Assembly: GCF_003426815.1 (NCBI RefSeq)
Contig: NZ_QKYK01000001.1
Span: 310,001 to 374,000, forward strand
DNA from: Desertimonas flava
GTDB taxonomy: Bacteria; Actinomycetota; Acidimicrobiia; Acidimicrobiales; Ilumatobacteraceae
DNA length: 64,000 nucleotides
Reading direction: 5' to 3'
A program made the translations under genes and the position numbers. The notes beneath the pieces were generated by a model. The model saw nothing but the letters and a program-made list of their open reading frames with translations, was not told the DNA's origin and did no database searches. Shown piece by piece: positions 1 to 64,000 of this stretch (within the stretch, counting starts at the first letter, position 1; each line of letters opens with the position of its first letter).

Positions 1-358
1 CTACGTCGCGGCGATCCCGAGGGAGCTGGAGGACGCGGCGTCCATCGACGGCGCCTCACGGGTACGTGTCCTGCGCAGCATCGTCCTGCCGCTTCTGGCA
101 CCGGGGCTCGTGGCGACGAGCCTGTTCGCGTTCATCGGTTCGTGGAACGAGTTCTTCTTCGCCCTGGTCCTGATCCAGGACGAGGCCAAGCGGACGCTGC
201 CGCTCACGCTGTCGCTGTTCATCGGCTCCGAGGGCCGCACCAATCTCGGCCAGCTCGCCGCCGCGTCGTTGCTGTCGACCGTGCCGAGCCTGGCCTTCTT
301 CGTACTCATCCAACGCCGGCTCACCTCCGGCCTGCTCAGCGGGGCGGTCAAAGGGTGA
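1..358 (+). CDS. Carbohydrate ABC transporter permease (MalG-type), 3' part
   Basis: This is the C-terminal part (about 118 residues) of an inner-membrane permease that starts upstream of the window; codons are read from base 2. The visible stretch opens with the cytoplasmic EAA loop (ELEDAASIDGAS, then an LPLLAPG segment), which docks the ATPase in MalF/MalG-type importers. A hydrophobic helix and the WNEFFFALVL segment typical of MalG-like sugar permeases follow. The stop codon is TGA at 356-358. The solute-binding protein starts 47 bp downstream, so this is a sugar or glycoside uptake operon whose first permease and ATPase lie outside the window. The substrate cannot be read from the sequence. 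Confidence 0.9.
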   Translation, partial: YVAAIPRELEDAASIDGASRVRVLRSIVLPLLAPGLVATSLFAFIGSWNEFFFALVLIQDEAKRTLPLTLSLFIGSEGRTNLGQLAAASLLSTVPSLAFFVLIQRRLTSGLLSGAVKG

Positions 359-404
359 GCGCAGCGAGCGGCCGACACCATCCACACAAGGGGGAAGGAA
401 AACC

Positions 405-1688
405 ATGAAGAAGAAGAGGACTGCCGTCGCCGGGGTCGCCGCGCTCGGGCTCGTCGCCGGGGCGACCGCCTTCACGGGCACGGCATCGGCCGGGGGCGAG
501 ACCGTCGAGCTGACGTTCCAGAGCCTGTCGGACCTCGAGCCGACCGTTGCCGCCACCGAGGCGATCGTCGACGCCTGGAACGAGGCCAACCCGAACATCC
601 AGGTCGACCTGGTGCAGGGCAGCTGGGACAACGTGCACGACCAGCTCGTCACGCAGTTCGCCGGCGGCACGGCCCCCGACATCATCCACGACGAGGCCGC
701 CGACATCATGGGCTTCGCCGAGCAGGGCTACCTCGCCGACATCACCGAGTATCTGTCCGAGGACGTCAAGGCGGCCGTGTCGGACGAGCTCTGGCAGACG
801 GTCACGTCGTCGGACGGGGCGATCGTCGCCGTCCCGACGTTGCTCCAGTCGTACGTGGTGTTCGCCAACACCGCCGCGTTCGAGGCGGCCGGGGTCGAGC
901 TGCCCACCGGCGAGACGCTGCCGTGGGACGACTTCGCCGCCCTCGCCGCGTCGCTGACCGGCGACGACAGCTACGGCCTCGGGTGGGGCCTGAGCTCGCC
1001 GGCGGCAACGGTGATGAGCCTGTCGCTCGGCTTCGGCGGCGACTTCTTCACCGTCGACGGCGACGACATCACGTTCGAGGTCGGCGAGGCCGAGCTCGAG
1101 GTGCCGCGGCGCATCCACGAGATGGCGTACACGGATCAGTCGATCGACCCCGTGTCGCTCACGCAGAGCGGCACCGACGCCCTCCAGGGCTTCTTCGGTG
1201 GCGACTACGCGATGCTCGTCGGCGGCAGCTTCCTCGCCCGCTCGATCGTCGACACCGGCCCCGAGGACTTCGAGTTCGTCGTGCTCCCGCCGCTCGCCGG
1301 AACGGAGGGGCCGCTGCAGGCGGCCAACCCGCAGACGATCTCGGTGTCGGTCGACAGCGAGCACCCCGAGGAGGCGACGCAGTTCCTCAACTTCTTCATG
1401 GAGGCGTCGAACCTCGCCTCGGTGGCGCAGGGGGACGTGCTCATCCCCACGTCGTCGGACGCCCGTGACGCCGTGGCCGAAGCGACGGCCGGCGAGAACG
1501 GATGGGACGGCATGCTGGCGAGCGCCGAAGGGCTGGTCCCGGGACCGTTCCAGTCGGTCGCCGACTACACGCGCTGGAAGGACCAGTACCTGCAGCCGTC
1601 GCTGCAGGCGTTCTTGGCGTCCGATTCCGGGGATCTCGAGGACCTCGCCTCCCAGCTGACCGACGGCTGGGAGCAGGCGGGCGGCTGA
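405..1688 (+). CDS. Extracellular solute-binding protein of sugar ABC transporter
   Basis: A 427-residue family 1 solute-binding protein that should capture a sugar or glycoside outside the membrane and deliver it to the permease encoded just upstream. It begins with a clear Sec signal: KKKR, a hydrophobic core, and a likely cleavage after TASA near residue 29. There is no lipobox cysteine, which is unusual for a Gram-positive binding protein and suggests either free secretion or retention by another route. The mature part has the usual layout (VELTFQSLSD start, GTAPDIIHD and ADITEYL segments). A strong ribosome site (GGGGGAAGGA) sits before the ATG. The next gene starts 5 bp after the stop, so its product probably acts on the imported compound. 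Confidence 0.9.
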   Translation: MKKKRTAVAGVAALGLVAGATAFTGTASAGGETVELTFQSLSDLEPTVAATEAIVDAWNEANPNIQVDLVQGSWDNVHDQLVTQFAGGTAPDIIHDEAADIMGFAEQGYLADITEYLSEDVKAAVSDELWQTVTSSDGAIVAVPTLLQSYVVFANTAAFEAAGVELPTGETLPWDDFAALAASLTGDDSYGLGWGLSSPAATVMSLSLGFGGDFFTVDGDDITFEVGEAELEVPRRIHEMAYTDQSIDPVSLTQSGTDALQGFFGGDYAMLVGGSFLARSIVDTGPEDFEFVVLPPLAGTEGPLQAANPQTISVSVDSEHPEEATQFLNFFMEASNLASVAQGDVLIPTSSDARDAVAEATAGENGWDGMLASAEGLVPGPFQSVADYTRWKDQYLQPSLQAFLASDSGDLEDLASQLTDGWEQAGG

Positions 1689-1693
1689 GGCTG

Positions 1694-2872
1694 ATGCCCG
1701 TCACCCCCCACGACGCTTCCCCGGTCGGCGAGGACGAGCACGGAACCCTCGAGGACCGGTCGATCGCCGCGCTGGCCGGCGCGGCGATCGGCGACGCCCT
1801 CGGTGGTGCCGCCGAGGGCAACCCGCCCGAGGACATCCAGAGCCGCTACGGCGGCTACATCACCGGAATCGTGCCGCCGTTCTTCGACGACTGGCGCGAC
1901 GCCCGGCCGATCGCGCCGTACCACAAGGGTGACGGGCACATCACCGACGACACGCTGATGTCGATGACGCTCGTCGACGTCTACGCCGCCGTGCGGGACC
2001 ACCTCGATGCCTTCGCCATGGCCGAGCACTTCGTGCCCCGCCTGATCGGCGAGAAGCGCTGGATCCCCGAGCTCGAGACGGAGGCGCTGCTGCTACAGCG
2101 TGTCTTCCTCGCCGAGAAGTGGATGGTGGCTCGGCTCCACTACGGCCACGTCGATCCCCGCGAGGCGGGGGTGGGCAACATCGTCAACTGCGGTGCGGCC
2201 ATGTACGTCGCCCCGGTCGGGATCGCCAATGCCGCCGATCCCGCCGGGGCGTACGCCGAGGCGATCGACATCGCCGGCGCCCACCAGTCGAGCTATGGAC
2301 GCGAGGCGGCCGGGGTCTTCGCCGCGACGGTGGCCGAGGCGATGCGGCCCGGCGCGACGCCCACCACCGTGGCCTCGACCGCCATCGAGGTCGCCCACGA
2401 TGGGACGAGGGCGGCAATCGTCGCCGTCGTCGAGGCAGCAAACGGGCTCGACGACTGGCGGGCGGCCCTGCCGGCGCTGCGGGCGGCGGTCGAGCCGTTC
2501 GACACCGTCGGTCCCCACTACCGGCAGCCGGGCCTCGATGCCCGGTTGCCCAGCCGGACCAAGGCGATCGAGGAGCTGCCGATCGCCATCGGCATGCTGC
2601 TCGTCGCCGGCGGCGACTACCGCGAGTCGGTGCTCGGCTCGGTGAACTACGGGCGGGACTCCGACTCGATCGCTTCGATGGCGGGTGCCTTGGCCGGCGC
2701 CCTCGGTGGGCGGTCGAGCCTTCCCGGCGACTGGCAGGACGCCGTGGCGTCGGCGAGCCGGGTGGACCTCGCCGCGCCCGGCGCGACGATGGCCGCCGTG
2801 ACCCGCGAGATCTGGGAGCGCGACGCCGCCCGTGCCGAGGCCGTCGCGTCAGCCCGAACGTCGTACCGATGA
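1694..2872 (+). CDS. ADP-ribosylglycohydrolase-family enzyme 1
   Basis: A 392-residue member of the ADP-ribosylglycohydrolase (ARH/DraG) fold, an all-helical hydrolase with two metal ions that cleaves N- or O-glycosidic bonds to ribose. The family marks are present: GAAIGDALGG near residues 29-38, TDDT at 84-87 as first metal motif, and a GRDSDS motif with D322 and D324 as the second. The start was set at the ATG 5 bp after the binding-protein stop; an upstream in-frame extension overlaps that gene and lacks family similarity. Location directly after a sugar ABC importer and before a ribokinase suggests it cleaves an imported ribosyl compound rather than ADP-ribosylated protein. That substrate is an inference. 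Confidence 0.85.
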   Translation: MPVTPHDASPVGEDEHGTLEDRSIAALAGAAIGDALGGAAEGNPPEDIQSRYGGYITGIVPPFFDDWRDARPIAPYHKGDGHITDDTLMSMTLVDVYAAVRDHLDAFAMAEHFVPRLIGEKRWIPELETEALLLQRVFLAEKWMVARLHYGHVDPREAGVGNIVNCGAAMYVAPVGIANAADPAGAYAEAIDIAGAHQSSYGREAAGVFAATVAEAMRPGATPTTVASTAIEVAHDGTRAAIVAVVEAANGLDDWRAALPALRAAVEPFDTVGPHYRQPGLDARLPSRTKAIEELPIAIGMLLVAGGDYRESVLGSVNYGRDSDSIASMAGALAGALGGRSSLPGDWQDAVASASRVDLAAPGATMAAVTREIWERDAARAEAVASARTSYR

Positions 2873-2953
2873 GCATCTGGGCGCGAATCGTGCCATTCCC
2901 GCTTCTGGGCGCCGATCGTGACGGGGAGCGTCACGATTCGCGCCCAGATGCTC
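2871..2953. terminator. Perfect 22-bp inverted repeat with nested variant
   Basis: Arms 2871-2892 and 2932-2953 are exact reverse complements over 22 bp with a 39-bp spacer. The left arm begins inside the TGA stop of the gene before it. The spacer holds a second, diverged direct copy of the arm (2902-2920), and the motif GATCGTGAC in it can pair with the start of the right arm. There is no T-tract. It fills almost the whole gap between the two ADP-ribosylglycohydrolase genes, so a role in termination or mRNA stability is likely. Confidence 0.6.
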
Positions 2954-2966
2954 GGGTCGGTGGCCG

Positions 2967-4349
2967 ATGATCCGGCTCAGCTGGACCCAGCCCGAGGACC
3001 TCGTTCCCCACGCCCTCGTCGCCGCTCGCCTCGACGGCATCGACGTGGACGATCTCGCCGCCCGCTGGCAGGCGGCCGGAGGCCCGGTGACACCCCCCGT
3101 CACCGGTGCCACACCCCTGCCGGCGGGCGACGACGTGCGTGCCCTCGGCGTCGAGCTGCTCGCCGAGCTCGACCGCCGGCCGATCCCGGCCGACCTCGCC
3201 GCCGCCGAGCCCGACGACCTCGAGTCGATCGAGCAGCTCGCGCCTAATGGTTCGTGCCAGGCACCACCCGTTGGGCGCGCCGCCGACTCGGCGGCGCCGG
3301 ACGTCGACCCCGACCGGGTGCACGGGGCGTGGGTCGGCCGCGCCGCCGGCTGCCTGCTCGGCAAGCCGGTCGAGAAGGTCGGACGCGTCGGCATCCGGGC
3401 GATCGCCGAGTCCACGGGGAACTGGCCGATCGCCTCGTACTTCACGGCCGTCGGACTCGACCTCGAGATCGCCAAGGCCCATCCGTGGAACCGGCGCAGC
3501 GCCGTCAACAGCCTCGTCGAGAACATCGACGGCATGCCCGAAGACGACGACATGAACTTCCCGCTGATCGTCCTCGGCCTGGTCGAGCGCCACGGTGAGG
3601 GGATCACCACCGACCATGTGGCGCAGGCCTGGCTCGACGAACTGCCGGCGGGTCGGGTGTTCACGGCTGAGCGGATCACGTACCGCAACCTCCTCGCCGG
3701 CGACGAGCCCGATGTCGCTGCCGTGCGAGGGAACCCGTTCACCGACTGGATCGGCGCCCAGATCCGCACCGACCTGTACGGCTGGGTCGCCCCCGGCCAG
3801 CCACGGCGGGCCGCCCGCTTGGCCTGGACCGACGCCCGCCTCAGCCACCGGCGCAATGGCGTCTACGGAGCGATGTTCGTGGCCGCGGCGACGTCGATGG
3901 CGCTCGTGGCCGACAGCGTCGACGACTGCATCGCCGCCGGCCTCGGCGTGGTGCCGGGCGGCAGCCGGTTCGCCGCGGCGATCCGGCGCGGGGTCGAACT
4001 TGGACGAAGCGATGCGACCGACCAAGCTGCGATCGACATGATCTACGACGAGTACGGACACCTCCACTGGGTCCATGCCATCAACAACTCGGCCCTGTGC
4101 GCCTTCGCCCTCGCCCGCAGCGGGGGCGACTACGAGACGGCGATCACCGCCACCGTGTCGGGAGGCTGGGACACGGACTCGAACGGTGCCACCGTCGGGT
4201 CGATCTGCGGGGCTCTCGCCGGAGCGTCGGCCCTCCCCGGCCGCTGGACCGAGCCGCTGCGTAACCGCCTGGCGACGAGCGTCCGCGGTTTCGACGGCAT
4301 CGGCTTCGACGACCTCACCCGCCGCACCATCGAGGCGAAGCTCCCGTGA
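2967..4349 (+). CDS. ADP-ribosylglycohydrolase-family enzyme 2 with N-terminal extension
   Basis: A 460-residue protein. Residues 1 to about 112 form an extra N-terminal part (starting IRLSWTQPED) and the rest is an ADP-ribosylglycohydrolase domain: HGAWVGRAAGCLLGKP, then an EDDDMN motif at residues 192-197 in place of the usual TDDT, and the canonical GWDTDSNGATVGS block with D402 and D404. It is clearly diverged from the preceding family member, so the two genes are not a recent duplication and may act on different parts of one substrate. A near-palindrome at 3240-3278 lies inside the linker (residues 92-104). Its place between the first family member and a ribokinase supports a role in ribosyl-compound breakdown, but no substrate can be assigned. 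Confidence 0.82.
   Translation: MIRLSWTQPEDLVPHALVAARLDGIDVDDLAARWQAAGGPVTPPVTGATPLPAGDDVRALGVELLAELDRRPIPADLAAAEPDDLESIEQLAPNGSCQAPPVGRAADSAAPDVDPDRVHGAWVGRAAGCLLGKPVEKVGRVGIRAIAESTGNWPIASYFTAVGLDLEIAKAHPWNRRSAVNSLVENIDGMPEDDDMNFPLIVLGLVERHGEGITTDHVAQAWLDELPAGRVFTAERITYRNLLAGDEPDVAAVRGNPFTDWIGAQIRTDLYGWVAPGQPRRAARLAWTDARLSHRRNGVYGAMFVAAATSMALVADSVDDCIAAGLGVVPGGSRFAAAIRRGVELGRSDATDQAAIDMIYDEYGHLHWVHAINNSALCAFALARSGGDYETAITATVSGGWDTDSNGATVGSICGALAGASALPGRWTEPLRNRLATSVRGFDGIGFDDLTRRTIEAKLP
3240..3278. repeat. 39-bp near-palindrome inside a coding region
   Basis: Arms 3240-3258 and 3260-3278 pair at 15 of 19 positions around a single central A, with the core GTGCCAGGCAC. The element is in frame and encodes the Pro/Gly/Ser linker between the N-terminal part and the catalytic domain of the second ADP-ribosylglycohydrolase. 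Its composition differs from the codon pattern on either side, so it looks like an inserted small palindromic element. Confidence 0.5.
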
Positions 4350-4362
4350 GCGGGACTTCCTG

Positions 4363-4427
4363 CCCGAGTACTGAAGGGCGCCCGAGTACCGGAGGGCCGG
4401 AAACGGGACCTTCCGTACTCGGATGGT
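4363..4427. repeat. Intergenic palindromic element A (CCGAGTAC arms)
   Basis: Two direct 18-bp units (4363-4380 and 4381-4398, 16 of 18 identical) carry CCCGAGTAC, and one inverted unit (4410-4427) reads CCATCCGAGTACGGAAGG on the minus strand. They can fold into a stem after the second ADP-ribosylglycohydrolase stop. The core CATCCGAGT and the spacer string CCCGTTTCCGG recur in the element at 37470-37538, and the core recurs at 10235-10281. Confidence 0.55.
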
Positions 4428-4467
4428 TGGCGTCGGCCGGGGGGAGCGCAGGCGTCGGAGGGCGGCG

Positions 4468-5337
4468 ATGAGCGGCGTCATCGTCGTGGGCAGTGCCAAC
4501 CTCGACCTCGTCTACCGAGTCCATGCGCTGCCGGCCCCCGGTGAGACCGTGCTCGCCACCGGCGCCGCCAAGCACCCCGGCGGCAAGGGCAACAACCAGG
4601 TGATCGCCGTTGCTCGCGCCGGGGCGCCGGCCACGTTCGTCGCCGCGATCGGCGCCGACGCCGACGGTGACCTGCTGGTCGCCGCCCTCGAGCAAGCGGG
4701 CGTGACGCTGCTACTCCGCCGACCGGCGACGCCGACCGGCACGGCGCTGATCACCGTCGACGACGCCGCGGAGAACTCGATCGTCGTCAACTCCGGCGCC
4801 AACAACGACCTCATCGACCTCACCGACGAGGAGCGGACAGCCGTCGCCTCGGCGTCGATCCTGTTGATGCAGCTCGAGACGCCGCTGCCCACCGTCATCG
4901 CTGCCGCCGCGGCGGCACGAGCTGCCGGCACGGCCGTCGTGCTCAACGCCGCACCGTTTCGCCCCTTGCCGCCCGAGCTGCTCGCCCTCGTCGACCTGCT
5001 CATCGTCAACGAGGTGGAGGCTGCGGCCGTCGGCGAGGAGCAGCTGGCCCAGGTTCCCGAGTGCGTCGTCACGCTCGGCGCCCGTGGCGCCGTCGTTCGC
5101 GACCGCACCGGCGTCTCGACCGCCGTCGCCTCGCCGAAGGTCGACGCCGTCGACACCACCGGCGCGGGCGACACGTTCTGTGGTGCGCTCGTCGCCGCTC
5201 TCGACGACGGCCTCGGCCTTGCCGCCGCGGCCCGCTTCGCCGTCGCCGCCGCGGCGCTCTCGGTGCAGCGCGAGGGAGCCGTGTCGTCGATCCCGACGCG
5301 CGCCGTCATCGACGAGTTCCTCGCCAGCCTCGAATGA
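4468..5337 (+). CDS. Ribokinase / PfkB-family carbohydrate kinase
   Basis: A 289-residue PfkB-family kinase, most like ribokinase, which phosphorylates ribose or a related sugar at a hydroxymethyl group using ATP. Visible marks are the N-terminal GSANLDLVYR, the GGKGNN sugar-site motif, the VVNSGANNDL segment, and the ATP/anion-hole block DTTGAGDTFCGA with catalytic D235. The start at 4468 (ATG, after GGAGGGCGGCG) was preferred over an in-frame upstream ATG because the protein then begins directly with the first beta strand. It follows two glycohydrolases and a sugar importer. The simplest reading is that ribose or another sugar released by them is trapped here as the phosphate. Confidence 0.87.
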   Translation: MSGVIVVGSANLDLVYRVHALPAPGETVLATGAAKHPGGKGNNQVIAVARAGAPATFVAAIGADADGDLLVAALEQAGVTLLLRRPATPTGTALITVDDAAENSIVVNSGANNDLIDLTDEERTAVASASILLMQLETPLPTVIAAAAAARAAGTAVVLNAAPFRPLPPELLALVDLLIVNEVEAAAVGEEQLAQVPECVVTLGARGAVVRDRTGVSTAVASPKVDAVDTTGAGDTFCGALVAALDDGLGLAAAARFAVAAAALSVQREGAVSSIPTRAVIDEFLASLE

Positions 5338-5363
5338 GCCCGCAGCCCGGCGACACGACCAGC

Positions 5364-5406
5364 GCGATGAGCGATGAGGCCACGTGGCGGCCTCATCGCT
5401 CATCGC
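5364..5406. terminator. Perfect 18-bp hairpin after ribokinase gene
   Basis: Arms 5364-5381 and 5389-5406 are exact reverse complements over 18 bp with a 7-bp loop. The hairpin lies 26 bp after the ribokinase stop and ends 16 bp before the next start codon, with no clear T-tract. It probably acts as a terminator or as an attenuating or stabilising stem. Confidence 0.6.
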
Positions 5407-5422
5407 ATCGATCGGCGGCACC

Positions 5423-7471
5423 ATGAGCGGCGACTTCGACCCGCTGGTGCCCCGGCCGATCGACCGGCCGACGATCGTCGACCTCGACGGGCCGGGCGAC
5501 GTCGAGGCGATGGACGGGACCAAGATCTTCGCCGCGCCCGACGATCCGGCCGACTGGCCCCGCTGGCGCGCCCAGCTGGCCGCATGGCGCGACGGCGCCC
5601 GGACCCGCGTCGGCTATGACGACGCGGCGTACCGCGACGACCGCACGGCATGGGCGAGCCGCTACTTCAGCGTGGCGCTCACCTGGCTGTGGGACGAGCG
5701 GCTCTTCGACCACGCCACGCAGCGCTTCACGCCGGGCCGGTTCGTCGTCGAGACAGCCCACTTCGGCGGTTTCGACGCGATCGTGCTTTGGCACGCCTAT
5801 CCCATCATCGGCATCGACGAGCGCACGCAGTACGACTTCTACGACGTCCCCGGGCTCGGCGACCTTGTCGCCTGGTTCCACGACCGCGGCCTTCGTGTGT
5901 TCGTCGACTACAACCCGTGGGACACTGTCACGCCGTACGACCACGCCGCCGAGACGCGAGCGGCGGCAGTGTCGCTCGGTGCCGATGGCGTGTTCCTCGA
6001 CACGATGAAAGAGGGCGGCGCCGAGCTGGTGGCCGCACTGCGCTCCACCGACCCGCCGATGGTGCTGGAGGGCGAGTCGAAGGTGTCGCTCGCCCGCATC
6101 GCCGACCACCAGATCAGCTGGGCCCAGTGGTTCGCCGACGCGGTGCAACCCGTCCCCACGGCTACCGGGGCGCCGGGGGTGATGCGGGCCCACTGGTTCG
6201 AGCGGCGGCACATGCAGCACCACACCCGTCGCTGGAACCGCGACCACAGCGAGGAGCTGCAGTCGGCGTGGATGAACGGCGTCGGCCTCGTCGTCTGGGA
6301 CGCCGTGTTCGGGTCCTGGGTCGGATGGAACGATCGTGACGCGTCGACGCTGCGGGCGATGGTCCGGGCCCAGCGGGTGCTCGCCGACCTGCTCATCGAC
6401 GCCGACTGGACGCCGCTGACCGACGCTTCGCCCGAGGCGATGGCCGCCGGGGTCTTCGCGTCGCGCTGGACTCGCGGGGAGACGACGCTGTGGACGATCG
6501 TCAATCGCGGTGTCACCGACTACACAGGCCTGGTGATCGCCGACGACGTCGCCGCCGAGATCTCCGGCGGCGCATGGCTCGACGTGACCGGCGGTCGAAC
6601 GGTGGGTGCCGACCTGGCCGTCACCGTCCCCGCCCGCGGGCTGCTCGGACTCGTCCACGTTGCCGGCGCCGTCGCCGCGGAGATCACAGAACTGGCGGCC
6701 GCCGCGGCAGCGGACGAGCGCTCGACCGATGCGTCGTTCCCGGCTCGGCCGGCCGTTCGGGTCCAGCCTGCGCGGTCGACGTCCAAAGTCGTTCCGAGGA
6801 CGGCGATCAATCTCGCTCCGGGACGGCGCCAGCTGACCGTGACCTACCGGCAGCGGGAGACGGGCATGTACGACGGAGCGCCGTACGTGGAGGAATGGAA
6901 GCCCCTGCCGCCCCGCCTGCACGCCGCCATGTCGACCGTCGTCGACGTCGAGGTCGGCGCCGTCGCCGTGGCGTCGCTCGAGGTGACCGTCGGCCAGTTC
7001 GCCCGCTTCGTCGACGAGTCTGGGTACGTCCCGGCCGTCGGCAACCGGTTCGTGGCCGGTGGCGACACGCGGTCCGCCGAGGCACCGGTCGTCAACGTCT
7101 CGCTCGCCGACGCCCGGGCCTACGCCGCGTGGGTCGGCGCCCGCCTCCCCACCGAGCACGAGTGGCAGCTGGCGGCCAACGCCGAGGGCTTCCACCGGGC
7201 CGAACCGCTGGTGTGGAACTGGACCGAGAGTGAGCACACTGACGGCATCACGCGCTTCGTCATGCTCAAGGGCGGGTCGGTTTACGACCCGCTCCGGGTC
7301 GGTGTGCCGGATGGGGCCGGCGAGGATCCCGCCGACACCCCGGGCCGTGAGTGGTACTTCGACGGCGGCGCCCGGGAGCCGGAGTTCTCGGCCAAGCTGC
7401 TGCTCGCCGGGCTGGGCGTCGAGCGCTCGCCGCAGATCGGCTTCCGCATCGCCTGGGACCTGGAGGCCTGA
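5423..7471 (+). CDS. Glycosidase-like barrel fused to FGE/SUMF1-like domain
   Basis: A 682-residue two-part protein. Residues about 60-330 look like a TIM-barrel glycoside hydrolase: GGFDAIVLWHAYP, RGLRVFVDYNPWD, then GADGVFLDTMKEG (candidate nucleophile Asp) and VLEGES (candidate acid Glu). A beta-rich linker follows. From about residue 500 it has the formylglycine-generating-enzyme/SUMF1 fold: EVTVGQFARFVDESGY, ARLPTEHEWQLAA, WNWTESE, MLKGGSVY and IGFRIAWD. No cysteine exists anywhere in the protein, so the copper-binding Cys pair of true formylglycine enzymes is missing and the domain is more likely a binding or accessory module. There is no signal peptide, so it is cytoplasmic. The start is the ATG at 5423, downstream of the hairpin. 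Confidence 0.72.
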   Translation: MSGDFDPLVPRPIDRPTIVDLDGPGDVEAMDGTKIFAAPDDPADWPRWRAQLAAWRDGARTRVGYDDAAYRDDRTAWASRYFSVALTWLWDERLFDHATQRFTPGRFVVETAHFGGFDAIVLWHAYPIIGIDERTQYDFYDVPGLGDLVAWFHDRGLRVFVDYNPWDTVTPYDHAAETRAAAVSLGADGVFLDTMKEGGAELVAALRSTDPPMVLEGESKVSLARIADHQISWAQWFADAVQPVPTATGAPGVMRAHWFERRHMQHHTRRWNRDHSEELQSAWMNGVGLVVWDAVFGSWVGWNDRDASTLRAMVRAQRVLADLLIDADWTPLTDASPEAMAAGVFASRWTRGETTLWTIVNRGVTDYTGLVIADDVAAEISGGAWLDVTGGRTVGADLAVTVPARGLLGLVHVAGAVAAEITELAAAAAADERSTDASFPARPAVRVQPARSTSKVVPRTAINLAPGRRQLTVTYRQRETGMYDGAPYVEEWKPLPPRLHAAMSTVVDVEVGAVAVASLEVTVGQFARFVDESGYVPAVGNRFVAGGDTRSAEAPVVNVSLADARAYAAWVGARLPTEHEWQLAANAEGFHRAEPLVWNWTESEHTDGITRFVMLKGGSVYDPLRVGVPDGAGEDPADTPGREWYFDGGAREPEFSAKLLLAGLGVERSPQIGFRIAWDLEA

Positions 7472-7473
7472 CC

Positions 7474-8661
7474 GTGAGTGGTCCGTTGGAAGGCGTGCGC
7501 GTGCTCGACGTGTCGACGCTGTTCGCCGGGCCGCTCGCCGCGATGTTCCTCGGCGACTTCGGCGCCGACGTGATCAAGGTGGAGCACCCGCGCCGGCCCG
7601 ACGCCGCCCGAGGCCACGGCCCGCAACGGGAGGGCGTCAACCTCTGGTGGAAGACGCTCGGTCGCAACAAGCGGACGGTCACGCTCGACCTCTCCCAGCC
7701 CGACGGCGCCGATCTGCTGGTGGGCCTGGCCGAACGGGCCGACGTCCTCATCGAGAACTTCCGTCCCGGCACGCTGGAGCGTTGGAACCTCGCGCCCGAG
7801 CGCCTGCACGCCGCCAACCCGCGGCTGGTGGTCGCCAGGGTGACGGCGTTCGGTCAGGTGGGGCCGTATGCCGGACGGCCCGGGTTCGGGTCGCTCGCCG
7901 AGGCGATGAGCGGGTTCGCGGCGATCACGGGCGAGCCCGACGGCCCGCCGACGCTGCCGCCGTTCGGACTCGCCGACGGCATCACGGCGCTGGCGACGAG
8001 CTTTGCCGCCGTCAGCGCCGTGCGCCACGCCGAGGCGACGGGGGAGGGGCAGGTGATCGACATGGCGATCATCGAGCCGATCCTGATGATGCTGGGCGGT
8101 CAGATCACGGCGTATGACCAGCTCGGCATCGTGCAGGAACGCCATGGCAACCGCTCGGTCAACAACGCGCCGCGCAACGTCTATCGCACCGCGGACGGCG
8201 ACTGGGTTGCCGTCAGCACGTCGTCGCAGTCGATCGCCGAGCGGGTCCTGCGCCTCGTCGGCCGCCCCGAACTGATCGACGAGCCGTGGTTCGCCACCGG
8301 GCACGAGCGCGCCCAGCACGCTGACGAGCTCGACGACGCGGTCGGCTCGTGGATCGCCGCCCGTCCGACCGCCGAGGTGATCGCCCGTTTCGAGCAGGCC
8401 GAGGCCGCCATCGGCCAGGTCTACGACGTGCGCGGCGTGATGACCGATCCGCAGTACGAGGCGCTCGGCACCGTGCGCACCGTGGACGACGACGAGCTCG
8501 GTCTGGTCAAGATGCAGAACGTGCTGTTCCGCATGTCCCGCACGCCGGGCGACATCCGCTGGACGGGCCGCCCGCACGGCCACGACACCGCCGAGGTGCT
8601 GGGCGAGCTCGGCCTGACCGCCGACGAGATCGCCGCCCTGCGCGCGCGAGGCGTGGTGTGA
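7474..8661 (+). CDS. CaiB/BaiF-type CoA transferase (family III)
   Basis: A 395-residue family III CoA transferase that moves CoA between carboxylic acids through an aspartyl-anhydride mechanism. It shows the N-terminal [28 protein letters not shown] and NKRTVTLDL segments, the [12 protein letters not shown] motif, and the expected catalytic Asp in VIDMAIIEP (D196). The start is GTG at 7474, 2 bp after the preceding stop; upstream in-frame codons lie inside that gene. The following CitE-like lyase gene suggests a pair that activates and cleaves a dicarboxylic or hydroxy acid as its CoA ester, as in itaconate/citramalate or mesaconate pathways. The last codons and the stop are part of a 63-bp tandem repeat. 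Confidence 0.88.
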   Translation: MSGPLEGVRVLDVSTLFAGPLAAMFLGDFGADVIKVEHPRRPDAARGHGPQREGVNLWWKTLGRNKRTVTLDLSQPDGADLLVGLAERADVLIENFRPGTLERWNLAPERLHAANPRLVVARVTAFGQVGPYAGRPGFGSLAEAMSGFAAITGEPDGPPTLPPFGLADGITALATSFAAVSAVRHAEATGEGQVIDMAIIEPILMMLGGQITAYDQLGIVQERHGNRSVNNAPRNVYRTADGDWVAVSTSSQSIAERVLRLVGRPELIDEPWFATGHERAQHADELDDAVGSWIAARPTAEVIARFEQAEAAIGQVYDVRGVMTDPQYEALGTVRTVDDDELGLVKMQNVLFRMSRTPGDIRWTGRPHGHDTAEVLGELGLTADEIAALRARGVV

Positions 8662-8837
8662 ACGGGCATCGACGTGCGGGAGCGGCCTGCGTGGCCGGGG
8701 AACGCAGTGAGAGGCGTGGTGTGAACGGGCATCGACGTGCGGGAGCGGCCTGCGTGGCCGGGGAACGCAGTGAGAGGTGTGGTGTGAACGGGCATCGACG
8801 TGCGGGAGCGGCCTGCGTGGCCGGGGAACGCAGTGAG
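8649..8837 (+). repeat. 63-bp tandem repeat, three copies, spanning a stop codon
   Basis: Three almost identical 63-bp units start at about 8651, 8714 and 8777; only one base difference (C/T at 8715 vs 8778) was seen near the unit start. The first unit contains the last codons and TGA of the CoA transferase gene. Since 63 is a multiple of three, the same in-frame TGA recurs in each unit. A 20-bp string of the unit (8684-8703) recurs in reverse complement at 21418-21437. There are no unique spacers, so this is not a CRISPR array. Confidence 0.9.
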
Positions 8838-8845
8838 GGAGCGGT

Positions 8846-9664
8846 ATGACCACCGGAGAGCAGATCGCGATCACGTCGCTCTACGTGCCGGGCGACCGGC
8901 CGGAACGGTTCGACAAGGCGGTGGCCACCGGCACCGATGTGGTCATCCTCGACCTCGAAGACGGCGTGGCGCCGGCCAACAAGGCCACCGCCCGTGAGGC
9001 CGTCGTCGCCTGGGTCGCGGCTCGCGAGAGCGGACCGCCGGTCATCGAGGTGCGGGTCAACGCCGGCGATGGCGACGATCTCGCCGCGCTGCGCGGCCTC
9101 GAGGATGCGGTCGTCGTCAAGGTCCCCAAGGTCGAGTCGTCTGCCGACATCGATGCCGTGATCGCCGTGCTGCCGGGCGCTCGCATCAGCGCGTTGATCG
9201 AGACGGCACTCGGCGTCGAACGTGCCCTCGAGATCGCCGCCCACCCGGCCGTCATCGACGTGTCGCTCGGCGAGGCCGATCTCGCCAGCGATCTCGGCAG
9301 CCGTCACCAAGCGGTGCTCGACCATGCCCGCATCCGGCTCCTCTTCGCCGCTCGCGCCGCCGGCAAGGCGGCGCCGATGATGTCGGTGTACGCCGACATC
9401 GCCGACCTCGACGGCCTGCGTGCCGACACTGAGCGGGCCAGGGCGATGGGCTTCGTCGGGCGCACCGCCATCCACCCCTCGCAGGTGGCGGTCATCCGCG
9501 CCGCCTTCGCCCCCGATCCCGCCGATGTGCAATGGGCGAACGACGTGGTCACGGTGATGGCGGCCGGCGGTGTCACGACACTGGCCAACGGCGAGATGGT
9601 CGACCCGGCCATGCTCGGCCGGGCTCGGGCGATCCTCGCTCTGGACGCCGCCCAGCACCGCTGA
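8846..9664 (+). CDS. HpcH/HpaI aldolase / CitE-like acyl-CoA lyase
   Basis: A 272-residue CitE/HpcH-type TIM-barrel lyase that makes or breaks C-C bonds in CoA thioesters such as malyl- or citramalyl-CoA with Mg2+. Family marks are LYVPGDRPERFDKA, VVILDLEDGVAPANK (metal and substrate region), VRVNAGDGDD, the ISALIETALG strand with the metal Glu, and the C-terminal GRTAIHPSQV. The ATG at 8846 follows a GGGAG site at the end of the 63-bp repeat array. With the CoA transferase upstream it forms a plausible CoA-activation and cleavage pair. The family's specificity cannot be read from sequence alone. Confidence 0.87.
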   Translation: MTTGEQIAITSLYVPGDRPERFDKAVATGTDVVILDLEDGVAPANKATAREAVVAWVAARESGPPVIEVRVNAGDGDDLAALRGLEDAVVVKVPKVESSADIDAVIAVLPGARISALIETALGVERALEIAAHPAVIDVSLGEADLASDLGSRHQAVLDHARIRLLFAARAAGKAAPMMSVYADIADLDGLRADTERARAMGFVGRTAIHPSQVAVIRAAFAPDPADVQWANDVVTVMAAGGVTTLANGEMVDPAMLGRARAILALDAAQHR

Positions 9665-9671
9665 CGTCAAG

Positions 9672-9677
9672 TAGACA
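9672..9677 (+). promoter_or_regulatory. Leaderless -10 element (TAGACA) for GNAT gene
   Basis: TAGACA is followed by exactly 6 nt and then the ATG at 9684, with no ribosome site. This matches the TAnnnT-N6-start pattern of leaderless actinobacterial mRNAs and supports both the start codon and a separate transcript for the acetyltransferase. Confidence 0.55.
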
Positions 9678-9683
9678 TCAGCC

Positions 9684-10232
9684 ATGGGTTCCTTCGCCGA
9701 CAAGCCGACCATCCGGGGGACGCTGGTGACGCTCCGTCCGATCGTGGCGGCCGACGCCGATGCGATGTTCGCCGGGCTCGACGATCCGGAGGCGAAGCGG
9801 CTGACCGGCACCCACCGGGAGTTCACCCGCGAGGTCATCGAGCAGTGGGCGGCGTCACGGATCGAGCAGGATGACCGCCTCGATTTGGCCATCACCGACG
9901 CCCACACGGGTGCCTGGGCGGGCGAGCTGGCGATCAACGACTGGGATCCCGACAACCGCAGTTGCGGGATCCGCATCGCCGTCGACGCCGCCTATCGAGA
10001 CCGTGGCGTGGGCACCGAGGCCATGCGCCTCGCCATCGACTACGTCTTCGAGTCGTTGCCGATCCATCGCCTGTCGCTCGAGGTCTTCTCGTTCAACCCC
10101 CGGGCGATCGCCGTCTACCGCAAGCTCGGCTTCATGCAGGAAGGGGTGCTGCGGGACGCCCTCCTGTGGGACGGCGAGTTCCATGACACGATCCTGATGA
10201 GCATCCTCCGCCCCGACTGGGAAACGCGCTGA
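9684..10232 (+). CDS. GNAT acetyltransferase, RimJ/RimL type
   Basis: A 182-residue GNAT-fold N-acetyltransferase of the RimJ/RimL subgroup, which moves acetyl from acetyl-CoA to an amine. It has the TLVTLRPIVAADADAMFAGL N-terminal strand and helix, the acetyl-CoA binding region GIRIAVDAAYRDRGVGTEAM (R/Q-x-x-G-x-G/A pattern as RGVGTE), and the C-terminal NPRAIAVYRKLGFMQEGVLRD block. The acceptor is unknown; proteins of this subgroup act on ribosomal protein N termini, antibiotics or metabolites. The gene appears to be transcribed on its own from a leaderless promoter and is followed by palindromic element B. Confidence 0.87.
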   Translation: MGSFADKPTIRGTLVTLRPIVAADADAMFAGLDDPEAKRLTGTHREFTREVIEQWAASRIEQDDRLDLAITDAHTGAWAGELAINDWDPDNRSCGIRIAVDAAYRDRGVGTEAMRLAIDYVFESLPIHRLSLEVFSFNPRAIAVYRKLGFMQEGVLRDALLWDGEFHDTILMSILRPDWETR

Positions 10233-10234
10233 CC

Positions 10235-10281
10235 CATCCGAGTACGGAACGCCCCGAATCGGGCCCTTCCATACTCGGATG
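10235..10281. repeat. Intergenic palindromic element B (CATCCGAGT arms)
   Basis: Arms 10235-10249 and 10267-10281 are reverse complements at 14 of 15 positions, with a small internal palindrome (CCCGAATCGGG) in the 17-bp spacer. The element begins 2 bp after the acetyltransferase stop and lies between convergent genes, so it may terminate from one or both sides. It shares the CATCCGAGT core with the elements at 4363-4427 and 37470-37538. Confidence 0.6.
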
Positions 10282-10300
10282 AAGGATCGTCAGGACCGCC

Positions 10301-10385
10301 GGCAGCGGTGGTCAGGCAGCGGTGGTCAGGCAGCGGTGGTCAGGCAGCGGCGGTCCAGACAGCGGCGGTCAGACAGCGGCGGGCG
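10301..10385. repeat. 14-bp minisatellite covering the 3' end of a DinB gene
   Basis: About six units of 14 bp (GGCAGCGGTGGTCA and variants; one unit is 15 bp) run from 10301 to 10385. Each unit carries TCA, that is TGA on the minus strand. The units overlap the last codons and the stop (10369-10371) of the minus-strand DinB gene, so the stop codon is repeated in shifting frames downstream of the gene. Confidence 0.85.
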
Positions 10386-10947
10386 ACCAGGGCTGGAGCC
10401 ACGGCGTCGCCGGCCAACCCTCGGCGGCGGCCATCAGCTCGAACGCCGTGGCGCCGTCGACGGCCTCGCGCACCATGTCGGCGTGGCCGGCGTGGCGGGC
10501 GATCTCCTCGATGAGGTGCATCAGCACCCAGCGCACCGTCCAGTTGTCGAGATCCTGCGGGTACCAGGGCACGCCCTTGGGGACCGGCACCGGTTGGTCG
10601 AGGTCGTCGATCGAGCGGATCACGGCCTCGGTCTCGGCGGCGACCTCGTCGAGCCGGGCGAGGACCCCTTGCACGGTGTCGCCGGGGCTGAACCGGAATC
10701 CCTCCATGTAGTCGTCCTGCCCGGTCGCCGGGCGCTGCCGCTGGGCGACGAGGTCGATCCAGCTCTTCTCGGTGCTGGCGACGTGCTTCAACAGGCCACC
10801 GACGCTCAGCGAACTGCAGGCCGCGGCCAGCCCGGCCTGCTCGTCGGTCAGGCCGAAGATGGCGAACCGCAGCCCGTCGCGCTGCTGGCGGATGTAGGCG
10901 AGCAGTTGCTCGCGCTCGTCGGTGATCACGGGTGCTTGTCCTGGCAT
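10369..10947 (-). CDS. DinB-fold protein (DUF664 type)
   Basis: A four-helix-bundle DinB/DUF664 protein of 192 residues from the ATG at 10947. The metal-binding histidines of this fold are present: LLKHVASTEKSW in the second helix and IARHAGHADMVREA near the C terminus. DUF664 and related DinB proteins of actinobacteria include thiol (mycothiol or bacillithiol) dependent enzymes, but most have no known reaction. The start at 10947 was preferred over an in-frame ATG at 10977 because family members begin close to PGQAPVITDEREQLL and a -10-like GATGAT lies 6 nt upstream. The 3' end runs into a 14-bp repeat that multiplies the stop. Confidence 0.8.
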   Translation of the reverse strand: MPGQAPVITDEREQLLAYIRQQRDGLRFAIFGLTDEQAGLAAACSSLSVGGLLKHVASTEKSWIDLVAQRQRPATGQDDYMEGFRFSPGDTVQGVLARLDEVAAETEAVIRSIDDLDQPVPVPKGVPWYPQDLDNWTVRWVLMHLIEEIARHAGHADMVREAVDGATAFELMAAAEGWPATPWLQPWSPAAV

Positions 10948-11018
10948 GTGACCATCATCCGCGTCGAAAGTGGTCATCCACTGTCCACGTTTCGTGGATA
11001 TCCGGAAATTCCTGTGCT

Positions 11019-11046
11019 TCTCCGGTTGCAGAAACGCAACCGGAGA
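11019..11046 (-). terminator. Perfect 11-bp hairpin terminator of LLM gene
   Basis: Arms 11019-11029 and 11036-11046 are exact reverse complements over 11 bp with loop AGAAAC. It lies about 30 bp beyond the stop of the minus-strand LLM oxidoreductase gene, in the right place for a terminator. The following T-run is weak. Confidence 0.6.
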
Positions 11047-11076
11047 CGGCTGAGAATCAGGATTTGGGGGTCCGCG

Positions 11077-12297
11077 TCACTGGGGGCTGAGCAGTTCGGG
11101 GGCGTCCTCGCCGCGTTCGGCGGCGTAGTCCTGGCGCGACTTGTCGATCGCGTGGAGCGTCTGCAGCACGAACTGGTGATTCGTCCCGACGATCCAGTCG
11201 TACGACTGCTGCGGCGGCGCCAGCTGGTCCTGGAAGTGGGGCATCACGTACTGGGCGAACAGCTCGTAGGAACGCAGCGTCGCCGGCCAGTCGGCCAGAT
11301 CGCCGCCGAACACGAGATAGGTGCCGAACCCGCCGGACTGGTCGATCAGCCGCTGGATCTGGGCGATCGCCATGTCGGGCGTGCCCACCACACCGGCGCC
11401 GGTGTCGTTCATCTCCCGGATCCGGCCCTCGTAGTCGGTGGCCGCCGAGGGCGCGGTCGGGATCACGTGGCCGAGGTAGTCGATGACCCGCTCGAAGCCG
11501 TACCGGCAGTCGTCGAGCGCCTGCTGTTCGGACTCGGCGATGTGCATCGGGCCCATCATCCGCCACTTGCCGCGGTCGACGGTGCGACCGGCCTCTGCGG
11601 CCTGCTCCTCCATCACCTTCCAGTGACCGGCGAGGTTCTCGAATCCCGCCGGGTTGGTGGCGGCGACGGACAGCAGCCCGACGCCGTGGCGGCCGGCCAG
11701 CTTTGGGCCCGACGGTGAGATCGAGGCGGCGACGGCGATGTCGAAGTTCGAGTAGGGGCGCAGCTGCAGGCGTCCCTCGACCACCTTGAACCAGTCGGTC
11801 TCGGCGCTCACCGTCTCGCCCCGGAACAGGGCCATGATGACCTCGAACGCCTCCTCCATCATCCGCCGCTGCTCGTCGACGACGATGCCGAGCATCGCCG
11901 CGTCCGACGCCAGCTGGCCCGGACCGGCACCGAACATCATGCGGCCCTTGGTGAGGTGATCGAGCATCAGGATGCGGTCGGCGAGGATCAGCGGATGGTG
12001 GTACGGCAGCGAGTTGACGCCGGTGCCGAGCTTGATCCGCTGCGTGCGCTGGGCAGCCGCGGCGATGAACACCTCGGGGGAGGCGATCGTCTCGAAGCCG
12101 CTGGAGTGGTGCTCGCCCACCCAGAACTCGTCGAAGCCGAGCTCGTCGAGATGCTCGGCGAGCTTGAGGTCGCGGTGCATCGACAAGGTCGGGTTCTGGC
12201 CCGTCGGATGCATCGGCGGCAGGAAGACGCCGAACTTCAGTGGGTGCTTCGATCCGTTGGCGCCGTTGAAGTCGGCGTCGGCGGAGCTGTCTGTCAT
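11077..12297 (-). CDS. LLM-class flavin-dependent oxidoreductase
   Basis: A 406-residue luciferase-like monooxygenase with the bacterial luciferase alpha-like barrel, expected to use reduced FMN or F420. Marks are LKFGVFLPPMHPTG at the N terminus, ELGFDEFWVGEHHS, QRIKLGTGVNSLPYHHP, RMMFGAGPGQL and the C-terminal region with GVVGTPDMAIAQIQRLID. The substrate is not evident; family members oxidise alkanes, aldehydes, ketones or F420-linked sugars. The start was set at 12297, after a GGGGGGACC ribosome site; an upstream in-frame ATG (12348) adds only a charged tail without family likeness. It is a single gene with its own downstream hairpin. Confidence 0.88.
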   Translation of the reverse strand: MTDSSADADFNGANGSKHPLKFGVFLPPMHPTGQNPTLSMHRDLKLAEHLDELGFDEFWVGEHHSSGFETIASPEVFIAAAAQRTQRIKLGTGVNSLPYHHPLILADRILMLDHLTKGRMMFGAGPGQLASDAAMLGIVVDEQRRMMEEAFEVIMALFRGETVSAETDWFKVVEGRLQLRPYSNFDIAVAASISPSGPKLAGRHGVGLLSVAATNPAGFENLAGHWKVMEEQAAEAGRTVDRGKWRMMGPMHIAESEQQALDDCRYGFERVIDYLGHVIPTAPSAATDYEGRIREMNDTGAGVVGTPDMAIAQIQRLIDQSGGFGTYLVFGGDLADWPATLRSYELFAQYVMPHFQDQLAPPQQSYDWIVGTNHQFVLQTLHAIDKSRQDYAAERGEDAPELLSPQ

Positions 12298-12505
12298 GTG
12301 GTCCCCCCGGACGTTGCGGACGGACCGACGGTCCGCCTCGAGCGACACGCGGAGCCTATGAAGCGAGAGGCGCCACCGAAGAGACGTAGCGCGGGAACGA
12401 TCGACCGTTCGGCCCAGGAGCCCAGCGGACGCGAGCCGGGCCCGACCGTGACGAAGCCGTCACGATCGAGCCCCGGACGAACTCGATGGGATCAGCGCTG
12501 GGCGG

Positions 12506-12805
12506 TCAGTGCCCGTCGCCGCCCTTGTCGCCGGTCCCGTCGCCGGCCTTGTCACCGGCCTTGTCACCGGGGATGATGTCTTCGATCTTGTCCTTGATCT
12601 TCGAGAACAGGCCGCCGGCCTTCTCCTTCGCCTCGCCGGCGAACTCCTTGGCGGCGTCGAGAGCTTCGCCGGCCTTCTCCTTGGCGGTGTCGAGGATGTC
12701 GCCGGCCTTGTCGGCCACCGACGATCCGGCATCCTGCGCCGCGTCGGCGGCCCCGGCTGCGGCGTCCTGGGCCGAGTCCGCCGCGTCGTGGATCTCGTCG
12801 CTCAT
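12506..12805 (-). CDS. Small amphipathic helical protein, LEA/stress-like
   Basis: A 99-residue protein almost free of hydrophobic core residues, rich in Ala, Lys, Asp, Glu and Gly. It consists of imperfect amphipathic repeats such as DAADSAQDAAAGAADAAQD, DTAKEKAGEALDAAKEFAGE and AKEKAGG, then a GLFSKIKDKIEDIIPG helix and a Gly/Asp/Lys tail (GDKAGDKAGDGTGDKGG). This pattern resembles late-embryogenesis-abundant and YtxH/CsbD-like stress proteins that protect membranes or proteins on drying. There is no signal peptide. The start at 12805 follows an AAAGAGG ribosome site. The function is inferred from composition only. A GTGACG..CGTCAC stem lies downstream. Confidence 0.7.
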   Translation of the reverse strand: MSDEIHDAADSAQDAAAGAADAAQDAGSSVADKAGDILDTAKEKAGEALDAAKEFAGEAKEKAGGLFSKIKDKIEDIIPGDKAGDKAGDGTGDKGGDGH

Positions 12806-13117
12806 GCTGGTCCTCTTTCGTGTGGGCGCCCGGGTGCTCCCGCTGTCCCGGGTCGAGTACATCGGGGGAGCACGCGGACCTTAATCGCGTTTCGGCGTCC
12901 GCAGTTGGCTGGTGGCTGCCCGATGGAGCCGCTCCTCTATCGCCGCTCCTTAGGCTGAAACGTGGAGTGACGGAGTTCGTCGCTCCGGACCGATGAGTTT
13001 CCGGGGCTCGCTCCGTCGAAACCCACGACGGGAGGCGCGTCCCTGGCGCCTACCGTCGACTACACCCCCTGGAACGCCCCCGCTCGTTCCCCACCACTTG
13101 AGGAAGGGCCTCTCCTC
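12806..13117. other. 312-bp divergent intergenic region
   Basis: This gap separates the minus-strand stress-like gene from the plus-strand ABC exporter and must hold promoters for both. It contains the ribosome site of the small gene at its left end and an AGGAAGGG site for the exporter at its right end. Short stems are visible (GCGGAC..GTCCGC and GGAGTGACG..CGTCGCTCC). No further coding region was supported, and no clear -35/-10 pair could be fixed. Confidence 0.6.
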
Positions 13118-14136
<1,019 letters not shown>

Positions 14137-14140
<4 letters not shown>

Positions 14141-15018
14141 CCGCCATCACCATCGACTCGTCGACCCCCCGGTCGAGTGCGCACGTCCCCGCGGCTCGTG
14201 GCGTCGTCCACGACAGCTGGGTCATCGCCAAGCGCGGTCTCGTCCACATGCGACGCCAACCCGAGGCGCTGAGCGACGCGACGATCCAGCCGATCATGTT
14301 CGTGCTCCTGTTCGCCTACGTGTTCGGCGGCGCCATCCCGCTCCCGGGGGGCGGCAACTACCGCGAATTCCTCATGGGCGGCGTGTTCGCCCAGACGATC
14401 GTGTTCACCGCGTTCGGCGTCGCCCTGGCGCTCGCCAACGACCGCAAGAACAACGCCGTCGACCGCTTCCGGTCGCTGCCGATCGCCAAGGGATCCGTCC
14501 TCGCCGGGCACGCCATCGCCAACCTCGTCAAGGCCCTGCTGCCCATCGTGCTGATGTCGCTGTGCGGACTGGTCGTCGGGTGGCGGATCCGCAGCGGCTT
14601 CATCGACGCCGTCGGCGGCTACCTCCTGCTGATCGCCTTCGCCTTCGCGATGATCTGGATCGGGGTGCTGCTCGGCAGCGCCGTCGCCACTCCCGAGGGG
14701 GTGACGGGAATCGCCTTCGTGGCACTGTTCCCGCTCACGTTCGCCGCCAGCACGTTCGTGCCGCTCACCCGGCAGAACGCCGACGGCACCTACTCCAACA
14801 CGATGCCCCGGGTGCTGCAGACGGTGGCCGAGTGGAACCCGGTGACGACGCTCGCCAACGCCGTGCGCAAGCAGTTCGGCAACCCGGTCGGCGACCCCGG
14901 CGCCCAGCCATGGCCGATCGAGCACGCCGCGCTCTACACCATGCTGTGGGTCGTCGGCATCGTCGTCGTCTGTGCGCCGCTCGCCGTTCGCGTCTACGAG
15001 CGCTCGATCAAGAAGTAG
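14137..15018 (+). CDS. DrrB-type ABC-2 exporter permease
   Basis: A 293-residue ABC-2 membrane subunit, partner of the preceding ATPase. After a cytoplasmic N terminus with RGLVHMRRQPEALSD (coupling region), six hydrophobic helices follow, with the ABC-2 pattern GVFAQTIVFTAFGVALALANDRKNN and DRFRSLPIAKGS between the second and third. The last helix ends with VRVYERSIKK. Together the pair should form a dimeric exporter. The substrate is unknown; relatives confer resistance to anthracyclines or export glycolipids. The ATGA overlap fixes the start. Confidence 0.9.
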
Positions 15019-15023
15019 TGCTC

Positions 15024-15188
15024 CTAGTGGTCTGTCGTCGAGTTGGTGAGGTGGATCGCGCCGCTGGGCTCGTCGCTGGCAAGGCGCGAGGACGAAGGAA
15101 TACGCCAGGTCTTTCGAGGACGAGCAACGCAGCCAGCGGCGAGATCCAGCAAGCGAGACACCTGATCAATCCGGCGACAGACCACTAG
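15024..15188. mobile_element. MITE-like element with 14-bp terminal inverted repeats
   Basis: A 165-bp block between two genes is bounded by exact 14-bp inverted ends (CTAGTGGTCTGTCG at 15024-15037 and its reverse complement at 15175-15188). Similarity between the ends goes on to about 30 bp (25 of 30). A second inverted pair inside (GGATCGCGCCGCTGG against GGATCTCGCCGCTGG on the other strand, 1 mismatch) makes a larger stem. It encodes nothing recognisable. Size, ends and position suggest a non-autonomous miniature element; no target-site duplication was identified. Confidence 0.6.
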
Positions 15189-15210
15189 CACGGCGAGAAC
15201 GGAGCTTGCG

Positions 15211-15726
15211 ATGCCCACCGAGTTGCCAGCCGACCCGGCGGGCGCCGCCGACGAGCGCACCACACTGTCCGAATTCCTCGACTACCAGCGCGCCGTCATG
15301 CTCCGCAAGGCCGAGGGTTTGACCGACGAGCAGGCCAGGGTCGCCGCGTGCCCGCCGAGTCCGATGACGATTCTCGGACTCGTGCGGCACCTCGCCGACG
15401 TGGAGCGCAGCTGGTTCCAGCGGGGTATCGCCGGGAGGGAGGCGCCGCCCCGCTTCTACGGTGCCGCCCACCCCGACGGCGACAACGACGGCGACTTCAA
15501 CGCTCCGCCCGGCGCCACGCTCGACGACGCGCTCGCCGCGCTCCAGGCCGAGATCGCCGAGAGCCGTGCGATCTTGGCCGCGGCGTCGCTCGACCAGCTC
15601 GAGACGCGCCCGGAGCGCCCGTACAGCGTGCGCTGGATCGTCGTGCACATGATCGAGGAGTACGCGCGACATCTCGGTCACGCCGATCTCCTGCGTGAGG
15701 CGATCGACGGCTCGACCGGCGACTGA
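15211..15726 (+). CDS. DinB-fold protein (DUF664 type)
   Basis: A 171-residue DinB/DUF664 four-helix protein. It carries the helix-2 histidine in LGLVRHLADVERSWFQ and the C-terminal YARHLGHADLLREAIDG motif that supplies the other metal ligands. It resembles the minus-strand DinB protein at 10369-10947 closely in layout (DEQAxxAA, HLADVERSW, SVRWxxVHMIEEYARH), so the two are paralogs. The ATG at 15211 follows GGAG with suitable spacing, directly after the MITE-like element. The reaction is unknown; a mycothiol-dependent transferase or isomerase role is possible. Confidence 0.82.
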   Translation: MPTELPADPAGAADERTTLSEFLDYQRAVMLRKAEGLTDEQARVAACPPSPMTILGLVRHLADVERSWFQRGIAGREAPPRFYGAAHPDGDNDGDFNAPPGATLDDALAALQAEIAESRAILAAASLDQLETRPERPYSVRWIVVHMIEEYARHLGHADLLREAIDGSTGD

Positions 15727-15783
15727 TCCGGCGCACCGCCGGATCGGGTCCGACCCGCCGCGATCACTGCGACACTGATCGCC

Positions 15784-16611
15784 ATGGGATCCGAACGGTC
15801 GGCAGCGAGCGACGGCTCGGTCGAGGTGCTCGCCGGTGGCGTGGCCAACGCCGGCGCGGTGGTGCGCGTCGGCGATCACGTGCTGCGTCCGACGTCGACG
15901 CACACCCCGGCGATCCACCGCTATCTCCACCACGTACGAGCGGCGGGCTGCGATGCCGTGCCCGAGGTCGTCGGGCTGGAGCCGGACGGGCGTGAGCGGC
16001 TGGTGTTCGTCGATGGTGACGTGCCCCTGCCTCCCTTTCCTGCGTGGTCGTACGCCCCGGCCACGCTCGCCTCGACGGCCGCCCTACTCCGCCGGATCCA
16101 CGACGCCTCCGTCGGCTTCGACGCACACGGGCTGTCGTGGAGCACCGAGATGGCCGATCCCCGGGCCGGCGGTCGCGACGACGTGATCTGCCACAACGAC
16201 GTCTGCCCCGAGAACGTCGTCTATCGCGGCGGCGTCGCCGTCGCCATCGTCGACTGGGAGTTCGCCGCGCCCGGACGCCGGCTCCACGACGTGGCTGCGC
16301 TGGCGCGCATGTGCGTCCCCATCGACTCGCCCGAGGACGCGGCCCGGCTCGGACGGGGCGCCTCCGACCCTTTTGGTGGGATCGCCGCCGTCGCCGACGG
16401 CTACGGTCTCTCCGATGGGGACCGCGTTGAACTGGTGGAAGTGCTCGGTGGACAGATCGAGCGGGGTGGGGCGTTCGTGCAACGCCGGGTGGATGCGGGC
16501 GATGAAGCCTTCATCGCGATGTGGGAGGCGATGGGTGGGGCGGCCCGATTCGAGCGGCGCCGCAGGTGGTTTGACGACAATCGCCAGCGCTTGGTCGACG
16601 CTGTCACGTAA
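15784..16611 (+). CDS. Aminoglycoside-phosphotransferase-fold kinase
   Basis: A 275-residue APH/choline-kinase-fold protein. The catalytic loop is VICHNDVCPENVV (HxDxxxxN) and the metal site is IVDWEFAAPGRRLHDVA. The N-terminal lobe is short and starts SVEVLAGGVANAGAVVRVGDHVLRP, where the usual ATP-binding Lys is not obvious. Such proteins phosphorylate antibiotics, sugars, choline or homoserine; nothing here fixes the substrate. A GACACT hexamer 7 nt before the ATG may be a leaderless -10. The gene stands alone between a DinB gene and a secreted-protein gene. Confidence 0.82.
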   Translation: MGSERSAASDGSVEVLAGGVANAGAVVRVGDHVLRPTSTHTPAIHRYLHHVRAAGCDAVPEVVGLEPDGRERLVFVDGDVPLPPFPAWSYAPATLASTAALLRRIHDASVGFDAHGLSWSTEMADPRAGGRDDVICHNDVCPENVVYRGGVAVAIVDWEFAAPGRRLHDVAALARMCVPIDSPEDAARLGRGASDPFGGIAAVADGYGLSDGDRVELVEVLGGQIERGGAFVQRRVDAGDEAFIAMWEAMGGAARFERRRRWFDDNRQRLVDAVT

Positions 16612-16664
16612 AAGTTACGCGACCACAACACACCAATCGCTCGCGGCGAGCGTCTGAGTAACCC

Positions 16665-18095
16665 GTGAACATCACCAAGCCTTTCCGGGTCCTGCGTGTC
16701 GCGACGGCGATCGCCGCCACTACGGCCACGCTGGCTGCTTTCGGAGCGGGGACGACCTCAGCGGCCGCCCCCGCCCCTGCCCAAGTCGCCATCGACGACT
16801 CCCAGCTCGAGCTGGCCAAGCTCGGCCTGGTGATGTACGGCCTCGACGACATCGCCGGCACCGCCGCCCCCGGGGTGTGTCCGATCCTCACGTCCGACAA
16901 GGTCGGCTTCTACATGGGTCAGCTCGGCTGGGCCGGGACCTTGAACGGATACATCGCCGACGCGTCGTCGTTCGACGACATCGGCGGCCTCGGCGCCGTG
17001 TGCGGGCCCAACCCGGGTGACTTCATCGACACGCCGGATCCGGCAGCACCGTTCGCGTTCCAGATGGAAGCCCATCGCGTCGACATCACGAGCCTCCAGC
17101 AGCTGGTCGATGCACTCGGGCTCACGCTCGAGGTGTCGATCCATCCCGAGCCGACGCTCGGCGGCGAGATCGTCGCCCAGTGCGGCAGCGGCCGCCCGCG
17201 CGTGATGTGCTTCGGCGCCTGGCTGCGTTCCGGGTTCCTCTTCTTCTACTTCATGGCGGCCCCCGACGATCCCGTCGACGACGCCAAGGCCGAGCAGTTC
17301 ATGGTGTCGATGATCCCCGAAGCGGTGAGCACACTCGCGGCCTACCAGTCCGCCAGCAGCTCGCCGACGACCGTTGCGCCGACACCGGCCCCGACCGTCG
17401 CTCCGACGCCGGCCCCGACGGTGGCTCCGACGCCGGCCCCGACGGTGGCTCCGACGCCGGCCCCGACGGTGGCGCCGACGCCTCCTCCGACCGCGGCCCC
17501 GACGCCTCCGCCGACCGCAGCGCCGACGCCCGCCCCGACGGTCGCGCCGGCTCCGATCAGCGACAGCCTGTTGGCGTCGGCCGTGGCCAAGGCCCGCGTC
17601 ATCTCGCAGGACGCCACGGCCGGCACGCTCGGCGGCGACTCGCCGTGCCCGTTCATCGCCGGTGATCGGATCACCGCCCAGCTCGCCGCCTACGGCGTCA
17701 CCCACGACGGCTCGGTCTTCCGGCCTTCGATCTCGGCCGACACCTCGAGCACCGACGTGCGCGTCGTCTGCGGGCCCGGGGCGAGTGATCCGGCGACCAC
17801 CACGGTGCTCGTCTCGGCGTTCGCCCTCAACGCCGACCCATTCGCCACCTACGTGCAGAGCCTCGGTCTCGGCGCCCCGTCCGCCACGCCCGACCCGGCG
17901 GTCGGCGGGGAGTTCGCCGCGGGGTGCCCGGCGACGCCCGCTCCGGCCGTCGCCTGCTACGCCACGTGGCACCGCAGCGGGCTCGTCGTCACGTTCACGG
18001 TGTCGGGTCCCGCCGGCACGCTCACCGACGGCCACGCCTACGCCCTGCTGACCAGCCTCGTCCCCGAGATCGTCAACAACGTCGTCAACTACTGA
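16665..18095 (+). CDS. Secreted protein with duplicated Cys-containing domain and PT-rich linker
   Basis: A 476-residue protein starting with GTG. An N-terminal signal (FRVLRVATAIAATTATLAAF, cleavage near TTSAAA) is followed by domain 1 (about 50-225), a 60-residue linker of VAPTPAPT/APTPPPT repeats (about 234-296; the DNA repeats in 24-bp units), and domain 2 (about 300-476). The domains share a pattern: CP(I/F) near the start, VCGPxxxD, a GGE(I/F)xAxC block, then CxxxWxRSGL/F. Each therefore has about four conserved Cys that could form two disulfides outside the cell. No known family was recognised. The 3' end overlaps the convergent AsnC gene by 7 bp. Confidence 0.72.
   Translation: MNITKPFRVLRVATAIAATTATLAAFGAGTTSAAAPAPAQVAIDDSQLELAKLGLVMYGLDDIAGTAAPGVCPILTSDKVGFYMGQLGWAGTLNGYIADASSFDDIGGLGAVCGPNPGDFIDTPDPAAPFAFQMEAHRVDITSLQQLVDALGLTLEVSIHPEPTLGGEIVAQCGSGRPRVMCFGAWLRSGFLFFYFMAAPDDPVDDAKAEQFMVSMIPEAVSTLAAYQSASSSPTTVAPTPAPTVAPTPAPTVAPTPAPTVAPTPAPTVAPTPPPTAAPTPPPTAAPTPAPTVAPAPISDSLLASAVAKARVISQDATAGTLGGDSPCPFIAGDRITAQLAAYGVTHDGSVFRPSISADTSSTDVRVVCGPGASDPATTTVLVSAFALNADPFATYVQSLGLGAPSATPDPAVGGEFAAGCPATPAPAVACYATWHRSGLVVTFTVSGPAGTLTDGHAYALLTSLVPEIVNNVVNY
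17365..17552 (+). repeat. 24-bp tandem repeats encoding VAPTPAPT linker
   Basis: An in-frame array of 24-bp units coding for VAPTPAPT and AAPTPPPT variants. It forms the flexible spacer between the two domains of the secreted protein. Such Pro/Thr spacers keep domains apart outside the cell and often change in copy number between strains. Confidence 0.85.
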
Positions 18096-18565
18096 TCGTT
18101 CGTCCCGAGCAGCGCGGCCACGGCTGCGCTGCTCGGCGACACGCGGTTCACCGGCGAGTTGAGGACGAGCGTCGTCGTCGTTCGCGTCACCCCGGGAGCG
18201 GTGAGCACGGCCTCGACCACGTCGTGCAGATGCTCGTTGTCACGGGCGACGACCCGGCAGAAGAGATCGCCCGGCCCGGTGATCTTGTGCACCTCCAATA
18301 CCTCGGGCACGGTGCCGATGACGTGGAGGGCCGAGGACTCCTGGCCCTGGGCGATCTCGAGCGTCATGAAGGCCAACACCCCGAACCCGGCCGCCTTGAG
18401 ATCGACGACCGGCTCGTAGCCGGCCACGACGCCATCTCGCTGCAATCGGTCGAGGCGGGCCTGCAGGGTGTTGCGGGCGACGCCGAGACGCCGGGACAGC
18501 TCGAGCATGTTCGGCCTGGTGAGCGGGGCCAGTGCGTCCATCAGGTCGCGATCGGTGATCGCCAT
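18089..18565 (-). CDS. Lrp/AsnC-family regulator of the tyrosine operon
   Basis: A 158-residue Lrp/AsnC protein: an N-terminal winged helix (DRDLMDALAPLTRPNMLELSRRLGVARNTLQARLDRLQRDGVV) and a C-terminal RAM ligand-binding domain (VLAFMTLEIAQG, ITGPGDLFCRVVARDNEHLHDVVEAVL, TRTTTTLVL). It is divergent from the HPPD gene, with 105 bp between the starts, so it very probably controls the tyrosine genes and itself, with an aromatic amino acid or a breakdown product as ligand. A palindrome at 18609-18638 is a candidate binding site. The gene overlaps the convergent secreted-protein gene by 7 bp. Confidence 0.85.
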   Translation of the reverse strand: MAITDRDLMDALAPLTRPNMLELSRRLGVARNTLQARLDRLQRDGVVAGYEPVVDLKAAGFGVLAFMTLEIAQGQESSALHVIGTVPEVLEVHKITGPGDLFCRVVARDNEHLHDVVEAVLTAPGVTRTTTTLVLNSPVNRVSPSSAAVAALLGTNDQ

Positions 18566-18608
18566 GGCTCGACACTACAAAGTGTTCAGCATCTTGCCGA
18601 TTCATCGA

Positions 18609-18638
18609 CAACATGCGCTGGCCGCGCTCGGCATGTTG
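18609..18638. promoter_or_regulatory. Candidate AsnC operator
   Basis: Inverted 8-bp arms CAACATGC (18609-18616) and GCATGTTG (18631-18638) with a 14-bp spacer lie in the divergent gap between the AsnC-type regulator and the HPPD gene. The place and symmetry fit an Lrp-family site; this is an inference. Confidence 0.45.
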
Positions 18639-18670
18639 ACCACACATGATCGATCGGCTTCCGTACGCAT

Positions 18671-19795
18671 ATGAGCGCACCAACGACCGCAGCAACCGCC
18701 GTGCCGCCCGCCGCCCACCTCCGCGGTTGGGACTGCATCGAGTTCTGGGTCGGCAACGCCCGCACCACCGCCGGGTTCCTCATGTCGGCGTTCGGGTTCC
18801 GCTGCACCGGTTACGCCGGTCCCGAAACTGGACGCCGCGACAAGGCCAGCTATGTGCTCGAACAGGGCGACATCCGCCTCGTGGTGTCCGGCGCCCTCGA
18901 GGCCGGCTCACCCATCGCCGACCACGTCCGTACCCACGGCGACGGCGTCCACGACCTCGCCTGGGTGGTCGACGACGCCCGTGCGACGTACGAGGCGGCG
19001 ATCAACCGTGGTGCGCGAAGCGTCCGCGAGCCGTGGATCGAGCACGACGACAACGGCGATCTCGAGTTGGCCCAGGTGGCCACGTACGGCGAGACGGTGC
19101 ACACGTTCGTCGACCGCCACAGGTACCGGGGCGGGCTCGAGCCGGGCTACACGAACGACAACCTGCCCAACCCCACGGTCGGCCCGGCGGTGGGCCTCGT
19201 CGCCATCGACCACGTCGTCGGCAACGTCGCCGAGGGCCAGCTCGACACGTGGGTGCAGTTCTACGCCGACGTCATGGGCTTCTCACCGCTGGTCCACTTC
19301 GACGACGACCAGATCCGCACCGAGTACTCGGCGCTGATGTCCACCGTCGTCTGGGACGGCAGCAAGATCGTCATGCCGATCAACGAGCCGGCCGAAGGCC
19401 GCAAGAAGAGCCAGATCCAGGAGTACATCGAGCACTACGACGGCGCCGGTGTTCAGCACATCGCCCTGCGCACCGACGACATCGTCGCCGCCGTCCAGGC
19501 GCTCCGCGATCGCGGCGTGCGGTTCATGACCGTGCCCGACACGTACTACGCCGAGGCCAAGCAGCGCCTCGCCGAGTTCGACCTGCCGTGGCCGGAACTG
19601 CAGCGCCTGAACATCCTCGGCGACAAGGACCACGACGGCTACCTGCTGCAGATCTTCACCGAGACGATCACCGATCGCCCCGCCGTCTTCTTCGAGATCA
19701 TCGAACGGCACGGCGCGAAGGGATTCGGCGAGGGCAACTTCAAGGCGTTGTTCGAGGCCATCGAGCGCGACCAAGCCCGCCGCGGCAATCTGTGA
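18671..19795 (+). CDS. hppD: 4-hydroxyphenylpyruvate dioxygenase
   Basis: A 374-residue Fe(II) dioxygenase that turns 4-hydroxyphenylpyruvate into homogentisate, the second step of tyrosine breakdown. It has two vicinal-oxygen-chelate halves. The iron ligands fit VAIDHVVGN (first His), GVQHIALRT (second His) and VFFEIIERHGAKGFGEGNFKALF (Glu), the last being the typical C-terminal signature of the family. QIFTETITDRP precedes it. The ATG at 18671 has no clear ribosome site. It is the first gene of a set with the aminotransferase fusion, fumarylacetoacetase and homogentisate dioxygenase, and is divergent from an AsnC regulator. Confidence 0.95.
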   Translation: MSAPTTAATAVPPAAHLRGWDCIEFWVGNARTTAGFLMSAFGFRCTGYAGPETGRRDKASYVLEQGDIRLVVSGALEAGSPIADHVRTHGDGVHDLAWVVDDARATYEAAINRGARSVREPWIEHDDNGDLELAQVATYGETVHTFVDRHRYRGGLEPGYTNDNLPNPTVGPAVGLVAIDHVVGNVAEGQLDTWVQFYADVMGFSPLVHFDDDQIRTEYSALMSTVVWDGSKIVMPINEPAEGRKKSQIQEYIEHYDGAGVQHIALRTDDIVAAVQALRDRGVRFMTVPDTYYAEAKQRLAEFDLPWPELQRLNILGDKDHDGYLLQIFTETITDRPAVFFEIIERHGAKGFGEGNFKALFEAIERDQARRGNL

Positions 19796-19823
19796 TGCAG
19801 CGCTCCTTGATGGGGGCGGAAAC

Positions 19824-21536
19824 GTGGTGAGGCCCCATCCCCGGGTGGCCGGGCTGCCGCGGTATCAGCCCGGACGTTCGGAAGCGGACGCGATGGCGGC
19901 GTACGGGCTCGACTCGGCCGTCAAGCTGGCGTCCAACGAGACGCCGTTCGGGCCGCTGCCGGGCGTCGCCGATGCCGTGTCCGCGGTCCTTGGCGGGATC
20001 AACCGCTACGCCGACCACACGGCCGACGCCGTCGCCCGATGCTTCGCCCACCGCGTCGGCGTGGACCGCGACCACGTCGCCGTCGGTCCGGGCGCCGTCG
20101 GGCTGCTCGAGCAACTGGCTCTCGCCGTCGCCGGCCCGGGCGACGAGGTCGTGTATCCGTGGCCGAGCTTCATCGCCTATCCGCAGTTCACGGGGCTCGC
20201 CGGGGCGACACCGGTCGCCGTCCCGCTCGTCCGCCAACGCTTCGACACCGATGCCGTGATCGCGGCGATGTCCGAGCGCACCATGCTCGTCCTGCTCGCC
20301 AATCCCAACAACCCGACATCGACCGCGCTCACCGCCACCGAGCTCGATCGGATCGTCGACGCGGCCCCCGAACAGTGCCTCGTCGTGATCGACGAGGCAT
20401 ACCGCGAGTTCGTCACCGACGTCTCGGTCCCCGACGCCATCGCCCGCTACGCGGACCGGCCCAACGTCGCCGTCCTGCGCTCGATGTCGAAGGCCTACGG
20501 GCTCGCCGGGTTGCGGGTGGGATTCCTCGTCGCCGACCCGCTGGTCATCGCGGCCGTCGACGCCTGCGCCACACCGTTCGGAGTGAACGCCGCCGGCCAG
20601 GCCGGCGCACTCGCCGCGTTCGAACAGGACGACGAGGTCCGCCGCCGGTGCGCCATCGTCGTCGCCGAGCGGGACCGGGTCGCCCGAGCGCTGCGCCATC
20701 TCGGCGTCGGGGTACCGGTGAGCCACGGCAACTTCTGGTGGCTCGCCGCCGGCTCCGGAGCGCATCCGCTCGCCGAGGCGCTCGAACGGCGTGGCGTCGT
20801 CACCCGGCCGCTCGACGGTGGCGTGCGGGTCACGGTCGGAACGCCGGCCGAGAACGACCGCTTCCTCGCCGCCCTCGAGGCGTGCCTGAACGATGCCCCC
20901 GACCTGCTCAGCGGTTGGACGATCGCGACGGGACAGCAGGCCCAGCGGGCAGCCCGATGGCTCGACCGGCTGGAGTCGGCGATGACGCGCCTCGCGTCAC
21001 ACCTCGACCGCGAGCATCCCGGTCGCACGGCACCCGTGCCGGGCGAGGACGAGACGTGGGACGCCGGGCAGGTCTGGGCCCACGTCGCCGAGTTCGGCCA
21101 GTACTGGCTCGGTCAGCTGACGGCGATCCTCGACGCGGCCTCGACGGAGCCGGTGCCGTTCGGACGCACCCGCCGAGATGCCGGGCGCATCGAGGCGATC
21201 GAACGCGGACGCCACGACGACCCGGCCGAGCACCTCGCCGTCGTCACCGCGTCGGCGGGGCGTCTCGCCGAATTGCTCGCCGGGATGACGAATGAAGACT
21301 GGGAACGCGCCGGTGTCCATGAGACACTCGGGGTGATGGATCTCGACGATCAGCTCCGTCATTTCCACGTTGGCCACTACGAAGAGCACGCCGACCAGCT
21401 CGATTCGATTCTGCACCGTTCCCCGGCCACGCAGGCCGGGGCGCCGGCTCCTTCCGCCAGCGCTCCAGTCGCCTCCCCGCTCGAACGCCGGGACGCTCTC
21501 TGGCGCTCGCTGGACTCCGGACGGGAGCCGCCGTGA
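19824..21536 (+). CDS. Aromatic aminotransferase fused to a DinB domain
   Basis: A 570-residue fusion. Residues 1 to about 360 are a class I/II PLP aminotransferase of the HisC/Pat type (SNETPFGP, NPNNPTS, VVIDEAYREF, SMSKAYGLAGLRVG with PLP Lys223). This should convert tyrosine or phenylalanine to the keto acid used by HPPD. Residues about 367-530 form a DinB four-helix domain with His420 (VWAHVAEFGQYW) and His518/His522 (GHYEEH), the metal triad of thiol-dependent DinB enzymes. A Pro/Ala-rich tail follows, whose DNA shares 20 bp with the repeat at 8649. The stop overlaps the fumarylacetoacetase start by 1 bp. The DinB half could act as maleylacetoacetate isomerase, which the operon otherwise lacks. 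Confidence 0.88.
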   Translation: MVRPHPRVAGLPRYQPGRSEADAMAAYGLDSAVKLASNETPFGPLPGVADAVSAVLGGINRYADHTADAVARCFAHRVGVDRDHVAVGPGAVGLLEQLALAVAGPGDEVVYPWPSFIAYPQFTGLAGATPVAVPLVRQRFDTDAVIAAMSERTMLVLLANPNNPTSTALTATELDRIVDAAPEQCLVVIDEAYREFVTDVSVPDAIARYADRPNVAVLRSMSKAYGLAGLRVGFLVADPLVIAAVDACATPFGVNAAGQAGALAAFEQDDEVRRRCAIVVAERDRVARALRHLGVGVPVSHGNFWWLAAGSGAHPLAEALERRGVVTRPLDGGVRVTVGTPAENDRFLAALEACLNDAPDLLSGWTIATGQQAQRAARWLDRLESAMTRLASHLDREHPGRTAPVPGEDETWDAGQVWAHVAEFGQYWLGQLTAILDAASTEPVPFGRTRRDAGRIEAIERGRHDDPAEHLAVVTASAGRLAELLAGMTNEDWERAGVHETLGVMDLDDQLRHFHVGHYEEHADQLDSILHRSPATQAGAPAPSASAPVASPLERRDALWRSLDSGREPP

Positions 21537-22708
21537 TGTCCTGGGTCGACGTCCCGGAGGGGTCGGACTTCCCGATCGAGAACCTCCCGTTCGGCATCTT
21601 CCGGCCGCGTGACGAGGAGCCCCGCGTCGGCGTCCGCATCGGTGACCACGTCGTCGACGTGGCCGCCGCCGGGATCGAGCCCGACCTCGCCGCCCGGCCG
21701 TCGCTGAACGCGCTGATGGCCAGCGGCCATGGCGGGGCCGTGCGCGAGCGCGTCGCCGAGTTGCTCACCGGACCCGAACGACCCGACGTCGTCCACCCGA
21801 TCGCCGACGTGCAGGTGCTGATGCCGATCGACGTCGTCGACTACATCGACTTCTACTCGTCGATCCACCACGCCACGAACCTCGGCCGCATCCTGCGCCC
21901 GGACAGCGAGCCGCTCCTGCCCAACTGGCGGCAGCTCCCCGTCGCCTATCACGGACGGGCCCGCACCGTGGTCGTCAGCGGAACCCCCGTGGAACGCCCG
22001 GCCGGGCTCGTCGCCGACGCATCGGGAACCGGCCGGCTCACGCCGACCCGAGCGCTCGACATCGAGCTGGAGGTCGGGTTCCTGGTCGGCGGTCAACCGG
22101 CCGCGCGCATCGAACCCGACCACGCCGACCGCCACGTCTTCGGTGTCGTGCTCCTCAACGACTGGTCGGCCCGCGACATCCAGGGCTTCGAGTACCAGCC
22201 GCTCGGCCCGCACCTCGCCAAGAGCTTCGCCACGACCATCTCGCCGTGGGTGGTCACCCTCGAGGCCCTGCGTCCGTATCTCGTGGAACCGCCGGCGCAG
22301 GAACCGCCGCCCGATCCGTACCTGCGGGCGGCTCTGCCCTGGGCTGTCGATCTGGAGCTGCGCGTCGAGCTCAACGGGACCCCGATCACCGCCACCAACT
22401 TTTCCCACATGTACTGGACGTTCGCCCAGCAACTCGCCCATCTCACCGTCAACGGGGCGCCGGCGGGTTCGGGTGACCTGTTCGGCTCCGGCACCGTCAG
22501 CGGCCCCACCAAGGGCGAGCGCGGCAGCCTCATCGAGCTCACGTGGCGCGGGGCCGAACCCCTCACCCTGGACGACGGAAGCACCCGGACGTTCCTCGAG
22601 GACGGCGACACGGTGACGGTCCGCGGATGGTGCGGAGGCGGCGACCGTCCGCGCATTGGGTTCGGCGAGGCGACCGGCACCATCGTGCCGACCCCGGAGG
22701 CGCCATGA
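21536..22708 (+). CDS. fahA: Fumarylacetoacetase
   Basis: A 390-residue fumarylacetoacetate hydrolase, last enzyme of tyrosine breakdown, giving fumarate and acetoacetate. The active site is clear: DYIDFYSSIHHATN (metal Asp and catalytic His), ALDIELEVGF (two metal Glu), VLLNDWSARDIQGFEYQPLGPHLAK (metal Asp and catalytic Lys), and the YHGRA segment. Length is slightly below the usual 415-420. The start is ATG 21536, which overlaps the TGA of the fusion gene by 1 bp; a GTG 3 bp earlier is also possible. Its 3' end overlaps the next gene by 4 bp. Confidence 0.94.
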   Translation: MSWVDVPEGSDFPIENLPFGIFRPRDEEPRVGVRIGDHVVDVAAAGIEPDLAARPSLNALMASGHGGAVRERVAELLTGPERPDVVHPIADVQVLMPIDVVDYIDFYSSIHHATNLGRILRPDSEPLLPNWRQLPVAYHGRARTVVVSGTPVERPAGLVADASGTGRLTPTRALDIELEVGFLVGGQPAARIEPDHADRHVFGVVLLNDWSARDIQGFEYQPLGPHLAKSFATTISPWVVTLEALRPYLVEPPAQEPPPDPYLRAALPWAVDLELRVELNGTPITATNFSHMYWTFAQQLAHLTVNGAPAGSGDLFGSGTVSGPTKGERGSLIELTWRGAEPLTLDDGSTRTFLEDGDTVTVRGWCGGGDRPRIGFGEATGTIVPTPEAP

Positions 22709-23868
22709 CGTACTACCGAACCGTCGGAGCGATCCCTCGGAAGCGGCACACCCTGCATCGCGTCGACGGTCAGGTGTGCGTCGAGGAACTGGTGGGGGAG
22801 GAGGGGTTCTCCGGTCCGTCGAGCCTGCTGTACCACCGCCACTCGCCGAGTGCGATCGTCGCGATCGAATCCGTCGACATCGACGAGCCGGTGTTCGGCC
22901 CGAACCTGCCGGTCACGCCGCACCATCTCCGGACCGGCGACGTCCCGGCCGGCGACGACGCCGTGACCGCCCGCACGGCCCTGCTCGGCAACGAGGACGT
23001 GGAGATCGGCGTCGCCACCGCGACGCGCACCAGCCCGCTATATCGCGACGCCGTCGGCGACCAGCTCGTGTACGTGCAATCCGGGTCGGCCGTGCTCGAG
23101 AGCGTGTTCGGGCGCCTGCCCGTCCGCGACGGCGACTACGTCGTGATCCCCACCGGGATCACCCATCGCTGGGTGATCGAGGGGGACAGCGGCGTCGAGC
23201 TGCTCGTCGTGCGGTCCCGCAGCCACATCGGCGTGCCGCGCAAGTACCTCACCCCCACCGGGCAGCTGGCCGAGGGCGCGCCGTTCTCGGAGCGCGACCT
23301 GCGCGGGCCCGAGCCCGAACCGTTGCTCGTCGAGGGTGCCGACGTCGACGTGCTGGTCCGCGCGCGCGCCGGATGGAGCCGTCACGTCCATCGCGACCAC
23401 CCGTTCGACGTCGTCGGCTGGGACGGGTGTGTGTACCCGTGGGCGCTCAGCATCCACGACTTCGAGCCGATCGTCGGACGCATCCACCAACCGCCGCCCG
23501 TCCACCAGACGTTCGCCGGCGACGGCTTCGTCGTCTGCTCGTTCGTGCCGCGCTTGTTCGACTTCGACCCGCACGCCGTGAAGGTCCCGTACCACCACGC
23601 CAACGTCGACTCCGACGAGGTCTTGTACTACTCGGCCGGTGACTTCATGAGCCGATCGGGCTCGGGCATCGGGGTCGGTTCGATCAGCCTGCACCCAGCC
23701 GGGTTCACGCACGGGCCCCAGCCGGGCAGCCGCGAGCGGAGTGAGGAGCAAGCGGAGACCGCCGAGGTCGCCGTGATGGTCGACACGTTCCGGCCGCTCG
23801 GACTGAGCGACGCCGCCCGGGCGATCAGCGACCCGGACTACCCGTGGTCCTGGGCCGGCGGGCGCTGA
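22705..23868 (+). CDS. hmgA: Homogentisate 1,2-dioxygenase
   Basis: A 387-residue cupin-type Fe(II) dioxygenase that opens homogentisate to maleylacetoacetate. It shows MTYYRTVGAIPRKRHT at the N terminus, LLYHRHSPSAI, a cupin strand series around VYVQSGSAVLESVFGRLPVRDGDYVVIPTGITHRW, YYSAGDFMSRSGSGIGVGSISLHPAGFTHGP (iron-site region) and VMVDTFRPLGLS at the end. It is shorter than the eukaryotic type (about 440), as is common for the actinobacterial branch. It starts in an ATGA overlap with the fumarylacetoacetase gene, so the ring-cleavage and hydrolysis steps are translationally coupled. It ends the tyrosine operon. Confidence 0.9.
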   Translation: MTYYRTVGAIPRKRHTLHRVDGQVCVEELVGEEGFSGPSSLLYHRHSPSAIVAIESVDIDEPVFGPNLPVTPHHLRTGDVPAGDDAVTARTALLGNEDVEIGVATATRTSPLYRDAVGDQLVYVQSGSAVLESVFGRLPVRDGDYVVIPTGITHRWVIEGDSGVELLVVRSRSHIGVPRKYLTPTGQLAEGAPFSERDLRGPEPEPLLVEGADVDVLVRARAGWSRHVHRDHPFDVVGWDGCVYPWALSIHDFEPIVGRIHQPPPVHQTFAGDGFVVCSFVPRLFDFDPHAVKVPYHHANVDSDEVLYYSAGDFMSRSGSGIGVGSISLHPAGFTHGPQPGSRERSEEQAETAEVAVMVDTFRPLGLSDAARAISDPDYPWSWAGGR

Positions 23869-23942
23869 GCAACCGCTCCGAACGGCCCGCGCGAGTGCGG
23901 ACGACGCCCGCGCGAACCGAAGCACGCGGCACGGCCAGCGAC

Positions 23943-23948
23943 TAGACC
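23943..23948 (+). promoter_or_regulatory. Leaderless -10-like element (TAGACC) for glnD
   Basis: TAGACC is followed by 6 nt and the ATG at 23955, without a ribosome site. It deviates from TAnnnT at the last base, but the spacing equals that of other leaderless starts in the window. Confidence 0.4.
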
Positions 23949-23954
23949 ATCGGG

Positions 23955-26435
23955 ATGGCGCCGCCAGCTCTCGACGGGACAACGATGCGAGCGGCGCGGG
24001 CCGCTCTCGTCGAGCGCCGCGACCTCACGGGATGGGCCTTGGCGACGGCGCTGTCCGCCCAGGCCGACGAGTGGCTCGTCCGTCTCGCCGGACGGCTGCC
24101 GGCGGGGTGGTCACTGGCGGCGACCGGTGGCTACGCACGCGGCGCGCTGTGTCCTGGTAGTGACATCGACGTGCTGCTCCTGCACCCCCAGCGGGCGTCC
24201 GACGACCAGGCCAAGGAGATCGCCGCCCGTATCTGGTACCCGTTCTGGGACGCCAAGCTGAAGCTCAGTCCGGCGGTCCAGTCGCCACGAAGCGCGCTCC
24301 AGCTCGCCTCAGACGACCTCGTCACGGCGACGTCGCTGCTCAACGTCCGGCACCTCGCCGGCAACGAGCAGGTGGTCGCCGAGCTTCGTGAGGGCGCCCA
24401 GCAGCAATGGCGCAAGCGTCCGCTGCCCTGGCTGCACCGGTTGCTGGAGGCCACCAGGCAACGCTGGGCGACCGCCGGGCCGGTGAGCTCGTTGCTCGAA
24501 CCCAACCTCAAGGACGGTCGGGGCGGGCTACGTGACCACGACGTCCTGCGCTGGGCCGTCGAGTCCGGGCGCGCCGATGTCGTGGCGTCCCTCGAGGCTC
24601 CACTCGGTGAGCTCGCCGCCGCCGCCGACCTCCTGCTCAGCGTGCGCTGCGAGCTCCACCGGGCCACCAGCCGGCACAGCGACGTGCTGACGCTGCACGA
24701 GCAGGACGTGGTCGCCGCCGCCTTCGGGGACGAGCTCCCGCTGCTCCACGTCGACGGCGACGCCGACCGCGGCGGGCGCACCGATCCCGCCGATCGTCTG
24801 ATGCACTCCGTGTCGACCGCGGCGCGCAGCATCGAGTGGGCCGGCGAGCGGTTCTGGCGGCGCGTGGAGCGGATCCTCGACGGCTCGGCCGGCGACGGAG
24901 CCGCCGGCCCGCGTCGTGTCGGCCGGCTCGAGCGGATCGTCGAACGCGGGCGGCGCAACCGGCCGACGCGGCCGACGCCCGAGCCGATGCCGGGTCTCGC
25001 CGTGATCGGTGACGAGCTCCATCTGACCGACGCGGCCGACGTCGACGATCCGGCCCTGTTGTTCCGGGTCGCCGGGGTGTCGGCGCGCAGCGGCATCCCC
25101 CTCAGCCGGGAAGCGCTGACCGCCCTTCGGTCGCTGCCGGCGCGCGACGGCTCGGCGCCGTGGACCGAGTCCATGCGCAAGGAGTTCGTCGGGCTGCTCG
25201 GCGCGGGGGAGCCGATGATCGGCGTCGTCGAGGCGCTCGAGCACTACGGCCTGTTCAGCCGGGCGCTGCCGGAGTGGGAGCACGTTCGGAGCCTCCCGCA
25301 GCGCAACGCCTTCCACGTCTACAACGTCGACCGTCACCTGCTGCAGACGATCGCCAACGCCGCCGGCTTCGTCCGTGCCGTCGGCCGGCCGGATCTGTTG
25401 CTGGTCGGCGCGCTGTTCCACGATCTCGGTAAGGGCTACGAGCGTGATCACAGCGACCTCGGGGTGGATCTCACGCGGCTGATCGGCCCGCGCATGGGCT
25501 TCGCGCCCGACGACGTGGAGACGATCGCCGTGCTCGTCCAGCACCATCTCCTGCTCGTCGAGACGGCGACGCGCCGCGACCTCAATGATCCACGGACGGC
25601 GGCCAACGTGGCCGACGCCGTCGGGACCGCGGAGCGACTCGATCTCCTGCGCGCCCTCACGGAGTCCGACGCCACGGCCACCGGTCCGTCGGCGTGGTCG
25701 ACCTGGAAGCGGGCCCTCGTCGACGAGTTGGTGCGGCGCGTCCACGAGACGCTCGACGGGCGCCCGACGCAACCCTCCGGGGTCGACCCCGGCGCCCGGT
25801 TCGCCGACCTGGTCGAGCAGGTCCGTTACGGGGGCGGAGTGGCCAGCGAGGTGGACCACGACGGTGAGTTCGTGGTGTTCCGCGTCGCTGCCGCCGACCG
25901 GGCCGGCCTGTTCGCCACGGTCGTCGGCACGCTCGTGGTGCACCGGGTGGACATCGCGACCGCCGAGGCGTGGAGCACCAGCGACGGTGTGGCCGTCCAG
26001 CAGTTCCAGATCCTGCCCGATCAGGACCCGCCGCCGTTCGGCCGCGTGCAGAACGACCTCGCGGCGGTGGTCGGCGGCTCGCTCGATCTGGAGGATCGGC
26101 TGGCCGCTCGGATCGACGAAGCCCGGAGGCGTGCCCGCCGGCGGGCCATCGCCGCGGCGGCGCCGAGGACCGAGGTGCTGGTGAGCAACGAGGCGAGCGA
26201 CTCGACCACGATGATCGACGTGCGAGCGCCGGACGGCCCGGCGGTGCTCTACCGTCTGGCCGCTTCGCTCGCCGACTTCGGCGTCGACATCCGCACGGCG
26301 AAGGTCGCCACCCTCGGGCACGAGGTGGTCGACGTGTTCTACGTGCAGCGGCCCGAACCCGGCGCCGGCCAGATCCCGATCGAACAGCATCAGGCGCTAC
26401 GCGACCTGTTGTACGCCGCAGTGTCGCTCTCGTGA
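23955..26435 (+). CDS. glnD: PII uridylyltransferase / uridylyl-removing enzyme
   Basis: An 826-residue nitrogen sensor that adds UMP to, or removes it from, the PII protein according to glutamine level. Domain order is standard: nucleotidyltransferase with GGYARGALCPGSDIDVLLL (from about residue 58), a GlnD-specific helical region (LLEPNLKDGRGGLRDH), an HD phosphohydrolase (ALFHDLGKG at about 486-492), and two C-terminal ACT domains (about 638 and 753 onward; ADRAGLFATVVGTLV and PDGPAVLYRLAASLADF). All key acidic residues of the transferase site are present. It is not next to glnB or amtB here, and seems to be transcribed alone. Actinobacterial homologs may adenylylate PII instead of uridylylating it. 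Confidence 0.92.
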   Translation: MAPPALDGTTMRAARAALVERRDLTGWALATALSAQADEWLVRLAGRLPAGWSLAATGGYARGALCPGSDIDVLLLHPQRASDDQAKEIAARIWYPFWDAKLKLSPAVQSPRSALQLASDDLVTATSLLNVRHLAGNEQVVAELREGAQQQWRKRPLPWLHRLLEATRQRWATAGPVSSLLEPNLKDGRGGLRDHDVLRWAVESGRADVVASLEAPLGELAAAADLLLSVRCELHRATSRHSDVLTLHEQDVVAAAFGDELPLLHVDGDADRGGRTDPADRLMHSVSTAARSIEWAGERFWRRVERILDGSAGDGAAGPRRVGRLERIVERGRRNRPTRPTPEPMPGLAVIGDELHLTDAADVDDPALLFRVAGVSARSGIPLSREALTALRSLPARDGSAPWTESMRKEFVGLLGAGEPMIGVVEALEHYGLFSRALPEWEHVRSLPQRNAFHVYNVDRHLLQTIANAAGFVRAVGRPDLLLVGALFHDLGKGYERDHSDLGVDLTRLIGPRMGFAPDDVETIAVLVQHHLLLVETATRRDLNDPRTAANVADAVGTAERLDLLRALTESDATATGPSAWSTWKRALVDELVRRVHETLDGRPTQPSGVDPGARFADLVEQVRYGGGVASEVDHDGEFVVFRVAAADRAGLFATVVGTLVVHRVDIATAEAWSTSDGVAVQQFQILPDQDPPPFGRVQNDLAAVVGGSLDLEDRLAARIDEARRRARRRAIAAAAPRTEVLVSNEASDSTTMIDVRAPDGPAVLYRLAASLADFGVDIRTAKVATLGHEVVDVFYVQRPEPGAGQIPIEQHQALRDLLYAAVSLS

Positions 26436-26494
26436 CGGCAGCCGGCTGACCTGTCCTGAGCTGGCGTCCGCAGGCCGCCGGACGACGAGGGTGT

Positions 26495-26500
26495 TACGGT
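26495..26500 (+). promoter_or_regulatory. -10-like element (TACGGT) before Thr-rich protein gene
   Basis: TACGGT lies 46 nt before the ATG at 26547 and fits TAnnnT. A GGGAGGG ribosome site follows just before the start, so this gene would have a leader of about 40 nt. Confidence 0.35.
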
Positions 26501-26546
26501 CGCCGTGGGATCTGGTTGATGGGCACCAGATCGGTGGGAGGGTGCA

Positions 26547-27329
26547 ATGGACTGTCAGCTACCGGCGACCGGCCTCGATGGCGCCGCCGTCGTGGTCGTC
26601 GCGGCCGTGCTGATCGTCGTGGGTTCGGCGATCGTGTTCGTGGTCAGACGGCGCGGGCTACCGACGGCGGCGGTTGTGCTCGGCGCGACGGTGCTGTTCG
26701 GAGCGTTGCCGTTGTCCGATCCGGCGGCGGCAGGGACGGACTGTCCCCCACCGGCGGCAGCATCTGACGGCGCCTCGTCGGTGCCACCGTCGGCGTCTGC
26801 ACCCGTCACGGTGCCGGCGACGGTGACGACCGGACCGGCGACCTCCGCTCCGACGACAGGAGTCTCCACATCGACGACGACCGAGCCGACGACGACGCAG
26901 GCACCCACGACGACGGAGGCGCCAACGACGGAGGCAACGACGACGAGCACCACGACGTCCACCACCACCACCACGACCACCACCACCACCACGACCACCA
27001 CCACCACGACCCTGCCGGGCCCGCCCACGCTGACCATCGGCAGCCCACGGATCGACGACTGTGGTTTCCTGGCCGATCGCTGCCTGTACCTGGAGCTCAC
27101 CGCCACGGGTCTCCTCCGGGGAGGTTCCGTGACGATCCACCGAAACGGCGACGACGAGTACGTTGCGATCTACACCGACCTGGCAGGCAACGGCTCGTGG
27201 ACCCAGTCCATCGTCGTGGCGCCGTGCCTCGGCAACTGGCCGGCGGGGGACCACTTGGTCGCGATCGGCACGACGGCCTCCCGACAGCCGATCACGAGCA
27301 ACACCTTGGTCCTTGCCCAGCCCTGCTGA
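26547..27329 (+). CDS. Thr-rich surface protein with N-terminal LPxTG-TM-Arg block
   Basis: A 260-residue membrane or surface protein of unknown family. Its N terminus reads MDCQLPATG, then a hydrophobic helix (AAVVVVAAVLIVVGSAIVF) and VVRRRG: the exact order of a sortase sorting signal, which normally sits at the C terminus. A second helix (TAAVVLGATVLFGALPL) ends with a signal-peptidase-like PAAAG. Then come a Thr/Pro/Ser stretch (about residues 85-152) and a small C-terminal domain of about 100 residues with four Cys (DDCGFLADRCLYLELTATG..VAPCLGNW..LAQPC). GGGAGGG before the ATG supports the start. The protein at 43006-43788 has the same N-terminal plan and, by chance or not, the same length. 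Confidence 0.75.
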   Translation: MDCQLPATGLDGAAVVVVAAVLIVVGSAIVFVVRRRGLPTAAVVLGATVLFGALPLSDPAAAGTDCPPPAAASDGASSVPPSASAPVTVPATVTTGPATSAPTTGVSTSTTTEPTTTQAPTTTEAPTTEATTTSTTTSTTTTTTTTTTTTTTTTTLPGPPTLTIGSPRIDDCGFLADRCLYLELTATGLLRGGSVTIHRNGDDEYVAIYTDLAGNGSWTQSIVVAPCLGNWPAGDHLVAIGTTASRQPITSNTLVLAQPC

Positions 27330-27473
27330 CCGGCCGCCGCCCCGGAACGCCTCGCCTCGAGCCGGGCTCCAGAACTGCGAGCTGGCCGCAGGTGTGTCCG
27401 GTGCGGCACAATCGGCCGCTGACGCCGGTCTGTCCTGGCCGCTGCCGCCGGTCGTCGACAGGGAGGTTGTCAC

Positions 27474-28271
27474 ATGGTCGCGGAGGATCTCGAGCTCGAC
27501 ACCGTCGTGCCACCGTTGCTCGCCGAGGCGGGCGCGATCGCTCTGAAGTGGTTCCGCACGGCGCTCATCGCCGACGACAAGAACGCCGGGCGGGCCGACG
27601 GCTTCGACCCAGTCACGGAGGCTGACCGCGGCATCGAGGATCTGCTGCGCCGGCGCTTGTCCGAGCGCTATCCCGACCATCAGATCATCGGCGAGGAACA
27701 GGGGGTCTCGGGAACGGTTGGTCGCTACCGCTGGCTGATCGACCCCATCGACGGCACGAAGTCCTTCGTCAGCGGCTCGCCGTTGTGGGGGATCCTCCTC
27801 GGCCTCCTCGACGGCGACGAGCCGATCGCCGGCTGGGTGCACCAGCCGTACCTCGACGAGACCTTCGCCTCGGTCGGGTCCGACGCCTGGTTCGCCCATG
27901 CCGGTGAACGCCGTCCGCTTCGTTCGAGGACCGGGCGACATCTCGACAGCGCCGTGATGTACACGACGTTTCCGGGGATGTTCAGTCCCGGGCGTGAGCT
28001 CGATGCGTTCACCCGCCTGTCGGACGCGGTGCAGCTGACGCGGTTCGGGGGGGACTGCTACTCGTACTGCATGCTGGCGATGGGACAGGTCGACCTCGTC
28101 GTCGAGGCCAGCCTCCAGCCGTACGACATCGTGCCGCTCATCCCGATCGTCGAGGCGTCGGGAGGCGTGATCACCGACCTGTCCGGCCACCGGCCGCTGA
28201 ACGGCGGATTCGTGGTCGCCGCGGCCAATGCCGACCTTCATCGCGAGGCGATGGACTGCATCGTGCCCTGA
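27474..28271 (+). CDS. hisN: Histidinol-phosphatase, inositol monophosphatase family
   Basis: A 265-residue Mg2+-dependent phosphatase of the IMPase fold. The motifs are DPVTEADRGIE, IIGEEQG (metal Glu), WLIDPIDGTKSFVSG (metal Asp pair; the DGTKSF form is typical of HisN and unlike DGTxNF of inositol phosphatases), and a C-terminal ASLQPYDIVPLIPIVEASGGVITDLSG. This places it with the IMPase-type histidinol-phosphatases of actinobacteria, which release histidinol from its phosphate in histidine synthesis. No other his genes are near. The ATG follows a GGGAGG site. An inositol- or sugar-phosphatase activity cannot be excluded. Confidence 0.87.
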   Translation: MVAEDLELDTVVPPLLAEAGAIALKWFRTALIADDKNAGRADGFDPVTEADRGIEDLLRRRLSERYPDHQIIGEEQGVSGTVGRYRWLIDPIDGTKSFVSGSPLWGILLGLLDGDEPIAGWVHQPYLDETFASVGSDAWFAHAGERRPLRSRTGRHLDSAVMYTTFPGMFSPGRELDAFTRLSDAVQLTRFGGDCYSYCMLAMGQVDLVVEASLQPYDIVPLIPIVEASGGVITDLSGHRPLNGGFVVAAANADLHREAMDCIVP

Positions 28272-28304
28272 CCGCTCGGTACCGGAGCGGACACTTACAG
28301 AGCG

Positions 28305-28310
28305 TACGCT
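28305..28310 (+). promoter_or_regulatory. Leaderless -10 element (TACGCT) for SRPBCC-sulfatase pair
   Basis: TACGCT is followed by exactly 6 nt and the GTG start at 28317. No ribosome site is present, so translation from the 5' end of the mRNA is likely. Confidence 0.55.
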
Positions 28311-28316
28311 CGCTAC

Positions 28317-28724
28317 GTGACGTTCGGGTCGGTGCGCCATCATGTCCGGATCGGCCGGCCCGCGGCGGACGTGTGGGCGTTGGTCGGCGATCCGGCCCGG
28401 CTCCACGAGTGGTTCCCAGGGATCGACGAGTGTGTCGTCGAGGGCACGTGCCGGAAGGTGACGCTGGGCAGTGGGCTCCGGCTGACGGAGGAGATCACGG
28501 TCGCCGACGCCATCCGTCGGCGCTTTCAGTACCGGATCACGGAAGCGATGTTCACGTATCACCGCGGCACGATCGACGTGCTCGACCTCGACGACGGAAC
28601 GTGCGTCGTGTCGTACGCGACCGACGCTGATCCCCGCACGATGGCCCTGACGATCGGCGGGGGCACGGCTGCTGCCCTCGCCGAGCTGAAGCGCCAGATG
28701 GAGACGACGGAGGCGGACGTCTGA
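28317..28724 (+). CDS. SRPBCC / polyketide-cyclase-like protein
   Basis: A 135-residue START/SRPBCC-fold protein with a hydrophobic ligand cavity. The typical start VRHHVRIGRPAADVWALVGDPARLHEWFPGIDECVVEG and the strand series ending GGGTAAALAELKRQME are seen. These proteins bind or shape small hydrophobic ligands, and many act as cyclases or carriers; no reaction can be named. It begins with GTG after a TACGCT-N6 element. Its TGA overlaps the sulfatase ATG by 1 bp, so both are made from one mRNA and may handle the same compound. Confidence 0.83.
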   Translation: MTFGSVRHHVRIGRPAADVWALVGDPARLHEWFPGIDECVVEGTCRKVTLGSGLRLTEEITVADAIRRRFQYRITEAMFTYHRGTIDVLDLDDGTCVVSYATDADPRTMALTIGGGTAAALAELKRQMETTEADV

Positions 28725-30259
28725 TGGGCCGCAAGATCCTCTTCGTGACGACCGACCAGCAGCGTTACGACACGCTGGGCTGCAACGGCGGCCAGTTGTC
28801 GCGGACCCCGAACATCGATGCCCTGGCGAACGCCGGCTACCGGTACGAGCGGGCCCACCCCCAGTCGGTGGTGTGCATGCCGTCGCGGTCGACGATGCTG
28901 ACCGGTCAGCACCCGAGCACCCACGGCGTGTGGATGAACGGCGTGCCGTTGCCCGTCGACGCCCCGTCCGTTGCCGAGGTGCTGCGCGGGGCGGGGTACC
29001 GCACGGCTCTCGTCGGCAAGCCGCACTTCGAGCCGTTCCTCGATCCCTTCGCCCGGTTCGCCGAGAACCGCTTCGCACGCGACGGGCAACCAGAGGCGCA
29101 TCGCGGGTTCGAGCACTTCGTCGCTGCGACACACACCCCAGCCGGACCGCTGCACTACGCCCGCTGGCTGGCCGAGCACCACCCGGAGGCAGCGGCCGGC
29201 TTCTATCCCGTGCTCGACGCCGGTCTCGAGGTCAACGCGCTCGGCGGCGGTGAGACCGGCGCCCCGCAGGTGTGGGACAACCCGGTGGCGCGGGAGATGT
29301 ACCACACCGATTGGGTCGCCGATCGCACGATCGACTGGCTGCGGACGCTGGCGCCCACCGACGACTGGTTCTGTTGGATGAGTTTCCCCGATCCCCATCA
29401 CCCGTGGGATCCGCCGCAGTCGGAACTGGGCAGGTTCGACTGGCGCGACGTGCCGTTGCCCGCCGGCTACATCTCCGGCCGGGCCGAGCGTGAGGCCGTG
29501 CTCGACGCCAAGCCGCGGCACTGGCGGGCCTGGTACGACGGCCGGCTCGTGTCCAACTACGAGGCGCCCCTGCGGTGGGTGCCGGCCACGCTCACGCCCG
29601 ACCAGGTCCGCGAGGTCAACGCCCGCAACGCGGTCGAGGTCGAGTTGATCGACGAGGCGGTCGGCCGGGTACTGGCTGCGATCGACGCGCTCGGCTGGGG
29701 GGCCGAGGTGGACGTGGTGTTCACGACCGATCACGGCGAGCTGCAGGGCGACTTCGGGCTCTTGTTCAAAGGCCCGTATCACGTCGACGCCCTGATGCGC
29801 CTGCCGCTGATCTGGCGCCCGGCGCCGTCGGTGGAAGCCGTGCCGTCGGCCGTCTCGCGCCCGGTCGGTCACGTCGACCTGGCCCCGACGTTCTGCGCGA
29901 TCGCCGGTCTGGCGACCCCGCATTGGATGGAGGGTCGGCCCCTGCCGGTCGATGATGCCGACGCCGAGGCCCGTGGGTTCGAGCGCGTGCTCACCGAGTG
30001 GGACAGCGAGCTGTTCGGGGTCGAGGTCCACCTCCGCACGATCACCCGCGACGGGTGGGTCTGCACGGTGTATGCGCCCGGCACCCAGCACGACGGGACG
30101 GAGGGCGAGCTCTACTCGCTCGCCGACGATCCGCTGCAGCGCGTCAACCGCTGGGACGACCTGTCCCTGCGCGCCCTTCGCGAGGATCTCGTCGCCGACC
30201 TCCGCGCCCACCAGCCCCCGATGAAGTCGCCCCCGCGCCGCGTCGAAGCCCCCGTCTGA
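28724..30259 (+). CDS. Sulfatase family hydrolase (type I, Cys)
   Basis: A 511-residue arylsulfatase-fold hydrolase that should cleave sulfate esters. The metal motif is VTTDQQRYDTLGC (D11). The activation motif is C51-MPSR, the CxPSR signature whose Cys becomes formylglycine. VVFTTDHGELQGDFGLLFKG supplies the later metal ligands. There is no signal peptide, so it would act inside the cell on an imported sulfated compound. Activation needs a formylglycine-generating enzyme; the FGE-like domain at 5423-7471 has no Cys and is a poor candidate. Choline-sulfatase-like or phosphonate-hydrolase-like members share these motifs. Coupled with the SRPBCC gene by a 1-bp overlap. Confidence 0.9.
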   Translation: MGRKILFVTTDQQRYDTLGCNGGQLSRTPNIDALANAGYRYERAHPQSVVCMPSRSTMLTGQHPSTHGVWMNGVPLPVDAPSVAEVLRGAGYRTALVGKPHFEPFLDPFARFAENRFARDGQPEAHRGFEHFVAATHTPAGPLHYARWLAEHHPEAAAGFYPVLDAGLEVNALGGGETGAPQVWDNPVAREMYHTDWVADRTIDWLRTLAPTDDWFCWMSFPDPHHPWDPPQSELGRFDWRDVPLPAGYISGRAEREAVLDAKPRHWRAWYDGRLVSNYEAPLRWVPATLTPDQVREVNARNAVEVELIDEAVGRVLAAIDALGWGAEVDVVFTTDHGELQGDFGLLFKGPYHVDALMRLPLIWRPAPSVEAVPSAVSRPVGHVDLAPTFCAIAGLATPHWMEGRPLPVDDADAEARGFERVLTEWDSELFGVEVHLRTITRDGWVCTVYAPGTQHDGTEGELYSLADDPLQRVNRWDDLSLRALREDLVADLRAHQPPMKSPPRRVEAPV

Positions 30260-30280
30260 CAGCCGGACGCGCGGCGGTGA

Positions 30281-30811
30281 CTACACGGCGAGGACGCCGT
30301 CGGTCATCATCACGATGCCGAGGACGACGCCGGCCGTGGCCGACGCGAGACGGGCGGGGCGGCGGCCGATGGCGGCCGCGACGGCGTTCGGTGCGGCGAG
30401 TACACCGGCGGCGATGAGAAGCCCGAGGATCGGCGCCGGGTAGCCGTTGCGGGCGGCGACGGCGAGGGTCAGGACTCCGACGGGCGGGGTGAACACGATC
30501 GGGAACAGGCCCGGCACCAGACCGCCGACGGCACCGGGCCGCGCAGCGGGCGCGGCATCGTCGGACCACCGGAAGAACGCCGTCAGCGACCACAGGATGA
30601 GCACCATGCCGGCCGCCACCTCCATCGTTGGCGAGCTGACGTCGAGGGCGTCGAGAAGGAGCGAGGCGATCGCGGCGACGACCACACCCACCGCGACCAG
30701 GCCGGCGGCGACCGTGTAGCGCTGGCTGCTCGTGTACTCGCGCAGCTGGCGAACCCGCTGTGGTAGATCCACGGCGGCGACCAGCGCCGCCACGGCGACG
30801 ATCCAGTTCAC
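30281..30811 (-). CDS. MarC-like multi-pass membrane protein
   Basis: A 176-residue integral membrane protein with about five or six helices. The segment GGLVPGLFPIVFTPPVGVLTLAVAA, a Pro-containing hairpin, resembles the repeat of MarC/LysE-type proteins, and the C terminus ends SATAGVVLGIVMMTDGVLAV. The role of MarC proteins is not settled. The GTG start overlaps the TGA of the upstream toroid-fold gene by 4 bp (GTGA), which fixes the start and shows the two are translated together. Only distant family likeness is visible. Confidence 0.65.
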   Translation of the reverse strand: MNWIVAVAALVAAVDLPQRVRQLREYTSSQRYTVAAGLVAVGVVVAAIASLLLDALDVSSPTMEVAAGMVLILWSLTAFFRWSDDAAPAARPGAVGGLVPGLFPIVFTPPVGVLTLAVAARNGYPAPILGLLIAAGVLAAPNAVAAAIGRRPARLASATAGVVLGIVMMTDGVLAV

Positions 30812-32034
30812 GGTGCCGATCCTCCCTGTTGGTCCACGTCGTGCGAGCCGTCGCCACCGGGGGCGATCGGGATCGCCTCGAGCAGCGCCGACAGCGAGTG
30901 CTGTTGGTCGTCCATCTGGGTGATGCCGAACTGGAACCAGGCGCCGTCCTCGGCCGGGTCGGTGTCCGAGTCGGCTTGTCGCGACTGAAGGACGCCCGCT
31001 GCGCACAGCGCCCGGTCGCGCAGCGGAGCCCGGTATCCGGCGAAGTCGTCGTCGGCCTCGGCGAGGGCCGACCACTGGTCGAGCGCCTCGCCGATCGTGC
31101 CCATGCCGGCGCCGAGCGTCTGACGGCCCCTCGTATAGTGCGAGAAGAAGCTGTTGGTCCGCTGCGACTCCCAGCGGATCTGCAGGCTCTGGAAGCCCAT
31201 CTGGCGACGGATGTACTCGCGGTGGGTGTCGGTGAGCGGTGCCCCACCCGGCCACGTCGCCATCGTGGCGAACCCGTAGGCGGCCCAGTGGTCGGCCACG
31301 TCGGGCCACCAGCCCTCGACGTCGTCGCGCTCTGCTGCGAGGTAGTCGGCGATGCGCAGCGCGGTGATGTCGTAGCCGGCGGCGGGAAAGGTGCGATGCA
31401 ACAGTCCGAGCGCCCAGAACACCTCTCCGGTGAAGTACTGGTTCCAGCTCTCGGGAACGGGCTCTCCGGTCGCCGGATCCCAGCCGCCGAGCACCTGGCC
31501 CCGCTCGTTGACCATCACGGTGAGGAACGCGCCGAGGTCGTGCATCAGCGCGTCGTGTTCGTCGTCGCCCGTGCGATCGCGGCGTTCGACGAGGGCGGCG
31601 ACGAGGAGTCCGGTCGCCCCGACGCGCACCGACGTCACCTCACCGTCGTCGTTCGGTGGCGCCAGGGCCTTCCAGCCTGGCCCCTCGTAGAGGTTGTCGA
31701 GCACCCAGTCCAGCCCGGCGTCGGCCGCATCGGCCGCACGGTCGAGGCCGTGCCGGGCGGCCTGCTCGAGGCTCATCGTCACACCGGCGTGGCGCACGAC
31801 GTTGTACCCGCCGAGATCGGTGTCGGCGTCGCGGTCGTAGCGATACAGCCACTGACCGTCGGGTTGCTGGTTGTCGACGAACCAGTCGACGGCGGCCTGC
31901 GCCGAGGCGGTCAGCGACGCGACGTCCGGATCGCCGCAGTGCTCGGGCTGGACGACGACGGCGCGGAGCCCGACCAGCGTCACGCCCCACAGCAATGCGC
32001 CGCGGCCGACGATGCCCGCGACGCTCCGACCCAT
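30808..32034 (-). CDS. Membrane-anchored alpha/alpha-toroid protein of unknown function
   Basis: A 408-residue protein with an N-terminal signal anchor (GALLWGVTLVGLRAVVV). The remainder is helical and contains repeated toroid-like segments: AQAAVDWFVDNQQPDGQWLYRYDRDADTD, DAGLDWVLDNLYEG, GATGLLVAALVERR, SWNQYFTGEVFWALGLLHR. Such (alpha/alpha)6 repeats occur in prenyltransferase-like, squalene-cyclase-like and glycoside-hydrolase proteins. The C-terminal part has RWESQRTNSFFSHYTRGRQTLGAGMGT and is rich in Asp/Gln. It would face the outside. No catalytic residues could be assigned. A TAGCGT hexamer 8 nt before the ATG suggests a leaderless start. Translationally coupled to a MarC-like protein. 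Confidence 0.7.
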   Translation of the reverse strand: MGRSVAGIVGRGALLWGVTLVGLRAVVVQPEHCGDPDVASLTASAQAAVDWFVDNQQPDGQWLYRYDRDADTDLGGYNVVRHAGVTMSLEQAARHGLDRAADAADAGLDWVLDNLYEGPGWKALAPPNDDGEVTSVRVGATGLLVAALVERRDRTGDDEHDALMHDLGAFLTVMVNERGQVLGGWDPATGEPVPESWNQYFTGEVFWALGLLHRTFPAAGYDITALRIADYLAAERDDVEGWWPDVADHWAAYGFATMATWPGGAPLTDTHREYIRRQMGFQSLQIRWESQRTNSFFSHYTRGRQTLGAGMGTIGEALDQWSALAEADDDFAGYRAPLRDRALCAAGVLQSRQADSDTDPAEDGAWFQFGITQMDDQQHSLSALLEAIPIAPGGDGSHDVDQQGGSAP

Positions 32035-32042
32035 GCGGGCCG

Positions 32043-32048
32043 ACGCTA
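32043..32048 (-). promoter_or_regulatory. Leaderless -10 element (TAGCGT, minus strand)
   Basis: On the minus strand TAGCGT is followed by 8 nt and the ATG at 32034 of the toroid-fold protein gene. Confidence 0.45.
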
Positions 32049-32179
32049 ACCAACCGAACGTGACGTCAGGCGGACGCCGCGGGAACCGGTGGGTCTCACT
32101 GGATGTGCGTGGCTCACCCCGTCATGGCACATCCCGTCAGATCCGCGAACGGCGCTGCTCGCCATCCTCAACCTTTTGG

Positions 32180-32208
32180 TTGACAACTGATCGAAAGCAC
32201 TCTACGTT
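32180..32208 (+). promoter_or_regulatory. Promoter of ArsR operon (TTGACA-17-TACGTT)
   Basis: A consensus -35 TTGACA (32180-32185) and -10 TACGTT (32203-32208) are separated by 17 bp. The ATG of the ArsR gene lies about 90 nt downstream. The -10 overlaps a 12-bp perfect palindrome, so the promoter is likely closed when the repressor binds. Confidence 0.75.
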
Positions 32209-32235
32209 GTACTCAACCAAGCAGTTGAGTACAAC
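32206..32235. promoter_or_regulatory. ArsR operator, perfect 12-bp inverted repeat
   Basis: GTTGTACTCAAC (32206-32217) and its exact reverse complement (32224-32235) are separated by 6 bp. The palindrome covers the end of the -10 and the transcription start of the ArsR/AHSA1/TIGR03086 operon. A smaller palindrome CAACC..GGTTG (32169-32182) sits over the -35. The position argues for negative autoregulation. Confidence 0.72.
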
Positions 32236-32298
32236 GAGCGGTCGAGTCCAGTCAGATCCACGAGCAAGATCCACGACTACGAGGGGCAAAGGGAGCCG

Positions 32299-32685
32299 AT
32301 GAGCCAAGCGAGTGCGTCCGTGGTCGAGGACCAACTGTCCCGAGTCTTCGCCGCCCTCGCCGATCCGACGCGACGCGACATCGTCGCCCGATTGTCGACG
32401 GGCGACGCGACGGTCAAGGAGCTGGCCGAGCCCTACGACGTCTCCATGCAGGCCGTGTCGAAGCACATCAAGGTGCTCACCGACGCCGGACTGGTCACCC
32501 AGAGCAGAGATGCCCAGCGCCGCCCCTGTCATCTCGAGGCGGAGGTCTTCAGCCTGATGACGAAATGGATCGAGCGCTACCGCCAGCAAGCCCAGGCGCG
32601 CTACGAGCGCTTGGACGCCGTCCTCGCCGAACTGCGAGGCGACGAACGAACCGACCAACGACACGAACACGGAGAATCAGCATGA
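32299..32685 (+). CDS. ArsR-family winged-helix repressor
   Basis: A 128-residue ArsR/SmtB-fold repressor: LSRVFAALADPTRRDIVARLSTGDATVKELAEPYDVSMQAVSKHIKVLTDAGLVTQSRDAQRRPCHLE. It lacks a metal-binding Cys cluster, and belongs to the non-metal subgroup that is usually encoded with SRPBCC/AHSA1 proteins, as here. Its ligand is unknown. The ATG follows AAAGGGAG. The stop overlaps the AHSA1 gene start by 4 bp. A strong promoter with a perfect palindrome upstream (32180-32235) points to autorepression. Confidence 0.9.
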   Translation: MSQASASVVEDQLSRVFAALADPTRRDIVARLSTGDATVKELAEPYDVSMQAVSKHIKVLTDAGLVTQSRDAQRRPCHLEAEVFSLMTKWIERYRQQAQARYERLDAVLAELRGDERTDQRHEHGESA

Positions 32686-33167
32686 ACACCACCCACCCCC
32701 GCTACCAGGTGACCATCGAGGCCGACGCCAAGGTCCCGATGATCCACATGACCCGCGACTTCGACGCCACACCCGCGCAGCTGCTGCGGGCCCACACCGA
32801 TCCGGCGCTGTTCGCCCGCTGGGTCGGCCCCGACGGCATGGACACCGAGATCCTCGACTGGGACGCAACCGATGGAGGACGGTGGCGTTACGTCGCCCGC
32901 CGCGACGGCGAGGAGTACTACTTCCGCGGATGCTTCCACCAGGTCGGCGACGACCGCATCGTGCAGACGTTCACGTTCGAGGGCATGCCCGACGACGTGG
33001 CGCTCGAGACGCTCACGTTCGAGGACCTCGGAGACGGCCGTACGCGCCTGCATGCCCAGTCGCTCGTCGACAGCTTCGAGGGACGGGATCAGTGGCTCGC
33101 CAGCGGCATGGAGACCGGCGTCGAGGAGGGCTACGCCAAGCTCGACGCCCTGATCGGCGAGCTGTAG
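32682..33167 (+). CDS. SRPBCC / AHSA1-like protein
   Basis: A 161-residue SRPBCC protein of the AHSA1 (activator of Hsp90 ATPase homolog) type: MTRDFDATPAQLLRAHTDPALFARWVGPDG, GGRWRYVARRDGEEYYFRGCFHQV, and the C-terminal GMETGVEEGYAKLDALI. These small proteins with a deep hydrophobic cavity are often encoded with an ArsR regulator; the bound ligand is not known. The gene is linked to the repressor by an ATGA overlap and is followed directly (no gap) by the TIGR03086 gene. Confidence 0.88.
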   Translation: MNTTHPRYQVTIEADAKVPMIHMTRDFDATPAQLLRAHTDPALFARWVGPDGMDTEILDWDATDGGRWRYVARRDGEEYYFRGCFHQVGDDRIVQTFTFEGMPDDVALETLTFEDLGDGRTRLHAQSLVDSFEGRDQWLASGMETGVEEGYAKLDALIGEL

Positions 33168-33719
33168 ATGAACCCGGCCGACGAGCACCGGCTCATCGCC
33201 GCCGAGTTCACGGCCACCGTCGAAGGGGTCGCGCCGGCAGCGTGGGAGCGGCCGGCGCCGCCCCACGGCTGGGTGGCCCGCGACGTCGTGCGACACCTCG
33301 TGGAGTGGTTCCCCGCGTTCTTGGAGGGGTCGACGGGGATCACCCTGCCGGCCAGACCGTCGGTGGACGACGATCCGGGCGGTGCCTGGCGCGCCCACAC
33401 CGACGCCGTCCAAGCGCTGCTCGACGACCCGGCCACCGCTGATCGTGAGTACGACCTGCCGCACATCGGGCGGATGACCCTCGGCCAGGCGGTGGCGATG
33501 ATCTACACCGGCGACGTCTTCCTGCACCGCTGGGATCTCGCCCGGGCCACCGGCCAGGACGAGCGCCTCGACCCCGGCCGGTGCGCCGAGATGCTCGCCG
33601 GCATGCTGCCGATGGACGAGGCGCTCCGCCAGAGCGGCCACTACGGCCCCAAGGTGGAGGTCGCCGACGACGCCGACGTGCAGACCAAGCTGCTCGCGTT
33701 CATCGGGCGGACCCCGTAG
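33168..33719 (+). CDS. TIGR03086-type metal-binding protein (DinB/MDMPI fold)
   Basis: A 183-residue protein of the TIGR03086 / mycothiol-dependent maleylpyruvate isomerase N-domain family. Likely metal ligands are in VVRHLVEWFPAFL and YTGDVFLHRWDLARATGQ, the second being the family hallmark (H-x-W-D-L-A). It is the third gene of the ArsR operon, starting at the base after the AHSA1 stop. A mycothiol-dependent reaction is plausible from the family, but not shown. Together with the genes at 10369, 15211 and 19824 it is one of four DinB-fold domains in the window. Confidence 0.82.
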   Translation: MNPADEHRLIAAEFTATVEGVAPAAWERPAPPHGWVARDVVRHLVEWFPAFLEGSTGITLPARPSVDDDPGGAWRAHTDAVQALLDDPATADREYDLPHIGRMTLGQAVAMIYTGDVFLHRWDLARATGQDERLDPGRCAEMLAGMLPMDEALRQSGHYGPKVEVADDADVQTKLLAFIGRTP

Positions 33720-33787
33720 CCACCTGACGATCGATCTGGGATCGGGGTACGTCGGCGACCGTCGCGCCGAGCCCGCCCGGGCGCTGG

Positions 33788-33793
33788 CAAGCT
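33788..33793 (+). promoter_or_regulatory. Leaderless -10-like element (CAAGCT)
   Basis: CAAGCT followed by 6 nt and the GTG at 33800. It matches the nAnnnT-N6-start spacing seen at other genes, with C in place of the first T. Confidence 0.35.
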
Positions 33794-33799
33794 GACGAG

Positions 33800-34261
33800 G
33801 TGGATGGCGACGACGCGACGCGGGCGCGACGGCCGTGGCGGTGGCCCGTCGTGGTCGCCACCGTCGCCGTGCTCGCCGCGCTGTGGCCGCTGACGCGCAG
33901 CCTGCGCCACGACAGCTTCCCGTTGTCGAACTACCCGATGTTCACGAGCGACCAGCCGGAGGTGACGTCGTTCGTGCGAGCGGTGGGTGTCCGCGGCGAC
34001 GGGACCGAGGACGTGCTGCCGCCGATGCTCGCCGGTGGCACGGTCGAGGTGATCCACGCCAATCGCACGTTGAACCGAGCGTTGCGCGATGGCCGCGGCG
34101 ACGAGATGTGTGCCGAGATCGCCGACCGTGTTGGGCGCGACCGGCCCGAGATCGTGACGGTCCTGATCGTCACGGAGACCTACGACGTGGTCGAGGCGCT
34201 CCGCGCCCACGAGCCCGTCCCCGTCGATCGCACGGTGCGAGCCGAATGCCCGGTCGCCTGA
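33800..34261 (+). CDS. Small single-pass membrane protein, HTTM partner
   Basis: A 153-residue protein starting with GTG. An Arg-rich cytoplasmic tip is followed by one membrane helix (WPVVVATVAVLAALWPLT), then an outward domain with SFPLSNYPMFTSDQPEVTSFVRAVGV, the 'NYPMF' segment common to small proteins encoded with HTTM-domain genes. One free Cys (DEMCAEI) and one near the C terminus are present. Its last 16 bp overlap the start of the HTTM gene, so the two are coupled and probably form one membrane complex. The function is unknown. Confidence 0.72.
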   Translation: MDGDDATRARRPWRWPVVVATVAVLAALWPLTRSLRHDSFPLSNYPMFTSDQPEVTSFVRAVGVRGDGTEDVLPPMLAGGTVEVIHANRTLNRALRDGRGDEMCAEIADRVGRDRPEIVTVLIVTETYDVVEALRAHEPVPVDRTVRAECPVA

Positions 34262-35145
34262 TCGATCGGCTCGTCGCCCCGGCGCCGGCGGGACGACTGG
34301 CGGCCGTCAGGGTCCTGACGATCGCCTACGCCCTCGTGTGGATCGTGGTGCGCACCCCGTTCTGGCGCGACCTCGCCGCACTGCCCCGAGCGCAGTGGAA
34401 GCCGGTCGCCTTCGCCGAAGCGGTCGGCCCGCTCGGACCCGGAGCAGTCACCGTGATCGCCGTCGCCACCTTCGCCGCCGGAACCGTCGCCATCACCGGC
34501 CGGGGGTGGCGGTTCAGCGCGCCGGTGCTCGCCGTCGGGTTCCTCGTGCTCACGACGCTCGGCGCATCGTGGGGGGCGATCCTCCACACCGAGCAGCTCG
34601 TCGCCCTCCACCTCGTCGTGCTGGCTGCGGGTCCGTCGGGTGGCGAACGCAGCCGAGATGCCGGGTGGTCGCTGCGGGTGATGAGCGCCGTCACCGTGAC
34701 GACGTACTTCGTGTCCGGCCTCGCCAAGTTCCGCTTCGGTGGCGGTCTCGCCTGGCTGGACGGCGATCGGCTGCTGCGGCTCGTCGCCCACGACAACCTG
34801 CGCAAGCACCTGCTCGGTGATCGCTACTCGCCGATCGCCGAGTACGTGCTGGGCCACCCGTGGCTGTTCCAGGTGGCCGCGATCGCAACCGTCGTGGTGG
34901 AGCTCGGCGCGCCGGTCGTGCTGTTCGCCGGACGTCGAGTGCGCTACGCGTGGATCGGCCTGGCGTGGACGTTCCACGTCGGCGTGCTGGCGCTGATGGC
35001 GATCTTGTTCCCGTATCCGATCGTCGGGGTCGCCTACGCGTCGATGCTGCCGGTGGAACGGTTGGCGGCACGCTGGCCGGCGCGGGTGCCGGCGACGTCA
35101 TCGACCCGATCGCCGGCCGCACCGTCGAGCGCGCCGTCGGCGTAG
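34246..35145 (+). CDS. HTTM-domain integral membrane protein
   Basis: A 299-residue multi-pass protein with the horizontally transferred transmembrane (HTTM) domain related to vitamin K-dependent gamma-glutamyl carboxylase. It begins RVLTIAYALVWIVVRTPFWRDL, has TTYFVSGLAKFRFGGGLAWLDGDRLLRLVAHDNLRKHLLG (the HTTM hallmark), and the helices TVVVELGAPVVLF and IGLAWTFHVGVLALM. It ends with a Ser/Ala/Pro tail. The ATG at 34246 lies in the end of the upstream gene. Bacterial HTTM proteins have no proven reaction; the neighbour with a NYPMF segment is a typical companion. Confidence 0.83.
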   Translation: MPGRLIDRLVAPAPAGRLAAVRVLTIAYALVWIVVRTPFWRDLAALPRAQWKPVAFAEAVGPLGPGAVTVIAVATFAAGTVAITGRGWRFSAPVLAVGFLVLTTLGASWGAILHTEQLVALHLVVLAAGPSGGERSRDAGWSLRVMSAVTVTTYFVSGLAKFRFGGGLAWLDGDRLLRLVAHDNLRKHLLGDRYSPIAEYVLGHPWLFQVAAIATVVVELGAPVVLFAGRRVRYAWIGLAWTFHVGVLALMAILFPYPIVGVAYASMLPVERLAARWPARVPATSSTRSPAAPSSAPSA

Positions 35146-35162
35146 CAAGGACCCGTTCGGCG

Positions 35163-36293
35163 TCAGTCGTGCGGGCACTCCAGGAGGGCGTACTGCGCCT
35201 GCCCGTTGGTGATCTGGAGCCACGCCCCGGTCCAGCTTGCCTGCTCGGGCGAGTAGTACGCCGGCGTGATCGTCGGATCGATCGGCGGCACGCACGCGTG
35301 GTCGATCCCGGCGCTCGGCCAATTGGGATGCGGTGCCGTCGGGTCGGCGATCGCGGCAACCGCCGTGACGTAGCCCGGCGCGAGCGGCACGGTCCTCGTG
35401 CGGTCGTTGTTGTTGATCAGCCAGAGGCCGGAGCCGTAGAGGTACGGGGACGGGTCGTCGGCCTGCAGTTCCGGCGACGCGTGATACTCGTCGTAGTAGC
35501 GCGCGGCCGCCGCTCCCGTGTAGATGCACGCGACGTCGAACTGCAGCGACGACGGCCCGAGGCTGTCGATCCAGCCGAACCAGATGCCGTCGGGAATGGT
35601 GTCGCCGAGCGAGCCGTTGCCTCCGCATCCCGTGCCCAGCACCTCCTCGACGCCGAGTCGCGGGACGTCGTAGAACGTCGCGTACGGGAACGTGTACCCG
35701 GTCGGGCCCGGTGCTGACGGGCCCGACGGTGCTTGGCCGGGAGCCGGCGTGCACGACGAGACGGCCCACTGTGCCTGGCCGCCGACGATGCGGATCCACA
35801 CGTCGCGGTCGAACTCCGGCGGTGTGGACGGGCTGTTCAAGAGGCACGACGATCCCGTCCACGCGGCGCCGTGGGCGAGGAACGTCGGCGCTGTCGGGAC
35901 CGAACGGAGACGGTCGCTGTTGTTGACCATGAAGCCGTCGGGGACCCACGGCTGTGGCTGGCCGGGATGCTGCGCGGTCCACTCGGCGACGAGGACGGGA
36001 TCGACGTCGTCGCCGTAGACGCAGACGAGATCGATCTGCAGCGTCCCACCGGTGATGGCTGCGACGTAGCCCCGCCAGTAGCCGTCGGGGATCACGTCAC
36101 CGATCGAACCGTCGCCACCGCAGCCTGAGCCGGACACGGTCTCGGTGCCGAGATGGGGGATGCCGTAGAAGTCGGCGTACCCGTACACGTCGTCGGTGGT
36201 CGCCCCGCCGTCGGCAGTGGCGGAGCCGACGGAGATGGCGGCGAGCGACACCGCCGAGGTGATCGCGGCGAGGAGGCGGGCTCGGTAGATCAT
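35163..36293 (-). CDS. Secreted protein with two tandem Cys-rich domains
   Basis: A 376-residue protein with a Sec signal (IYRARLLAAITSAVSLAAISVGSATA, cleavage near residue 27) and two homologous halves of about 170 residues. Half 1 has YADFYGIPHLGTETVSGSGC; half 2 has YATFYDVPRLGVEEVLGTGC. Both continue GG(D/N)GS(I/L)GD(V/T)IPDGxWxG, a V/A-C-(V/I)-Y strand, an NN(S/N)DR motif, a second Cys segment with WTG, and a GGQAQWA/NGQAQYA strand before a final Cys. Halves are joined by a PAPGQAPSGPSAPGPTG linker. Each domain has about four Cys. No known family was recognised. AAGGGGGA before the ATG is a good ribosome site. Confidence 0.78.
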   Translation of the reverse strand: MIYRARLLAAITSAVSLAAISVGSATADGGATTDDVYGYADFYGIPHLGTETVSGSGCGGDGSIGDVIPDGYWRGYVAAITGGTLQIDLVCVYGDDVDPVLVAEWTAQHPGQPQPWVPDGFMVNNSDRLRSVPTAPTFLAHGAAWTGSSCLLNSPSTPPEFDRDVWIRIVGGQAQWAVSSCTPAPGQAPSGPSAPGPTGYTFPYATFYDVPRLGVEEVLGTGCGGNGSLGDTIPDGIWFGWIDSLGPSSLQFDVACIYTGAAAARYYDEYHASPELQADDPSPYLYGSGLWLINNNDRTRTVPLAPGYVTAVAAIADPTAPHPNWPSAGIDHACVPPIDPTITPAYYSPEQASWTGAWLQITNGQAQYALLECPHD

Positions 36294-36425
36294 GGACGTA
36301 TCCCCCTTGGTGGCGTCGGCCAGGCGCCTGGTTCGCGGGGCCGGAGTGTGCGACGCCCGCTGGTGATCGGCGGTTCCAGATTACGGCCGGCGGTCGAGAG
36401 GTGGGCGAGCTGCTGGGGTGGCGGG

Positions 36426-37457
36426 TCAGGCGTGACGCCCGAGCACGCTTGCGTCGAGAAGCTCGAGGGCGGCCGCCGTCGGCGTCTGGCGGCCCTCACA
36501 GACGGCGGCCTCCACCGCCTCCACCCGCTCCCGCACCGCGGGGGAGGCGCGGAAGCGGCTGAGCAGCTGCTCGTCGATCGTCGCCCACATCCAGGCGACG
36601 TCCTGGCGGCGACGGCGAGCACCGAAGGCCCCCGTGCGCCGGCCGTGTTCGCGGTGGGCCGTGACCTGGGCCCACACCGTGTCGAGATCGGTCTCCTCCA
36701 GTGCGCTGCACGTGAGAACGGGCGGACTCCACCCGGGGTTGCCGTCAGGCCCGCTCTCCAGGGCGACGAGGTGGAGGGCGGCGGCGAGCTCCCTGGCCGC
36801 CGCCTTGGCGTCGGTCACGTGCGGGCCGTCGGCCTTGTTCACGGCGATCACGTCGGCCAGCTCGAGCACGCCCTTCTTGATCCCCTGCAGGCTGTCGCCG
36901 GTGCGGGCCAGCATCAGCAGGAGGAACGTGTCGACCATGTTGGCCACCGTCGTCTCCGACTGGCCGACGCCGACGGTCTCGACGAGCACGATGTCGAACC
37001 CGGCGGCCTCGATCACGACGATCGACTCACGGGTCGCCCTGGCGACGCCACCGAGGACGCCGGCACTCGGCGACGGGCGGATGAAGGAGTGGTCGTCGAC
37101 GGACAGGCGAGCCATGCGGGTCTTGTCGCCGAGGATGCTGCCGCCGGTACGTGTGGACGAGGGATCGACGGCGAGCACGGCGACGCGATGGCCGTGGCCG
37201 ATCAGATGCATGCCGAGGGCGTCGATGAACGTCGACTTGCCGGCGCCGGGCACGCCGGTGATGCCGACCCGGTGGCTGTGGCCGGCGTGGGGGAGCAGGC
37301 GTGACAGCAGTTCCTGGGCCGCTTCCTGGTGGTCGGCCCGGGTGGACTCGACGAGGGTGATGGCCCGGCCGAGGGCGGTGCGGTCGGCGGCCAGCACGCC
37401 GTCGGTGAGGGCGTCGAGATCGATCGGTCGGGGTGATGGTGTCGTCGGCCGCGGCAC
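36426..37457 (-). CDS. meaB: Methylmalonyl-CoA mutase-associated GTPase MeaB
   Basis: A 343-residue G3E GTPase that guards B12 loading and repair of methylmalonyl-CoA mutase. It has Walker A GITGVPGAGKST, the switch segment VLAVDPSSTRTGGSILGDKTRM, VLVETVGVGQSE, the NKAD base-recognition motif (VIAVNKADG), and the C-terminal dimerisation helix region. The start is GTG at 37457 (VPRPTTPSPRPIDLDAL); further upstream the frame runs into a palindromic element and is not part of the protein. It is the last gene of the mutA-mutB-meaB set, 91 bp after mutB. Confidence 0.92.
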   Translation of the reverse strand: MPRPTTPSPRPIDLDALTDGVLAADRTALGRAITLVESTRADHQEAAQELLSRLLPHAGHSHRVGITGVPGAGKSTFIDALGMHLIGHGHRVAVLAVDPSSTRTGGSILGDKTRMARLSVDDHSFIRPSPSAGVLGGVARATRESIVVIEAAGFDIVLVETVGVGQSETTVANMVDTFLLLMLARTGDSLQGIKKGVLELADVIAVNKADGPHVTDAKAAARELAAALHLVALESGPDGNPGWSPPVLTCSALEETDLDTVWAQVTAHREHGRRTGAFGARRRRQDVAWMWATIDEQLLSRFRASPAVRERVEAVEAAVCEGRQTPTAAALELLDASVLGRHA

Positions 37458-37469
37458 CGTGTCACCGTA

Positions 37470-37538
37470 CCCACCGGAGTGTGGCGCGCCCGTTTCCGGG
37501 GCATCCCACACTCGGGCGCGGTTCCACACTCGGATGGG
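37470..37538. repeat. Intergenic palindromic element C (CCGAGTGTGG arms)
   Basis: One arm at 37470-37490 faces two arms in the other orientation at 37502-37521 and 37522-37538. On the minus strand the last reads CCCATCCGAGTGTGGAA. The element fills the gap between mutB and meaB. It shares CATCCGAGT and the spacer string CCCGTTTCCGG with the element at 4363-4427. Confidence 0.55.
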
Positions 37539-37548
37539 TCGGGGCGGG

Positions 37549-39723
37549 TCAGGACTTGGTGAGCTCGGCGAGGAGCTCCTCGGCGGCGTCGGCGATCACG
37601 GTGCCGGGCGGGAAGATCGCTGCCGCGCCGGCCGCCCGCAGCTCGTCGAAGTCCTGCGGCGGGATGACGCCACCGACGACGATCAAGATGTCGCTGCGAC
37701 CGACCTCGGCGAGCTCCTTGCGCAGCTCGGGCACCAACGTCAAGTGGCCGGCGGCCAGCGTGGACACGCCGATCACGTGGACGTCGGCCTCGGCCGCCTG
37801 GCGGGCGACCTCGGCGGGCGTCTGGAACAGGGGACCGACGTCGACGTCGAAGCCGAGGTCGGCGAAGGCCGTGGCGATCACCTTCTGGCCCCGGTCGTGG
37901 CCATCCTGGCCCATCTTGGCGACGAGGATGCGCGGCCGGCGACCTTCGGCGGCGGCGAACTGGTCGACGAGGGCGCGGACGCGGGCGACACCCTCGGACT
38001 CGCCGACCTCGTTGCGATACACGCCGCTGATCGTACGGATCGTGGCGGTGTGCCGACCGAACACCTCTTCCAACGCGGCGCTGATCTCGCCGACCGAGGC
38101 ACGCGCCCGGGCGGCGTCGATCGAGAGCTTGAGCAGGTTGAGGTCGGGGTCGTCGCTTCGGGTGCCGTCGGCGATGCGCCGGGCGGCGTTGGTGAGCGCG
38201 GCCAGGGCCTCGTCGCACGCCGCCTGGTCACGCTCGGCCCGCAGGCGCTCGAGCTTGGCCACCTGGCTGGCCCGCACCGCGGTGTTCTCCACCTTGAGCA
38301 CCTCGATGTCGTCGGCGAGGTCGGGGCGGAAGAGGTTGACGCCGATCACCGGCTGGCGGCCCGAGTCGATGCGGGCCTGGGTCCGGGCGGCCGCCTCCTC
38401 GATGCGCAGCTTGGGGATCCCGGCGCTGATGGCCGCGGTCATGCCACCGGCGGCCTCGACCTCGGTGATGTGAGCCCACGCCCTGGCGGCGAGCTCGTAC
38501 GTGAGGCGCTCCACGTAGTAGCTGCCGCCCCAGGGATCGATCACCCGCGTCGTGCCCGACTCCTGCTGGAGGAACAGCTGCGTGTTGCGGGCGATCCGAG
38601 CCGAGAAGTCGGTCGGCAGCGCCAGGGCCTCGTCGAGGGCGTTGGTGTGCAGCGACTGCGTGTGGCCCTGGGTGGCGGCCATCGCCTCGACGCACGTGCG
38701 CACGACGTTGTTGAACACGTCCTGCGCGGTGAGCGACCAGCCCGACGTCTGCGAGTGGGTCCGCAGCGACAGCGACTTGTCGCTCTGTGGCTCGAACTGC
38801 TTGACCAACTTGGCCCACAGCAGTCGGGCGGCGCGAAGCTTGGCGACCTCCATGAAGAAGTTCATGCCGATCGCCCAGAAGAACGACAGTCGTGGGGCGA
38901 AGGCGTCGATGGTCAGCCCGGCGTCGAGCCCGGTGCGGATGTACTCGACGCCGTCGGCGAGCGTGTAGCCGAGCTCGAGGTCGGCGGTCGCTCCCGCCTC
39001 CTGCATGTGGTAGCCGGAGATCGAGATCGAGTTGAACTTCGGCATCTCGCGAGACGTGAACGCGAAGATGTCCGAGATGATGTTCATCGACGGGCCCGGC
39101 GGATAGATGTAGGTGTTCCGGACCATGAACTCCTTGAGCACGTCGTTCTGGATCGTGCCGGCGAGCTTGGCCGGAGGAACACCCTGCTCCTCGGCGGCGA
39201 GGACGTAGAGCGCCATCACCGGGAGCACGGCGCCGTTCATCGTCATCGACACGCTCATCTGGTCGAGCGGGATGTGGTCGAACAGCTGGCGCATGTCGAG
39301 GATCGAGTCGATCGCCACGCCGGCCATGCCGACGTCGCCCGCGACCCGGGGGTGATCGCTGTCGTAGCCACGGTGGGTGGCCAGGTCGAAGGCGACCGAC
39401 AAGCCCTTCTGGCCAGCGGCCAGGTTGCGGCGGTAGAAGGCGTTCGACTCCTCGGCGGTGGAGAACCCGGCGTACTGGCGGATCGTCCACGGCTGGTTGA
39501 CGTACATCGTCGGGTACGGACCGCGCAGGAACGGGGTGACGCCGGGGTACGTCTCGCCGGCCGGTGGGACGAAATCGAGACCGTCGAGATCGGCGGCCGT
39601 GTACGACGGAGCGACGTCGATGCCCTCCGGCGTGGTCCACACCTCGCCGGTCGCATCGGGCGTGGCGCCGGCGGCACCGTCGCCGGCGAGGGGGATCGAG
39701 CTGAAGTCGGCGGGCAGGCTCAT
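37549..39723 (-). CDS. mutB: Methylmalonyl-CoA mutase, large (catalytic) subunit
   Basis: A 724-residue B12-dependent mutase interconverting methylmalonyl-CoA and succinyl-CoA, for propionate, odd-chain and branched-chain breakdown. The barrel shows [30 protein letters not shown], the CoA and active-site region [16 protein letters not shown], and [14 protein letters not shown]. The C-terminal B12 domain has the base-off motif GQDGHDRG with axial His609 and the later GGVIPPQD. Length and motifs are normal. The ATG at 39723 lies in a 4-bp overlap with mutA, and in-frame codons upstream belong to mutA DNA. MeaB follows. Confidence 0.95.
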
Positions 39724-41495
39724 GACTGGACTCCCAGCTGGGCGGCGACGGACGTGAGAGCGGCGAGCGCATCGCCTCCGGCGACGACGGGATCGCGGCC
39801 GGCCACGTACACCGTCGTCGCGCCGGCAGCGGTGAGGGCGGCGACGGCGTCGTCGAGTTCGGTCTCGTAGACGGCGTTGCTGGAGCACGCACACACCGTG
39901 CTGGCGCCGCTGGCGGCGAAGCCGTCGACCGGGCCCGTGAGCGTCTCGATGCCGGCCACCTCGAAGAAGTTCTTGGCGAACGTCATGCGCGCCGTGAAGT
40001 CGGCCGGCGTGCCCAGCGTGGCGAGGTAGATGCGAGGACGGTCGCCGGCGGCGGCATGGGCGTCGACGCGCGACCGCAGGGCCTCGAACCGCTCGGCCCA
40101 GCGATGGCGCGCGAGACCGCCGGACGCCGGCGGGTTCTCGACCGGCGCCGCGGGCGGAGGGGGTTCGGCGATGTTGGGGAACTCGCTGAGGCCGGTGAGC
40201 GGAGCCCTGCGGTGATCGATGTCGGCGTCGCGGCGGCTGCGGGTCTCGGCGACGGCCCGGTCGAGCAGACCCGACTCGACGGCGGCCCGGAACCCACCGT
40301 CCGCTTCGATCTCCTGGAAGAAGGACCAGGCCCGTTCGGCCAGCTCGGTGGTGAGATGCTCGACGAACCACGAGCCGCCGGCGGGGTCGGCGACGGCACC
40401 GAGGTGCGACTCGAGCGCCAGCACCGACGGGGTGTTCCGGGCGATGCGTCGCCCCAGCTCGCTGGGCTCGGCGGCCGACAGCTGGTCGTAGGGCAGCACC
40501 GTCACGGCATCGGCTCCGGCGACCCCGGCCGAGAAGCAGGCCATCGTGGACCGCAACATGTTCACGGCGGGGTCGAAGCGGGTCATCATCGCCGTCGAGC
40601 CGACGGCGTGCACCGGCGTGGTGGTCGCCGCGTCGGTCGCACCGGCCAGCTCGCCGATGCGCGCCCACAGCCGCCGAACGGCTCGGAACTTGGCGATGGT
40701 GGCGAACTGGTCGGCCGTGGCGGCGAGGCGTAGTTCGACGGCGGCGAACGGGTCGGCGACGCCGGCCGCTTCGAGCGCCCGCAGCGTGGCGACCGCGGCG
40801 GCGATGGTGGCGCCGAGCTCCTGGCCGTCACTGGCGCCGGCGTCGTGGTAGCGGGTGCCGTCGACCGTGACGGCGCGTACTCCGGTGGCCTCGGCGGCGA
40901 GCCGCTCCGCCCACCCGGCGGCAACGGCGAGCTCGGCGTCGGGGTCGCGGCCGCGGTCGGATGCCCAGTCCCCGACGGGGTCGGCGCCGAGCGAACCGCC
41001 GGCGGCCGGGCTGGTGCCGAGCCGTGTCCACCGGGCGGCGAGCGCCTCGGCCGCTTCCGGCCAACGGGCGCCGGCGGCGAGCACGACGGGTGCGAGGTCG
41101 ACGAGGACGCCGTCGAGCGCCGCGTCGAGCGCGGCGGCGACGTCGTCGACGGCCCGCAGGTCGAGCCAGATCGAGCCGGCGCCACGTTCGAGCTCCTCGA
41201 GGGCCCGGCCGGCATCTGCCGCGACGTCGACGAGCTGGCGGATGTCCCATTGTCCCTGCCGGCGGGGCCGGCCCCCGGGCGCATCGAGCAGCGCCGGATC
41301 GACGGCGTCGGCCGCCGTGTAGAGCGGCTCGATGACGATGTCGTCGTACGTCGTGGTGCGGAGCTTGGCGAGCGCCTCCTCGCCGGCGGACGGCGACGGA
41401 TCTCGTTTGAGCGCCTTGGCGACGAGCGCCAGCCACTGCTCGCGGGTCGCCGTCGGGAACTCGCCGGCGAGGGTGAGCGGTGCGGTCGTGGGCAT
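39720..41495 (-). CDS. mutA: Methylmalonyl-CoA mutase, small subunit
   Basis: A 591-residue non-catalytic partner of the large mutase subunit. It has the degenerate barrel ([62 protein letters not shown]) and a C-terminal B12-like domain without the DxHxxG base-binding motif, as expected for MutA. The ATG at 41495 was preferred over one 30 bp upstream because a TAGTGT element sits 7 nt before it and the protein then starts [16 protein letters not shown]. First gene of the mutA-mutB-meaB operon. A heterodimer of this type is usual in actinobacteria. Confidence 0.93.
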
Positions 41496-41502
41496 CGAGG
41501 CA

Positions 41503-41508
41503 ACACTA
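41503..41508 (-). promoter_or_regulatory. Leaderless -10 element (TAGTGT) for mutA
   Basis: On the minus strand TAGTGT is followed by 7 nt and the ATG at 41495. It is placed to drive the mutA-mutB-meaB operon without a leader. No B12 riboswitch-like box was seen in the adjoining gap. Confidence 0.5.
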
Positions 41509-41573
41509 CGGATCGCCTCCTGCACCGGCGAAGCTCACCCTCTCGCGGCCCTGGGTGACGGCCGTCACGCCGT

Positions 41574-41760
41574 CGCTTCGCTCAGCCGTGCTCTCCCGGG
41601 GGCTGCGCCCCCGGACCCCATCGACGCCCGGCTCGCTGGCGCTCTCACGGTCGTCCGGCCTCGCTTCGCTCAGCCGCACTGCTCGGGGGCTGCGCCCCCG
41701 GACCCCATCGACGCCCGGCTCGCTGGCGCTCTCACGGTCGTCCGGCCTCGCTTCGCTCAG
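41574..41760. repeat. 87/88-bp tandem repeat with strong GC hairpin, spanning a stop codon
   Basis: Two nearly identical copies plus the start of a third begin at 41574, 41662 and 41749. Each copy contains the stem GGGGGC-TGC-GCCCCC. The third, partial copy ends in the last codon and TGA (41757-41759) of the minus-strand lipoprotein gene, so the array repeats the gene's stop and its downstream hairpin. It may act as a duplicated terminator between the lipoprotein gene and mutA. Confidence 0.8.
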
Positions 41761-42146
41761 CCGATGTTCACGATGGCGGTGACCTCGCCGTCGGTCACCT
41801 CGACGTTCACGCGGTTCTCGCGCAGATCCATCGTGGCGGGCAGGTCCTCGCCGTCACGGCGGGTGACGCGCACCGTCCAGCCGAGCTCCTCGGCGGCGGC
41901 TTCGGCGTCCTCCTCGGTGAGGCCCACCAGGTCGGCCGCCGACGCCTCGGTCGGCAGGTCGCCGGTGCTGCCTGCGTCGTCGCCCGGCTCGGTCGCTTCG
42001 GGCTCGGTCGGCGCCGGCGCCGTCTCGGCGGGGACCGTGGTGGGCGGGGTCTCGGGACCGTCGTCACCGCACGCGGCGAGCCCGCCGGCCACACCGACGA
42101 ACAGCAGAACCGGCAAGGCGACACGCTTGGTGCTGATCATGCCCAT
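41757..42146 (-). CDS. Lipoprotein with I78-like inhibitor fold domain
   Basis: A 129-residue lipoprotein (127 if the second ATG at 42140 is used). A signal with lipobox GGLAAC gives a lipidated Cys at about residue 26, then a Pro/Thr/Glu-rich spacer. The C-terminal 65 residues, ADLVGLTEEDAEAAAEELGW to ENRVNVEVTDGEVTAIVNIG, resemble the peptidase inhibitor I78 / potato inhibitor I fold (Leu-x-Gly-x-x, helix, then NRVNVEV..GxVTxV). It could guard the cell surface against serine proteases or simply share the fold. The stop lies in an 87-bp tandem repeat. Confidence 0.7.
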   Translation of the reverse strand: MGMISTKRVALPVLLFVGVAGGLAACGDDGPETPPTTVPAETAPAPTEPEATEPGDDAGSTGDLPTEASAADLVGLTEEDAEAAAEELGWTVRVTRRDGEDLPATMDLRENRVNVEVTDGEVTAIVNIG

Positions 42147-42221
42147 CAGACTTGCAGAGCGACCTCACGGTTCCCCCAATCGCCCGTCGGCCCGCTGTGA
42201 CGTGGTCGCCGCTGAAGTTCC

Positions 42222-42227
42222 TAGGCT
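42222..42227 (+). promoter_or_regulatory. Leaderless -10 element (TAGGCT)
   Basis: TAGGCT followed by exactly 6 nt and the GTG at 42234. No ribosome site is present, so the nucleotidase gene appears leaderless. Confidence 0.5.
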
Positions 42228-42233
42228 GGCTCG

Positions 42234-42941
42234 GTGGCCGAGAATGCGCAGTTCGTCCTGGGTGTCGACCTCGACGGCGTGGTCGCCGACCACACCGGCC
42301 GGTTCCGCGAGATCGTCGCCGAACGCCGCGGTGTGGATCCCGAGACGCTCCCGTTGGAACGGTCGTGGGATTTCCACGAGTGGGGCTTCGCCCCGGACGA
42401 GTACGAGCGGCTCCACAAGCTCGCCGTCACCGACTACGACATGATCCTCACGATGCCCGTGATCGAGGGCGCCGCCGACGCCCTGTGGCGGCTCTCCGAC
42501 GCCGGCATCTGGATCCGGATCATCACGCACCGTCTCTACGTGAACTGGGCTCACGAGCGAGCCGTCGGCGACACCGCGGCCTGGCTCGATCAGCACAAGA
42601 TCCCCTACCGTGATCTCTGCTTCCTCGGCGCGAAACCCGAGGTCCAGGCCGACGCCTACGTCGATGACGCCGCGCACAACATCGAGGCGCTCCGGGCCTT
42701 GGGCAACACCGTGATCGTCTTCGACCAGCCCTACAACCGGCACATCGTCGATGGGCCGCGCGCGGCGAACTGGACCGAGGTCGAGTCGATCGTGGTCGAT
42801 CTCGCTGCCGACCGGTTCGGCCAGATGCCGATGCAACTGCCTGGAATCGATGCCGGGGCCGACCGCCTCCTGCAGCGCCGAGATCCCGAGGTGGCCGCCG
42901 CCGATGCGGCCGCCTCCGAATCGACCGACACGAGACCGTAA
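42234..42941 (+). CDS. HAD-fold 5'-nucleotidase-like phosphatase
   Basis: A 235-residue HAD-superfamily protein like the 5'(3')-deoxyribonucleotidase (NT5C) family. Motif I is FVLGVDLDGVVADHTGRF with the nucleophile Asp and DGVVAD general acid; motif II is IIITHR (Thr); motif III/IV is KPEVQADAYVDDAAHNIEALR. A cap-like helical insertion follows motif I (WDFHEWGFAPDEYERLHKLAV). The expected reaction is removal of phosphate from a nucleotide or related metabolite. It starts with GTG after a TAGGCT-N6 element. The C-terminal 40 residues are a disordered Asp/Ala tail. Confidence 0.78.
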   Translation: MAENAQFVLGVDLDGVVADHTGRFREIVAERRGVDPETLPLERSWDFHEWGFAPDEYERLHKLAVTDYDMILTMPVIEGAADALWRLSDAGIWIRIITHRLYVNWAHERAVGDTAAWLDQHKIPYRDLCFLGAKPEVQADAYVDDAAHNIEALRALGNTVIVFDQPYNRHIVDGPRAANWTEVESIVVDLAADRFGQMPMQLPGIDAGADRLLQRRDPEVAAADAAASESTDTRP

Positions 42942-43005
42942 CAAGACTGTAGGCTGCTCTCAGCCGCCTACGAGGTCGGCGCAGTCCACGAAACCGCTGG
43001 TCAAC

Positions 43006-43788
43006 ATGCCCGAAGACATCTGCGACCTCCCGATCTCCGGAGGGTCGGTCGGACCGATCATCGCGCTGGGATCGGTCGCGCTCGCGTCGGGTGTGGCGAT
43101 CCTCTTGTTGCTGCGTCGGTCGGGACGGGCGGTCACGCCGATGGTCGCCGTCGCCGTGCTGGCCTGCGGCATCGCCGTCGGTGTTGCCTCGATCGGGTCG
43201 GCCGCAGCGGCGCCTCCCAGCACCCCACCGGAGAGCTCCGTCCCGGAGGAATGCCCCGAGTCCACCGTCGAGTCGGTGTCGTCGTCGTCCGAGCCGGTGG
43301 AGTCCTCCGAGCCCGAGACATCGGTCGCCGGGGTGGGCAGCACGGCCGAGGAGACGTCCACCTCCTCCCTGGCCGCGACCTCGACCACCCGTCCCCGCAC
43401 GTCCACCACCGGTCCGACGTCCACCACGACCGCTCCGACCGCACCGCGCACGACGCGGCCGACCACTCCGACCACGCGGCCGGTCCCGTCCACCACGCGA
43501 CCGCCCACGACCACCCGTCCACCGACGACGACGCGTCCGACGACGACCACCACCACGACGACGACCACCACCACCACGTCGAGCACCGAGCCGCCGACCA
43601 CCTCCACGACCACGACGACCAGCGAGCCACCGGGGCCGACATTGGGCCCGACGACCACGGCCGACGACGGGGGCGACGGGCCGGCGCCCGACCCCGGGCC
43701 CGCCGGCGCGGGTCTGTCGGTCAGTGTCCGGTCGGCCACCCCGCCCACCGGCACCATGGCCGGCGAGGGCTCACTGCCCCCCGGCTGA
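43006..43788 (+). CDS. Thr/Pro-rich surface protein with N-terminal LPxxG-TM-Arg block
   Basis: A 260-residue membrane or surface protein. It starts MPEDICDLPISGG, followed by a hydrophobic helix (PIIALGSVALASGVAILLLL), RRSGR, a second helix (MVAVAVLACGIAVGVASI) and a signal-peptidase-like SAAAAPP. The rest is low-complexity: an acidic Ser/Glu part, then Thr/Pro repeats up to about residue 215 (TTRPPTTTRPTTTTT), and a short C-terminal segment GAGLSVSVRSATPPTGTMAG. The N-terminal order (Cys, LPxxG, helix, Arg, helix) is the same as in the protein at 26547-27329, though the C-terminal parts differ. Upstream is a GTAGGCTG..CAGCC stem. The ATG at 43006 is the first in frame before the helix. Confidence 0.7.
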   Translation: MPEDICDLPISGGSVGPIIALGSVALASGVAILLLLRRSGRAVTPMVAVAVLACGIAVGVASIGSAAAAPPSTPPESSVPEECPESTVESVSSSSEPVESSEPETSVAGVGSTAEETSTSSLAATSTTRPRTSTTGPTSTTTAPTAPRTTRPTTPTTRPVPSTTRPPTTTRPPTTTRPTTTTTTTTTTTTTSSTEPPTTSTTTTTSEPPGPTLGPTTTADDGGDGPAPDPGPAGAGLSVSVRSATPPTGTMAGEGSLPPG

Positions 43789-43861
43789 CCGTCCTCATCA
43801 CGGATCGGCGCACCGTGGTGAAATTGCTGCGGTTTTCGCCGCGTTCTGCCGATAGATCGGA

Positions 43862-45025
43862 GTGCGCTACGTCAAGGCTGCGGCGTTGGTCGGAGGAGTC
43901 TGTCTCCTCGGCGTGGCCGTCACCGACACCTTGTCGCGGCGCGCCGACGCCGCTGACGCCACGCGCGCGAACGTCGAAGTGACGACCCGCCTCGAGGCGG
44001 CACGGCTCGACGCCCGCATCGCCGGCACGGCCGCCGCGCTCGCCCGTTCACCGGAGCCGTTCTCGATCGATCGCCTGTCCCGCACACTCGACCAGCCGGT
44101 GTGCGTGCCGGACGACACACCAGGCGACGGCGCTCCGTGCGGCGTCGAACGGGCCTCGCTCGAGCTCGTCCTCGAATCGGCTGCGGCCGATGGGACGGCC
44201 GCAGCCGTGGTCGATCCGGAGCACGTGGCGGTCGGTGTCGACCGGGACGGCACGACGATCGTCTCCGTCGTCCCGGTGCCCCGACCCGACGACGATGCGC
44301 CGAGCGGCGCCCGTCTGCACGCGATGCGGTCGTCTCCCGACGTGGCCGCCGAGCCCGACACCGAGTTCGTGTCCGGACGGTGGGTGCTCACCATCGACGA
44401 GGATTCCGTCGCCGCCGTCGCCGCCTTCGGCGTTGGCGGCCGCCTCGCCGTCGGCCTCCAGGCGCTCGTCGGTCTCGTCGCCGCGGGAGCGGCGCTCGTC
44501 GCCTTCTGGCGAGACCACAGGGGATTGCGACGTCAGGCGACGACCGATTCGCTCACCGGGTTGCCCAACCGTTCCGAGTTCGAGCGCCGCGCCGGCGCGC
44601 TCCTCGCCCGCGCCGTGCGTGACGGGACGGGCGCCTGCCTGATGCTCGTCGATCTCGACCGCTTCAAGGCGGTCAACGACAACGCGGGGCACGCGGCAGG
44701 CGACCGGGTACTCATCGAAGCCGCCGGCCGGCTGCGTCGTGCCGTGCGCGAGAGCGACGTCGTGGGGCGTTGGGGCGGCGACGAGTTCGTGGTGCTGCTG
44801 GCCGGCGTGGGCGACCCGCTCGCCGTGCCCGACCGGGTGGCGGCGATCGCCGCCGGACTGCGCGGCATCCCCACCACGGAGGGCGACGAACTGACCGCCA
44901 GCGTCGGAGCGGCGGTGGCACCGCTGGACGGGACCACGGTCCGCGACCTGCTCGAGGTCGCCGACCGGGCGATGTACCGCAACAAGCCCGCGGCTTCCCG
45001 GGTCACAGCCCGCAGAATGGCGTGA
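43862..45025 (+). CDS. Membrane-bound GGDEF diguanylate cyclase
   Basis: A 387-residue protein: an N-terminal helix (AAALVGGVCLLGVAVTDTL), an outward domain of about 170 residues with a Cys pair (PVCVPDDTPGDGAPCG), a second helix (AVGLQALVGLVAAGAALVAFW), and a GGDEF domain with TDSLTGLPNRSEFE, VDLDRFKAVNDNAGHAAGD and the intact active site RWGGDEFVVLLAG. It should make cyclic di-GMP from GTP in response to an outside signal; no I-site RxxD is evident just before the active site. It starts with GTG. The TGA overlaps the ATG of the aminotransferase gene by 1 bp. Confidence 0.88.
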   Translation: MRYVKAAALVGGVCLLGVAVTDTLSRRADAADATRANVEVTTRLEAARLDARIAGTAAALARSPEPFSIDRLSRTLDQPVCVPDDTPGDGAPCGVERASLELVLESAAADGTAAAVVDPEHVAVGVDRDGTTIVSVVPVPRPDDDAPSGARLHAMRSSPDVAAEPDTEFVSGRWVLTIDEDSVAAVAAFGVGGRLAVGLQALVGLVAAGAALVAFWRDHRGLRRQATTDSLTGLPNRSEFERRAGALLARAVRDGTGACLMLVDLDRFKAVNDNAGHAAGDRVLIEAAGRLRRAVRESDVVGRWGGDEFVVLLAGVGDPLAVPDRVAAIAAGLRGIPTTEGDELTASVGAAVAPLDGTTVRDLLEVADRAMYRNKPAASRVTARRMA

Positions 45026-46239
45026 TGTCCGCTCGCGCACAGTTCGGCATGCACCACCGTCCCGCCCTGACCAGCAAGCTCGAGGGCTTCGGGACCACGA
45101 TCTTCGCCGAGATGTCGGCGCTCGCCGTGGCCACCGGGGCGATCAACCTGGGGCAGGGATTCCCCGACACGGACGGCCCGGATGCGGTACTCGACGCCGC
45201 CGTCGAGGCGATCCGTTCCGGCCAGAACCAGTACCCGCCCGGGCCCGGGATGCCGGTGCTGCGCGAGGCCATCGCCCGCCATCAGCAGCGGTTCTACGGA
45301 CTGGACGTCGACGCCGATCGGGAGGTGCTCGTCACCGCGGGGGCGACCGAGGCCCTCGCCGGGGCGCTGCTCGGAACGCTCGACGCCGGCGACGAGGTCA
45401 TCGTCTTCGAGCCGATGTACGACAGCTATCAGGCGTGCATCGCCCTCGCCGGCGCCCGCGCCGTGCCCGTCCTCCTACGTCCCGAGACGCACGGTGGCGG
45501 TGGTCGCTACGTCTTCGACCCCGACGAGCTGCGCGGCGCCGTCAGCCCGTCCACGCGGATGATCCTGCTCAACACGCCGCACAACCCGACCGGCAAGGTG
45601 TTCGACGCCGAGGAATTGACGGTGATCGCCGACGTCGCCATCGAGCACGACCTGATCGTCGTCACCGACGAGGTGTACGAGCACCTCGTGTTCCCGGGAG
45701 CGGTCCACATCCCGATGGCCACGCTGCCCGGCATGGCCGAGCGGACCCTGACGATCTCGTCGGGGGGCAAGACGTTCAGCACGACCGGGTGGAAGGTCGG
45801 CTGGATGAGTGGACCGGAACCGCTCGTCGCCGCGGCCCGGACGGCGAAGCAGTTCCTCACCTACGTCAACGCCGCGCCATTCCAGCCGGCGATCGCCGTC
45901 GGTCTCGACCTGGACGACGGGTTCTACGAGTCGGTGGCGTCGACGCTCGCCACGCAGCGCGACCACCTCGTGGCCGGCCTCCGGGCGGCGGGCCTGGTGA
46001 CCTACGTGCCCGAGGCGACGTATTTCGCCACCGTGGACATCCGTCCGCTGGACCCGACGGGCGACGGGATGGCGTTCTGCCGGACGCTGCCGGAGCGGTG
46101 CGGGGTGGTCGCCATCCCCAACGAGGTGTTCTACGCCCGCCCCGAGTTCGGCCGCCACCTGGTGCGCTTCGCGTGTTGCAAAAAGCTTTCTGTTCTCGAC
46201 GAAGCAGCTTCCCGGCTGGCTCGTTTGACAAAAATCTGA
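45025..46239 (+). CDS. PLP aminotransferase, DapC / kynurenine aminotransferase-like
   Basis: A 404-residue fold-type I aminotransferase. It shows INLGQGFPDTDGP, GQNQYPPGPGMPVLREAIARHQQRFYGL, LLNTPHNPTGKVF, VVTDEVYEHLVFPGAVHIP and the PLP lysine in TISSGGKTFSTTGWKVGW. This subgroup contains the actinobacterial N-succinyldiaminopimelate aminotransferase DapC (lysine and peptidoglycan synthesis) and methionine/kynurenine aminotransferases; DapC is the more likely role in an actinobacterium. The start overlaps the GGDEF gene stop by 1 bp, although no functional tie is obvious. The last codons are unusually A/T-rich. Confidence 0.85.
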   Translation: MSARAQFGMHHRPALTSKLEGFGTTIFAEMSALAVATGAINLGQGFPDTDGPDAVLDAAVEAIRSGQNQYPPGPGMPVLREAIARHQQRFYGLDVDADREVLVTAGATEALAGALLGTLDAGDEVIVFEPMYDSYQACIALAGARAVPVLLRPETHGGGGRYVFDPDELRGAVSPSTRMILLNTPHNPTGKVFDAEELTVIADVAIEHDLIVVTDEVYEHLVFPGAVHIPMATLPGMAERTLTISSGGKTFSTTGWKVGWMSGPEPLVAAARTAKQFLTYVNAAPFQPAIAVGLDLDDGFYESVASTLATQRDHLVAGLRAAGLVTYVPEATYFATVDIRPLDPTGDGMAFCRTLPERCGVVAIPNEVFYARPEFGRHLVRFACCKKLSVLDEAASRLARLTKI

Positions 46240-46259
46240 AGGACGTTCATGCTGGTCGC

Positions 46260-46275
46260 ACGGGGTTTTCCCCGT
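46260..46275 (+). terminator. Short hairpin after aminotransferase gene
   Basis: ACGGGG (46260-46265), a TTTT loop and CCCCGT (46270-46275), followed by TCTTG. It sits 20 bp after the aminotransferase stop. Confidence 0.5.
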
Positions 46276-46316
46276 TCTTGCGCATTTCGTGACGAAACTG
46301 TAACGAATGTGTGCGC

Positions 46317-46322
46317 TATGGT
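46317..46322 (+). promoter_or_regulatory. -10 element (TATGGT) of small lipoprotein gene
   Basis: TATGGT lies 79 nt before the ATG at 46401 in an A/T-richer stretch; the -35 is not clear. The mRNA would have a leader of about 70 nt ending with a GAGGGAGA ribosome site. Confidence 0.4.
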
Positions 46323-46400
46323 GACTCCCGCTGGTTGCGCAAGGTCCGGTCCGCCGGGTCGAAGCAGCAGCTACCCAACGTGAACAACGAGGGAGACCAG

Positions 46401-46586
46401 ATGAAGAAGTCCAGAGCTCTTGTGGCAATCGCCGCCGTCGGCGCGTTGAGCCTCACAGCAGCCGCATGCGGCGACGACGATGACGACGACGGTGGCGACA
46501 CGCCCACCGAGACCGTCGCCGACGCCGGCGCTGGAACGGTGGCAGGAGCCGCTGACGCAGTGACGGTTCCGGAGGGAACCGGCTGA
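46401..46586 (+). CDS. Small acidic lipoprotein
   Basis: A 61-residue protein with a textbook lipoprotein signal: KKSR, hydrophobic core ALVAIAAVGALSLTAA and lipobox TAAAC at about residue 20. The mature part is only 40 residues, begins GDDDDDDGG, and ends ADAVTVPEGTG without a fold. It is probably an abundant membrane-anchored acidic peptide; no family was recognised. The ATG follows GAGGGAGACC. A set of three strong stem-loops follows the gene, so its transcript likely ends sharply. Confidence 0.72.
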   Translation: MKKSRALVAIAAVGALSLTAAACGDDDDDDGGDTPTETVADAGAGTVAGAADAVTVPEGTG

Positions 46587-46598
46587 GTCAACCCCCCG

Positions 46599-46628
46599 TC
46601 AGCCGAACCATCCACCTGGTTTGGCTGA
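46599..46628 (+). terminator. Stem-loop 1 after small lipoprotein gene
   Basis: Arms 46599-46610 and 46617-46628 pair at 11 of 12 positions with a 6-nt loop. First of three consecutive stems in the 226-bp gap before msrA. Confidence 0.55.
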
Positions 46629-46630
46629 TC

Positions 46631-46674
46631 GATGGGCGGTTGGTCGCTTCCCACCCCGCGACCAACTGCCCATC
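46631..46674 (+). terminator. Stem-loop 2 after small lipoprotein gene
   Basis: Arms 46631-46647 and 46658-46674 pair over 17 positions (16 Watson-Crick plus one G-U) with a 10-nt loop, followed by GCCTTTT. The best terminator candidate of the set. Confidence 0.72.
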
Positions 46675-46717
46675 GCCTTTTGGGCACGTCGAATCCGCCG
46701 TGCCGTGCCCTTCCGGC

Positions 46718-46759
46718 GCTGCCGGCGACTCGGTTTGTCCGCCCCGAGTCGCCGGCAGC
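46718..46759. terminator. Stem-loop 3 before msrA
   Basis: Arms 46718-46733 and 46744-46759 are exact reverse complements over 16 bp with a 10-nt loop. It lies about 40 bp upstream of the msrA -10 element. Confidence 0.6.
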
Positions 46760-46800
46760 TGCCAGCTTTCCGCCCGTCCCCACCAGGTTGTGTGGCCCCG

Positions 46801-46806
46801 TAGCCT
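46801..46806 (+). promoter_or_regulatory. Leaderless -10 element (TAGCCT) for msrA
   Basis: TAGCCT followed by exactly 6 nt and the ATG at 46813. This supports the first of two adjacent ATG codons as start. Confidence 0.55.
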
Positions 46807-46812
46807 GAACAC

Positions 46813-47460
46813 ATGATGTTCCGCAAGTCCGCCGAGATGATCTCGCCGAACGATGCGTTGCCGGGGCGAACCGACCAGTCGATGCCGGTCCCCCCGACCC
46901 ACACCGTGCTCGGCACCCCGCTCACCCCACCGTGGCCCGATGGCCTGCAGACGGCCGTGTTCGGTCTCGGCTGCTTCTGGGGGGCCGAGAAGCTGTTCTG
47001 GCAGCAAGCCGGTGTCTATTCCACCGCGGTCGGCTACGCCGGCGGGTTCACGCCCAACCCGACCTACGAAGAGGTGTGCTCGGGCCGGACGGGTCACGCC
47101 GAGGTCGTCCTCGTCGTGTTCGATCCGTCGGTCGTCACCTATGACGAGTTGCTCAAGGTGTTCTGGGAGGATCACGATCCGACGCAGGGCATGCGGCAGG
47201 GCAACGACGTCGGCACGCAGTACCGCAGCGCCGTGTACTTCACCGAACCCGGCCAGCGTGAGCGGGCCGAGGCGAGCCGTGACGCGATGACGTCGGCGCT
47301 GCGTGACGCCGGTTACGGGTCGATCACCACGGAGTTCGCCGACCTCGGCGAGTTCTACTACGCCGAGCCGTACCACCAGCAGTATCTCGACAAGAACCCC
47401 AACGGCTACTGCCCCATCCACGCCACCGGCGTGAGCTGCCGCATCCCCGCCGCGGGGTAG
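46813..47460 (+). CDS. msrA: Peptide-methionine (S)-S-oxide reductase
   Basis: A 215-residue MsrA that repairs oxidised methionine in proteins. The catalytic motif [10 protein letters not shown] is intact, followed by [52 protein letters not shown] and the C-terminal resolving Cys residues ([12 protein letters not shown]). A 45-residue N-terminal extension before the family core is common in actinobacteria. The gene has its own leaderless promoter and lies after three stem-loops. Tandem hairpins (47469-47578) separate it from the convergent CaiB gene. Confidence 0.95.
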
Positions 47461-47468
47461 CGGCTTCG

Positions 47469-47578
47469 TTCTGCTGGCGCGAGAAGGCCGCGCCACGGTG
47501 TTTTCGCGCCAGCAGAAGTTCCGGGTTGTTTCTGGTGGAGCGAAAAGGCCTGACGACGGCGTTTTCGCGCCGGCAGAA
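47469..47578. terminator. Tandem hairpins between convergent genes
   Basis: Hairpin 1 pairs 47469-47485 with 47501-47517 (16 of 17). Hairpin 2 pairs 47530-47546 with 47562-47578 (13 of 17). All four arms are versions of the same sequence (TTCTGCTGGCGCGAAAA) and each right arm starts TTTTCGCGCC. The pair sits between msrA and the minus-strand CoA transferase and looks like a bidirectional terminator. Confidence 0.65.
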
Positions 47579-47594
47579 GGTTTCGTGGTGTCGG

Positions 47595-48734
47595 TCAGTC
47601 GTCAGGGCGGCGCCAGGCGTTGGCGCGGATGTCGTCGCCGTCGGCGTCGAGCGGGCGGCCGGCCCACCGCAACACGCCCGGGGTGGCCGAGAGCCGGGCG
47701 ATGACGTTCTGCATGGGCGTGTCGCCGACATCGACGATCGCGTCCCGGGCCGCGAAGTGCGGGTCGGCCGCGATGTCGGCCATGTCCATGACGAACCCGA
47801 CCGCGGCGTCAGCGGCGGTGAGGAGTCCCACCGCCTCGTCCGATGGGCGCGCCGCGCACCACTCGACCATCAGCCGTTCGAGATCCTCGCGGTGCTCGGA
47901 TCGGCCGGCGAACGTGGCGAATCGCTCGTCGTCGCCGGCTCCGAGGACGGCGAGGATCCGCTCGGCGACCGATTCGCTGCTCGTCGACACGGCGATCCAG
48001 CGCCCGTCGGCGCACCGGTAGGTGCCCCGCGGCACCGAGTACGGCAGGCCGGCGCCGAGGCGCGGCTGCTGCTGACCGCTCACGGCGTACAGCGACGCCA
48101 ACGGGCCCATGATGTGGAACACCGTCTCGAGCAGGTTGACGTCCACCACCTGGCCGCGGCCGGAGTGCACGGCGACCATCGTGGCGAACGCCGCGGCCAG
48201 CCCGGTCACCTCGTCGGTAAGGGCGATCGGCGGCGGCAGCGGCTGCCCGCCGGGCAGGCCGTTGAGCGCGGCGAACCCCGACATCGCCTCGGCGACCGAC
48301 GCGAATCCCGGCCGGCCCGCATATGGACCGGTCTGACCGAACCCGGAGACCCGGGTGACGACAAGCCGAGGCGCCCGTTCGATCAACACGTCCGGCGCGA
48401 GGCCCAGGCGCTCGAGGGTTCCGGGCCGGAAGTTCTCCACGAGCACGTCGGCGTCAGCGAGGAGCCGGAGCAACAGGTCGCGGTCCTCGTCGTCTTTGAG
48501 GTCGAGGACGATCGTGCGCTTGTTGCGGTTGGCGAGCTTCCACCACAGCCCTTCGCCGTCGCGTGGATCGGCCCACGCCATCCGGCGCAAGCCGTCACCG
48601 CCCGGGCGCTCCACCTTGATCACGTCGGCGCCGAAGTCGGCGAGGTAGCGGGCGCAGTTGGGTCCGGCGATCACCGTCGAGACGTCGACCACCCGCAGGC
48701 CGGAGAGCGGCGTCGTCGTCGTCGTGTCGCTCAC
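47595..48734 (-). CDS. CaiB/BaiF-type CoA transferase (family III)
   Basis: A 379-residue family III CoA transferase, a paralog of the one at 7474-8661 with the same blocks: [88 protein letters not shown] and the catalytic Asp in [12 protein letters not shown]. The substrate acid is unknown. Its ATG overlaps the stop of the ABC exporter gene by 4 bp, an unusual operon partner. It ends at the tandem hairpins shared with msrA. Confidence 0.88.
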
Positions 48735-50602
48735 GTGCCGATCCCTACGGTCGCCGTCGACTCGCCGCCGGCCCGCAACTGTGCGGCGTACCGTCCACCG
48801 CGAGCGACGAGTTCGTCGTGGGTCCCGATCTCGGCGATGCGGCCCTCGTCGACGACGGCGATGCGGTCGGCCCCACGGATCGTGGACAGACGATGGGCGA
48901 TCACGATGGCCGTCCGTCCGTGGAGGGCAGCGTCGAGGGCGGCTTGCACATGGGCCTCATTGTCGTTGTCGAGGTGGCTCGTCGCCTCGTCGAGGATCAT
49001 GATCGCCGGATCCTTGAGCAGCAAGCGGGCGATGGCGAGGCGCTGCTTCTCGCCGCCCGACAGCCGGTAGCCGCGCTCGCCGACGATGGTGTCGTAGCCG
49101 TCGGCGAGCCCGACGATGGTGTCGTGGATGCGGGCCGCGGTGGCGGCGGCGACGAGCTCGTCGTCGGTGGCATCGGGTTTGGCGTAGCGCAAGTTGTCGC
49201 CGATCGACGTGTGGAACAGGTGCGGGTCCTGGGCCACGACGCCGATGGCACCCCGCAGCGAGGCGAGCGTCAGGTCGCGCACGTCGTGGCCGTCGATGCG
49301 GACGACCCCCTCGGTGACGTCGTACAGGCGCGGGATCAATGACACCAGCGTGGTCTTGCCGGCCCCGGACGCCCCGACGAGAGCGATCGTCTCGCCTGGG
49401 GCGATGTCGAGCGAGACGTCCACGAGGACGTCCCGGTCGGGATCGGTCTCCGGCGCTCGCTGTTCGAGCGAAGCGATCGCCGTGTCTTCCGCCGGTGGAT
49501 ACCGGAAGCGGACGTGGTCGAACGTCACGCGGCCGGCCGGCGTGCCGAGCTCGACGGCGTCGGGACGATCGGTGATCGCCTCCCGGGCGTCGAGCACCTC
49601 GAAGACCCGCTCGAAGCTCACCATCGACGTCATCAGGTCCACCCGGGCGTTGGTGAGCGACGTCAACGGCAAGTACACCCTGCCCACCAGCGCCGCCAGG
49701 GCGACCAGGGTGCCCGTGGAGATGCTGTCCGAGACGACGAGGTGGGCGCCGACGCCGTAGATGGCCGCCGTGCCCATCGCCCCGACGAGCGCCAGGGCCA
49801 CGTAGAAGACCCGGCCGTACATCGCCGACCGGATCCCCGTGTCCCTCACGCCTGCGGCGTGCCGCTCGAACCACTCGCTCTCGCGCCGGGGATCGCCGAA
49901 CAGCTTCACGAGCATCGCTCCGGCCACGTTGAAGCGCTCGGTCATCTGGGTGTTCATCGCCGCGTTGTGGCCCATCTGTTCGCGGGAGATCTTCTGCAGC
50001 CGCCGGCCGACGCGGCGAGCGGGCACGACGAACATCGGCAGGACCACCAGGGCGAGCAGGGTGAGCCGCCACTCGAGCACGAGCATCGCCACCAGCGAGG
50101 TGGTCAGCCCGATCACGTTGCTGACGACGGTGCCGAGCGTGTTGGTCACGGCGGTCTGGGCCCCGACGACGTCGGTGCTCAGGCGCGACGTGATCGCGCC
50201 CGTCGGCGTGCGGGTGAAGAAGGCGATCGGCATGCGCTGGACCTTGCGGAACAGCGCCGAGCGAAGGTCGTAGATCAATCCCTCGCCGACCGTGGCGCTG
50301 CACCAACGCTGCACGACGTTCAGCGCGGCGTCGCCGAGCGCGGCGGCCACGGCGACCGCGGCGAGGAACGTGATCTGGCCCCGGTTGCCGTCCGGGATCG
50401 CCTGGTCGATGATCGCGCGCACCACCAGCGGCGGGGCGAGGGCGAGCACCGCGGCACCGATGATCACGGCGAGGTAGAGCGACAGCAGGCGGCGGTACGG
50501 TCGGGCGAACGCCCAGATGCGCCGCAGGGTGGCCGTCGAGAACTCGGCGCCCGCGATGGCGCTGGCGTCCCGCGGCCGCAGGTTCGGTGGTCCCATTCGC
50601 AT
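48731..50602 (-). CDS. ABC exporter, fused permease and ATPase (MsbA/MDR type)
   Basis: A 623-residue half-transporter: six membrane helices (residues about 35-320; [42 protein letters not shown]) and an ATPase domain with Walker [13 protein letters not shown]-loop [11 protein letters not shown], signature [20 protein letters not shown], Walker [13 protein letters not shown] and the switch His in [13 protein letters not shown]. It should work as a homodimer to export lipids or drugs. The ATG at 50602 lies 48 bp from the divergent hydrolase start, with a TAGCCT element 9 nt upstream. A second ATG 6 bp inside is also possible. Confidence 0.9.
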
Positions 50603-50611
50603 CCGGTACCG

Positions 50612-50617
50612 AGGCTA
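50612..50617 (-). promoter_or_regulatory. Leaderless -10 element (TAGCCT, minus strand) for ABC exporter
   Basis: On the minus strand TAGCCT is followed by 9 nt and the ATG at 50602. It lies 20 bp from the opposite -10 of the divergent hydrolase gene, so the two promoters overlap. Confidence 0.45.
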
Positions 50618-50636
50618 CGGAGCGGACGGCCGCGCC

Positions 50637-50642
50637 TAGTAT
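50637..50642 (+). promoter_or_regulatory. Leaderless -10 element (TAGTAT) for secreted hydrolase
   Basis: TAGTAT is followed by 8 nt and the ATG at 50651; no ribosome site is present. Confidence 0.5.
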
Positions 50643-50650
50643 CCGGCCCC

Positions 50651-52276
50651 ATGATGCGACGCCGATCCGCCGTTCTGACCGCCGCCCTCGTCGCCCTCAG
50701 CGGCGTCGCACTGTCCACCCGCGCCGCTGCCTCGGTCCCCCCGGACGACAGTGGCCCTGCGGGGACGTCCGTCGAGACCACGAGCGACGTCACCTCCGGC
50801 GACACGATGGCGGCCAGCGATGCTGCCGAGTGGCAGCCGGCGCCGATCGAGTGGGAGGAGTCGGAGGAGTGGCCGGGCACCCAGGAGGCCTGGCTCGAGG
50901 TGCCCATCGACTACGCCAACCCCGACGGTGGCACGTTCGAGCTCTACGTCACCCGGACGCCGGCCGCCGACCCCTCGGCTCGCGTCGGTTCCCTGCTCGT
51001 GAACCCCGGTGGCCCCGGCTTCGGCGGCTCGATCCTCGGGTCGGCGGCGTCACAGATCTACAACCAGCCGCTGCTCGACGCCTTCGACATCGTCGCCTGG
51101 GATCCCCGCGGCACCGGATTGTCGGAGCCGTACATCGACTGCATCGACGACTACGACGCCTACTTCGCGGGCACCGACATCACCCCGGACGACGGCGAGG
51201 AGCGCCAGGAGCTCATCGATGTCGCCGAGGACTTCGCCGATCAGTGCGCCGAGAAGAACGCCGACATCATCGAGTTCATCGGCACCAACAACTCGGCGCG
51301 AGACATGGACTCGATCCGCCGGGCACTCGGCGAGGAGACGATCAGCTACTTCGGCTGGAGCTACGGCTCCGAGCTCGGCGCCACGTGGGCCACGTTGTTC
51401 CCCGACACCGTGCGGGCCGCCGTGCTCGACGGTGCGGCCGACCCCAACGCCGATCTCACCGAGGGCGGCATCCAGCAGGCCGAGGGGTTCGAGGGCACGC
51501 TGACGACCTACCTCGCCGAATGCAGCGCCGACCCGTCATGTGCGTTCCACAACGACGGTGACGCCGAGGGCGCGTTCGACCAGCTGATGCTCAAGCTCGA
51601 CGCCAAGCCGATCCCCAGCGAGCCGGATCGCCCCGATGTCACCCGCGGTGTCGCCCTCCTGGCGACGGCCGAGGCGATGTACAGCGAGAGCAGCTGGCCA
51701 CAGCTGTCCGACGCGCTGGTGGCCGCCGCCGAGGGTGACGGGTCAGGTCTGCTCGCCCTGTACGACGCGTACTACCAGCGCCAGCCGGACGGCACGTGGG
51801 ACAACTCGCTCGAGGCGTTCCAGTCGATCGTCTGCATGGACACCGCCGACCGGCCGACCGTGGAGCAGGAGGACGCCGACGCCGAGCGCTACCAGGAGGT
51901 GGCCCCGCGCTATGCGCCGAACACGACGGGCACCTACTTCTGCACGTTCTTCCCCGAGTCCACCGACCCGCGGGTCGAGATCACGGGGGCCGGCGCCGGT
52001 CCGATCGTCGTGTGTGGCGCCAACGGCGACGCCGCGACGCCGCTCGCCAGCACCCGCAACATGGCCGCTGCGCTCGAGGACGGGCGCCTCGTCGTCATCG
52101 ATTACGACGGTCACACCTGCTACGGCAACGACCCGTCCGGTTGTGGCGACGAGATCATCGATGAGTACCTGGTCGACCTCGTCGTGCCGCCCGAGGTGAC
52201 CAACTGCCCCGGCGTCGACGAGGATCTCGCCGCCGAGACGGAGCCGGCCGACGGCACCCCGGCAACCACCGGCTGA
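50651..52276 (+). CDS. Secreted alpha/beta hydrolase, tripeptidyl-aminopeptidase (TAP) type
   Basis: A 541-residue secreted serine hydrolase of the actinobacterial SCO7095/TAP group, which trims N-terminal peptides or esters. A Sec signal (RRRSAVLTAALVALSGVAL, cleavage near TRAAAS) is followed by an acidic spacer. The core has LLVNPGGPGFGGS (oxyanion hole), VAWDPRGTGLSEP, nucleophile GWSYGS, and the C-terminal TAP-like part with VVCGANGDAATPLAS (Asp) and DYDGHTCYG (His). Several Cys pairs fit an extracellular enzyme. It starts after a TAGTAT-N8 element. A large nested palindrome follows the stop. Confidence 0.88.
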   Translation: MMRRRSAVLTAALVALSGVALSTRAAASVPPDDSGPAGTSVETTSDVTSGDTMAASDAAEWQPAPIEWEESEEWPGTQEAWLEVPIDYANPDGGTFELYVTRTPAADPSARVGSLLVNPGGPGFGGSILGSAASQIYNQPLLDAFDIVAWDPRGTGLSEPYIDCIDDYDAYFAGTDITPDDGEERQELIDVAEDFADQCAEKNADIIEFIGTNNSARDMDSIRRALGEETISYFGWSYGSELGATWATLFPDTVRAAVLDGAADPNADLTEGGIQQAEGFEGTLTTYLAECSADPSCAFHNDGDAEGAFDQLMLKLDAKPIPSEPDRPDVTRGVALLATAEAMYSESSWPQLSDALVAAAEGDGSGLLALYDAYYQRQPDGTWDNSLEAFQSIVCMDTADRPTVEQEDADAERYQEVAPRYAPNTTGTYFCTFFPESTDPRVEITGAGAGPIVVCGANGDAATPLASTRNMAAALEDGRLVVIDYDGHTCYGNDPSGCGDEIIDEYLVDLVVPPEVTNCPGVDEDLAAETEPADGTPATTG

Positions 52277-52284
52277 CGTCGGAC

Positions 52285-52393
52285 GACGGGAGGGTATTTG
52301 CCCACCGAACCGACCGGAGGGTACATACCCGACGCTTCGGTGGGGTGAATACCCTCCGGTCGGCGTGCCACGGTGGGCAAATACCCTCCCGTC
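52285..52393. terminator. Nested perfect palindrome (22 bp outer, 13 bp inner)
   Basis: Outer arms 52285-52306 and 52372-52393 are exact reverse complements over 22 bp; inner arms 52311-52323 and 52350-52362 are exact over 13 bp. Outer and inner arms share the motif GGAGGGTA, so the same motif occurs twice in each orientation. The whole 109-bp element can fold into one long stem. It begins 8 bp after the hydrolase stop. Confidence 0.7.
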
Positions 52394-52444
52394 TGGGACG
52401 TGGCCGTGCGTCTCGACGGCGCCACGGCCGGCGGATTCTGCGCC

Positions 52445-52450
52445 TATCCT
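52445..52450 (+). promoter_or_regulatory. -10-like element (TATCCT) before gene lacking a standard start
   Basis: TATCCT is followed by 8 nt and an ATC codon at 52459, where other genes of the window with this spacing have ATG or GTG. It is the best clue to the start of the next gene. Confidence 0.4.
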
Positions 52451-52458
52451 GCTGTCGC

Positions 52459-53316
52459 ATCATCGCTCTGACCCGAGACCAGTACTTCGCCATCGAGCGG
52501 CGGGTCGACGCCCTCGAACGCAAGCGTCCCCTCGATCTCGACGTCGTCGCCGCGGCGATCGGGCGGATCGACAACCGGGAGCTGTTCGGCGCGCGGCTCG
52601 GGCCGGCCGTCCGCTACTCGCAGCGCGTCGAGGCCGACGTCGCCGGGCTGAGCATCCACACCCTGCTGCCGCACTCTCCGAACGACCACATCGGCCGGTT
52701 CCTCGAGGTCTGGGTGCCCGACGAGTCGGGTCACGGCGTCGCCCAAGAGGTGCTGCTCGACCACATCGGCCTGCCGATCTCGCCGCCGGCCGACCCCGAC
52801 CACGTGCCGCCGCACAACCGCGTCGCCGGTGTCTTCGGGCGGCTCTCCCGGCACGCCTACACGATCGTGTCGATGGCGTACCACTCGATCGGGGCGATGA
52901 ACGAGCGCCTCGCCATCGGGGCCTACGGGCAGATGGCCCGCATCTGCAAGGAGATCGGCGCCGACGAGATCGCCGACGCGCTGTTCACCCCGATGCGCGC
53001 CGACGAGTCACTGCACCTCGGCTACTACCGCACGTACGCGATGCAGCTGCGGGCGATCCTCGCCGGCTGGCAACTGGCTGCCGTGCGGGCCCTCATCGTG
53101 CACACCTGGGCGCCGGTCGGGGCGGGGGCCAAGGAAGACCGTGGTCCGTTCGGCGAGGTGATCCTGGCACTCGAGGAGGACCCCGAGAACCCGTCGATCG
53201 CCGCCGTGATCCAGGACATCGCCCAGGACCTCCTGGCCAAGGACGGCGAGACGCTGCCGCCGTTCGTCCACGACCAGCTGCGCAACTGCGTCGCCCTCGC
53301 CCGCGAGGCTGCCTGA
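52459..53316 (+). CDS. Ferritin-like helical protein, start codon uncertain
   Basis: A protein of about 285 residues, mainly helical, with E/H-containing helices (NDHIGRFLEVWVPDESGHGVAQEVLLDHIG, MRADESLHLGYYRTYAMQLRAILAGW) that recall the ferritin-like/acyl-ACP-desaturase superfamily di-iron fold. No ATG, GTG or TTG lies near the apparent N terminus (ALTRDQYFAIERRVDALERKRP). The nearest in-frame ATG is at 52345, inside the palindrome, and would add an Arg/Cys-rich segment of low plausibility. ATC at 52459 or 52462 or CTG at 52468 are the candidates. The stop is in a TGAGC-type repeat. An oxidase or desaturase role is only inferred. Confidence 0.62.
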   Translation: MIALTRDQYFAIERRVDALERKRPLDLDVVAAAIGRIDNRELFGARLGPAVRYSQRVEADVAGLSIHTLLPHSPNDHIGRFLEVWVPDESGHGVAQEVLLDHIGLPISPPADPDHVPPHNRVAGVFGRLSRHAYTIVSMAYHSIGAMNERLAIGAYGQMARICKEIGADEIADALFTPMRADESLHLGYYRTYAMQLRAILAGWQLAAVRALIVHTWAPVGAGAKEDRGPFGEVILALEEDPENPSIAAVIQDIAQDLLAKDGETLPPFVHDQLRNCVALAREAA

Positions 53317-53348
53317 GCTGAGAGCTGAACTGAACTGAGCTGAGCTGG
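53314..53348 (+). repeat. Short TGAGC/TGAAC repeat at a stop codon
   Basis: About seven 5-6-bp units (TGAGC, TGAGA, TGAAC) start at the TGA of the ferritin-like gene. A 5-bp period puts a TGA into every reading frame. Confidence 0.7.
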
Positions 53349-53481
53349 CGCCGACCGGAGCGGCGGGCGGGCGCTTGGTCCACCCTGCGTCGGACCGTCA
53401 GCGCGCCACGTCCGACACGGGCTTGCCCCGCGTGGTGAGACAGATTACAGTTCGTGTCAGTTGTCTACCTGGGGGAACGAC

Positions 53482-54708
53482 ATGTCATCTGCTCCGACGC
53501 CGACCCTGCCGCGGCTCGTCTCGCCCGACGATCACGTCCAGGTGCCGGCACACGTCTGGCGCGACCGCCTTCCGGTTGCCGTGCGCGACGACGGCCCGAC
53601 GATCAAGCGTCTCCGCGGCGCCGCCGACCTCGGCAAGGGCGACATCTCCTTCGTGGAGCGTGAGGACGGCCGGCTCGCCGATGTCTGGCACTACGACGGC
53701 AAGCGCATCCCGCTCGTGCGCATCGCCGCCGCCGCCGGCATCGACCGCGGCGAGATCGACGGGCGGCCGGTCACCTACGACGACATGCTGAAGTCCTGCT
53801 ACGACCCGGTGGCGCGCCTCAGCGACATGGACACCGCAGGCATCGAAGCATCCGTGTGCTACCCCAACATGTTCGTACGCTTCTGCGGGCAGACGTTCTC
53901 GTTGGCGGAGGACAAGGCGCTCGCCCTGCTCTGCATCAAGGCGTACAACGACTTCATCGTCGACGAGTGGTGCGCCGGTTCGAACGGCCGCCTCGTGCCG
54001 ATGGGGATCGTCCCGCTGTGGGACCCAGTCCTCGCCGTGGCCGAGGTCGAGCGCCTCGCCGGGTTGGGCTTCCGCTCGATCACGTTCTCCGAGGCGCCGC
54101 ATCTGCTCGGCCTCCCGTCGATCTTCTCGGGGCACTGGGACGACCTGTTCGCGGCCTGCGCGGCCAACGAGATCGTGCTGTCGATGCACATCGGCACCGG
54201 CGGCTTCCCGATGCTGGCGAAGGACAGTCTCGGCGCCGTGCCCAACGTGATGGCGTCGTTCAACGCCGGCTACACGCTGACCGACTGGCTCTTCTCCGGC
54301 CTGCTCGAACGACTGCCCGACCTCAAGCTGGTGCTCGCCGAGTCGCAGTTGGCGTGGATCCCCTACGTCCTCTCGCGCGCCGACTTCGTGTGGAGCGAGA
54401 TGCGGGGCGTGGGCTTCACCGACGTGTCGACGAGTGCACTGCCCAATCCGCCGAGCTTCTACTTCGACCGCAACATCTGGTGCACGTTCTTCCGTGACCC
54501 CGTGGGCCTCACGCTGCTCGAACACATCGGGGTCGACAACGTGCTCTACGAGACCGACTTCCCGCACTCCGACTCCTCGTGGCCGACGTGCTACGACACG
54601 GCGGTGGAGATGACGAGCGGCCTCGGCCACGAGGCGCAGGCGAAGATCATGGCCGACAACGCCCGGGCGCTGTTCCGCATCGACGTCACGGCGTCGGCGG
54701 GGTCATGA
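53482..54708 (+). CDS. Amidohydrolase-family protein (amidohydrolase 2)
   Basis: A 408-residue TIM-barrel protein of the amidohydrolase-2 (ACMS decarboxylase-like) group: LVSPDDHVQVPAHVW (an S-x-D-D-H version of the usual D-x-H metal motif), IEASVCYPNMFVRFCG, MHIGTGG (metal His), LVLAESQLAWIPYVLSRAD and LYETDFPHSDSSWP (late metal Asp). Members hydrolyse or decarboxylate aromatic and cyclic acids. The ATG at 53482 follows GGGGGAACGAC; a TTG 21 bp upstream is less likely. Its stop overlaps the swivel-domain gene by 4 bp, so it opens a three-gene cassette that lies before the TetR and Liv importer genes. Confidence 0.87.
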   Translation: MSSAPTPTLPRLVSPDDHVQVPAHVWRDRLPVAVRDDGPTIKRLRGAADLGKGDISFVEREDGRLADVWHYDGKRIPLVRIAAAAGIDRGEIDGRPVTYDDMLKSCYDPVARLSDMDTAGIEASVCYPNMFVRFCGQTFSLAEDKALALLCIKAYNDFIVDEWCAGSNGRLVPMGIVPLWDPVLAVAEVERLAGLGFRSITFSEAPHLLGLPSIFSGHWDDLFAACAANEIVLSMHIGTGGFPMLAKDSLGAVPNVMASFNAGYTLTDWLFSGLLERLPDLKLVLAESQLAWIPYVLSRADFVWSEMRGVGFTDVSTSALPNPPSFYFDRNIWCTFFRDPVGLTLLEHIGVDNVLYETDFPHSDSSWPTCYDTAVEMTSGLGHEAQAKIMADNARALFRIDVTASAGS

Positions 54709-56318
54709 CCACCTCTCCCATCTCCGCCGGGTTCACCGACCCGACCACCACCGAGAGCGAGCCCGGTCGCTACTGGACCACCGCCAACATCGGCGAAGCC
54801 ACGCCGGACGTGCTGTCGCCACTGTGCTGGAGCTTCTGGGGGCCGACGATGGAAGCCGGCGGTCGGCTCGCCTATTGCGACTTCGGCATCCTCTCGCGCC
54901 GCGAGCTCGCCGTCCCGACCGATCCCAATCAGCTGCTGACGGCTCACTTCTTCGGCCGCCCGGCGATGAACATCGATTTCCTCCGGCCGCTGTTCGGCAC
55001 CATGCCGGGTGTGACGGCCGACGACTTCGAGCGGGACATCTGTGGACGCGTCCGTCCCGGCCTGCCGGCCGAGCGCCGGCTTCGGCGCCTCCCGGTGATC
55101 CTGGCGAAGGCCCCGGTGGCAATGGCCCGCACCCCTGGCCGCCTGCGGGCGATGCATGCCGATCAGCAGGCGTGGTGGCAGCGCGAGGTCCGAGACCGAA
55201 CTGCGATGGGCGATCCCCGCGTTCGTCTGGTCGACGCCGCCGATCGCTTCCGCACTGCGTTCCACATCCACGTCACCGGGCGATTCGGGCTGATGGCGGT
55301 GCAGGGCAAGCTCACCAAGCTGGCGACGTCGGCTAATGCCGGCGATCTGTTGATGCCGTTGCTCACCGGTCTCGGCGGCATCGCCGAGACGGCGCTCGCC
55401 GACGACCTGTGGGAAGCCAGCAGAGGACGCCTCTCCATCGACGAGTTCGTCCGCAGGCACGGCTTCCACGGCCCGTTCGAAGGCAACCTCACCGGGCGAG
55501 CGTGGCGCGAGGATCCGACCCCGGTGGCGAAGCTGCTGGACGCGCTCGGAACGCGCCCCGACAGCGAACGGCCGCGCGAGCGTGAGGCGGCGAACACCGC
55601 ACAGCGATCCGCCGCCGTCACCGCGCTGCTCGGGCGCCTCCCCGCGTGGCGCAGACGGAGTGCCTCGAGGGCCTGCGCCGCCCTCGTGCGGGCGACCCAG
55701 TACAACGAGCTCGGCAAGGCCGGCTACCTCATGGCCCTCGACGGTGGCCGCGCCGCGGCGCGCGACCTCGGCCGGCTCCTCGTCGACGGTGGCGAACTGG
55801 ACGAGGTCGACGACGTCTTCTACTTCACCCTCGATGAGCTCCGCGACGGACTCCCCGTCGACGCGCGCGGGCTCGTGGCGTTCCGTCGCTCGCGGCGTGA
55901 GGAGTACCGCCGCTTCGAGATGCCGGTCACGTTCACCGGGACGCCCACGCCGATCGTGCGTGATCTGCAGGTCGAGGCGGATGCCGACGTCGTCGTCGCC
56001 GGTGCCGCTGGTGCTGCCGGCAGCGTGGAGGGACCGGCTCGAGTCGTGCTCGATCCCGACGACGACCTCGAGCCGGGCGAGGTCCTCGTGTGCCGGTTCA
56101 CCGACCCGAGCTGGACACCGGTGATGATGATCGCCGCCGGCCTCGTGATCGACATCGGGGGTCCGGCCAGCCACGGTGCGATCGTCGCGCGCGAGCTCGG
56201 CGTGCCGTGCGTGATCGGCACGAACGACGGCACGGCGCGCATCCGCACCGGCGACCTCGTCCGCCTCGACGGGACGGCGGGCACGGTCACCGTCCTGAAG
56301 CGGGGGGAGACGTCATGA
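54705..56318 (+). CDS. PEP-utilising-enzyme swivel-domain protein without ATP-grasp
   Basis: A 537-residue protein. Only the last 80 residues are recognised: the phosphohistidine swivel domain of PEP synthase and rifampicin phosphotransferase, with GGPASHGAIVARELGVPCVIGT (phospho-acceptor His) and IRTGDLVRLDGTAGTVTVL. The first 430 residues resemble the middle, substrate-binding part of such enzymes (TQYNELGKAGYLMALDGGRAAARDLG, DVFYFTLDEL), but no ATP-grasp domain is present, so the phosphate donor step must come from another protein or has been lost. It starts in an ATGA overlap with the amidohydrolase gene and ends in one with the next gene. Confidence 0.8.
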   Translation: MTTSPISAGFTDPTTTESEPGRYWTTANIGEATPDVLSPLCWSFWGPTMEAGGRLAYCDFGILSRRELAVPTDPNQLLTAHFFGRPAMNIDFLRPLFGTMPGVTADDFERDICGRVRPGLPAERRLRRLPVILAKAPVAMARTPGRLRAMHADQQAWWQREVRDRTAMGDPRVRLVDAADRFRTAFHIHVTGRFGLMAVQGKLTKLATSANAGDLLMPLLTGLGGIAETALADDLWEASRGRLSIDEFVRRHGFHGPFEGNLTGRAWREDPTPVAKLLDALGTRPDSERPREREAANTAQRSAAVTALLGRLPAWRRRSASRACAALVRATQYNELGKAGYLMALDGGRAAARDLGRLLVDGGELDEVDDVFYFTLDELRDGLPVDARGLVAFRRSRREEYRRFEMPVTFTGTPTPIVRDLQVEADADVVVAGAAGAAGSVEGPARVVLDPDDDLEPGEVLVCRFTDPSWTPVMMIAAGLVIDIGGPASHGAIVARELGVPCVIGTNDGTARIRTGDLVRLDGTAGTVTVLKRGETS

Positions 56319-57325
56319 TCGGTCCGGCCGACGAGACGCTGCGCCATCCACCGTCACCACTGCCCGATCGGTGGCAGGAGAACCTCTTCGTCATCGCCTG
56401 GGACGGAGACCGGCACGCCGGCTTGATGGTGCATCTCCAGCGAGTGCCCGGGCGCGACTACCAAGAGGCCCGGTTCGTGGCGACGACCGGCGGCCGCACG
56501 GCGTCGGCGATCGTGGAGGGCGTGTACGACGCGAGTCGTGTGGTCGCGGGCGTCGACTACGACGTCGTCGAGCCGTTCCGCCGCATCCGGCTCGGCGCCG
56601 ACCTCAGCGCGCGCGACGGGGTCGGACCGCTCGGGTTCGTCGCAACGCATCCGCCGAGCGCCGGCGACGTCCGGCTGGGGGTGGACATCGAGCTCACCAG
56701 CGAGCTGCCCGCCGTCGACTTCGCCGAAGGGCTGCGGGCGATGACCGCGGTCATGCGGTCGAACGCCGACGGTCCGCAAATGGGCGACCAGGCCCACTAC
56801 GAGCAGGGCGGCCGCTGGTCGGGGACGATCGCCACCGGCGACGTCGAGGTGGCCGGGTCAGGACTGTTCGTGCGCGACCACTCGTGGGGTGTCCGGCACG
56901 AGCAGAACGACTTCAAGGCGTTCTGGACGGCCACCTGCGTCGCCGCCGAAGACGGCTCACTCATGTTCGCCAACGCGATCGGCATCCCCACCGGCGACCG
57001 CGTCGCCGGCATCGGGGCGGTCGCCGATGCGGACGGCGTGCGCTTCACCACCGATGTCGGCGCGGACTACGCACCACGGGCCGGCGTGGCGTCCTACGAC
57101 GCCGCCGAGATTCGCTACGGCGCGCCGATCGACCTCAGGTTCAGCGCGACCACTCAGGTGCACTGGCCGTTCTACCTGCCGCATTCCGGCCCGCGCCGCT
57201 ACGACAACAACGCCATCTCGGCGGTCACGCTGCCCGATGGTCGCGCCGGGTTCGGGGTGATGGAGTGGGCCGACGTGCTCACCCCGGACGAGGCCGCCGA
57301 GCTCGACGCCCTCGTGACCGGCTGA
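56315..57325 (+). CDS. CrtC/AttH-like lipocalin-fold protein
   Basis: A 336-residue beta-rich protein with the RDHSWGVRHE motif typical of the carotenoid 1,2-hydratase (CrtC) / AttH / DUF7064-7065 type double-lipocalin fold. Strand pattern and the QENLFVIAWDGDRHAGLMVHLQRVPG start agree. Such proteins hydrate or isomerise terpenoid-like ligands, or only bind them. Third gene of the cassette, linked by ATGA. The order amidohydrolase, swivel protein, lipocalin-like protein suggests one pathway on a hydrophobic substrate, possibly imported by the Liv system downstream. This pathway is inferred. Confidence 0.72.
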   Translation: MIGPADETLRHPPSPLPDRWQENLFVIAWDGDRHAGLMVHLQRVPGRDYQEARFVATTGGRTASAIVEGVYDASRVVAGVDYDVVEPFRRIRLGADLSARDGVGPLGFVATHPPSAGDVRLGVDIELTSELPAVDFAEGLRAMTAVMRSNADGPQMGDQAHYEQGGRWSGTIATGDVEVAGSGLFVRDHSWGVRHEQNDFKAFWTATCVAAEDGSLMFANAIGIPTGDRVAGIGAVADADGVRFTTDVGADYAPRAGVASYDAAEIRYGAPIDLRFSATTQVHWPFYLPHSGPRRYDNNAISAVTLPDGRAGFGVMEWADVLTPDEAAELDALVTG

Positions 57326-57386
57326 CATCGGGCGGTGCCAGCCTGCGCTTTGCGGTGGCGCGTCCCGTCGGCCCTGCGTTGTTCGT

Positions 57387-57968
57387 TCAGTCGGGAACGA
57401 CGATCGCCGGAACGACGAACCGGTCGAAGTGTCGCGTGATGGCGGCGATGTCGGGGAAGAACTCGCGCCGTTCGACGCACATGAACTGCACGATCTGGAT
57501 CCACCGAATGATCTCCGTGTCGTCGGTGAGATCGGCCCGGATCTCACCCCGCGATCGTCCGTGCTCGAAGATCGGTGACCAGTACTCGGCCTGGATCTCC
57601 ATCAGGGAGGTGTGCGTCACGAGAGCTTCGGCGGTGAGGTCGAGACTGTCGGCCCGCATCACCGACAGCAGCTCGGAATCCTCGAGGGCGAGCTCGATGC
57701 CCAGCGAGATCGAGCGGCTGATCAGTGTCCGCGTGTCGCCCTCGATCGGCAGCCGCGAGCGTCGCGCGGCGTTGATGACCCGCATCTCGTTGCCGATGAC
57801 CTCGACGAGCACGCTCATCTTGCTCGGGAAGTACCGATAGAGGTTGGGCCGGGCGATCCCGACGGCCTTGGCGATGTCGTCCATCCGCGTCCGCTCAGGC
57901 CCCCAACGCTCGAAGCACTGGCGGGCCGCCTCGAGGATCTGCTCACGCTGCGTGGACATCCGATCCAT
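57387..57968 (-). CDS. TetR-family repressor
   Basis: A 193-residue TetR protein: N-terminal helix-turn-helix (REQILEAARQCFERWGPERTRMDDIAKAVGIARPNLYRYFPSK) and a helical ligand-binding part. It lies on the minus strand, convergent with the amidohydrolase cassette and upstream of the Liv importer genes in the same direction. The start may be 57968 or 57959 (STQREQ). The perfect palindrome at 61645-61669, in the divergent promoter of the importer and its binding protein, is the best candidate for its operator. Confidence 0.9.
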   Translation of the reverse strand: MDRMSTQREQILEAARQCFERWGPERTRMDDIAKAVGIARPNLYRYFPSKMSVLVEVIGNEMRVINAARRSRLPIEGDTRTLISRSISLGIELALEDSELLSVMRADSLDLTAEALVTHTSLMEIQAEYWSPIFEHGRSRGEIRADLTDDTEIIRWIQIVQFMCVERREFFPDIAAITRHFDRFVVPAIVVPD

Positions 57969-58010
57969 TCTGTTCGAGCGTATCGACGCAGCCGGACTCG
58001 GTCGGGCGCC

Positions 58011-58763
58011 TCACCGACCGGGTGCGCCGCCGAGGTAGGCGCGCGTGATGGCGTCGGTGTCGGCCCGGAAGGCGGCGCAGCTCCCCTCGAGCACCGTGCG
58101 CCCATGGCTCAACACCACCGCCCGATCGGCGAGGGCGAGGGCGTGGCCGACGTGCTGCTCGACGACGAGGATCCCGCACGAGCCGGCGTCGGCCGCCGCG
58201 CGGAGCACGGGGAGAATCCGTTCGACCACGATCGGGGCCAACCCGTGGCTCATCTCGTCGATGAGGAGCATCGCCGGCCGGCGCGCCACCGCTCGCCCGA
58301 TGGCGAGCATCTGCTGCTCGCCGCCCGACAGCAGACCCGCTCGTCGATCGAGCAGCGGGTCGAGCTCGGGGAACAGTTCGACGGCTCGATCACGAACGGC
58401 GGTGCCGGCGTCGAGCGTGAGGTTCTCGCCCACGGAGAGGTCGAACAGCACGCCGCGGTCGTCGGGAACGAGCGTGATCCCCCGCCGGGAGACCCGATGA
58501 GGAGCGAGGCCGCTGAGGTCGGCGCCGTCGATCATGACGCGCCCGGCGATCGGTGAGAGCAGCCCGGCGATCGTGGTGAGCAGCGTCGTCTTGCCGGCCC
58601 CGTTGGGGCCGAGGATCGCCACGATCTCACCGCGGGCCACGTCGATCGTGACGTCGCGCACCACGGCCAGGCCGTCGTAGCCGGCGACCAGGCCGTCGAC
58701 ACGCAGGCCGGTCCTGTCGCTGGCGCTCGGTGTCGTCATGTCGCTGGCGCTCGGTGTCGTCAT
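58011..58763 (-). CDS. Branched-chain-type ABC importer ATPase (LivF-like)
   Basis: A 250-residue ATPase: Walker A LGPNGAGKTT, Q-loop LVPDDRG (an Asp where Gln is usual), signature LSGGEQQMLAIGRAVARRP, Walker B MLLIDEMSHGL, and the short LivF length without LivG's extension. It should power uptake of an amino-acid-like or hydrophobic acid ligand. The 5' end carries a 24-bp tandem duplication, so the protein can start at 58763 or 58739 with the same eight residues (MTTPSASD) twice. The upstream start is in an ATGA overlap with the livG-like gene and was chosen for that reason. Confidence 0.88.
   Translation of the reverse strand: MTTPSASDMTTPSASDRTGLRVDGLVAGYDGLAVVRDVTIDVARGEIVAILGPNGAGKTTLLTTIAGLLSPIAGRVMIDGADLSGLAPHRVSRRGITLVPDDRGVLFDLSVGENLTLDAGTAVRDRAVELFPELDPLLDRRAGLLSGGEQQMLAIGRAVARRPAMLLIDEMSHGLAPIVVERILPVLRAAADAGSCGILVVEQHVGHALALADRAVVLSHGRTVLEGSCAAFRADTDAITRAYLGGAPGR
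58740..58763 (-). repeat. 24-bp duplication of a translation start
   Basis: The 24 bp at 58740-58763 are repeated exactly at 58716-58739. Each copy has an ATG and codes for MTTPSASD. The upstream copy also holds the 4-bp overlap with the preceding gene. Confidence 0.85.
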
Positions 58764-59464
58764 GTCGCGGCCGCACCGAGATACGCCGCGACAACCCGCG
58801 GGTCGGCGCGCACGTCGGCCGGGGGGCCGTCGACGAGCACGCGACCAAGGTCGAGGACGTACACGTGGTCGCAGGTACCCAGCACGAGATCCATATCGTG
58901 ATCGATCAGCAGGATCGCCGTACCGCCGTCGCAGACGCGTCGCAGCGTCCGGCCCAGTTCGGCGCTCTCCGCCGTATCGAGACCGGCAGCCGGCTCGTCG
59001 AGCAGCAACAGCCGTGGCCGCCCGGCGAGGGCGCGAGCGACCCCGACGAGCTTGCGTTGACCGTGTGAGAGGTCCTTGCCGCGCCGGTGGGCGACGTCGT
59101 CGAGACCGAGCAGATGGAGCACGGCTGGAAGGTCGGCTCCAGCACCGTGGCGGGCGGCGACCTGCAGGTTCTCGACCACCGTGAGGTCCTCGAAGAGCTC
59201 GACGCTCTGCCACGTGCGCCCGAGGCCGGCAGTGACCCGGCGATGCGGTGCCAGGCCGTCGAGGCGATGCGCACCGAGCAGCACCCGGCCAGCACTCGGA
59301 CGGAGGAACCCGGTGACGGCATCGATGAAGGTGCTCTTGCCGGCCCCGTTCGGGCCGATCAATCCGACGAGTGCTCCCTCGGCGACCTCGAGGTCGACGC
59401 CGGCGAGCGCGTGAACGCCGCCGAATCGCACGCTGAGGCCGGAGACGACGAGAAACCCGGTCAT
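58760..59464 (-). CDS. Branched-chain-type ABC importer ATPase (LivG-like)
   Basis: A 234-residue ATPase of the LivG type: Walker A IGPNGAGKST, Q-loop RTWQSVELFEDLTVVEN, signature LSHGQRKLVGVARALAGRP, Walker B LLLLDEPAAGLD and switch IDHDMDLV. It is a little shorter than normal LivG (about 255). It overlaps the fused permease gene and the livF-like gene by 4 bp on each side, so all three are translated together. Confidence 0.9.
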   Translation of the reverse strand: MTGFLVVSGLSVRFGGVHALAGVDLEVAEGALVGLIGPNGAGKSTFIDAVTGFLRPSAGRVLLGAHRLDGLAPHRRVTAGLGRTWQSVELFEDLTVVENLQVAARHGAGADLPAVLHLLGLDDVAHRRGKDLSHGQRKLVGVARALAGRPRLLLLDEPAAGLDTAESAELGRTLRRVCDGGTAILLIDHDMDLVLGTCDHVYVLDLGRVLVDGPPADVRADPRVVAAYLGAAAT

Positions 59465-61638
59465 CGTCGTACCCCTCCCGTCATCACGGTGGCGATGGTC
59501 GCCGGATCGGCCGGCGATCGATGTGGCCCCCGCAGGCGATCGGCCAGCACGTGCGCGCGCCGCAGCCGTCCGGCGACGCCGTCAGGGTTGAGCACGACCG
59601 TCGCCAGGAGGCCCACGCCTCCGACGATCAGCTCGAACTCCTTGGCGACGCCGGCGTAGTGCTGCAGCACGTAGAACACCACGCCGCCCGACGCCATCGC
59701 GCCACCGACAACGGCGCCGCCGATCGACGTGATGCCGCCGAGGTAGGCGACCGCCACGATCATCAGGCCGGCGAAGACGCCGAACGTCGCGGGCGTCACC
59801 TGGCCGAGCTTGTACCCGCTGAGGGTGCCGCTCGTCGACGCGATGAGCGAGGCGACAGCGAGCGCGATGAGCTTGGTCGCGCGTACGTCGACCCCCACCG
59901 CGGCCGCCGCCCGTTCGTTGGCACGGACGGCGAGCATGTCGCGTCCCAGTTCGCTCGATCGGAGCCGGGCGACGCCGTAGGCCGACGCGGCGAACACGAC
60001 CAGCACCACCAACACGAAGCGCGGCGACGGCACTGCGTCGTCGCCGAGCCAGAACCGGTCGGTCGGTCCGAACCCCACGCCGAACAGGGCCGGCGAGTCG
60101 ACGGGCGCGCTTCCGTAGCCGTCGCCGAACGTCGGGTTGCGGAAGACGAACTCCTGGAGCGCCACCGCTGCCCCGAGGGAGACCACGGCGAGGTTGACCC
60201 CGCGCACGCGAAGCGCCGGCAGCCCCGCCGCGACGCCGGCGAGGGTGGCGACGGCGATGGCGACCAGCGGGGCCATGGGGAAGCCCAATCCCCACGCTGT
60301 CCCAAGCTTGCTCAGGGAGTAGCCGGCGAGACCAGCGGTCGCCACCTGGGCCAGGGAGAGCTGTCCCGCCATCCCGGTGAGCACGACCAGAGACAGACAC
60401 AGCATCCCGGTGATGAGCGAGTTGAGGATGGCTTCGCGCCAGCCGTACGACACCAGCACCGTGAGCACGGCAGCCACCGAGCCGAGCCCCACGATGGTGG
60501 CACCGGGCCGGCGGAGCGACGGGCACGCGGGCAGGCTCGACTCGGTGATCTGACCGCGCCGCGGCAGACTGCCGCCGCGCAGAGTGACCGCGCCGATGAT
60601 GACGACGAAGGTGACGAGCGAACCGACTCCTGGGATGGGTCGGCCGGCAGCTTGCGGCCACCACGCCTTGGTCTGCAGGAACGTGATCATCGACAGCATC
60701 GACCCGATCGCGATTCCGGTGGCGGCGGTCACCGGGAACGACACGAACCGTCCGAGCAGTGCGGCACCGACCGCGGGGACGACGAGGAACGGAAGGGTGT
60801 TGGGGTCGAGCTGGGTGGTCGGCGCGGCGAAAACGGCGACCGCTCCCATCACGACCGACGCGGTCACCCAGGTGGCGACGGCCTGTCGTTGCGGCGAGAT
60901 GCCGAGCAGGGTTGCCGCCTTCTCGTCCTCGGCCGCCGCTCGGATCCTCCGTCCGAAGCGGGTGAAGCGGAACATGGCCCACAAACACGCGGCCATGGTG
61001 ACCGCGAGGCCGGCCAGCCAGATGCGATCGACGGTGACCGGCCGGCCCGCCACGCTGACCGACGAGCTGGGCAGCATCGGCTCGACGCTGAGGGCTGTGC
61101 TCCCGAAGCGGCGGACCACGACGGCCTGGAGCACGAGGAAGACCCCGACCGTCGCCACGACCTTGGCCAGGGCGGAGGCGGCACGAAGCGGCCGGAACAC
61201 CAGCGCATGGAGGGCCACGCCGAGGACGGCTGCGGTGGCGATCGCGCCGACGAAGGCCGGTGTGGTCGCCCACCCGTCACCGATCGTGACCCACGTCGGC
61301 CAGTCAGGAAGGGCGAGCGACGCTCCGAACCAGCCCGAGATCCCTTCCACGAGCGTCAGCGGGTTGGGCAGGGGTGGAATCGCCCAGCGCCCTCCGGTCC
61401 GCAGGCCCCAGTACGTGTAAGCGGTGTACATGGCCACGGCCCCGCTGGCCAGGTTGACCACACCCGACCCGCGGTAGGTCAGCGCGACGCCCATGCCGAG
61501 GGCCGCGATCAGCGCACCGGTGCCGAAGCCGAGCACGGCGAAGAGCCACAGATCCGAAAGCAACCGATGATCCCCCAGGACGTTGCGTAGACGCAGTGAC
61601 GGCGAGGGCTGGGAACGCCACGCCGACGACGTCGCCAT
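59461..61638 (-). CDS. Fused LivH-LivM permease
   Basis: A 725-residue single-chain permease. Residues about 25-310 are LivH-like (FGTGALIAALGMGVALTYRGSGVVNLASGAVAMYTAY, GRRIRAAAEDEKAATLLGIS coupling loop). After a linker (SLPRRGQITESS), residues about 370-690 are LivM-like (LVVLTGMAGQLSLAQVATAGLAGYSL, LRVRGVNLAVVSLGAAVALQEFV, MLAVRANERAAAAVGVDV). Each half keeps its EAA-like loop. The usual separate genes are thus merged, as occurs in some actinobacteria. The start at 61638 is next to the palindrome; an upstream extension would cover the promoter. Confidence 0.9.
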   Translation of the reverse strand: MATSSAWRSQPSPSLRLRNVLGDHRLLSDLWLFAVLGFGTGALIAALGMGVALTYRGSGVVNLASGAVAMYTAYTYWGLRTGGRWAIPPLPNPLTLVEGISGWFGASLALPDWPTWVTIGDGWATTPAFVGAIATAAVLGVALHALVFRPLRAASALAKVVATVGVFLVLQAVVVRRFGSTALSVEPMLPSSSVSVAGRPVTVDRIWLAGLAVTMAACLWAMFRFTRFGRRIRAAAEDEKAATLLGISPQRQAVATWVTASVVMGAVAVFAAPTTQLDPNTLPFLVVPAVGAALLGRFVSFPVTAATGIAIGSMLSMITFLQTKAWWPQAAGRPIPGVGSLVTFVVIIGAVTLRGGSLPRRGQITESSLPACPSLRRPGATIVGLGSVAAVLTVLVSYGWREAILNSLITGMLCLSLVVLTGMAGQLSLAQVATAGLAGYSLSKLGTAWGLGFPMAPLVAIAVATLAGVAAGLPALRVRGVNLAVVSLGAAVALQEFVFRNPTFGDGYGSAPVDSPALFGVGFGPTDRFWLGDDAVPSPRFVLVVLVVFAASAYGVARLRSSELGRDMLAVRANERAAAAVGVDVRATKLIALAVASLIASTSGTLSGYKLGQVTPATFGVFAGLMIVAVAYLGGITSIGGAVVGGAMASGGVVFYVLQHYAGVAKEFELIVGGVGLLATVVLNPDGVAGRLRRAHVLADRLRGPHRSPADPATIATVMTGGVRR

Positions 61639-61644
61639 GATGAA

Positions 61645-61669
61645 ACACTTGACGCAATTCGTCAAGTGT
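61645..61669. promoter_or_regulatory. Perfect palindrome, probable TetR operator
   Basis: ACACTTGACG (61645-61654) and its exact reverse complement (61660-61669) flank CAATT. The palindrome contains TTGACG on both strands, so it covers the -35 elements of promoters in both directions: toward the binding-protein gene and toward the fused permease gene. The 25-bp size and short centre fit a TetR dimer site. Confidence 0.7.
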
Positions 61670-61677
61670 CCGATACT
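61649..61677 (+). promoter_or_regulatory. Promoter of Liv-type binding protein (TTGACG-17-GATACT)
   Basis: -35 TTGACG (61649-61654), 17 bp, -10 GATACT (61672-61677). The GTG start of the binding protein lies about 90 nt downstream, behind an AAGGGG ribosome site. The -35 is inside the palindrome. Confidence 0.65.
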
Positions 61678-61766
61678 GGCGAGGCGACGGCAGGGGGCCG
61701 TCGACGTGACCGACATCAGCCAAGGCCGCCGCGGCGCGCCTCGTGTGGACAAGGGGTACCACCACC

Positions 61767-63017
61767 GTGAAGAGACTCACTGCAGGCGTCCGTCTGACCG
61801 CAGCAGCTGCGCTGGCCGCGGCGACGGTCGCCCTGGCGGCGATGCCGGCCGCTGCCGGGTCGGCGCCGTCCGGCGACCCGATCCGCATCGGATGGGCGAA
61901 CACCGACGAAGGCGGCTACTCGTTTCCGGGGATGACCGCCGGCGCCGAAGCCGCCGTCGCCTACGTGAACGCCAACGGCGGCATCAACAGTCGGCCGATC
62001 GAGCTCGTCTCCTGCGTGATGGCCGGCGACGAGGCGTCGTCGGCGGCGTGCGGACAGCAGCTCGGCAACGACATGTCGCTCACGGCGATCGCCGCCGGCA
62101 TCAACCTCTTCAGCGGGCCGTTCTTCCAGGCGACGTCGGGTCAAGGCTGGACGGTCGTCGGCGCCGTCCCGCTGACCGCCGCCGACTTCGCCGCTCCCGG
62201 CGTGGTCTTCTGGAACTCGGGCGTTCTGGGACAGATCGGCGCCGCCGCGGCGTACGTCACGCAGCTGCCCGACGTCGCGAGTGTCGCGGTCGTGTACGAC
62301 GACAACCCTGCCGCCGCCGGTGCTGCCCAGCAGATCGTCGATGCGGCCGAAGCGGCCGGTCTCACGGTCACGTCCGTCCCTGTGCCGGTCGGCGCTGCCG
62401 ACTTCACGGTTCCCATCACCGCTGCTGGCGCCGAAGGCGCCGACGTCTTCATGCTCATGGTCGACCAGCGCGGCTGCATCGCGGCGGCCGGCGCGATCAG
62501 CCAGCTCGGGCTCGACAGCACCGTGGTCGGCACCGCCCCCTGCGCGGACGACTCGGTGATCGAGTCCGCCGGCGATCAGGTCGACGGCTGGTACTTCGCC
62601 GACGGCGGCTCGAACGCCCGGCTCGGCAGCGGTGTCGACCCGGAGGTGGACGAGTACCTCGAGCAGTTCGCGACCCACGGCGAGGGTGCGCCGACGCAGT
62701 CGTTCGCCTCGTACGGCTGGGGCACGATCCTCGCTCTCGCCGACGTGCTCGGCGGCCTCGGTGACGCGCTGGACCAGGAGTCCGTCAACGCTGCGGTGTC
62801 GGCGTTCACCGGTCCGGTGCCGCTCGGTGCCCGCACCGTGTCGTGCCCGGGACCGGTCATCCCGGCCGTGTGCACCGGAGAGGGGCGCATCTTCCAGATC
62901 GTCGGCGACGTGGTCGTCGATGCCAACAACGGCGAGGTCATCGACCCGACCGCTGCTCCGGCCGTCGCCTCGGCACCGGCGGGATCTGCTACTCCGGGCA
63001 CCACGGCTGACCAGTGA
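61767..63017 (+). CDS. ABC importer substrate-binding protein (LivK-type)
   Basis: A 416-residue periplasmic-binding-fold protein of the branched-chain amino acid/amide (peripla_BP_6) type, divergent from the permease and ATPase genes. A Sec signal (KRLTAGVRLTAAAALAAATVALAAMPAAAG) has no lipobox Cys. The mature part begins DPIRIGWANTDEGGYSFPGMTAGAEAAVAYVNANGGINSRPIEL, typical for the family, and has VAVVYDDNPAAAGAAQQIVDAAE in the middle. Two or three Cys pairs are likely disulfides. The tail is Ala/Pro/Thr-rich. The GTG at 61767 follows AAGGGG. The ligand could be a non-amino-acid carboxylate, in view of the catabolic cassette nearby. Confidence 0.88.
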   Translation: MKRLTAGVRLTAAAALAAATVALAAMPAAAGSAPSGDPIRIGWANTDEGGYSFPGMTAGAEAAVAYVNANGGINSRPIELVSCVMAGDEASSAACGQQLGNDMSLTAIAAGINLFSGPFFQATSGQGWTVVGAVPLTAADFAAPGVVFWNSGVLGQIGAAAAYVTQLPDVASVAVVYDDNPAAAGAAQQIVDAAEAAGLTVTSVPVPVGAADFTVPITAAGAEGADVFMLMVDQRGCIAAAGAISQLGLDSTVVGTAPCADDSVIESAGDQVDGWYFADGGSNARLGSGVDPEVDEYLEQFATHGEGAPTQSFASYGWGTILALADVLGGLGDALDQESVNAAVSAFTGPVPLGARTVSCPGPVIPAVCTGEGRIFQIVGDVVVDANNGEVIDPTAAPAVASAPAGSATPGTTADQ

Positions 63018-63631
63018 CACCGCAACGGCTCGACGACGGATCGATGGATGCCGTGACCGCCGGGTTGCCGGTTCTCCACGCGCTCCGGGTGAAGGGATTC
63101 GCCGGCGCCGGTGCGGTCGCCGAGGCGACGGGTCTCGACCTCGCTGTGGTCGAGACGCGGCTGGAGGCTGCCGTCGCCGCTGGGCAGGCGACCCGCCGCG
63201 ACGGGATGGTGAGCGGATGGCGGCTCACCGCCGACGGTCGCGAGGTGCACGCCGCCCTGCTCGCCGAGGAGCTGGCGGCGCTCGACGCCGCGGCGCTCGG
63301 CGCTGCGTACGAGGGGTTCGTCGCCCTCAACGAGCCGTTCAAGGTGCTGTGCACGCGCTGGCAGACCGATGGGCAGCCCCCGGCGTGCATCGGCGAGCTC
63401 GCCGTCATCCACGCATCGGCGCTGCGTGTCGTGGCCGCTGCTGCCGAGCCGGCGCCTCGGTTCGCCAGCTACGAGCAGCGGTTCGTTGCCGCGCTCGACC
63501 GCCTCCGAGCGGGCGACACGTCGGCGTTCACCGCACCGTTGACCGGGAGCTACCACGACGTCTGGATGGAGCTCCATCACGACCTGCTGCTGACGCTCGA
63601 CCGGCAACGAGACGCTGCCGACGGCGACTGA
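63014..63631 (+). CDS. Winged-helix protein coupled to the binding protein
   Basis: A 205-residue protein with an N-terminal winged helix (LHALRVKGFAGAGAVAEATGLDLAVVETRLEAAVAAGQATRRDGMVSGWRLTADGREVH), like MarR/ArsR-type readers, and a helical C-terminal half rich in Ala with YEGFVALNEPFKVLCTRWQ and ELHHDLLLTLDRQ. The GTG start overlaps the binding-protein stop by 4 bp (GTGA), so it is made with the transporter and may sense the same ligand. No exact family was recognised. Confidence 0.7.
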   Translation: MTPQRLDDGSMDAVTAGLPVLHALRVKGFAGAGAVAEATGLDLAVVETRLEAAVAAGQATRRDGMVSGWRLTADGREVHAALLAEELAALDAAALGAAYEGFVALNEPFKVLCTRWQTDGQPPACIGELAVIHASALRVVAAAAEPAPRFASYEQRFVAALDRLRAGDTSAFTAPLTGSYHDVWMELHHDLLLTLDRQRDAADGD

Positions 63632-63671
63632 ACCGGGGTATCCCGATCAGACCCGAACGAGCCCGAGTTCC

Positions 63672-63677
63672 TACGAT
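63672..63677 (+). promoter_or_regulatory. Leaderless -10 element (TACGAT)
   Basis: TACGAT followed by exactly 6 nt and the GTG at 63684. It supports the start of the last, incomplete gene. Confidence 0.5.
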
Positions 63678-63683
63678 CGTCGG

Positions 63684-64000
63684 GTGCCTGACGCCTCCGA
63701 AGTCGCCCCCGCCGCTCCTGTCGACGTTCCTGTCGACGTTCCTGTCGACGTTCCTGTCGATATGGACCGCCTCGCCGCCTGGATGGACGAGCGGGGACTC
63801 GGGTCCGGTCCGCTCACTCACATCGAACTGCTCGCCGGAGGGACGCAGAACGTGCTCGTGCGGTTCACGCGCGACGGTCGCAGCTACGTGTTGCGCCACC
63901 CGCCGATCCACAAGCGCGACAACAGCGACGAGACGATGCGGCGCGAGGCCCGAGTGCTCGCCGCCCTGGCCGGCAGCGAGGTTCCCCACCCCGGGCTGAT
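63684..64000 (+). CDS. APH-fold phosphotransferase, 5' part (cut by window end)
   Basis: The first 105 residues of a phosphotransferase family protein of the type encoded with acyl-CoA dehydrogenases (ACAD10-like N domain). It has MDRLAAWMDERGLGSGPLTHIELLAGGTQNVLVRFTRDGRSYVLRHPP, the nucleotide-binding lobe with the ATP-site Arg/Lys region, and ETMRREARVLAALAGSEVPHPGL. The N terminus is a VPVD repeat coded by 12-bp DNA units (63717-63763). It starts with GTG, 6 nt after TACGAT. The catalytic HxD loop lies beyond the window. Confidence 0.83.
   Translation, partial: MPDASEVAPAAPVDVPVDVPVDVPVDMDRLAAWMDERGLGSGPLTHIELLAGGTQNVLVRFTRDGRSYVLRHPPIHKRDNSDETMRREARVLAALAGSEVPHPGL
63717..63763 (+). repeat. 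12-bp tandem repeat coding for PVDV
   Basis: CCTGTCGACGTT occurs three times exactly and a fourth time in part (63717, 63729, 63741, 63753). It is in frame near the start of the phosphotransferase gene and adds a VPVDVPVD stretch before the domain. Confidence 0.88.

Follow-up and report, generated by a model that had tools for sequence, protein, structure and literature searches.

A DinB-fold domain fused to an aromatic aminotransferase is a probable non-GST maleylacetoacetate isomerase in the tyrosine-degradation operon of Desertimonas flava

A single gene of Desertimonas flava joins a PLP-dependent aminotransferase to a DinB-type domain within an operon for tyrosine breakdown. In the best-supported reading of this arrangement, which we consider likely to be correct, the product is a bifunctional aromatic aminotransferase/DinB-fold maleylacetoacetate isomerase that replaces the zeta-class GST. 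With slightly less assurance, we further propose that the DinB half probably represents a non-GST, DinB-fold family of maleylacetoacetate isomerases that occurs in Actinomycetota, Chloroflexota and Dormibacterota and has become joined to PLP enzymes of two unrelated kinds (an aromatic aminotransferase and, at locus L142, a threonine-dehydratase-like protein), and that the polypeptide described here would cover steps 1 and 4 of tyrosine breakdown. The gene lies in a stretch of 64,000 nucleotides (positions 310,001 to 374,000 of contig NZ_QKYK01000001.1), referred to below as the window.

The ORF (19824-21536, + strand) starts with GTG, is uninterrupted and specifies 570 amino acids. Pfam models matched both parts of the product, Aminotran_1_2 at residues 33-351 (172 bits) and DinB_2 at residues 401-525 (25.4 bits, above the cut-off), and AlphaFold modelled both halves confidently. 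These results confirmed the union of the two domains in one ORF that was noticed in the first-pass annotation, and the PLP lysine (residue 223) and three histidines (420, 518 and 522) were found at the positions assigned to them there. The order of the operon is 4-hydroxyphenylpyruvate dioxygenase (HPPD), aminotransferase-DinB fusion, fumarylacetoacetase (FAH) and homogentisate 1,2-dioxygenase (HGD), and matches to TIGR01263, TIGR01266 and HgmA_N back the earlier identification of the genes around the fusion (Table 1). The stop codon of the fusion overlaps the GTG start of FAH by 4 bp, and the FAH stop overlaps the ATG start of HGD by 4 bp; these overlaps at the last two junctions suggest translational coupling. 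A start of HGD at 22543 was rejected, since the homologues start at the ATG at 22705, which overlaps the FAH stop. From its position, the Lrp/AsnC-family gene is a possible regulator of the operon. As a separate observation, 16665-18095 encodes a secreted-looking protein in which a long proline-rich repeat linker of the PTPAPTVA type joins two similar domains.

Table 1. Genes and domains of the tyrosine-degradation operon in the window, and loci of the gene X family discussed in the text.
Feature	Coordinates	Strand	Evidence or remarks
Lrp/AsnC-family regulator; possible regulator	18089..18565	-	Pfam AsnC_trans_reg 57 bits; divergent from operon
4-hydroxyphenylpyruvate dioxygenase (HPPD), step 2	18671..19795	+	TIGR01263 430 bits, cut-off 277
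Aminotransferase half, residues 1-357, Rv3772-type aromatic aminotransferase, step 1	19824..20894	+	PRK03321 394 bits, cut-off 374
DinB/STL-fold half, residues 358-570, proposed maleylacetoacetate isomerase, step 4	20895..21536	+	Domain match, model, context, co-occurrence
Fumarylacetoacetase (FAH), step 5, GTG start	21533..22708	+	TIGR01266 411 bits, cut-off 375
Divergent homogentisate 1,2-dioxygenase (HGD), step 3, ATG start	22705..23868	+	HgmA_N + Cupin_2
Gene X loci	L075 2260-3189, L080 9405-10334, L085 9418-10371, L108 9496-10410, and about nine more		

The HGD of the operon is a divergent one. It scored 41 bits with TIGR01015, below the cut-off of 510.75, and aligned over 240 residues with the human enzyme (PDB 1ey2, E=2.6e-4). 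Homologues were found in 44 of the 296 genomes of the class that were sampled, most of them within HPPD/FAH clusters. Because of this clustering with HPPD and FAH, the protein is treated here as one that probably functions like HGD. It was also observed that the sequence encoded at 22705-23868 has Asp where the human PF-x-VV-x-W-H motif has His.

The closest solved relative of the aminotransferase half, both by sequence and by fold, was PDB 4r2n, the Rv3772 protein of M. tuberculosis (43% identity). Rv3772 is an aromatic aminotransferase that prefers Phe, Tyr and Trp, and its pocket comprises Val86, Phe110, Leu112 and Phe246 plus Arg322/Arg330 (PMC4703992). When these residues were mapped onto the fusion through the alignment of the two sequences, three of the four pocket residues were found to be kept (Val86=V92, Phe110=F116 and Phe246=F252, with Leu112=A118 as the exception), as were both arginines (Arg322=R328 and Arg330=R335); K223 likewise agrees with the aromatic aminotransferase. 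The possibility that this half is the HisC of the genome was discarded: it scored 260.7-262.5 bits with the HisC model TIGR01141, below the cut-off of 276.6; it has Phe116 at the position of Phe110, where a Tyr is expected of HisC; and a separate gene (C73:70440-71468) reached 308 bits to HisC, so histidine synthesis does not depend on the fusion. With an aromatic-type pocket present and a separate HisC elsewhere, the earlier assignment of step 1, from tyrosine to 4-hydroxyphenylpyruvate, to the aminotransferase half is well-founded on grounds of homology. Unlike this half, Rv3772 itself is unfused, and it is not known to be part of a tyrosine-degradation operon.

Taken alone, the DinB half scored 28.1 bits with DinB_2, above the cut-off. 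The MDMPI_N model gave a weak, partial match (25.2 bits, cut-off 24.2, profile positions 3-114 of 140) and matched 13 of 28 relatives at E≤0.1; no NCBIfam model covering the subfamily was found. An AlphaFold model of this half, obtained with 28 relatives as input, had a mean pLDDT of 92.8. A fold search of the PDB returned YfiT/BstA as the best match (Z 16.2, 154 residues, rmsd 3.3), and further matches included a mycothiol S-transferase with mycothiol and Zn (Z 12.2) and the maleylpyruvate isomerase 2nsf (Z 12.2, with only chain residues 6-154 aligned); with Z differences below 1 counted as ties, only YfiT is clearly ahead. As judged from the model, the DinB half belongs to the DinB/STL superfamily and is a DinB-type four-helix bundle. 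The metal residues of BstA/YfiT are H67, H160 and H164 (PMC5815605), and a profile alignment to YfiT placed His420, His518 and His522 on them column for column. This triad, already pointed out in the first-pass annotation, is invariant in 28/28 sequences, a conservation that is partly selected in that 19 of the rows were found by two short patterns, one close to His420 and the other to His518/522; the nine rows that were picked purely for their similarity likewise keep the triad, R448 and R455 without exception. Residues W412, W428, G447, R448, Q525 and L526 are also invariant in the 28 sequences, and R455 and E423 are nearly so. The collection was scanned for DinB relatives with a three-row alignment, an eight-row alignment (A1) being too divergent.

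The resemblance to maleylpyruvate isomerase that had been proposed for the DinB half stands as an analogy and fails as membership of the same family. NCgl2918 of C. glutamicum (PDB 2nsf/2nsg) has the same DinB-type bundle and, as is proposed here, carries out a thiol-dependent cis-trans isomerization whose substrate is nearly identical and whose product passes directly to an FAA-hydrolase-type step. Nonetheless, it acts in a different pathway and is 14% identical to the DinB half, and its 240 residues include an extra C-terminal domain, whereas the DinB half is a single domain. Its metal site, His-Glu-His (Glu144/His148), differs from the His-His-His site of the DinB half, a feature that brings the latter nearer to YfiT/BstA. 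The maleylpyruvate isomerase of C. glutamicum is mycothiol-dependent (PMC4360819). BstA/YfiT (PDB 1rxq), the bacillithiol S-transferase of B. subtilis and a member of the STL superfamily, has the closest fold and the same triad, but is a transferase that uses bacillithiol and is about 20% identical to the DinB half. It is not known from any aromatic-catabolism operon. The zeta-class GST maleylacetoacetate isomerase (TIGR01262) has the reaction, the use of a thiol cofactor and the pathway slot that are proposed for the DinB half, but its fold is unrelated and it depends on glutathione.

Relatives of the DinB half were gathered by similarity to it, independently of their neighborhood. The fusion was found in the HPPD/FAH/HGD loci of other genomes: L140 (an uncultured Ilumatobacter) has HPPD, fusion, FAH and HGD; L113 has HPPD, fusion and FAH, with HGD on a separate contig; in L158 the fusion is followed by FAH; and in L139 a fusion cut by the contig start is followed by FAH and HGD. 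This recurrence rules out an assembly artefact as the source of the fusion. No single locus is more telling than L159, which has, in this order, HPPD, a DinB gene (150 aa) that overlaps HPPD by 4 bp, FAH and HGD, and from which the aminotransferase half is absent. In the tree, the L159 DinB protein is nested in the fusion clade (98/93) as the sister of L158 (92/82), a position that is best read as a probable loss of the aminotransferase half in an operon that retained the DinB domain. Genomes with a separate DinB gene still have it in clusters with HPPD, HGD or fumarylacetoacetase (L159, L141, L146 and L148). L141 and L146 have their genes arranged as HPPD, HGD, FAA and DinB, and L148 and L154 have HGD plus an aminotransferase upstream of the FAA-DinB pair.

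In these and further FAA-DinB pairs, mostly from Chloroflexota and Dormibacterota, a stand-alone DinB gene follows that of an FAA hydrolase of ~310 aa, usually with a 4-bp overlap; the stand-alone relatives are mostly 150-172 aa. The FAA partners are one family, mutually 45-89% identical, which also directly follows HGD in L091 and L116-L118. Placement of the stand-alone relatives in gentisate clusters was rejected, the FAA partners being the family seen beside HGD. The one exception is L095, where the FAA hydrolase is of another kind and its neighbor is a 2,3-dihydroxybenzoate-AMP-ligase-like gene. The partner family is only ~30% identical to the FAH of the window, and thus two distinct fumarylacetoacetases adjoin the DinB subfamily. 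A fumarylacetoacetase adjoins DinB in 22 of the 28 members, a count in which several Dormibacterota rows are closely related and independent lineages are fewer; the six without one are L098, L101, L110, L111, L149 and L155. At L142 (6058-7491), DinB forms an in-frame fusion with a PALP (threonine-dehydratase-like) domain. This gene has a 4-bp overlap with the FAA gene directly before it, HPPD lies upstream, and the contig, labelled Steroidobacteraceae, may be misbinned. Two further features of the collected loci were observed. At L110 (7688-9017) and L111 (3633-4945), DinB relatives adjoin genes for PIG-L deacetylases, whose family also contains the mycothiol S-conjugate amidases. A biopterin-dependent aromatic amino acid hydroxylase is encoded inside HPPD/FAH/HGD operons at L068 (8251-9117) and L084 (707-1597), which suggests that phenylalanine feeds the same operon.

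HGD was present in all 23 DinB carriers tested, compared with 44/296 in the class; it was present even in the four tested genomes in which DinB lies away from a fumarylacetoacetase (G233, G180, G172 and G269). The DinB half was detected in ten of the 296 class genomes. Eight of these ten have HGD (hypergeometric p=4.7e-6), as do all seven with a DinB match at E≤1e-14 (p=1.0e-6), the related genomes behind both values not being independent. The lack of a GST-type isomerase, which the first-pass annotation had noticed in the operon, extends to the whole 6.2-Mb assembly (96.6% complete), where no TIGR01262 match was found at E≤1, and to all the DinB carriers, which come from several phyla (0/23). 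We rejected this absence as proof of a DinB isomerase, since none of the 296 genomes in the class sample has a GST-type isomerase above the cut-off. The absence proves little because 36 of the 44 HGD-bearing class genomes have no DinB match at E≤1e-5 either. In HGD genomes with neither enzyme, the step may be spontaneous, bypassed or carried out by another unrecognized enzyme.

A further family, gene X (~305 aa), was considered as another possible isomerase in the slot between HGD and FAH, which it occupies in about a dozen genomes without a GST-type isomerase (Table 1). It had no Pfam, NCBIfam or PDB match, and it carries the motifs DxAGxxPP, PxKxTAGLxxP and HGFxN. It was found in 38/296 class genomes, 17 of them with HGD (enriched, p=1.4e-6); three of the carriers have a DinB relative and HGD as well. 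Over half of the carriers lack HGD, which weighs against the isomerase role. As a separate observation, the window holds three more DinB-type genes (15211-15726, 33189-33542 and 10594-10890), the first of which is a clear member of the mycothiol-S-transferase family (PF04978, 169 bits).

The suggestion of the first-pass annotation that the fusion performs the first and fourth steps of the pathway is supported by gene context, co-occurrence, the triad and the fold, and is in our opinion quite probable. The aminotransferase half would convert tyrosine to 4-hydroxyphenylpyruvate. The DinB half, acting between HGD and FAH, would convert maleylacetoacetate to fumarylacetoacetate instead of the glutathione-dependent zeta-class GST; gene context and fold are what point to this activity (EC 5.2.1.2). 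It is a probable non-orthologous replacement of GST-zeta that would depend on a thiol and a metal. In a mechanism modelled by analogy on the C. glutamicum maleylpyruvate isomerase and GST-zeta, a divalent metal coordinated by the three histidines (420, 518 and 522) would bind a low-molecular-weight thiol, most likely mycothiol, and activate it as a thiolate. Addition of this thiolate to the cis double bond, rotation about the bond and elimination would then yield the trans isomer. Arg448 and Arg455, candidate substrate-binding residues, may grip the carboxylates of the substrate. With regard to the thiol, the genome encodes an MshC-like CysS paralogue, which scored 422 to MshC vs 333 to CysS, another CysS-like protein (288 to MshC vs 384 to CysS) and an MshA-like protein. 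Most carriers show the same MshC-like/CysS-like pair; G180 and G172 have only the CysS-like one. Mycothiol synthesis in D. flava is likely and not secured, because the MshC-like and MshA-like scores lie below the curated cut-offs.

Activities vary among DinB-fold proteins, and the direct competitor of the isomerase is a thiol S-transferase. In that case, the DinB half would have a protective role, trapping electrophiles (maleylacetoacetate, fumarylacetoacetate or oxidized homogentisate) as conjugates, and would not be the main-flux isomerase. We find this unlikely. Characterized STL members do conjugate thiols (PMC5815605), YfiT/BstA is the nearest fold of the DinB half, and a PIG-L deacetylase gene adjoins the DinB gene in L110/L111; however, the fixed coupling to fumarylacetoacetase and the fusion to a pathway enzyme suit a stoichiometric step better, neither the window nor L140 has a PIG-L gene in its fusion operon, and a GST-type isomerase is missing in every carrier tested. 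An isomerase is favored by how closely the DinB half is coupled to fumarylacetoacetase and HGD.

Another explanation, which we judge more doubtful still, is that no enzyme is needed, with maleylacetoacetate isomerizing spontaneously in the presence of cellular thiols or being hydrolyzed directly by FAH, and that the DinB domain is structural or unrelated. An intact metal site kept in 28 relatives from at least three phyla, the strict association with HGD (23/23) and the survival of an unfused DinB domain at this place of the L159 operon would be hard to accommodate; on the other side stand the 36 class genomes with HGD and neither enzyme, and a non-enzymatic glutathione bypass recorded for mice (Fernandez-Canon 2002, by its title in the references of PMC11457941). 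It is also conceivable, with very little probability, that the isomerase is another DinB/maleylpyruvate-isomerase paralogue encoded elsewhere and that the fused domain merely aids the aminotransferase. A helper of the aminotransferase would not track the pathway in the absence of that enzyme, as the domain does in L159, L141, L146 and others, although candidates are at hand among the 19 MDMPI_N matches in the genome, several of which score above the fused domain.

In tyrosine breakdown, the isomerase reaction is credited to zeta GSTs that depend on glutathione, and annotators face a gap at this step in bacteria that use other thiols. No description of the DinB subfamily was found in the open-access literature, where most subscription journals are missing. 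On the best reading, a DinB-fold maleylacetoacetate isomerase would be new within a known superfamily, as a subfamily without a curated model. If the proposal is true, this isomerase would fill part of the gap and show that the reaction has been solved in two different ways, a set of genes now called 'DinB family protein' would become a named enzyme that is simple to assay, and the odd fusion of two non-consecutive steps of the pathway would be explained.
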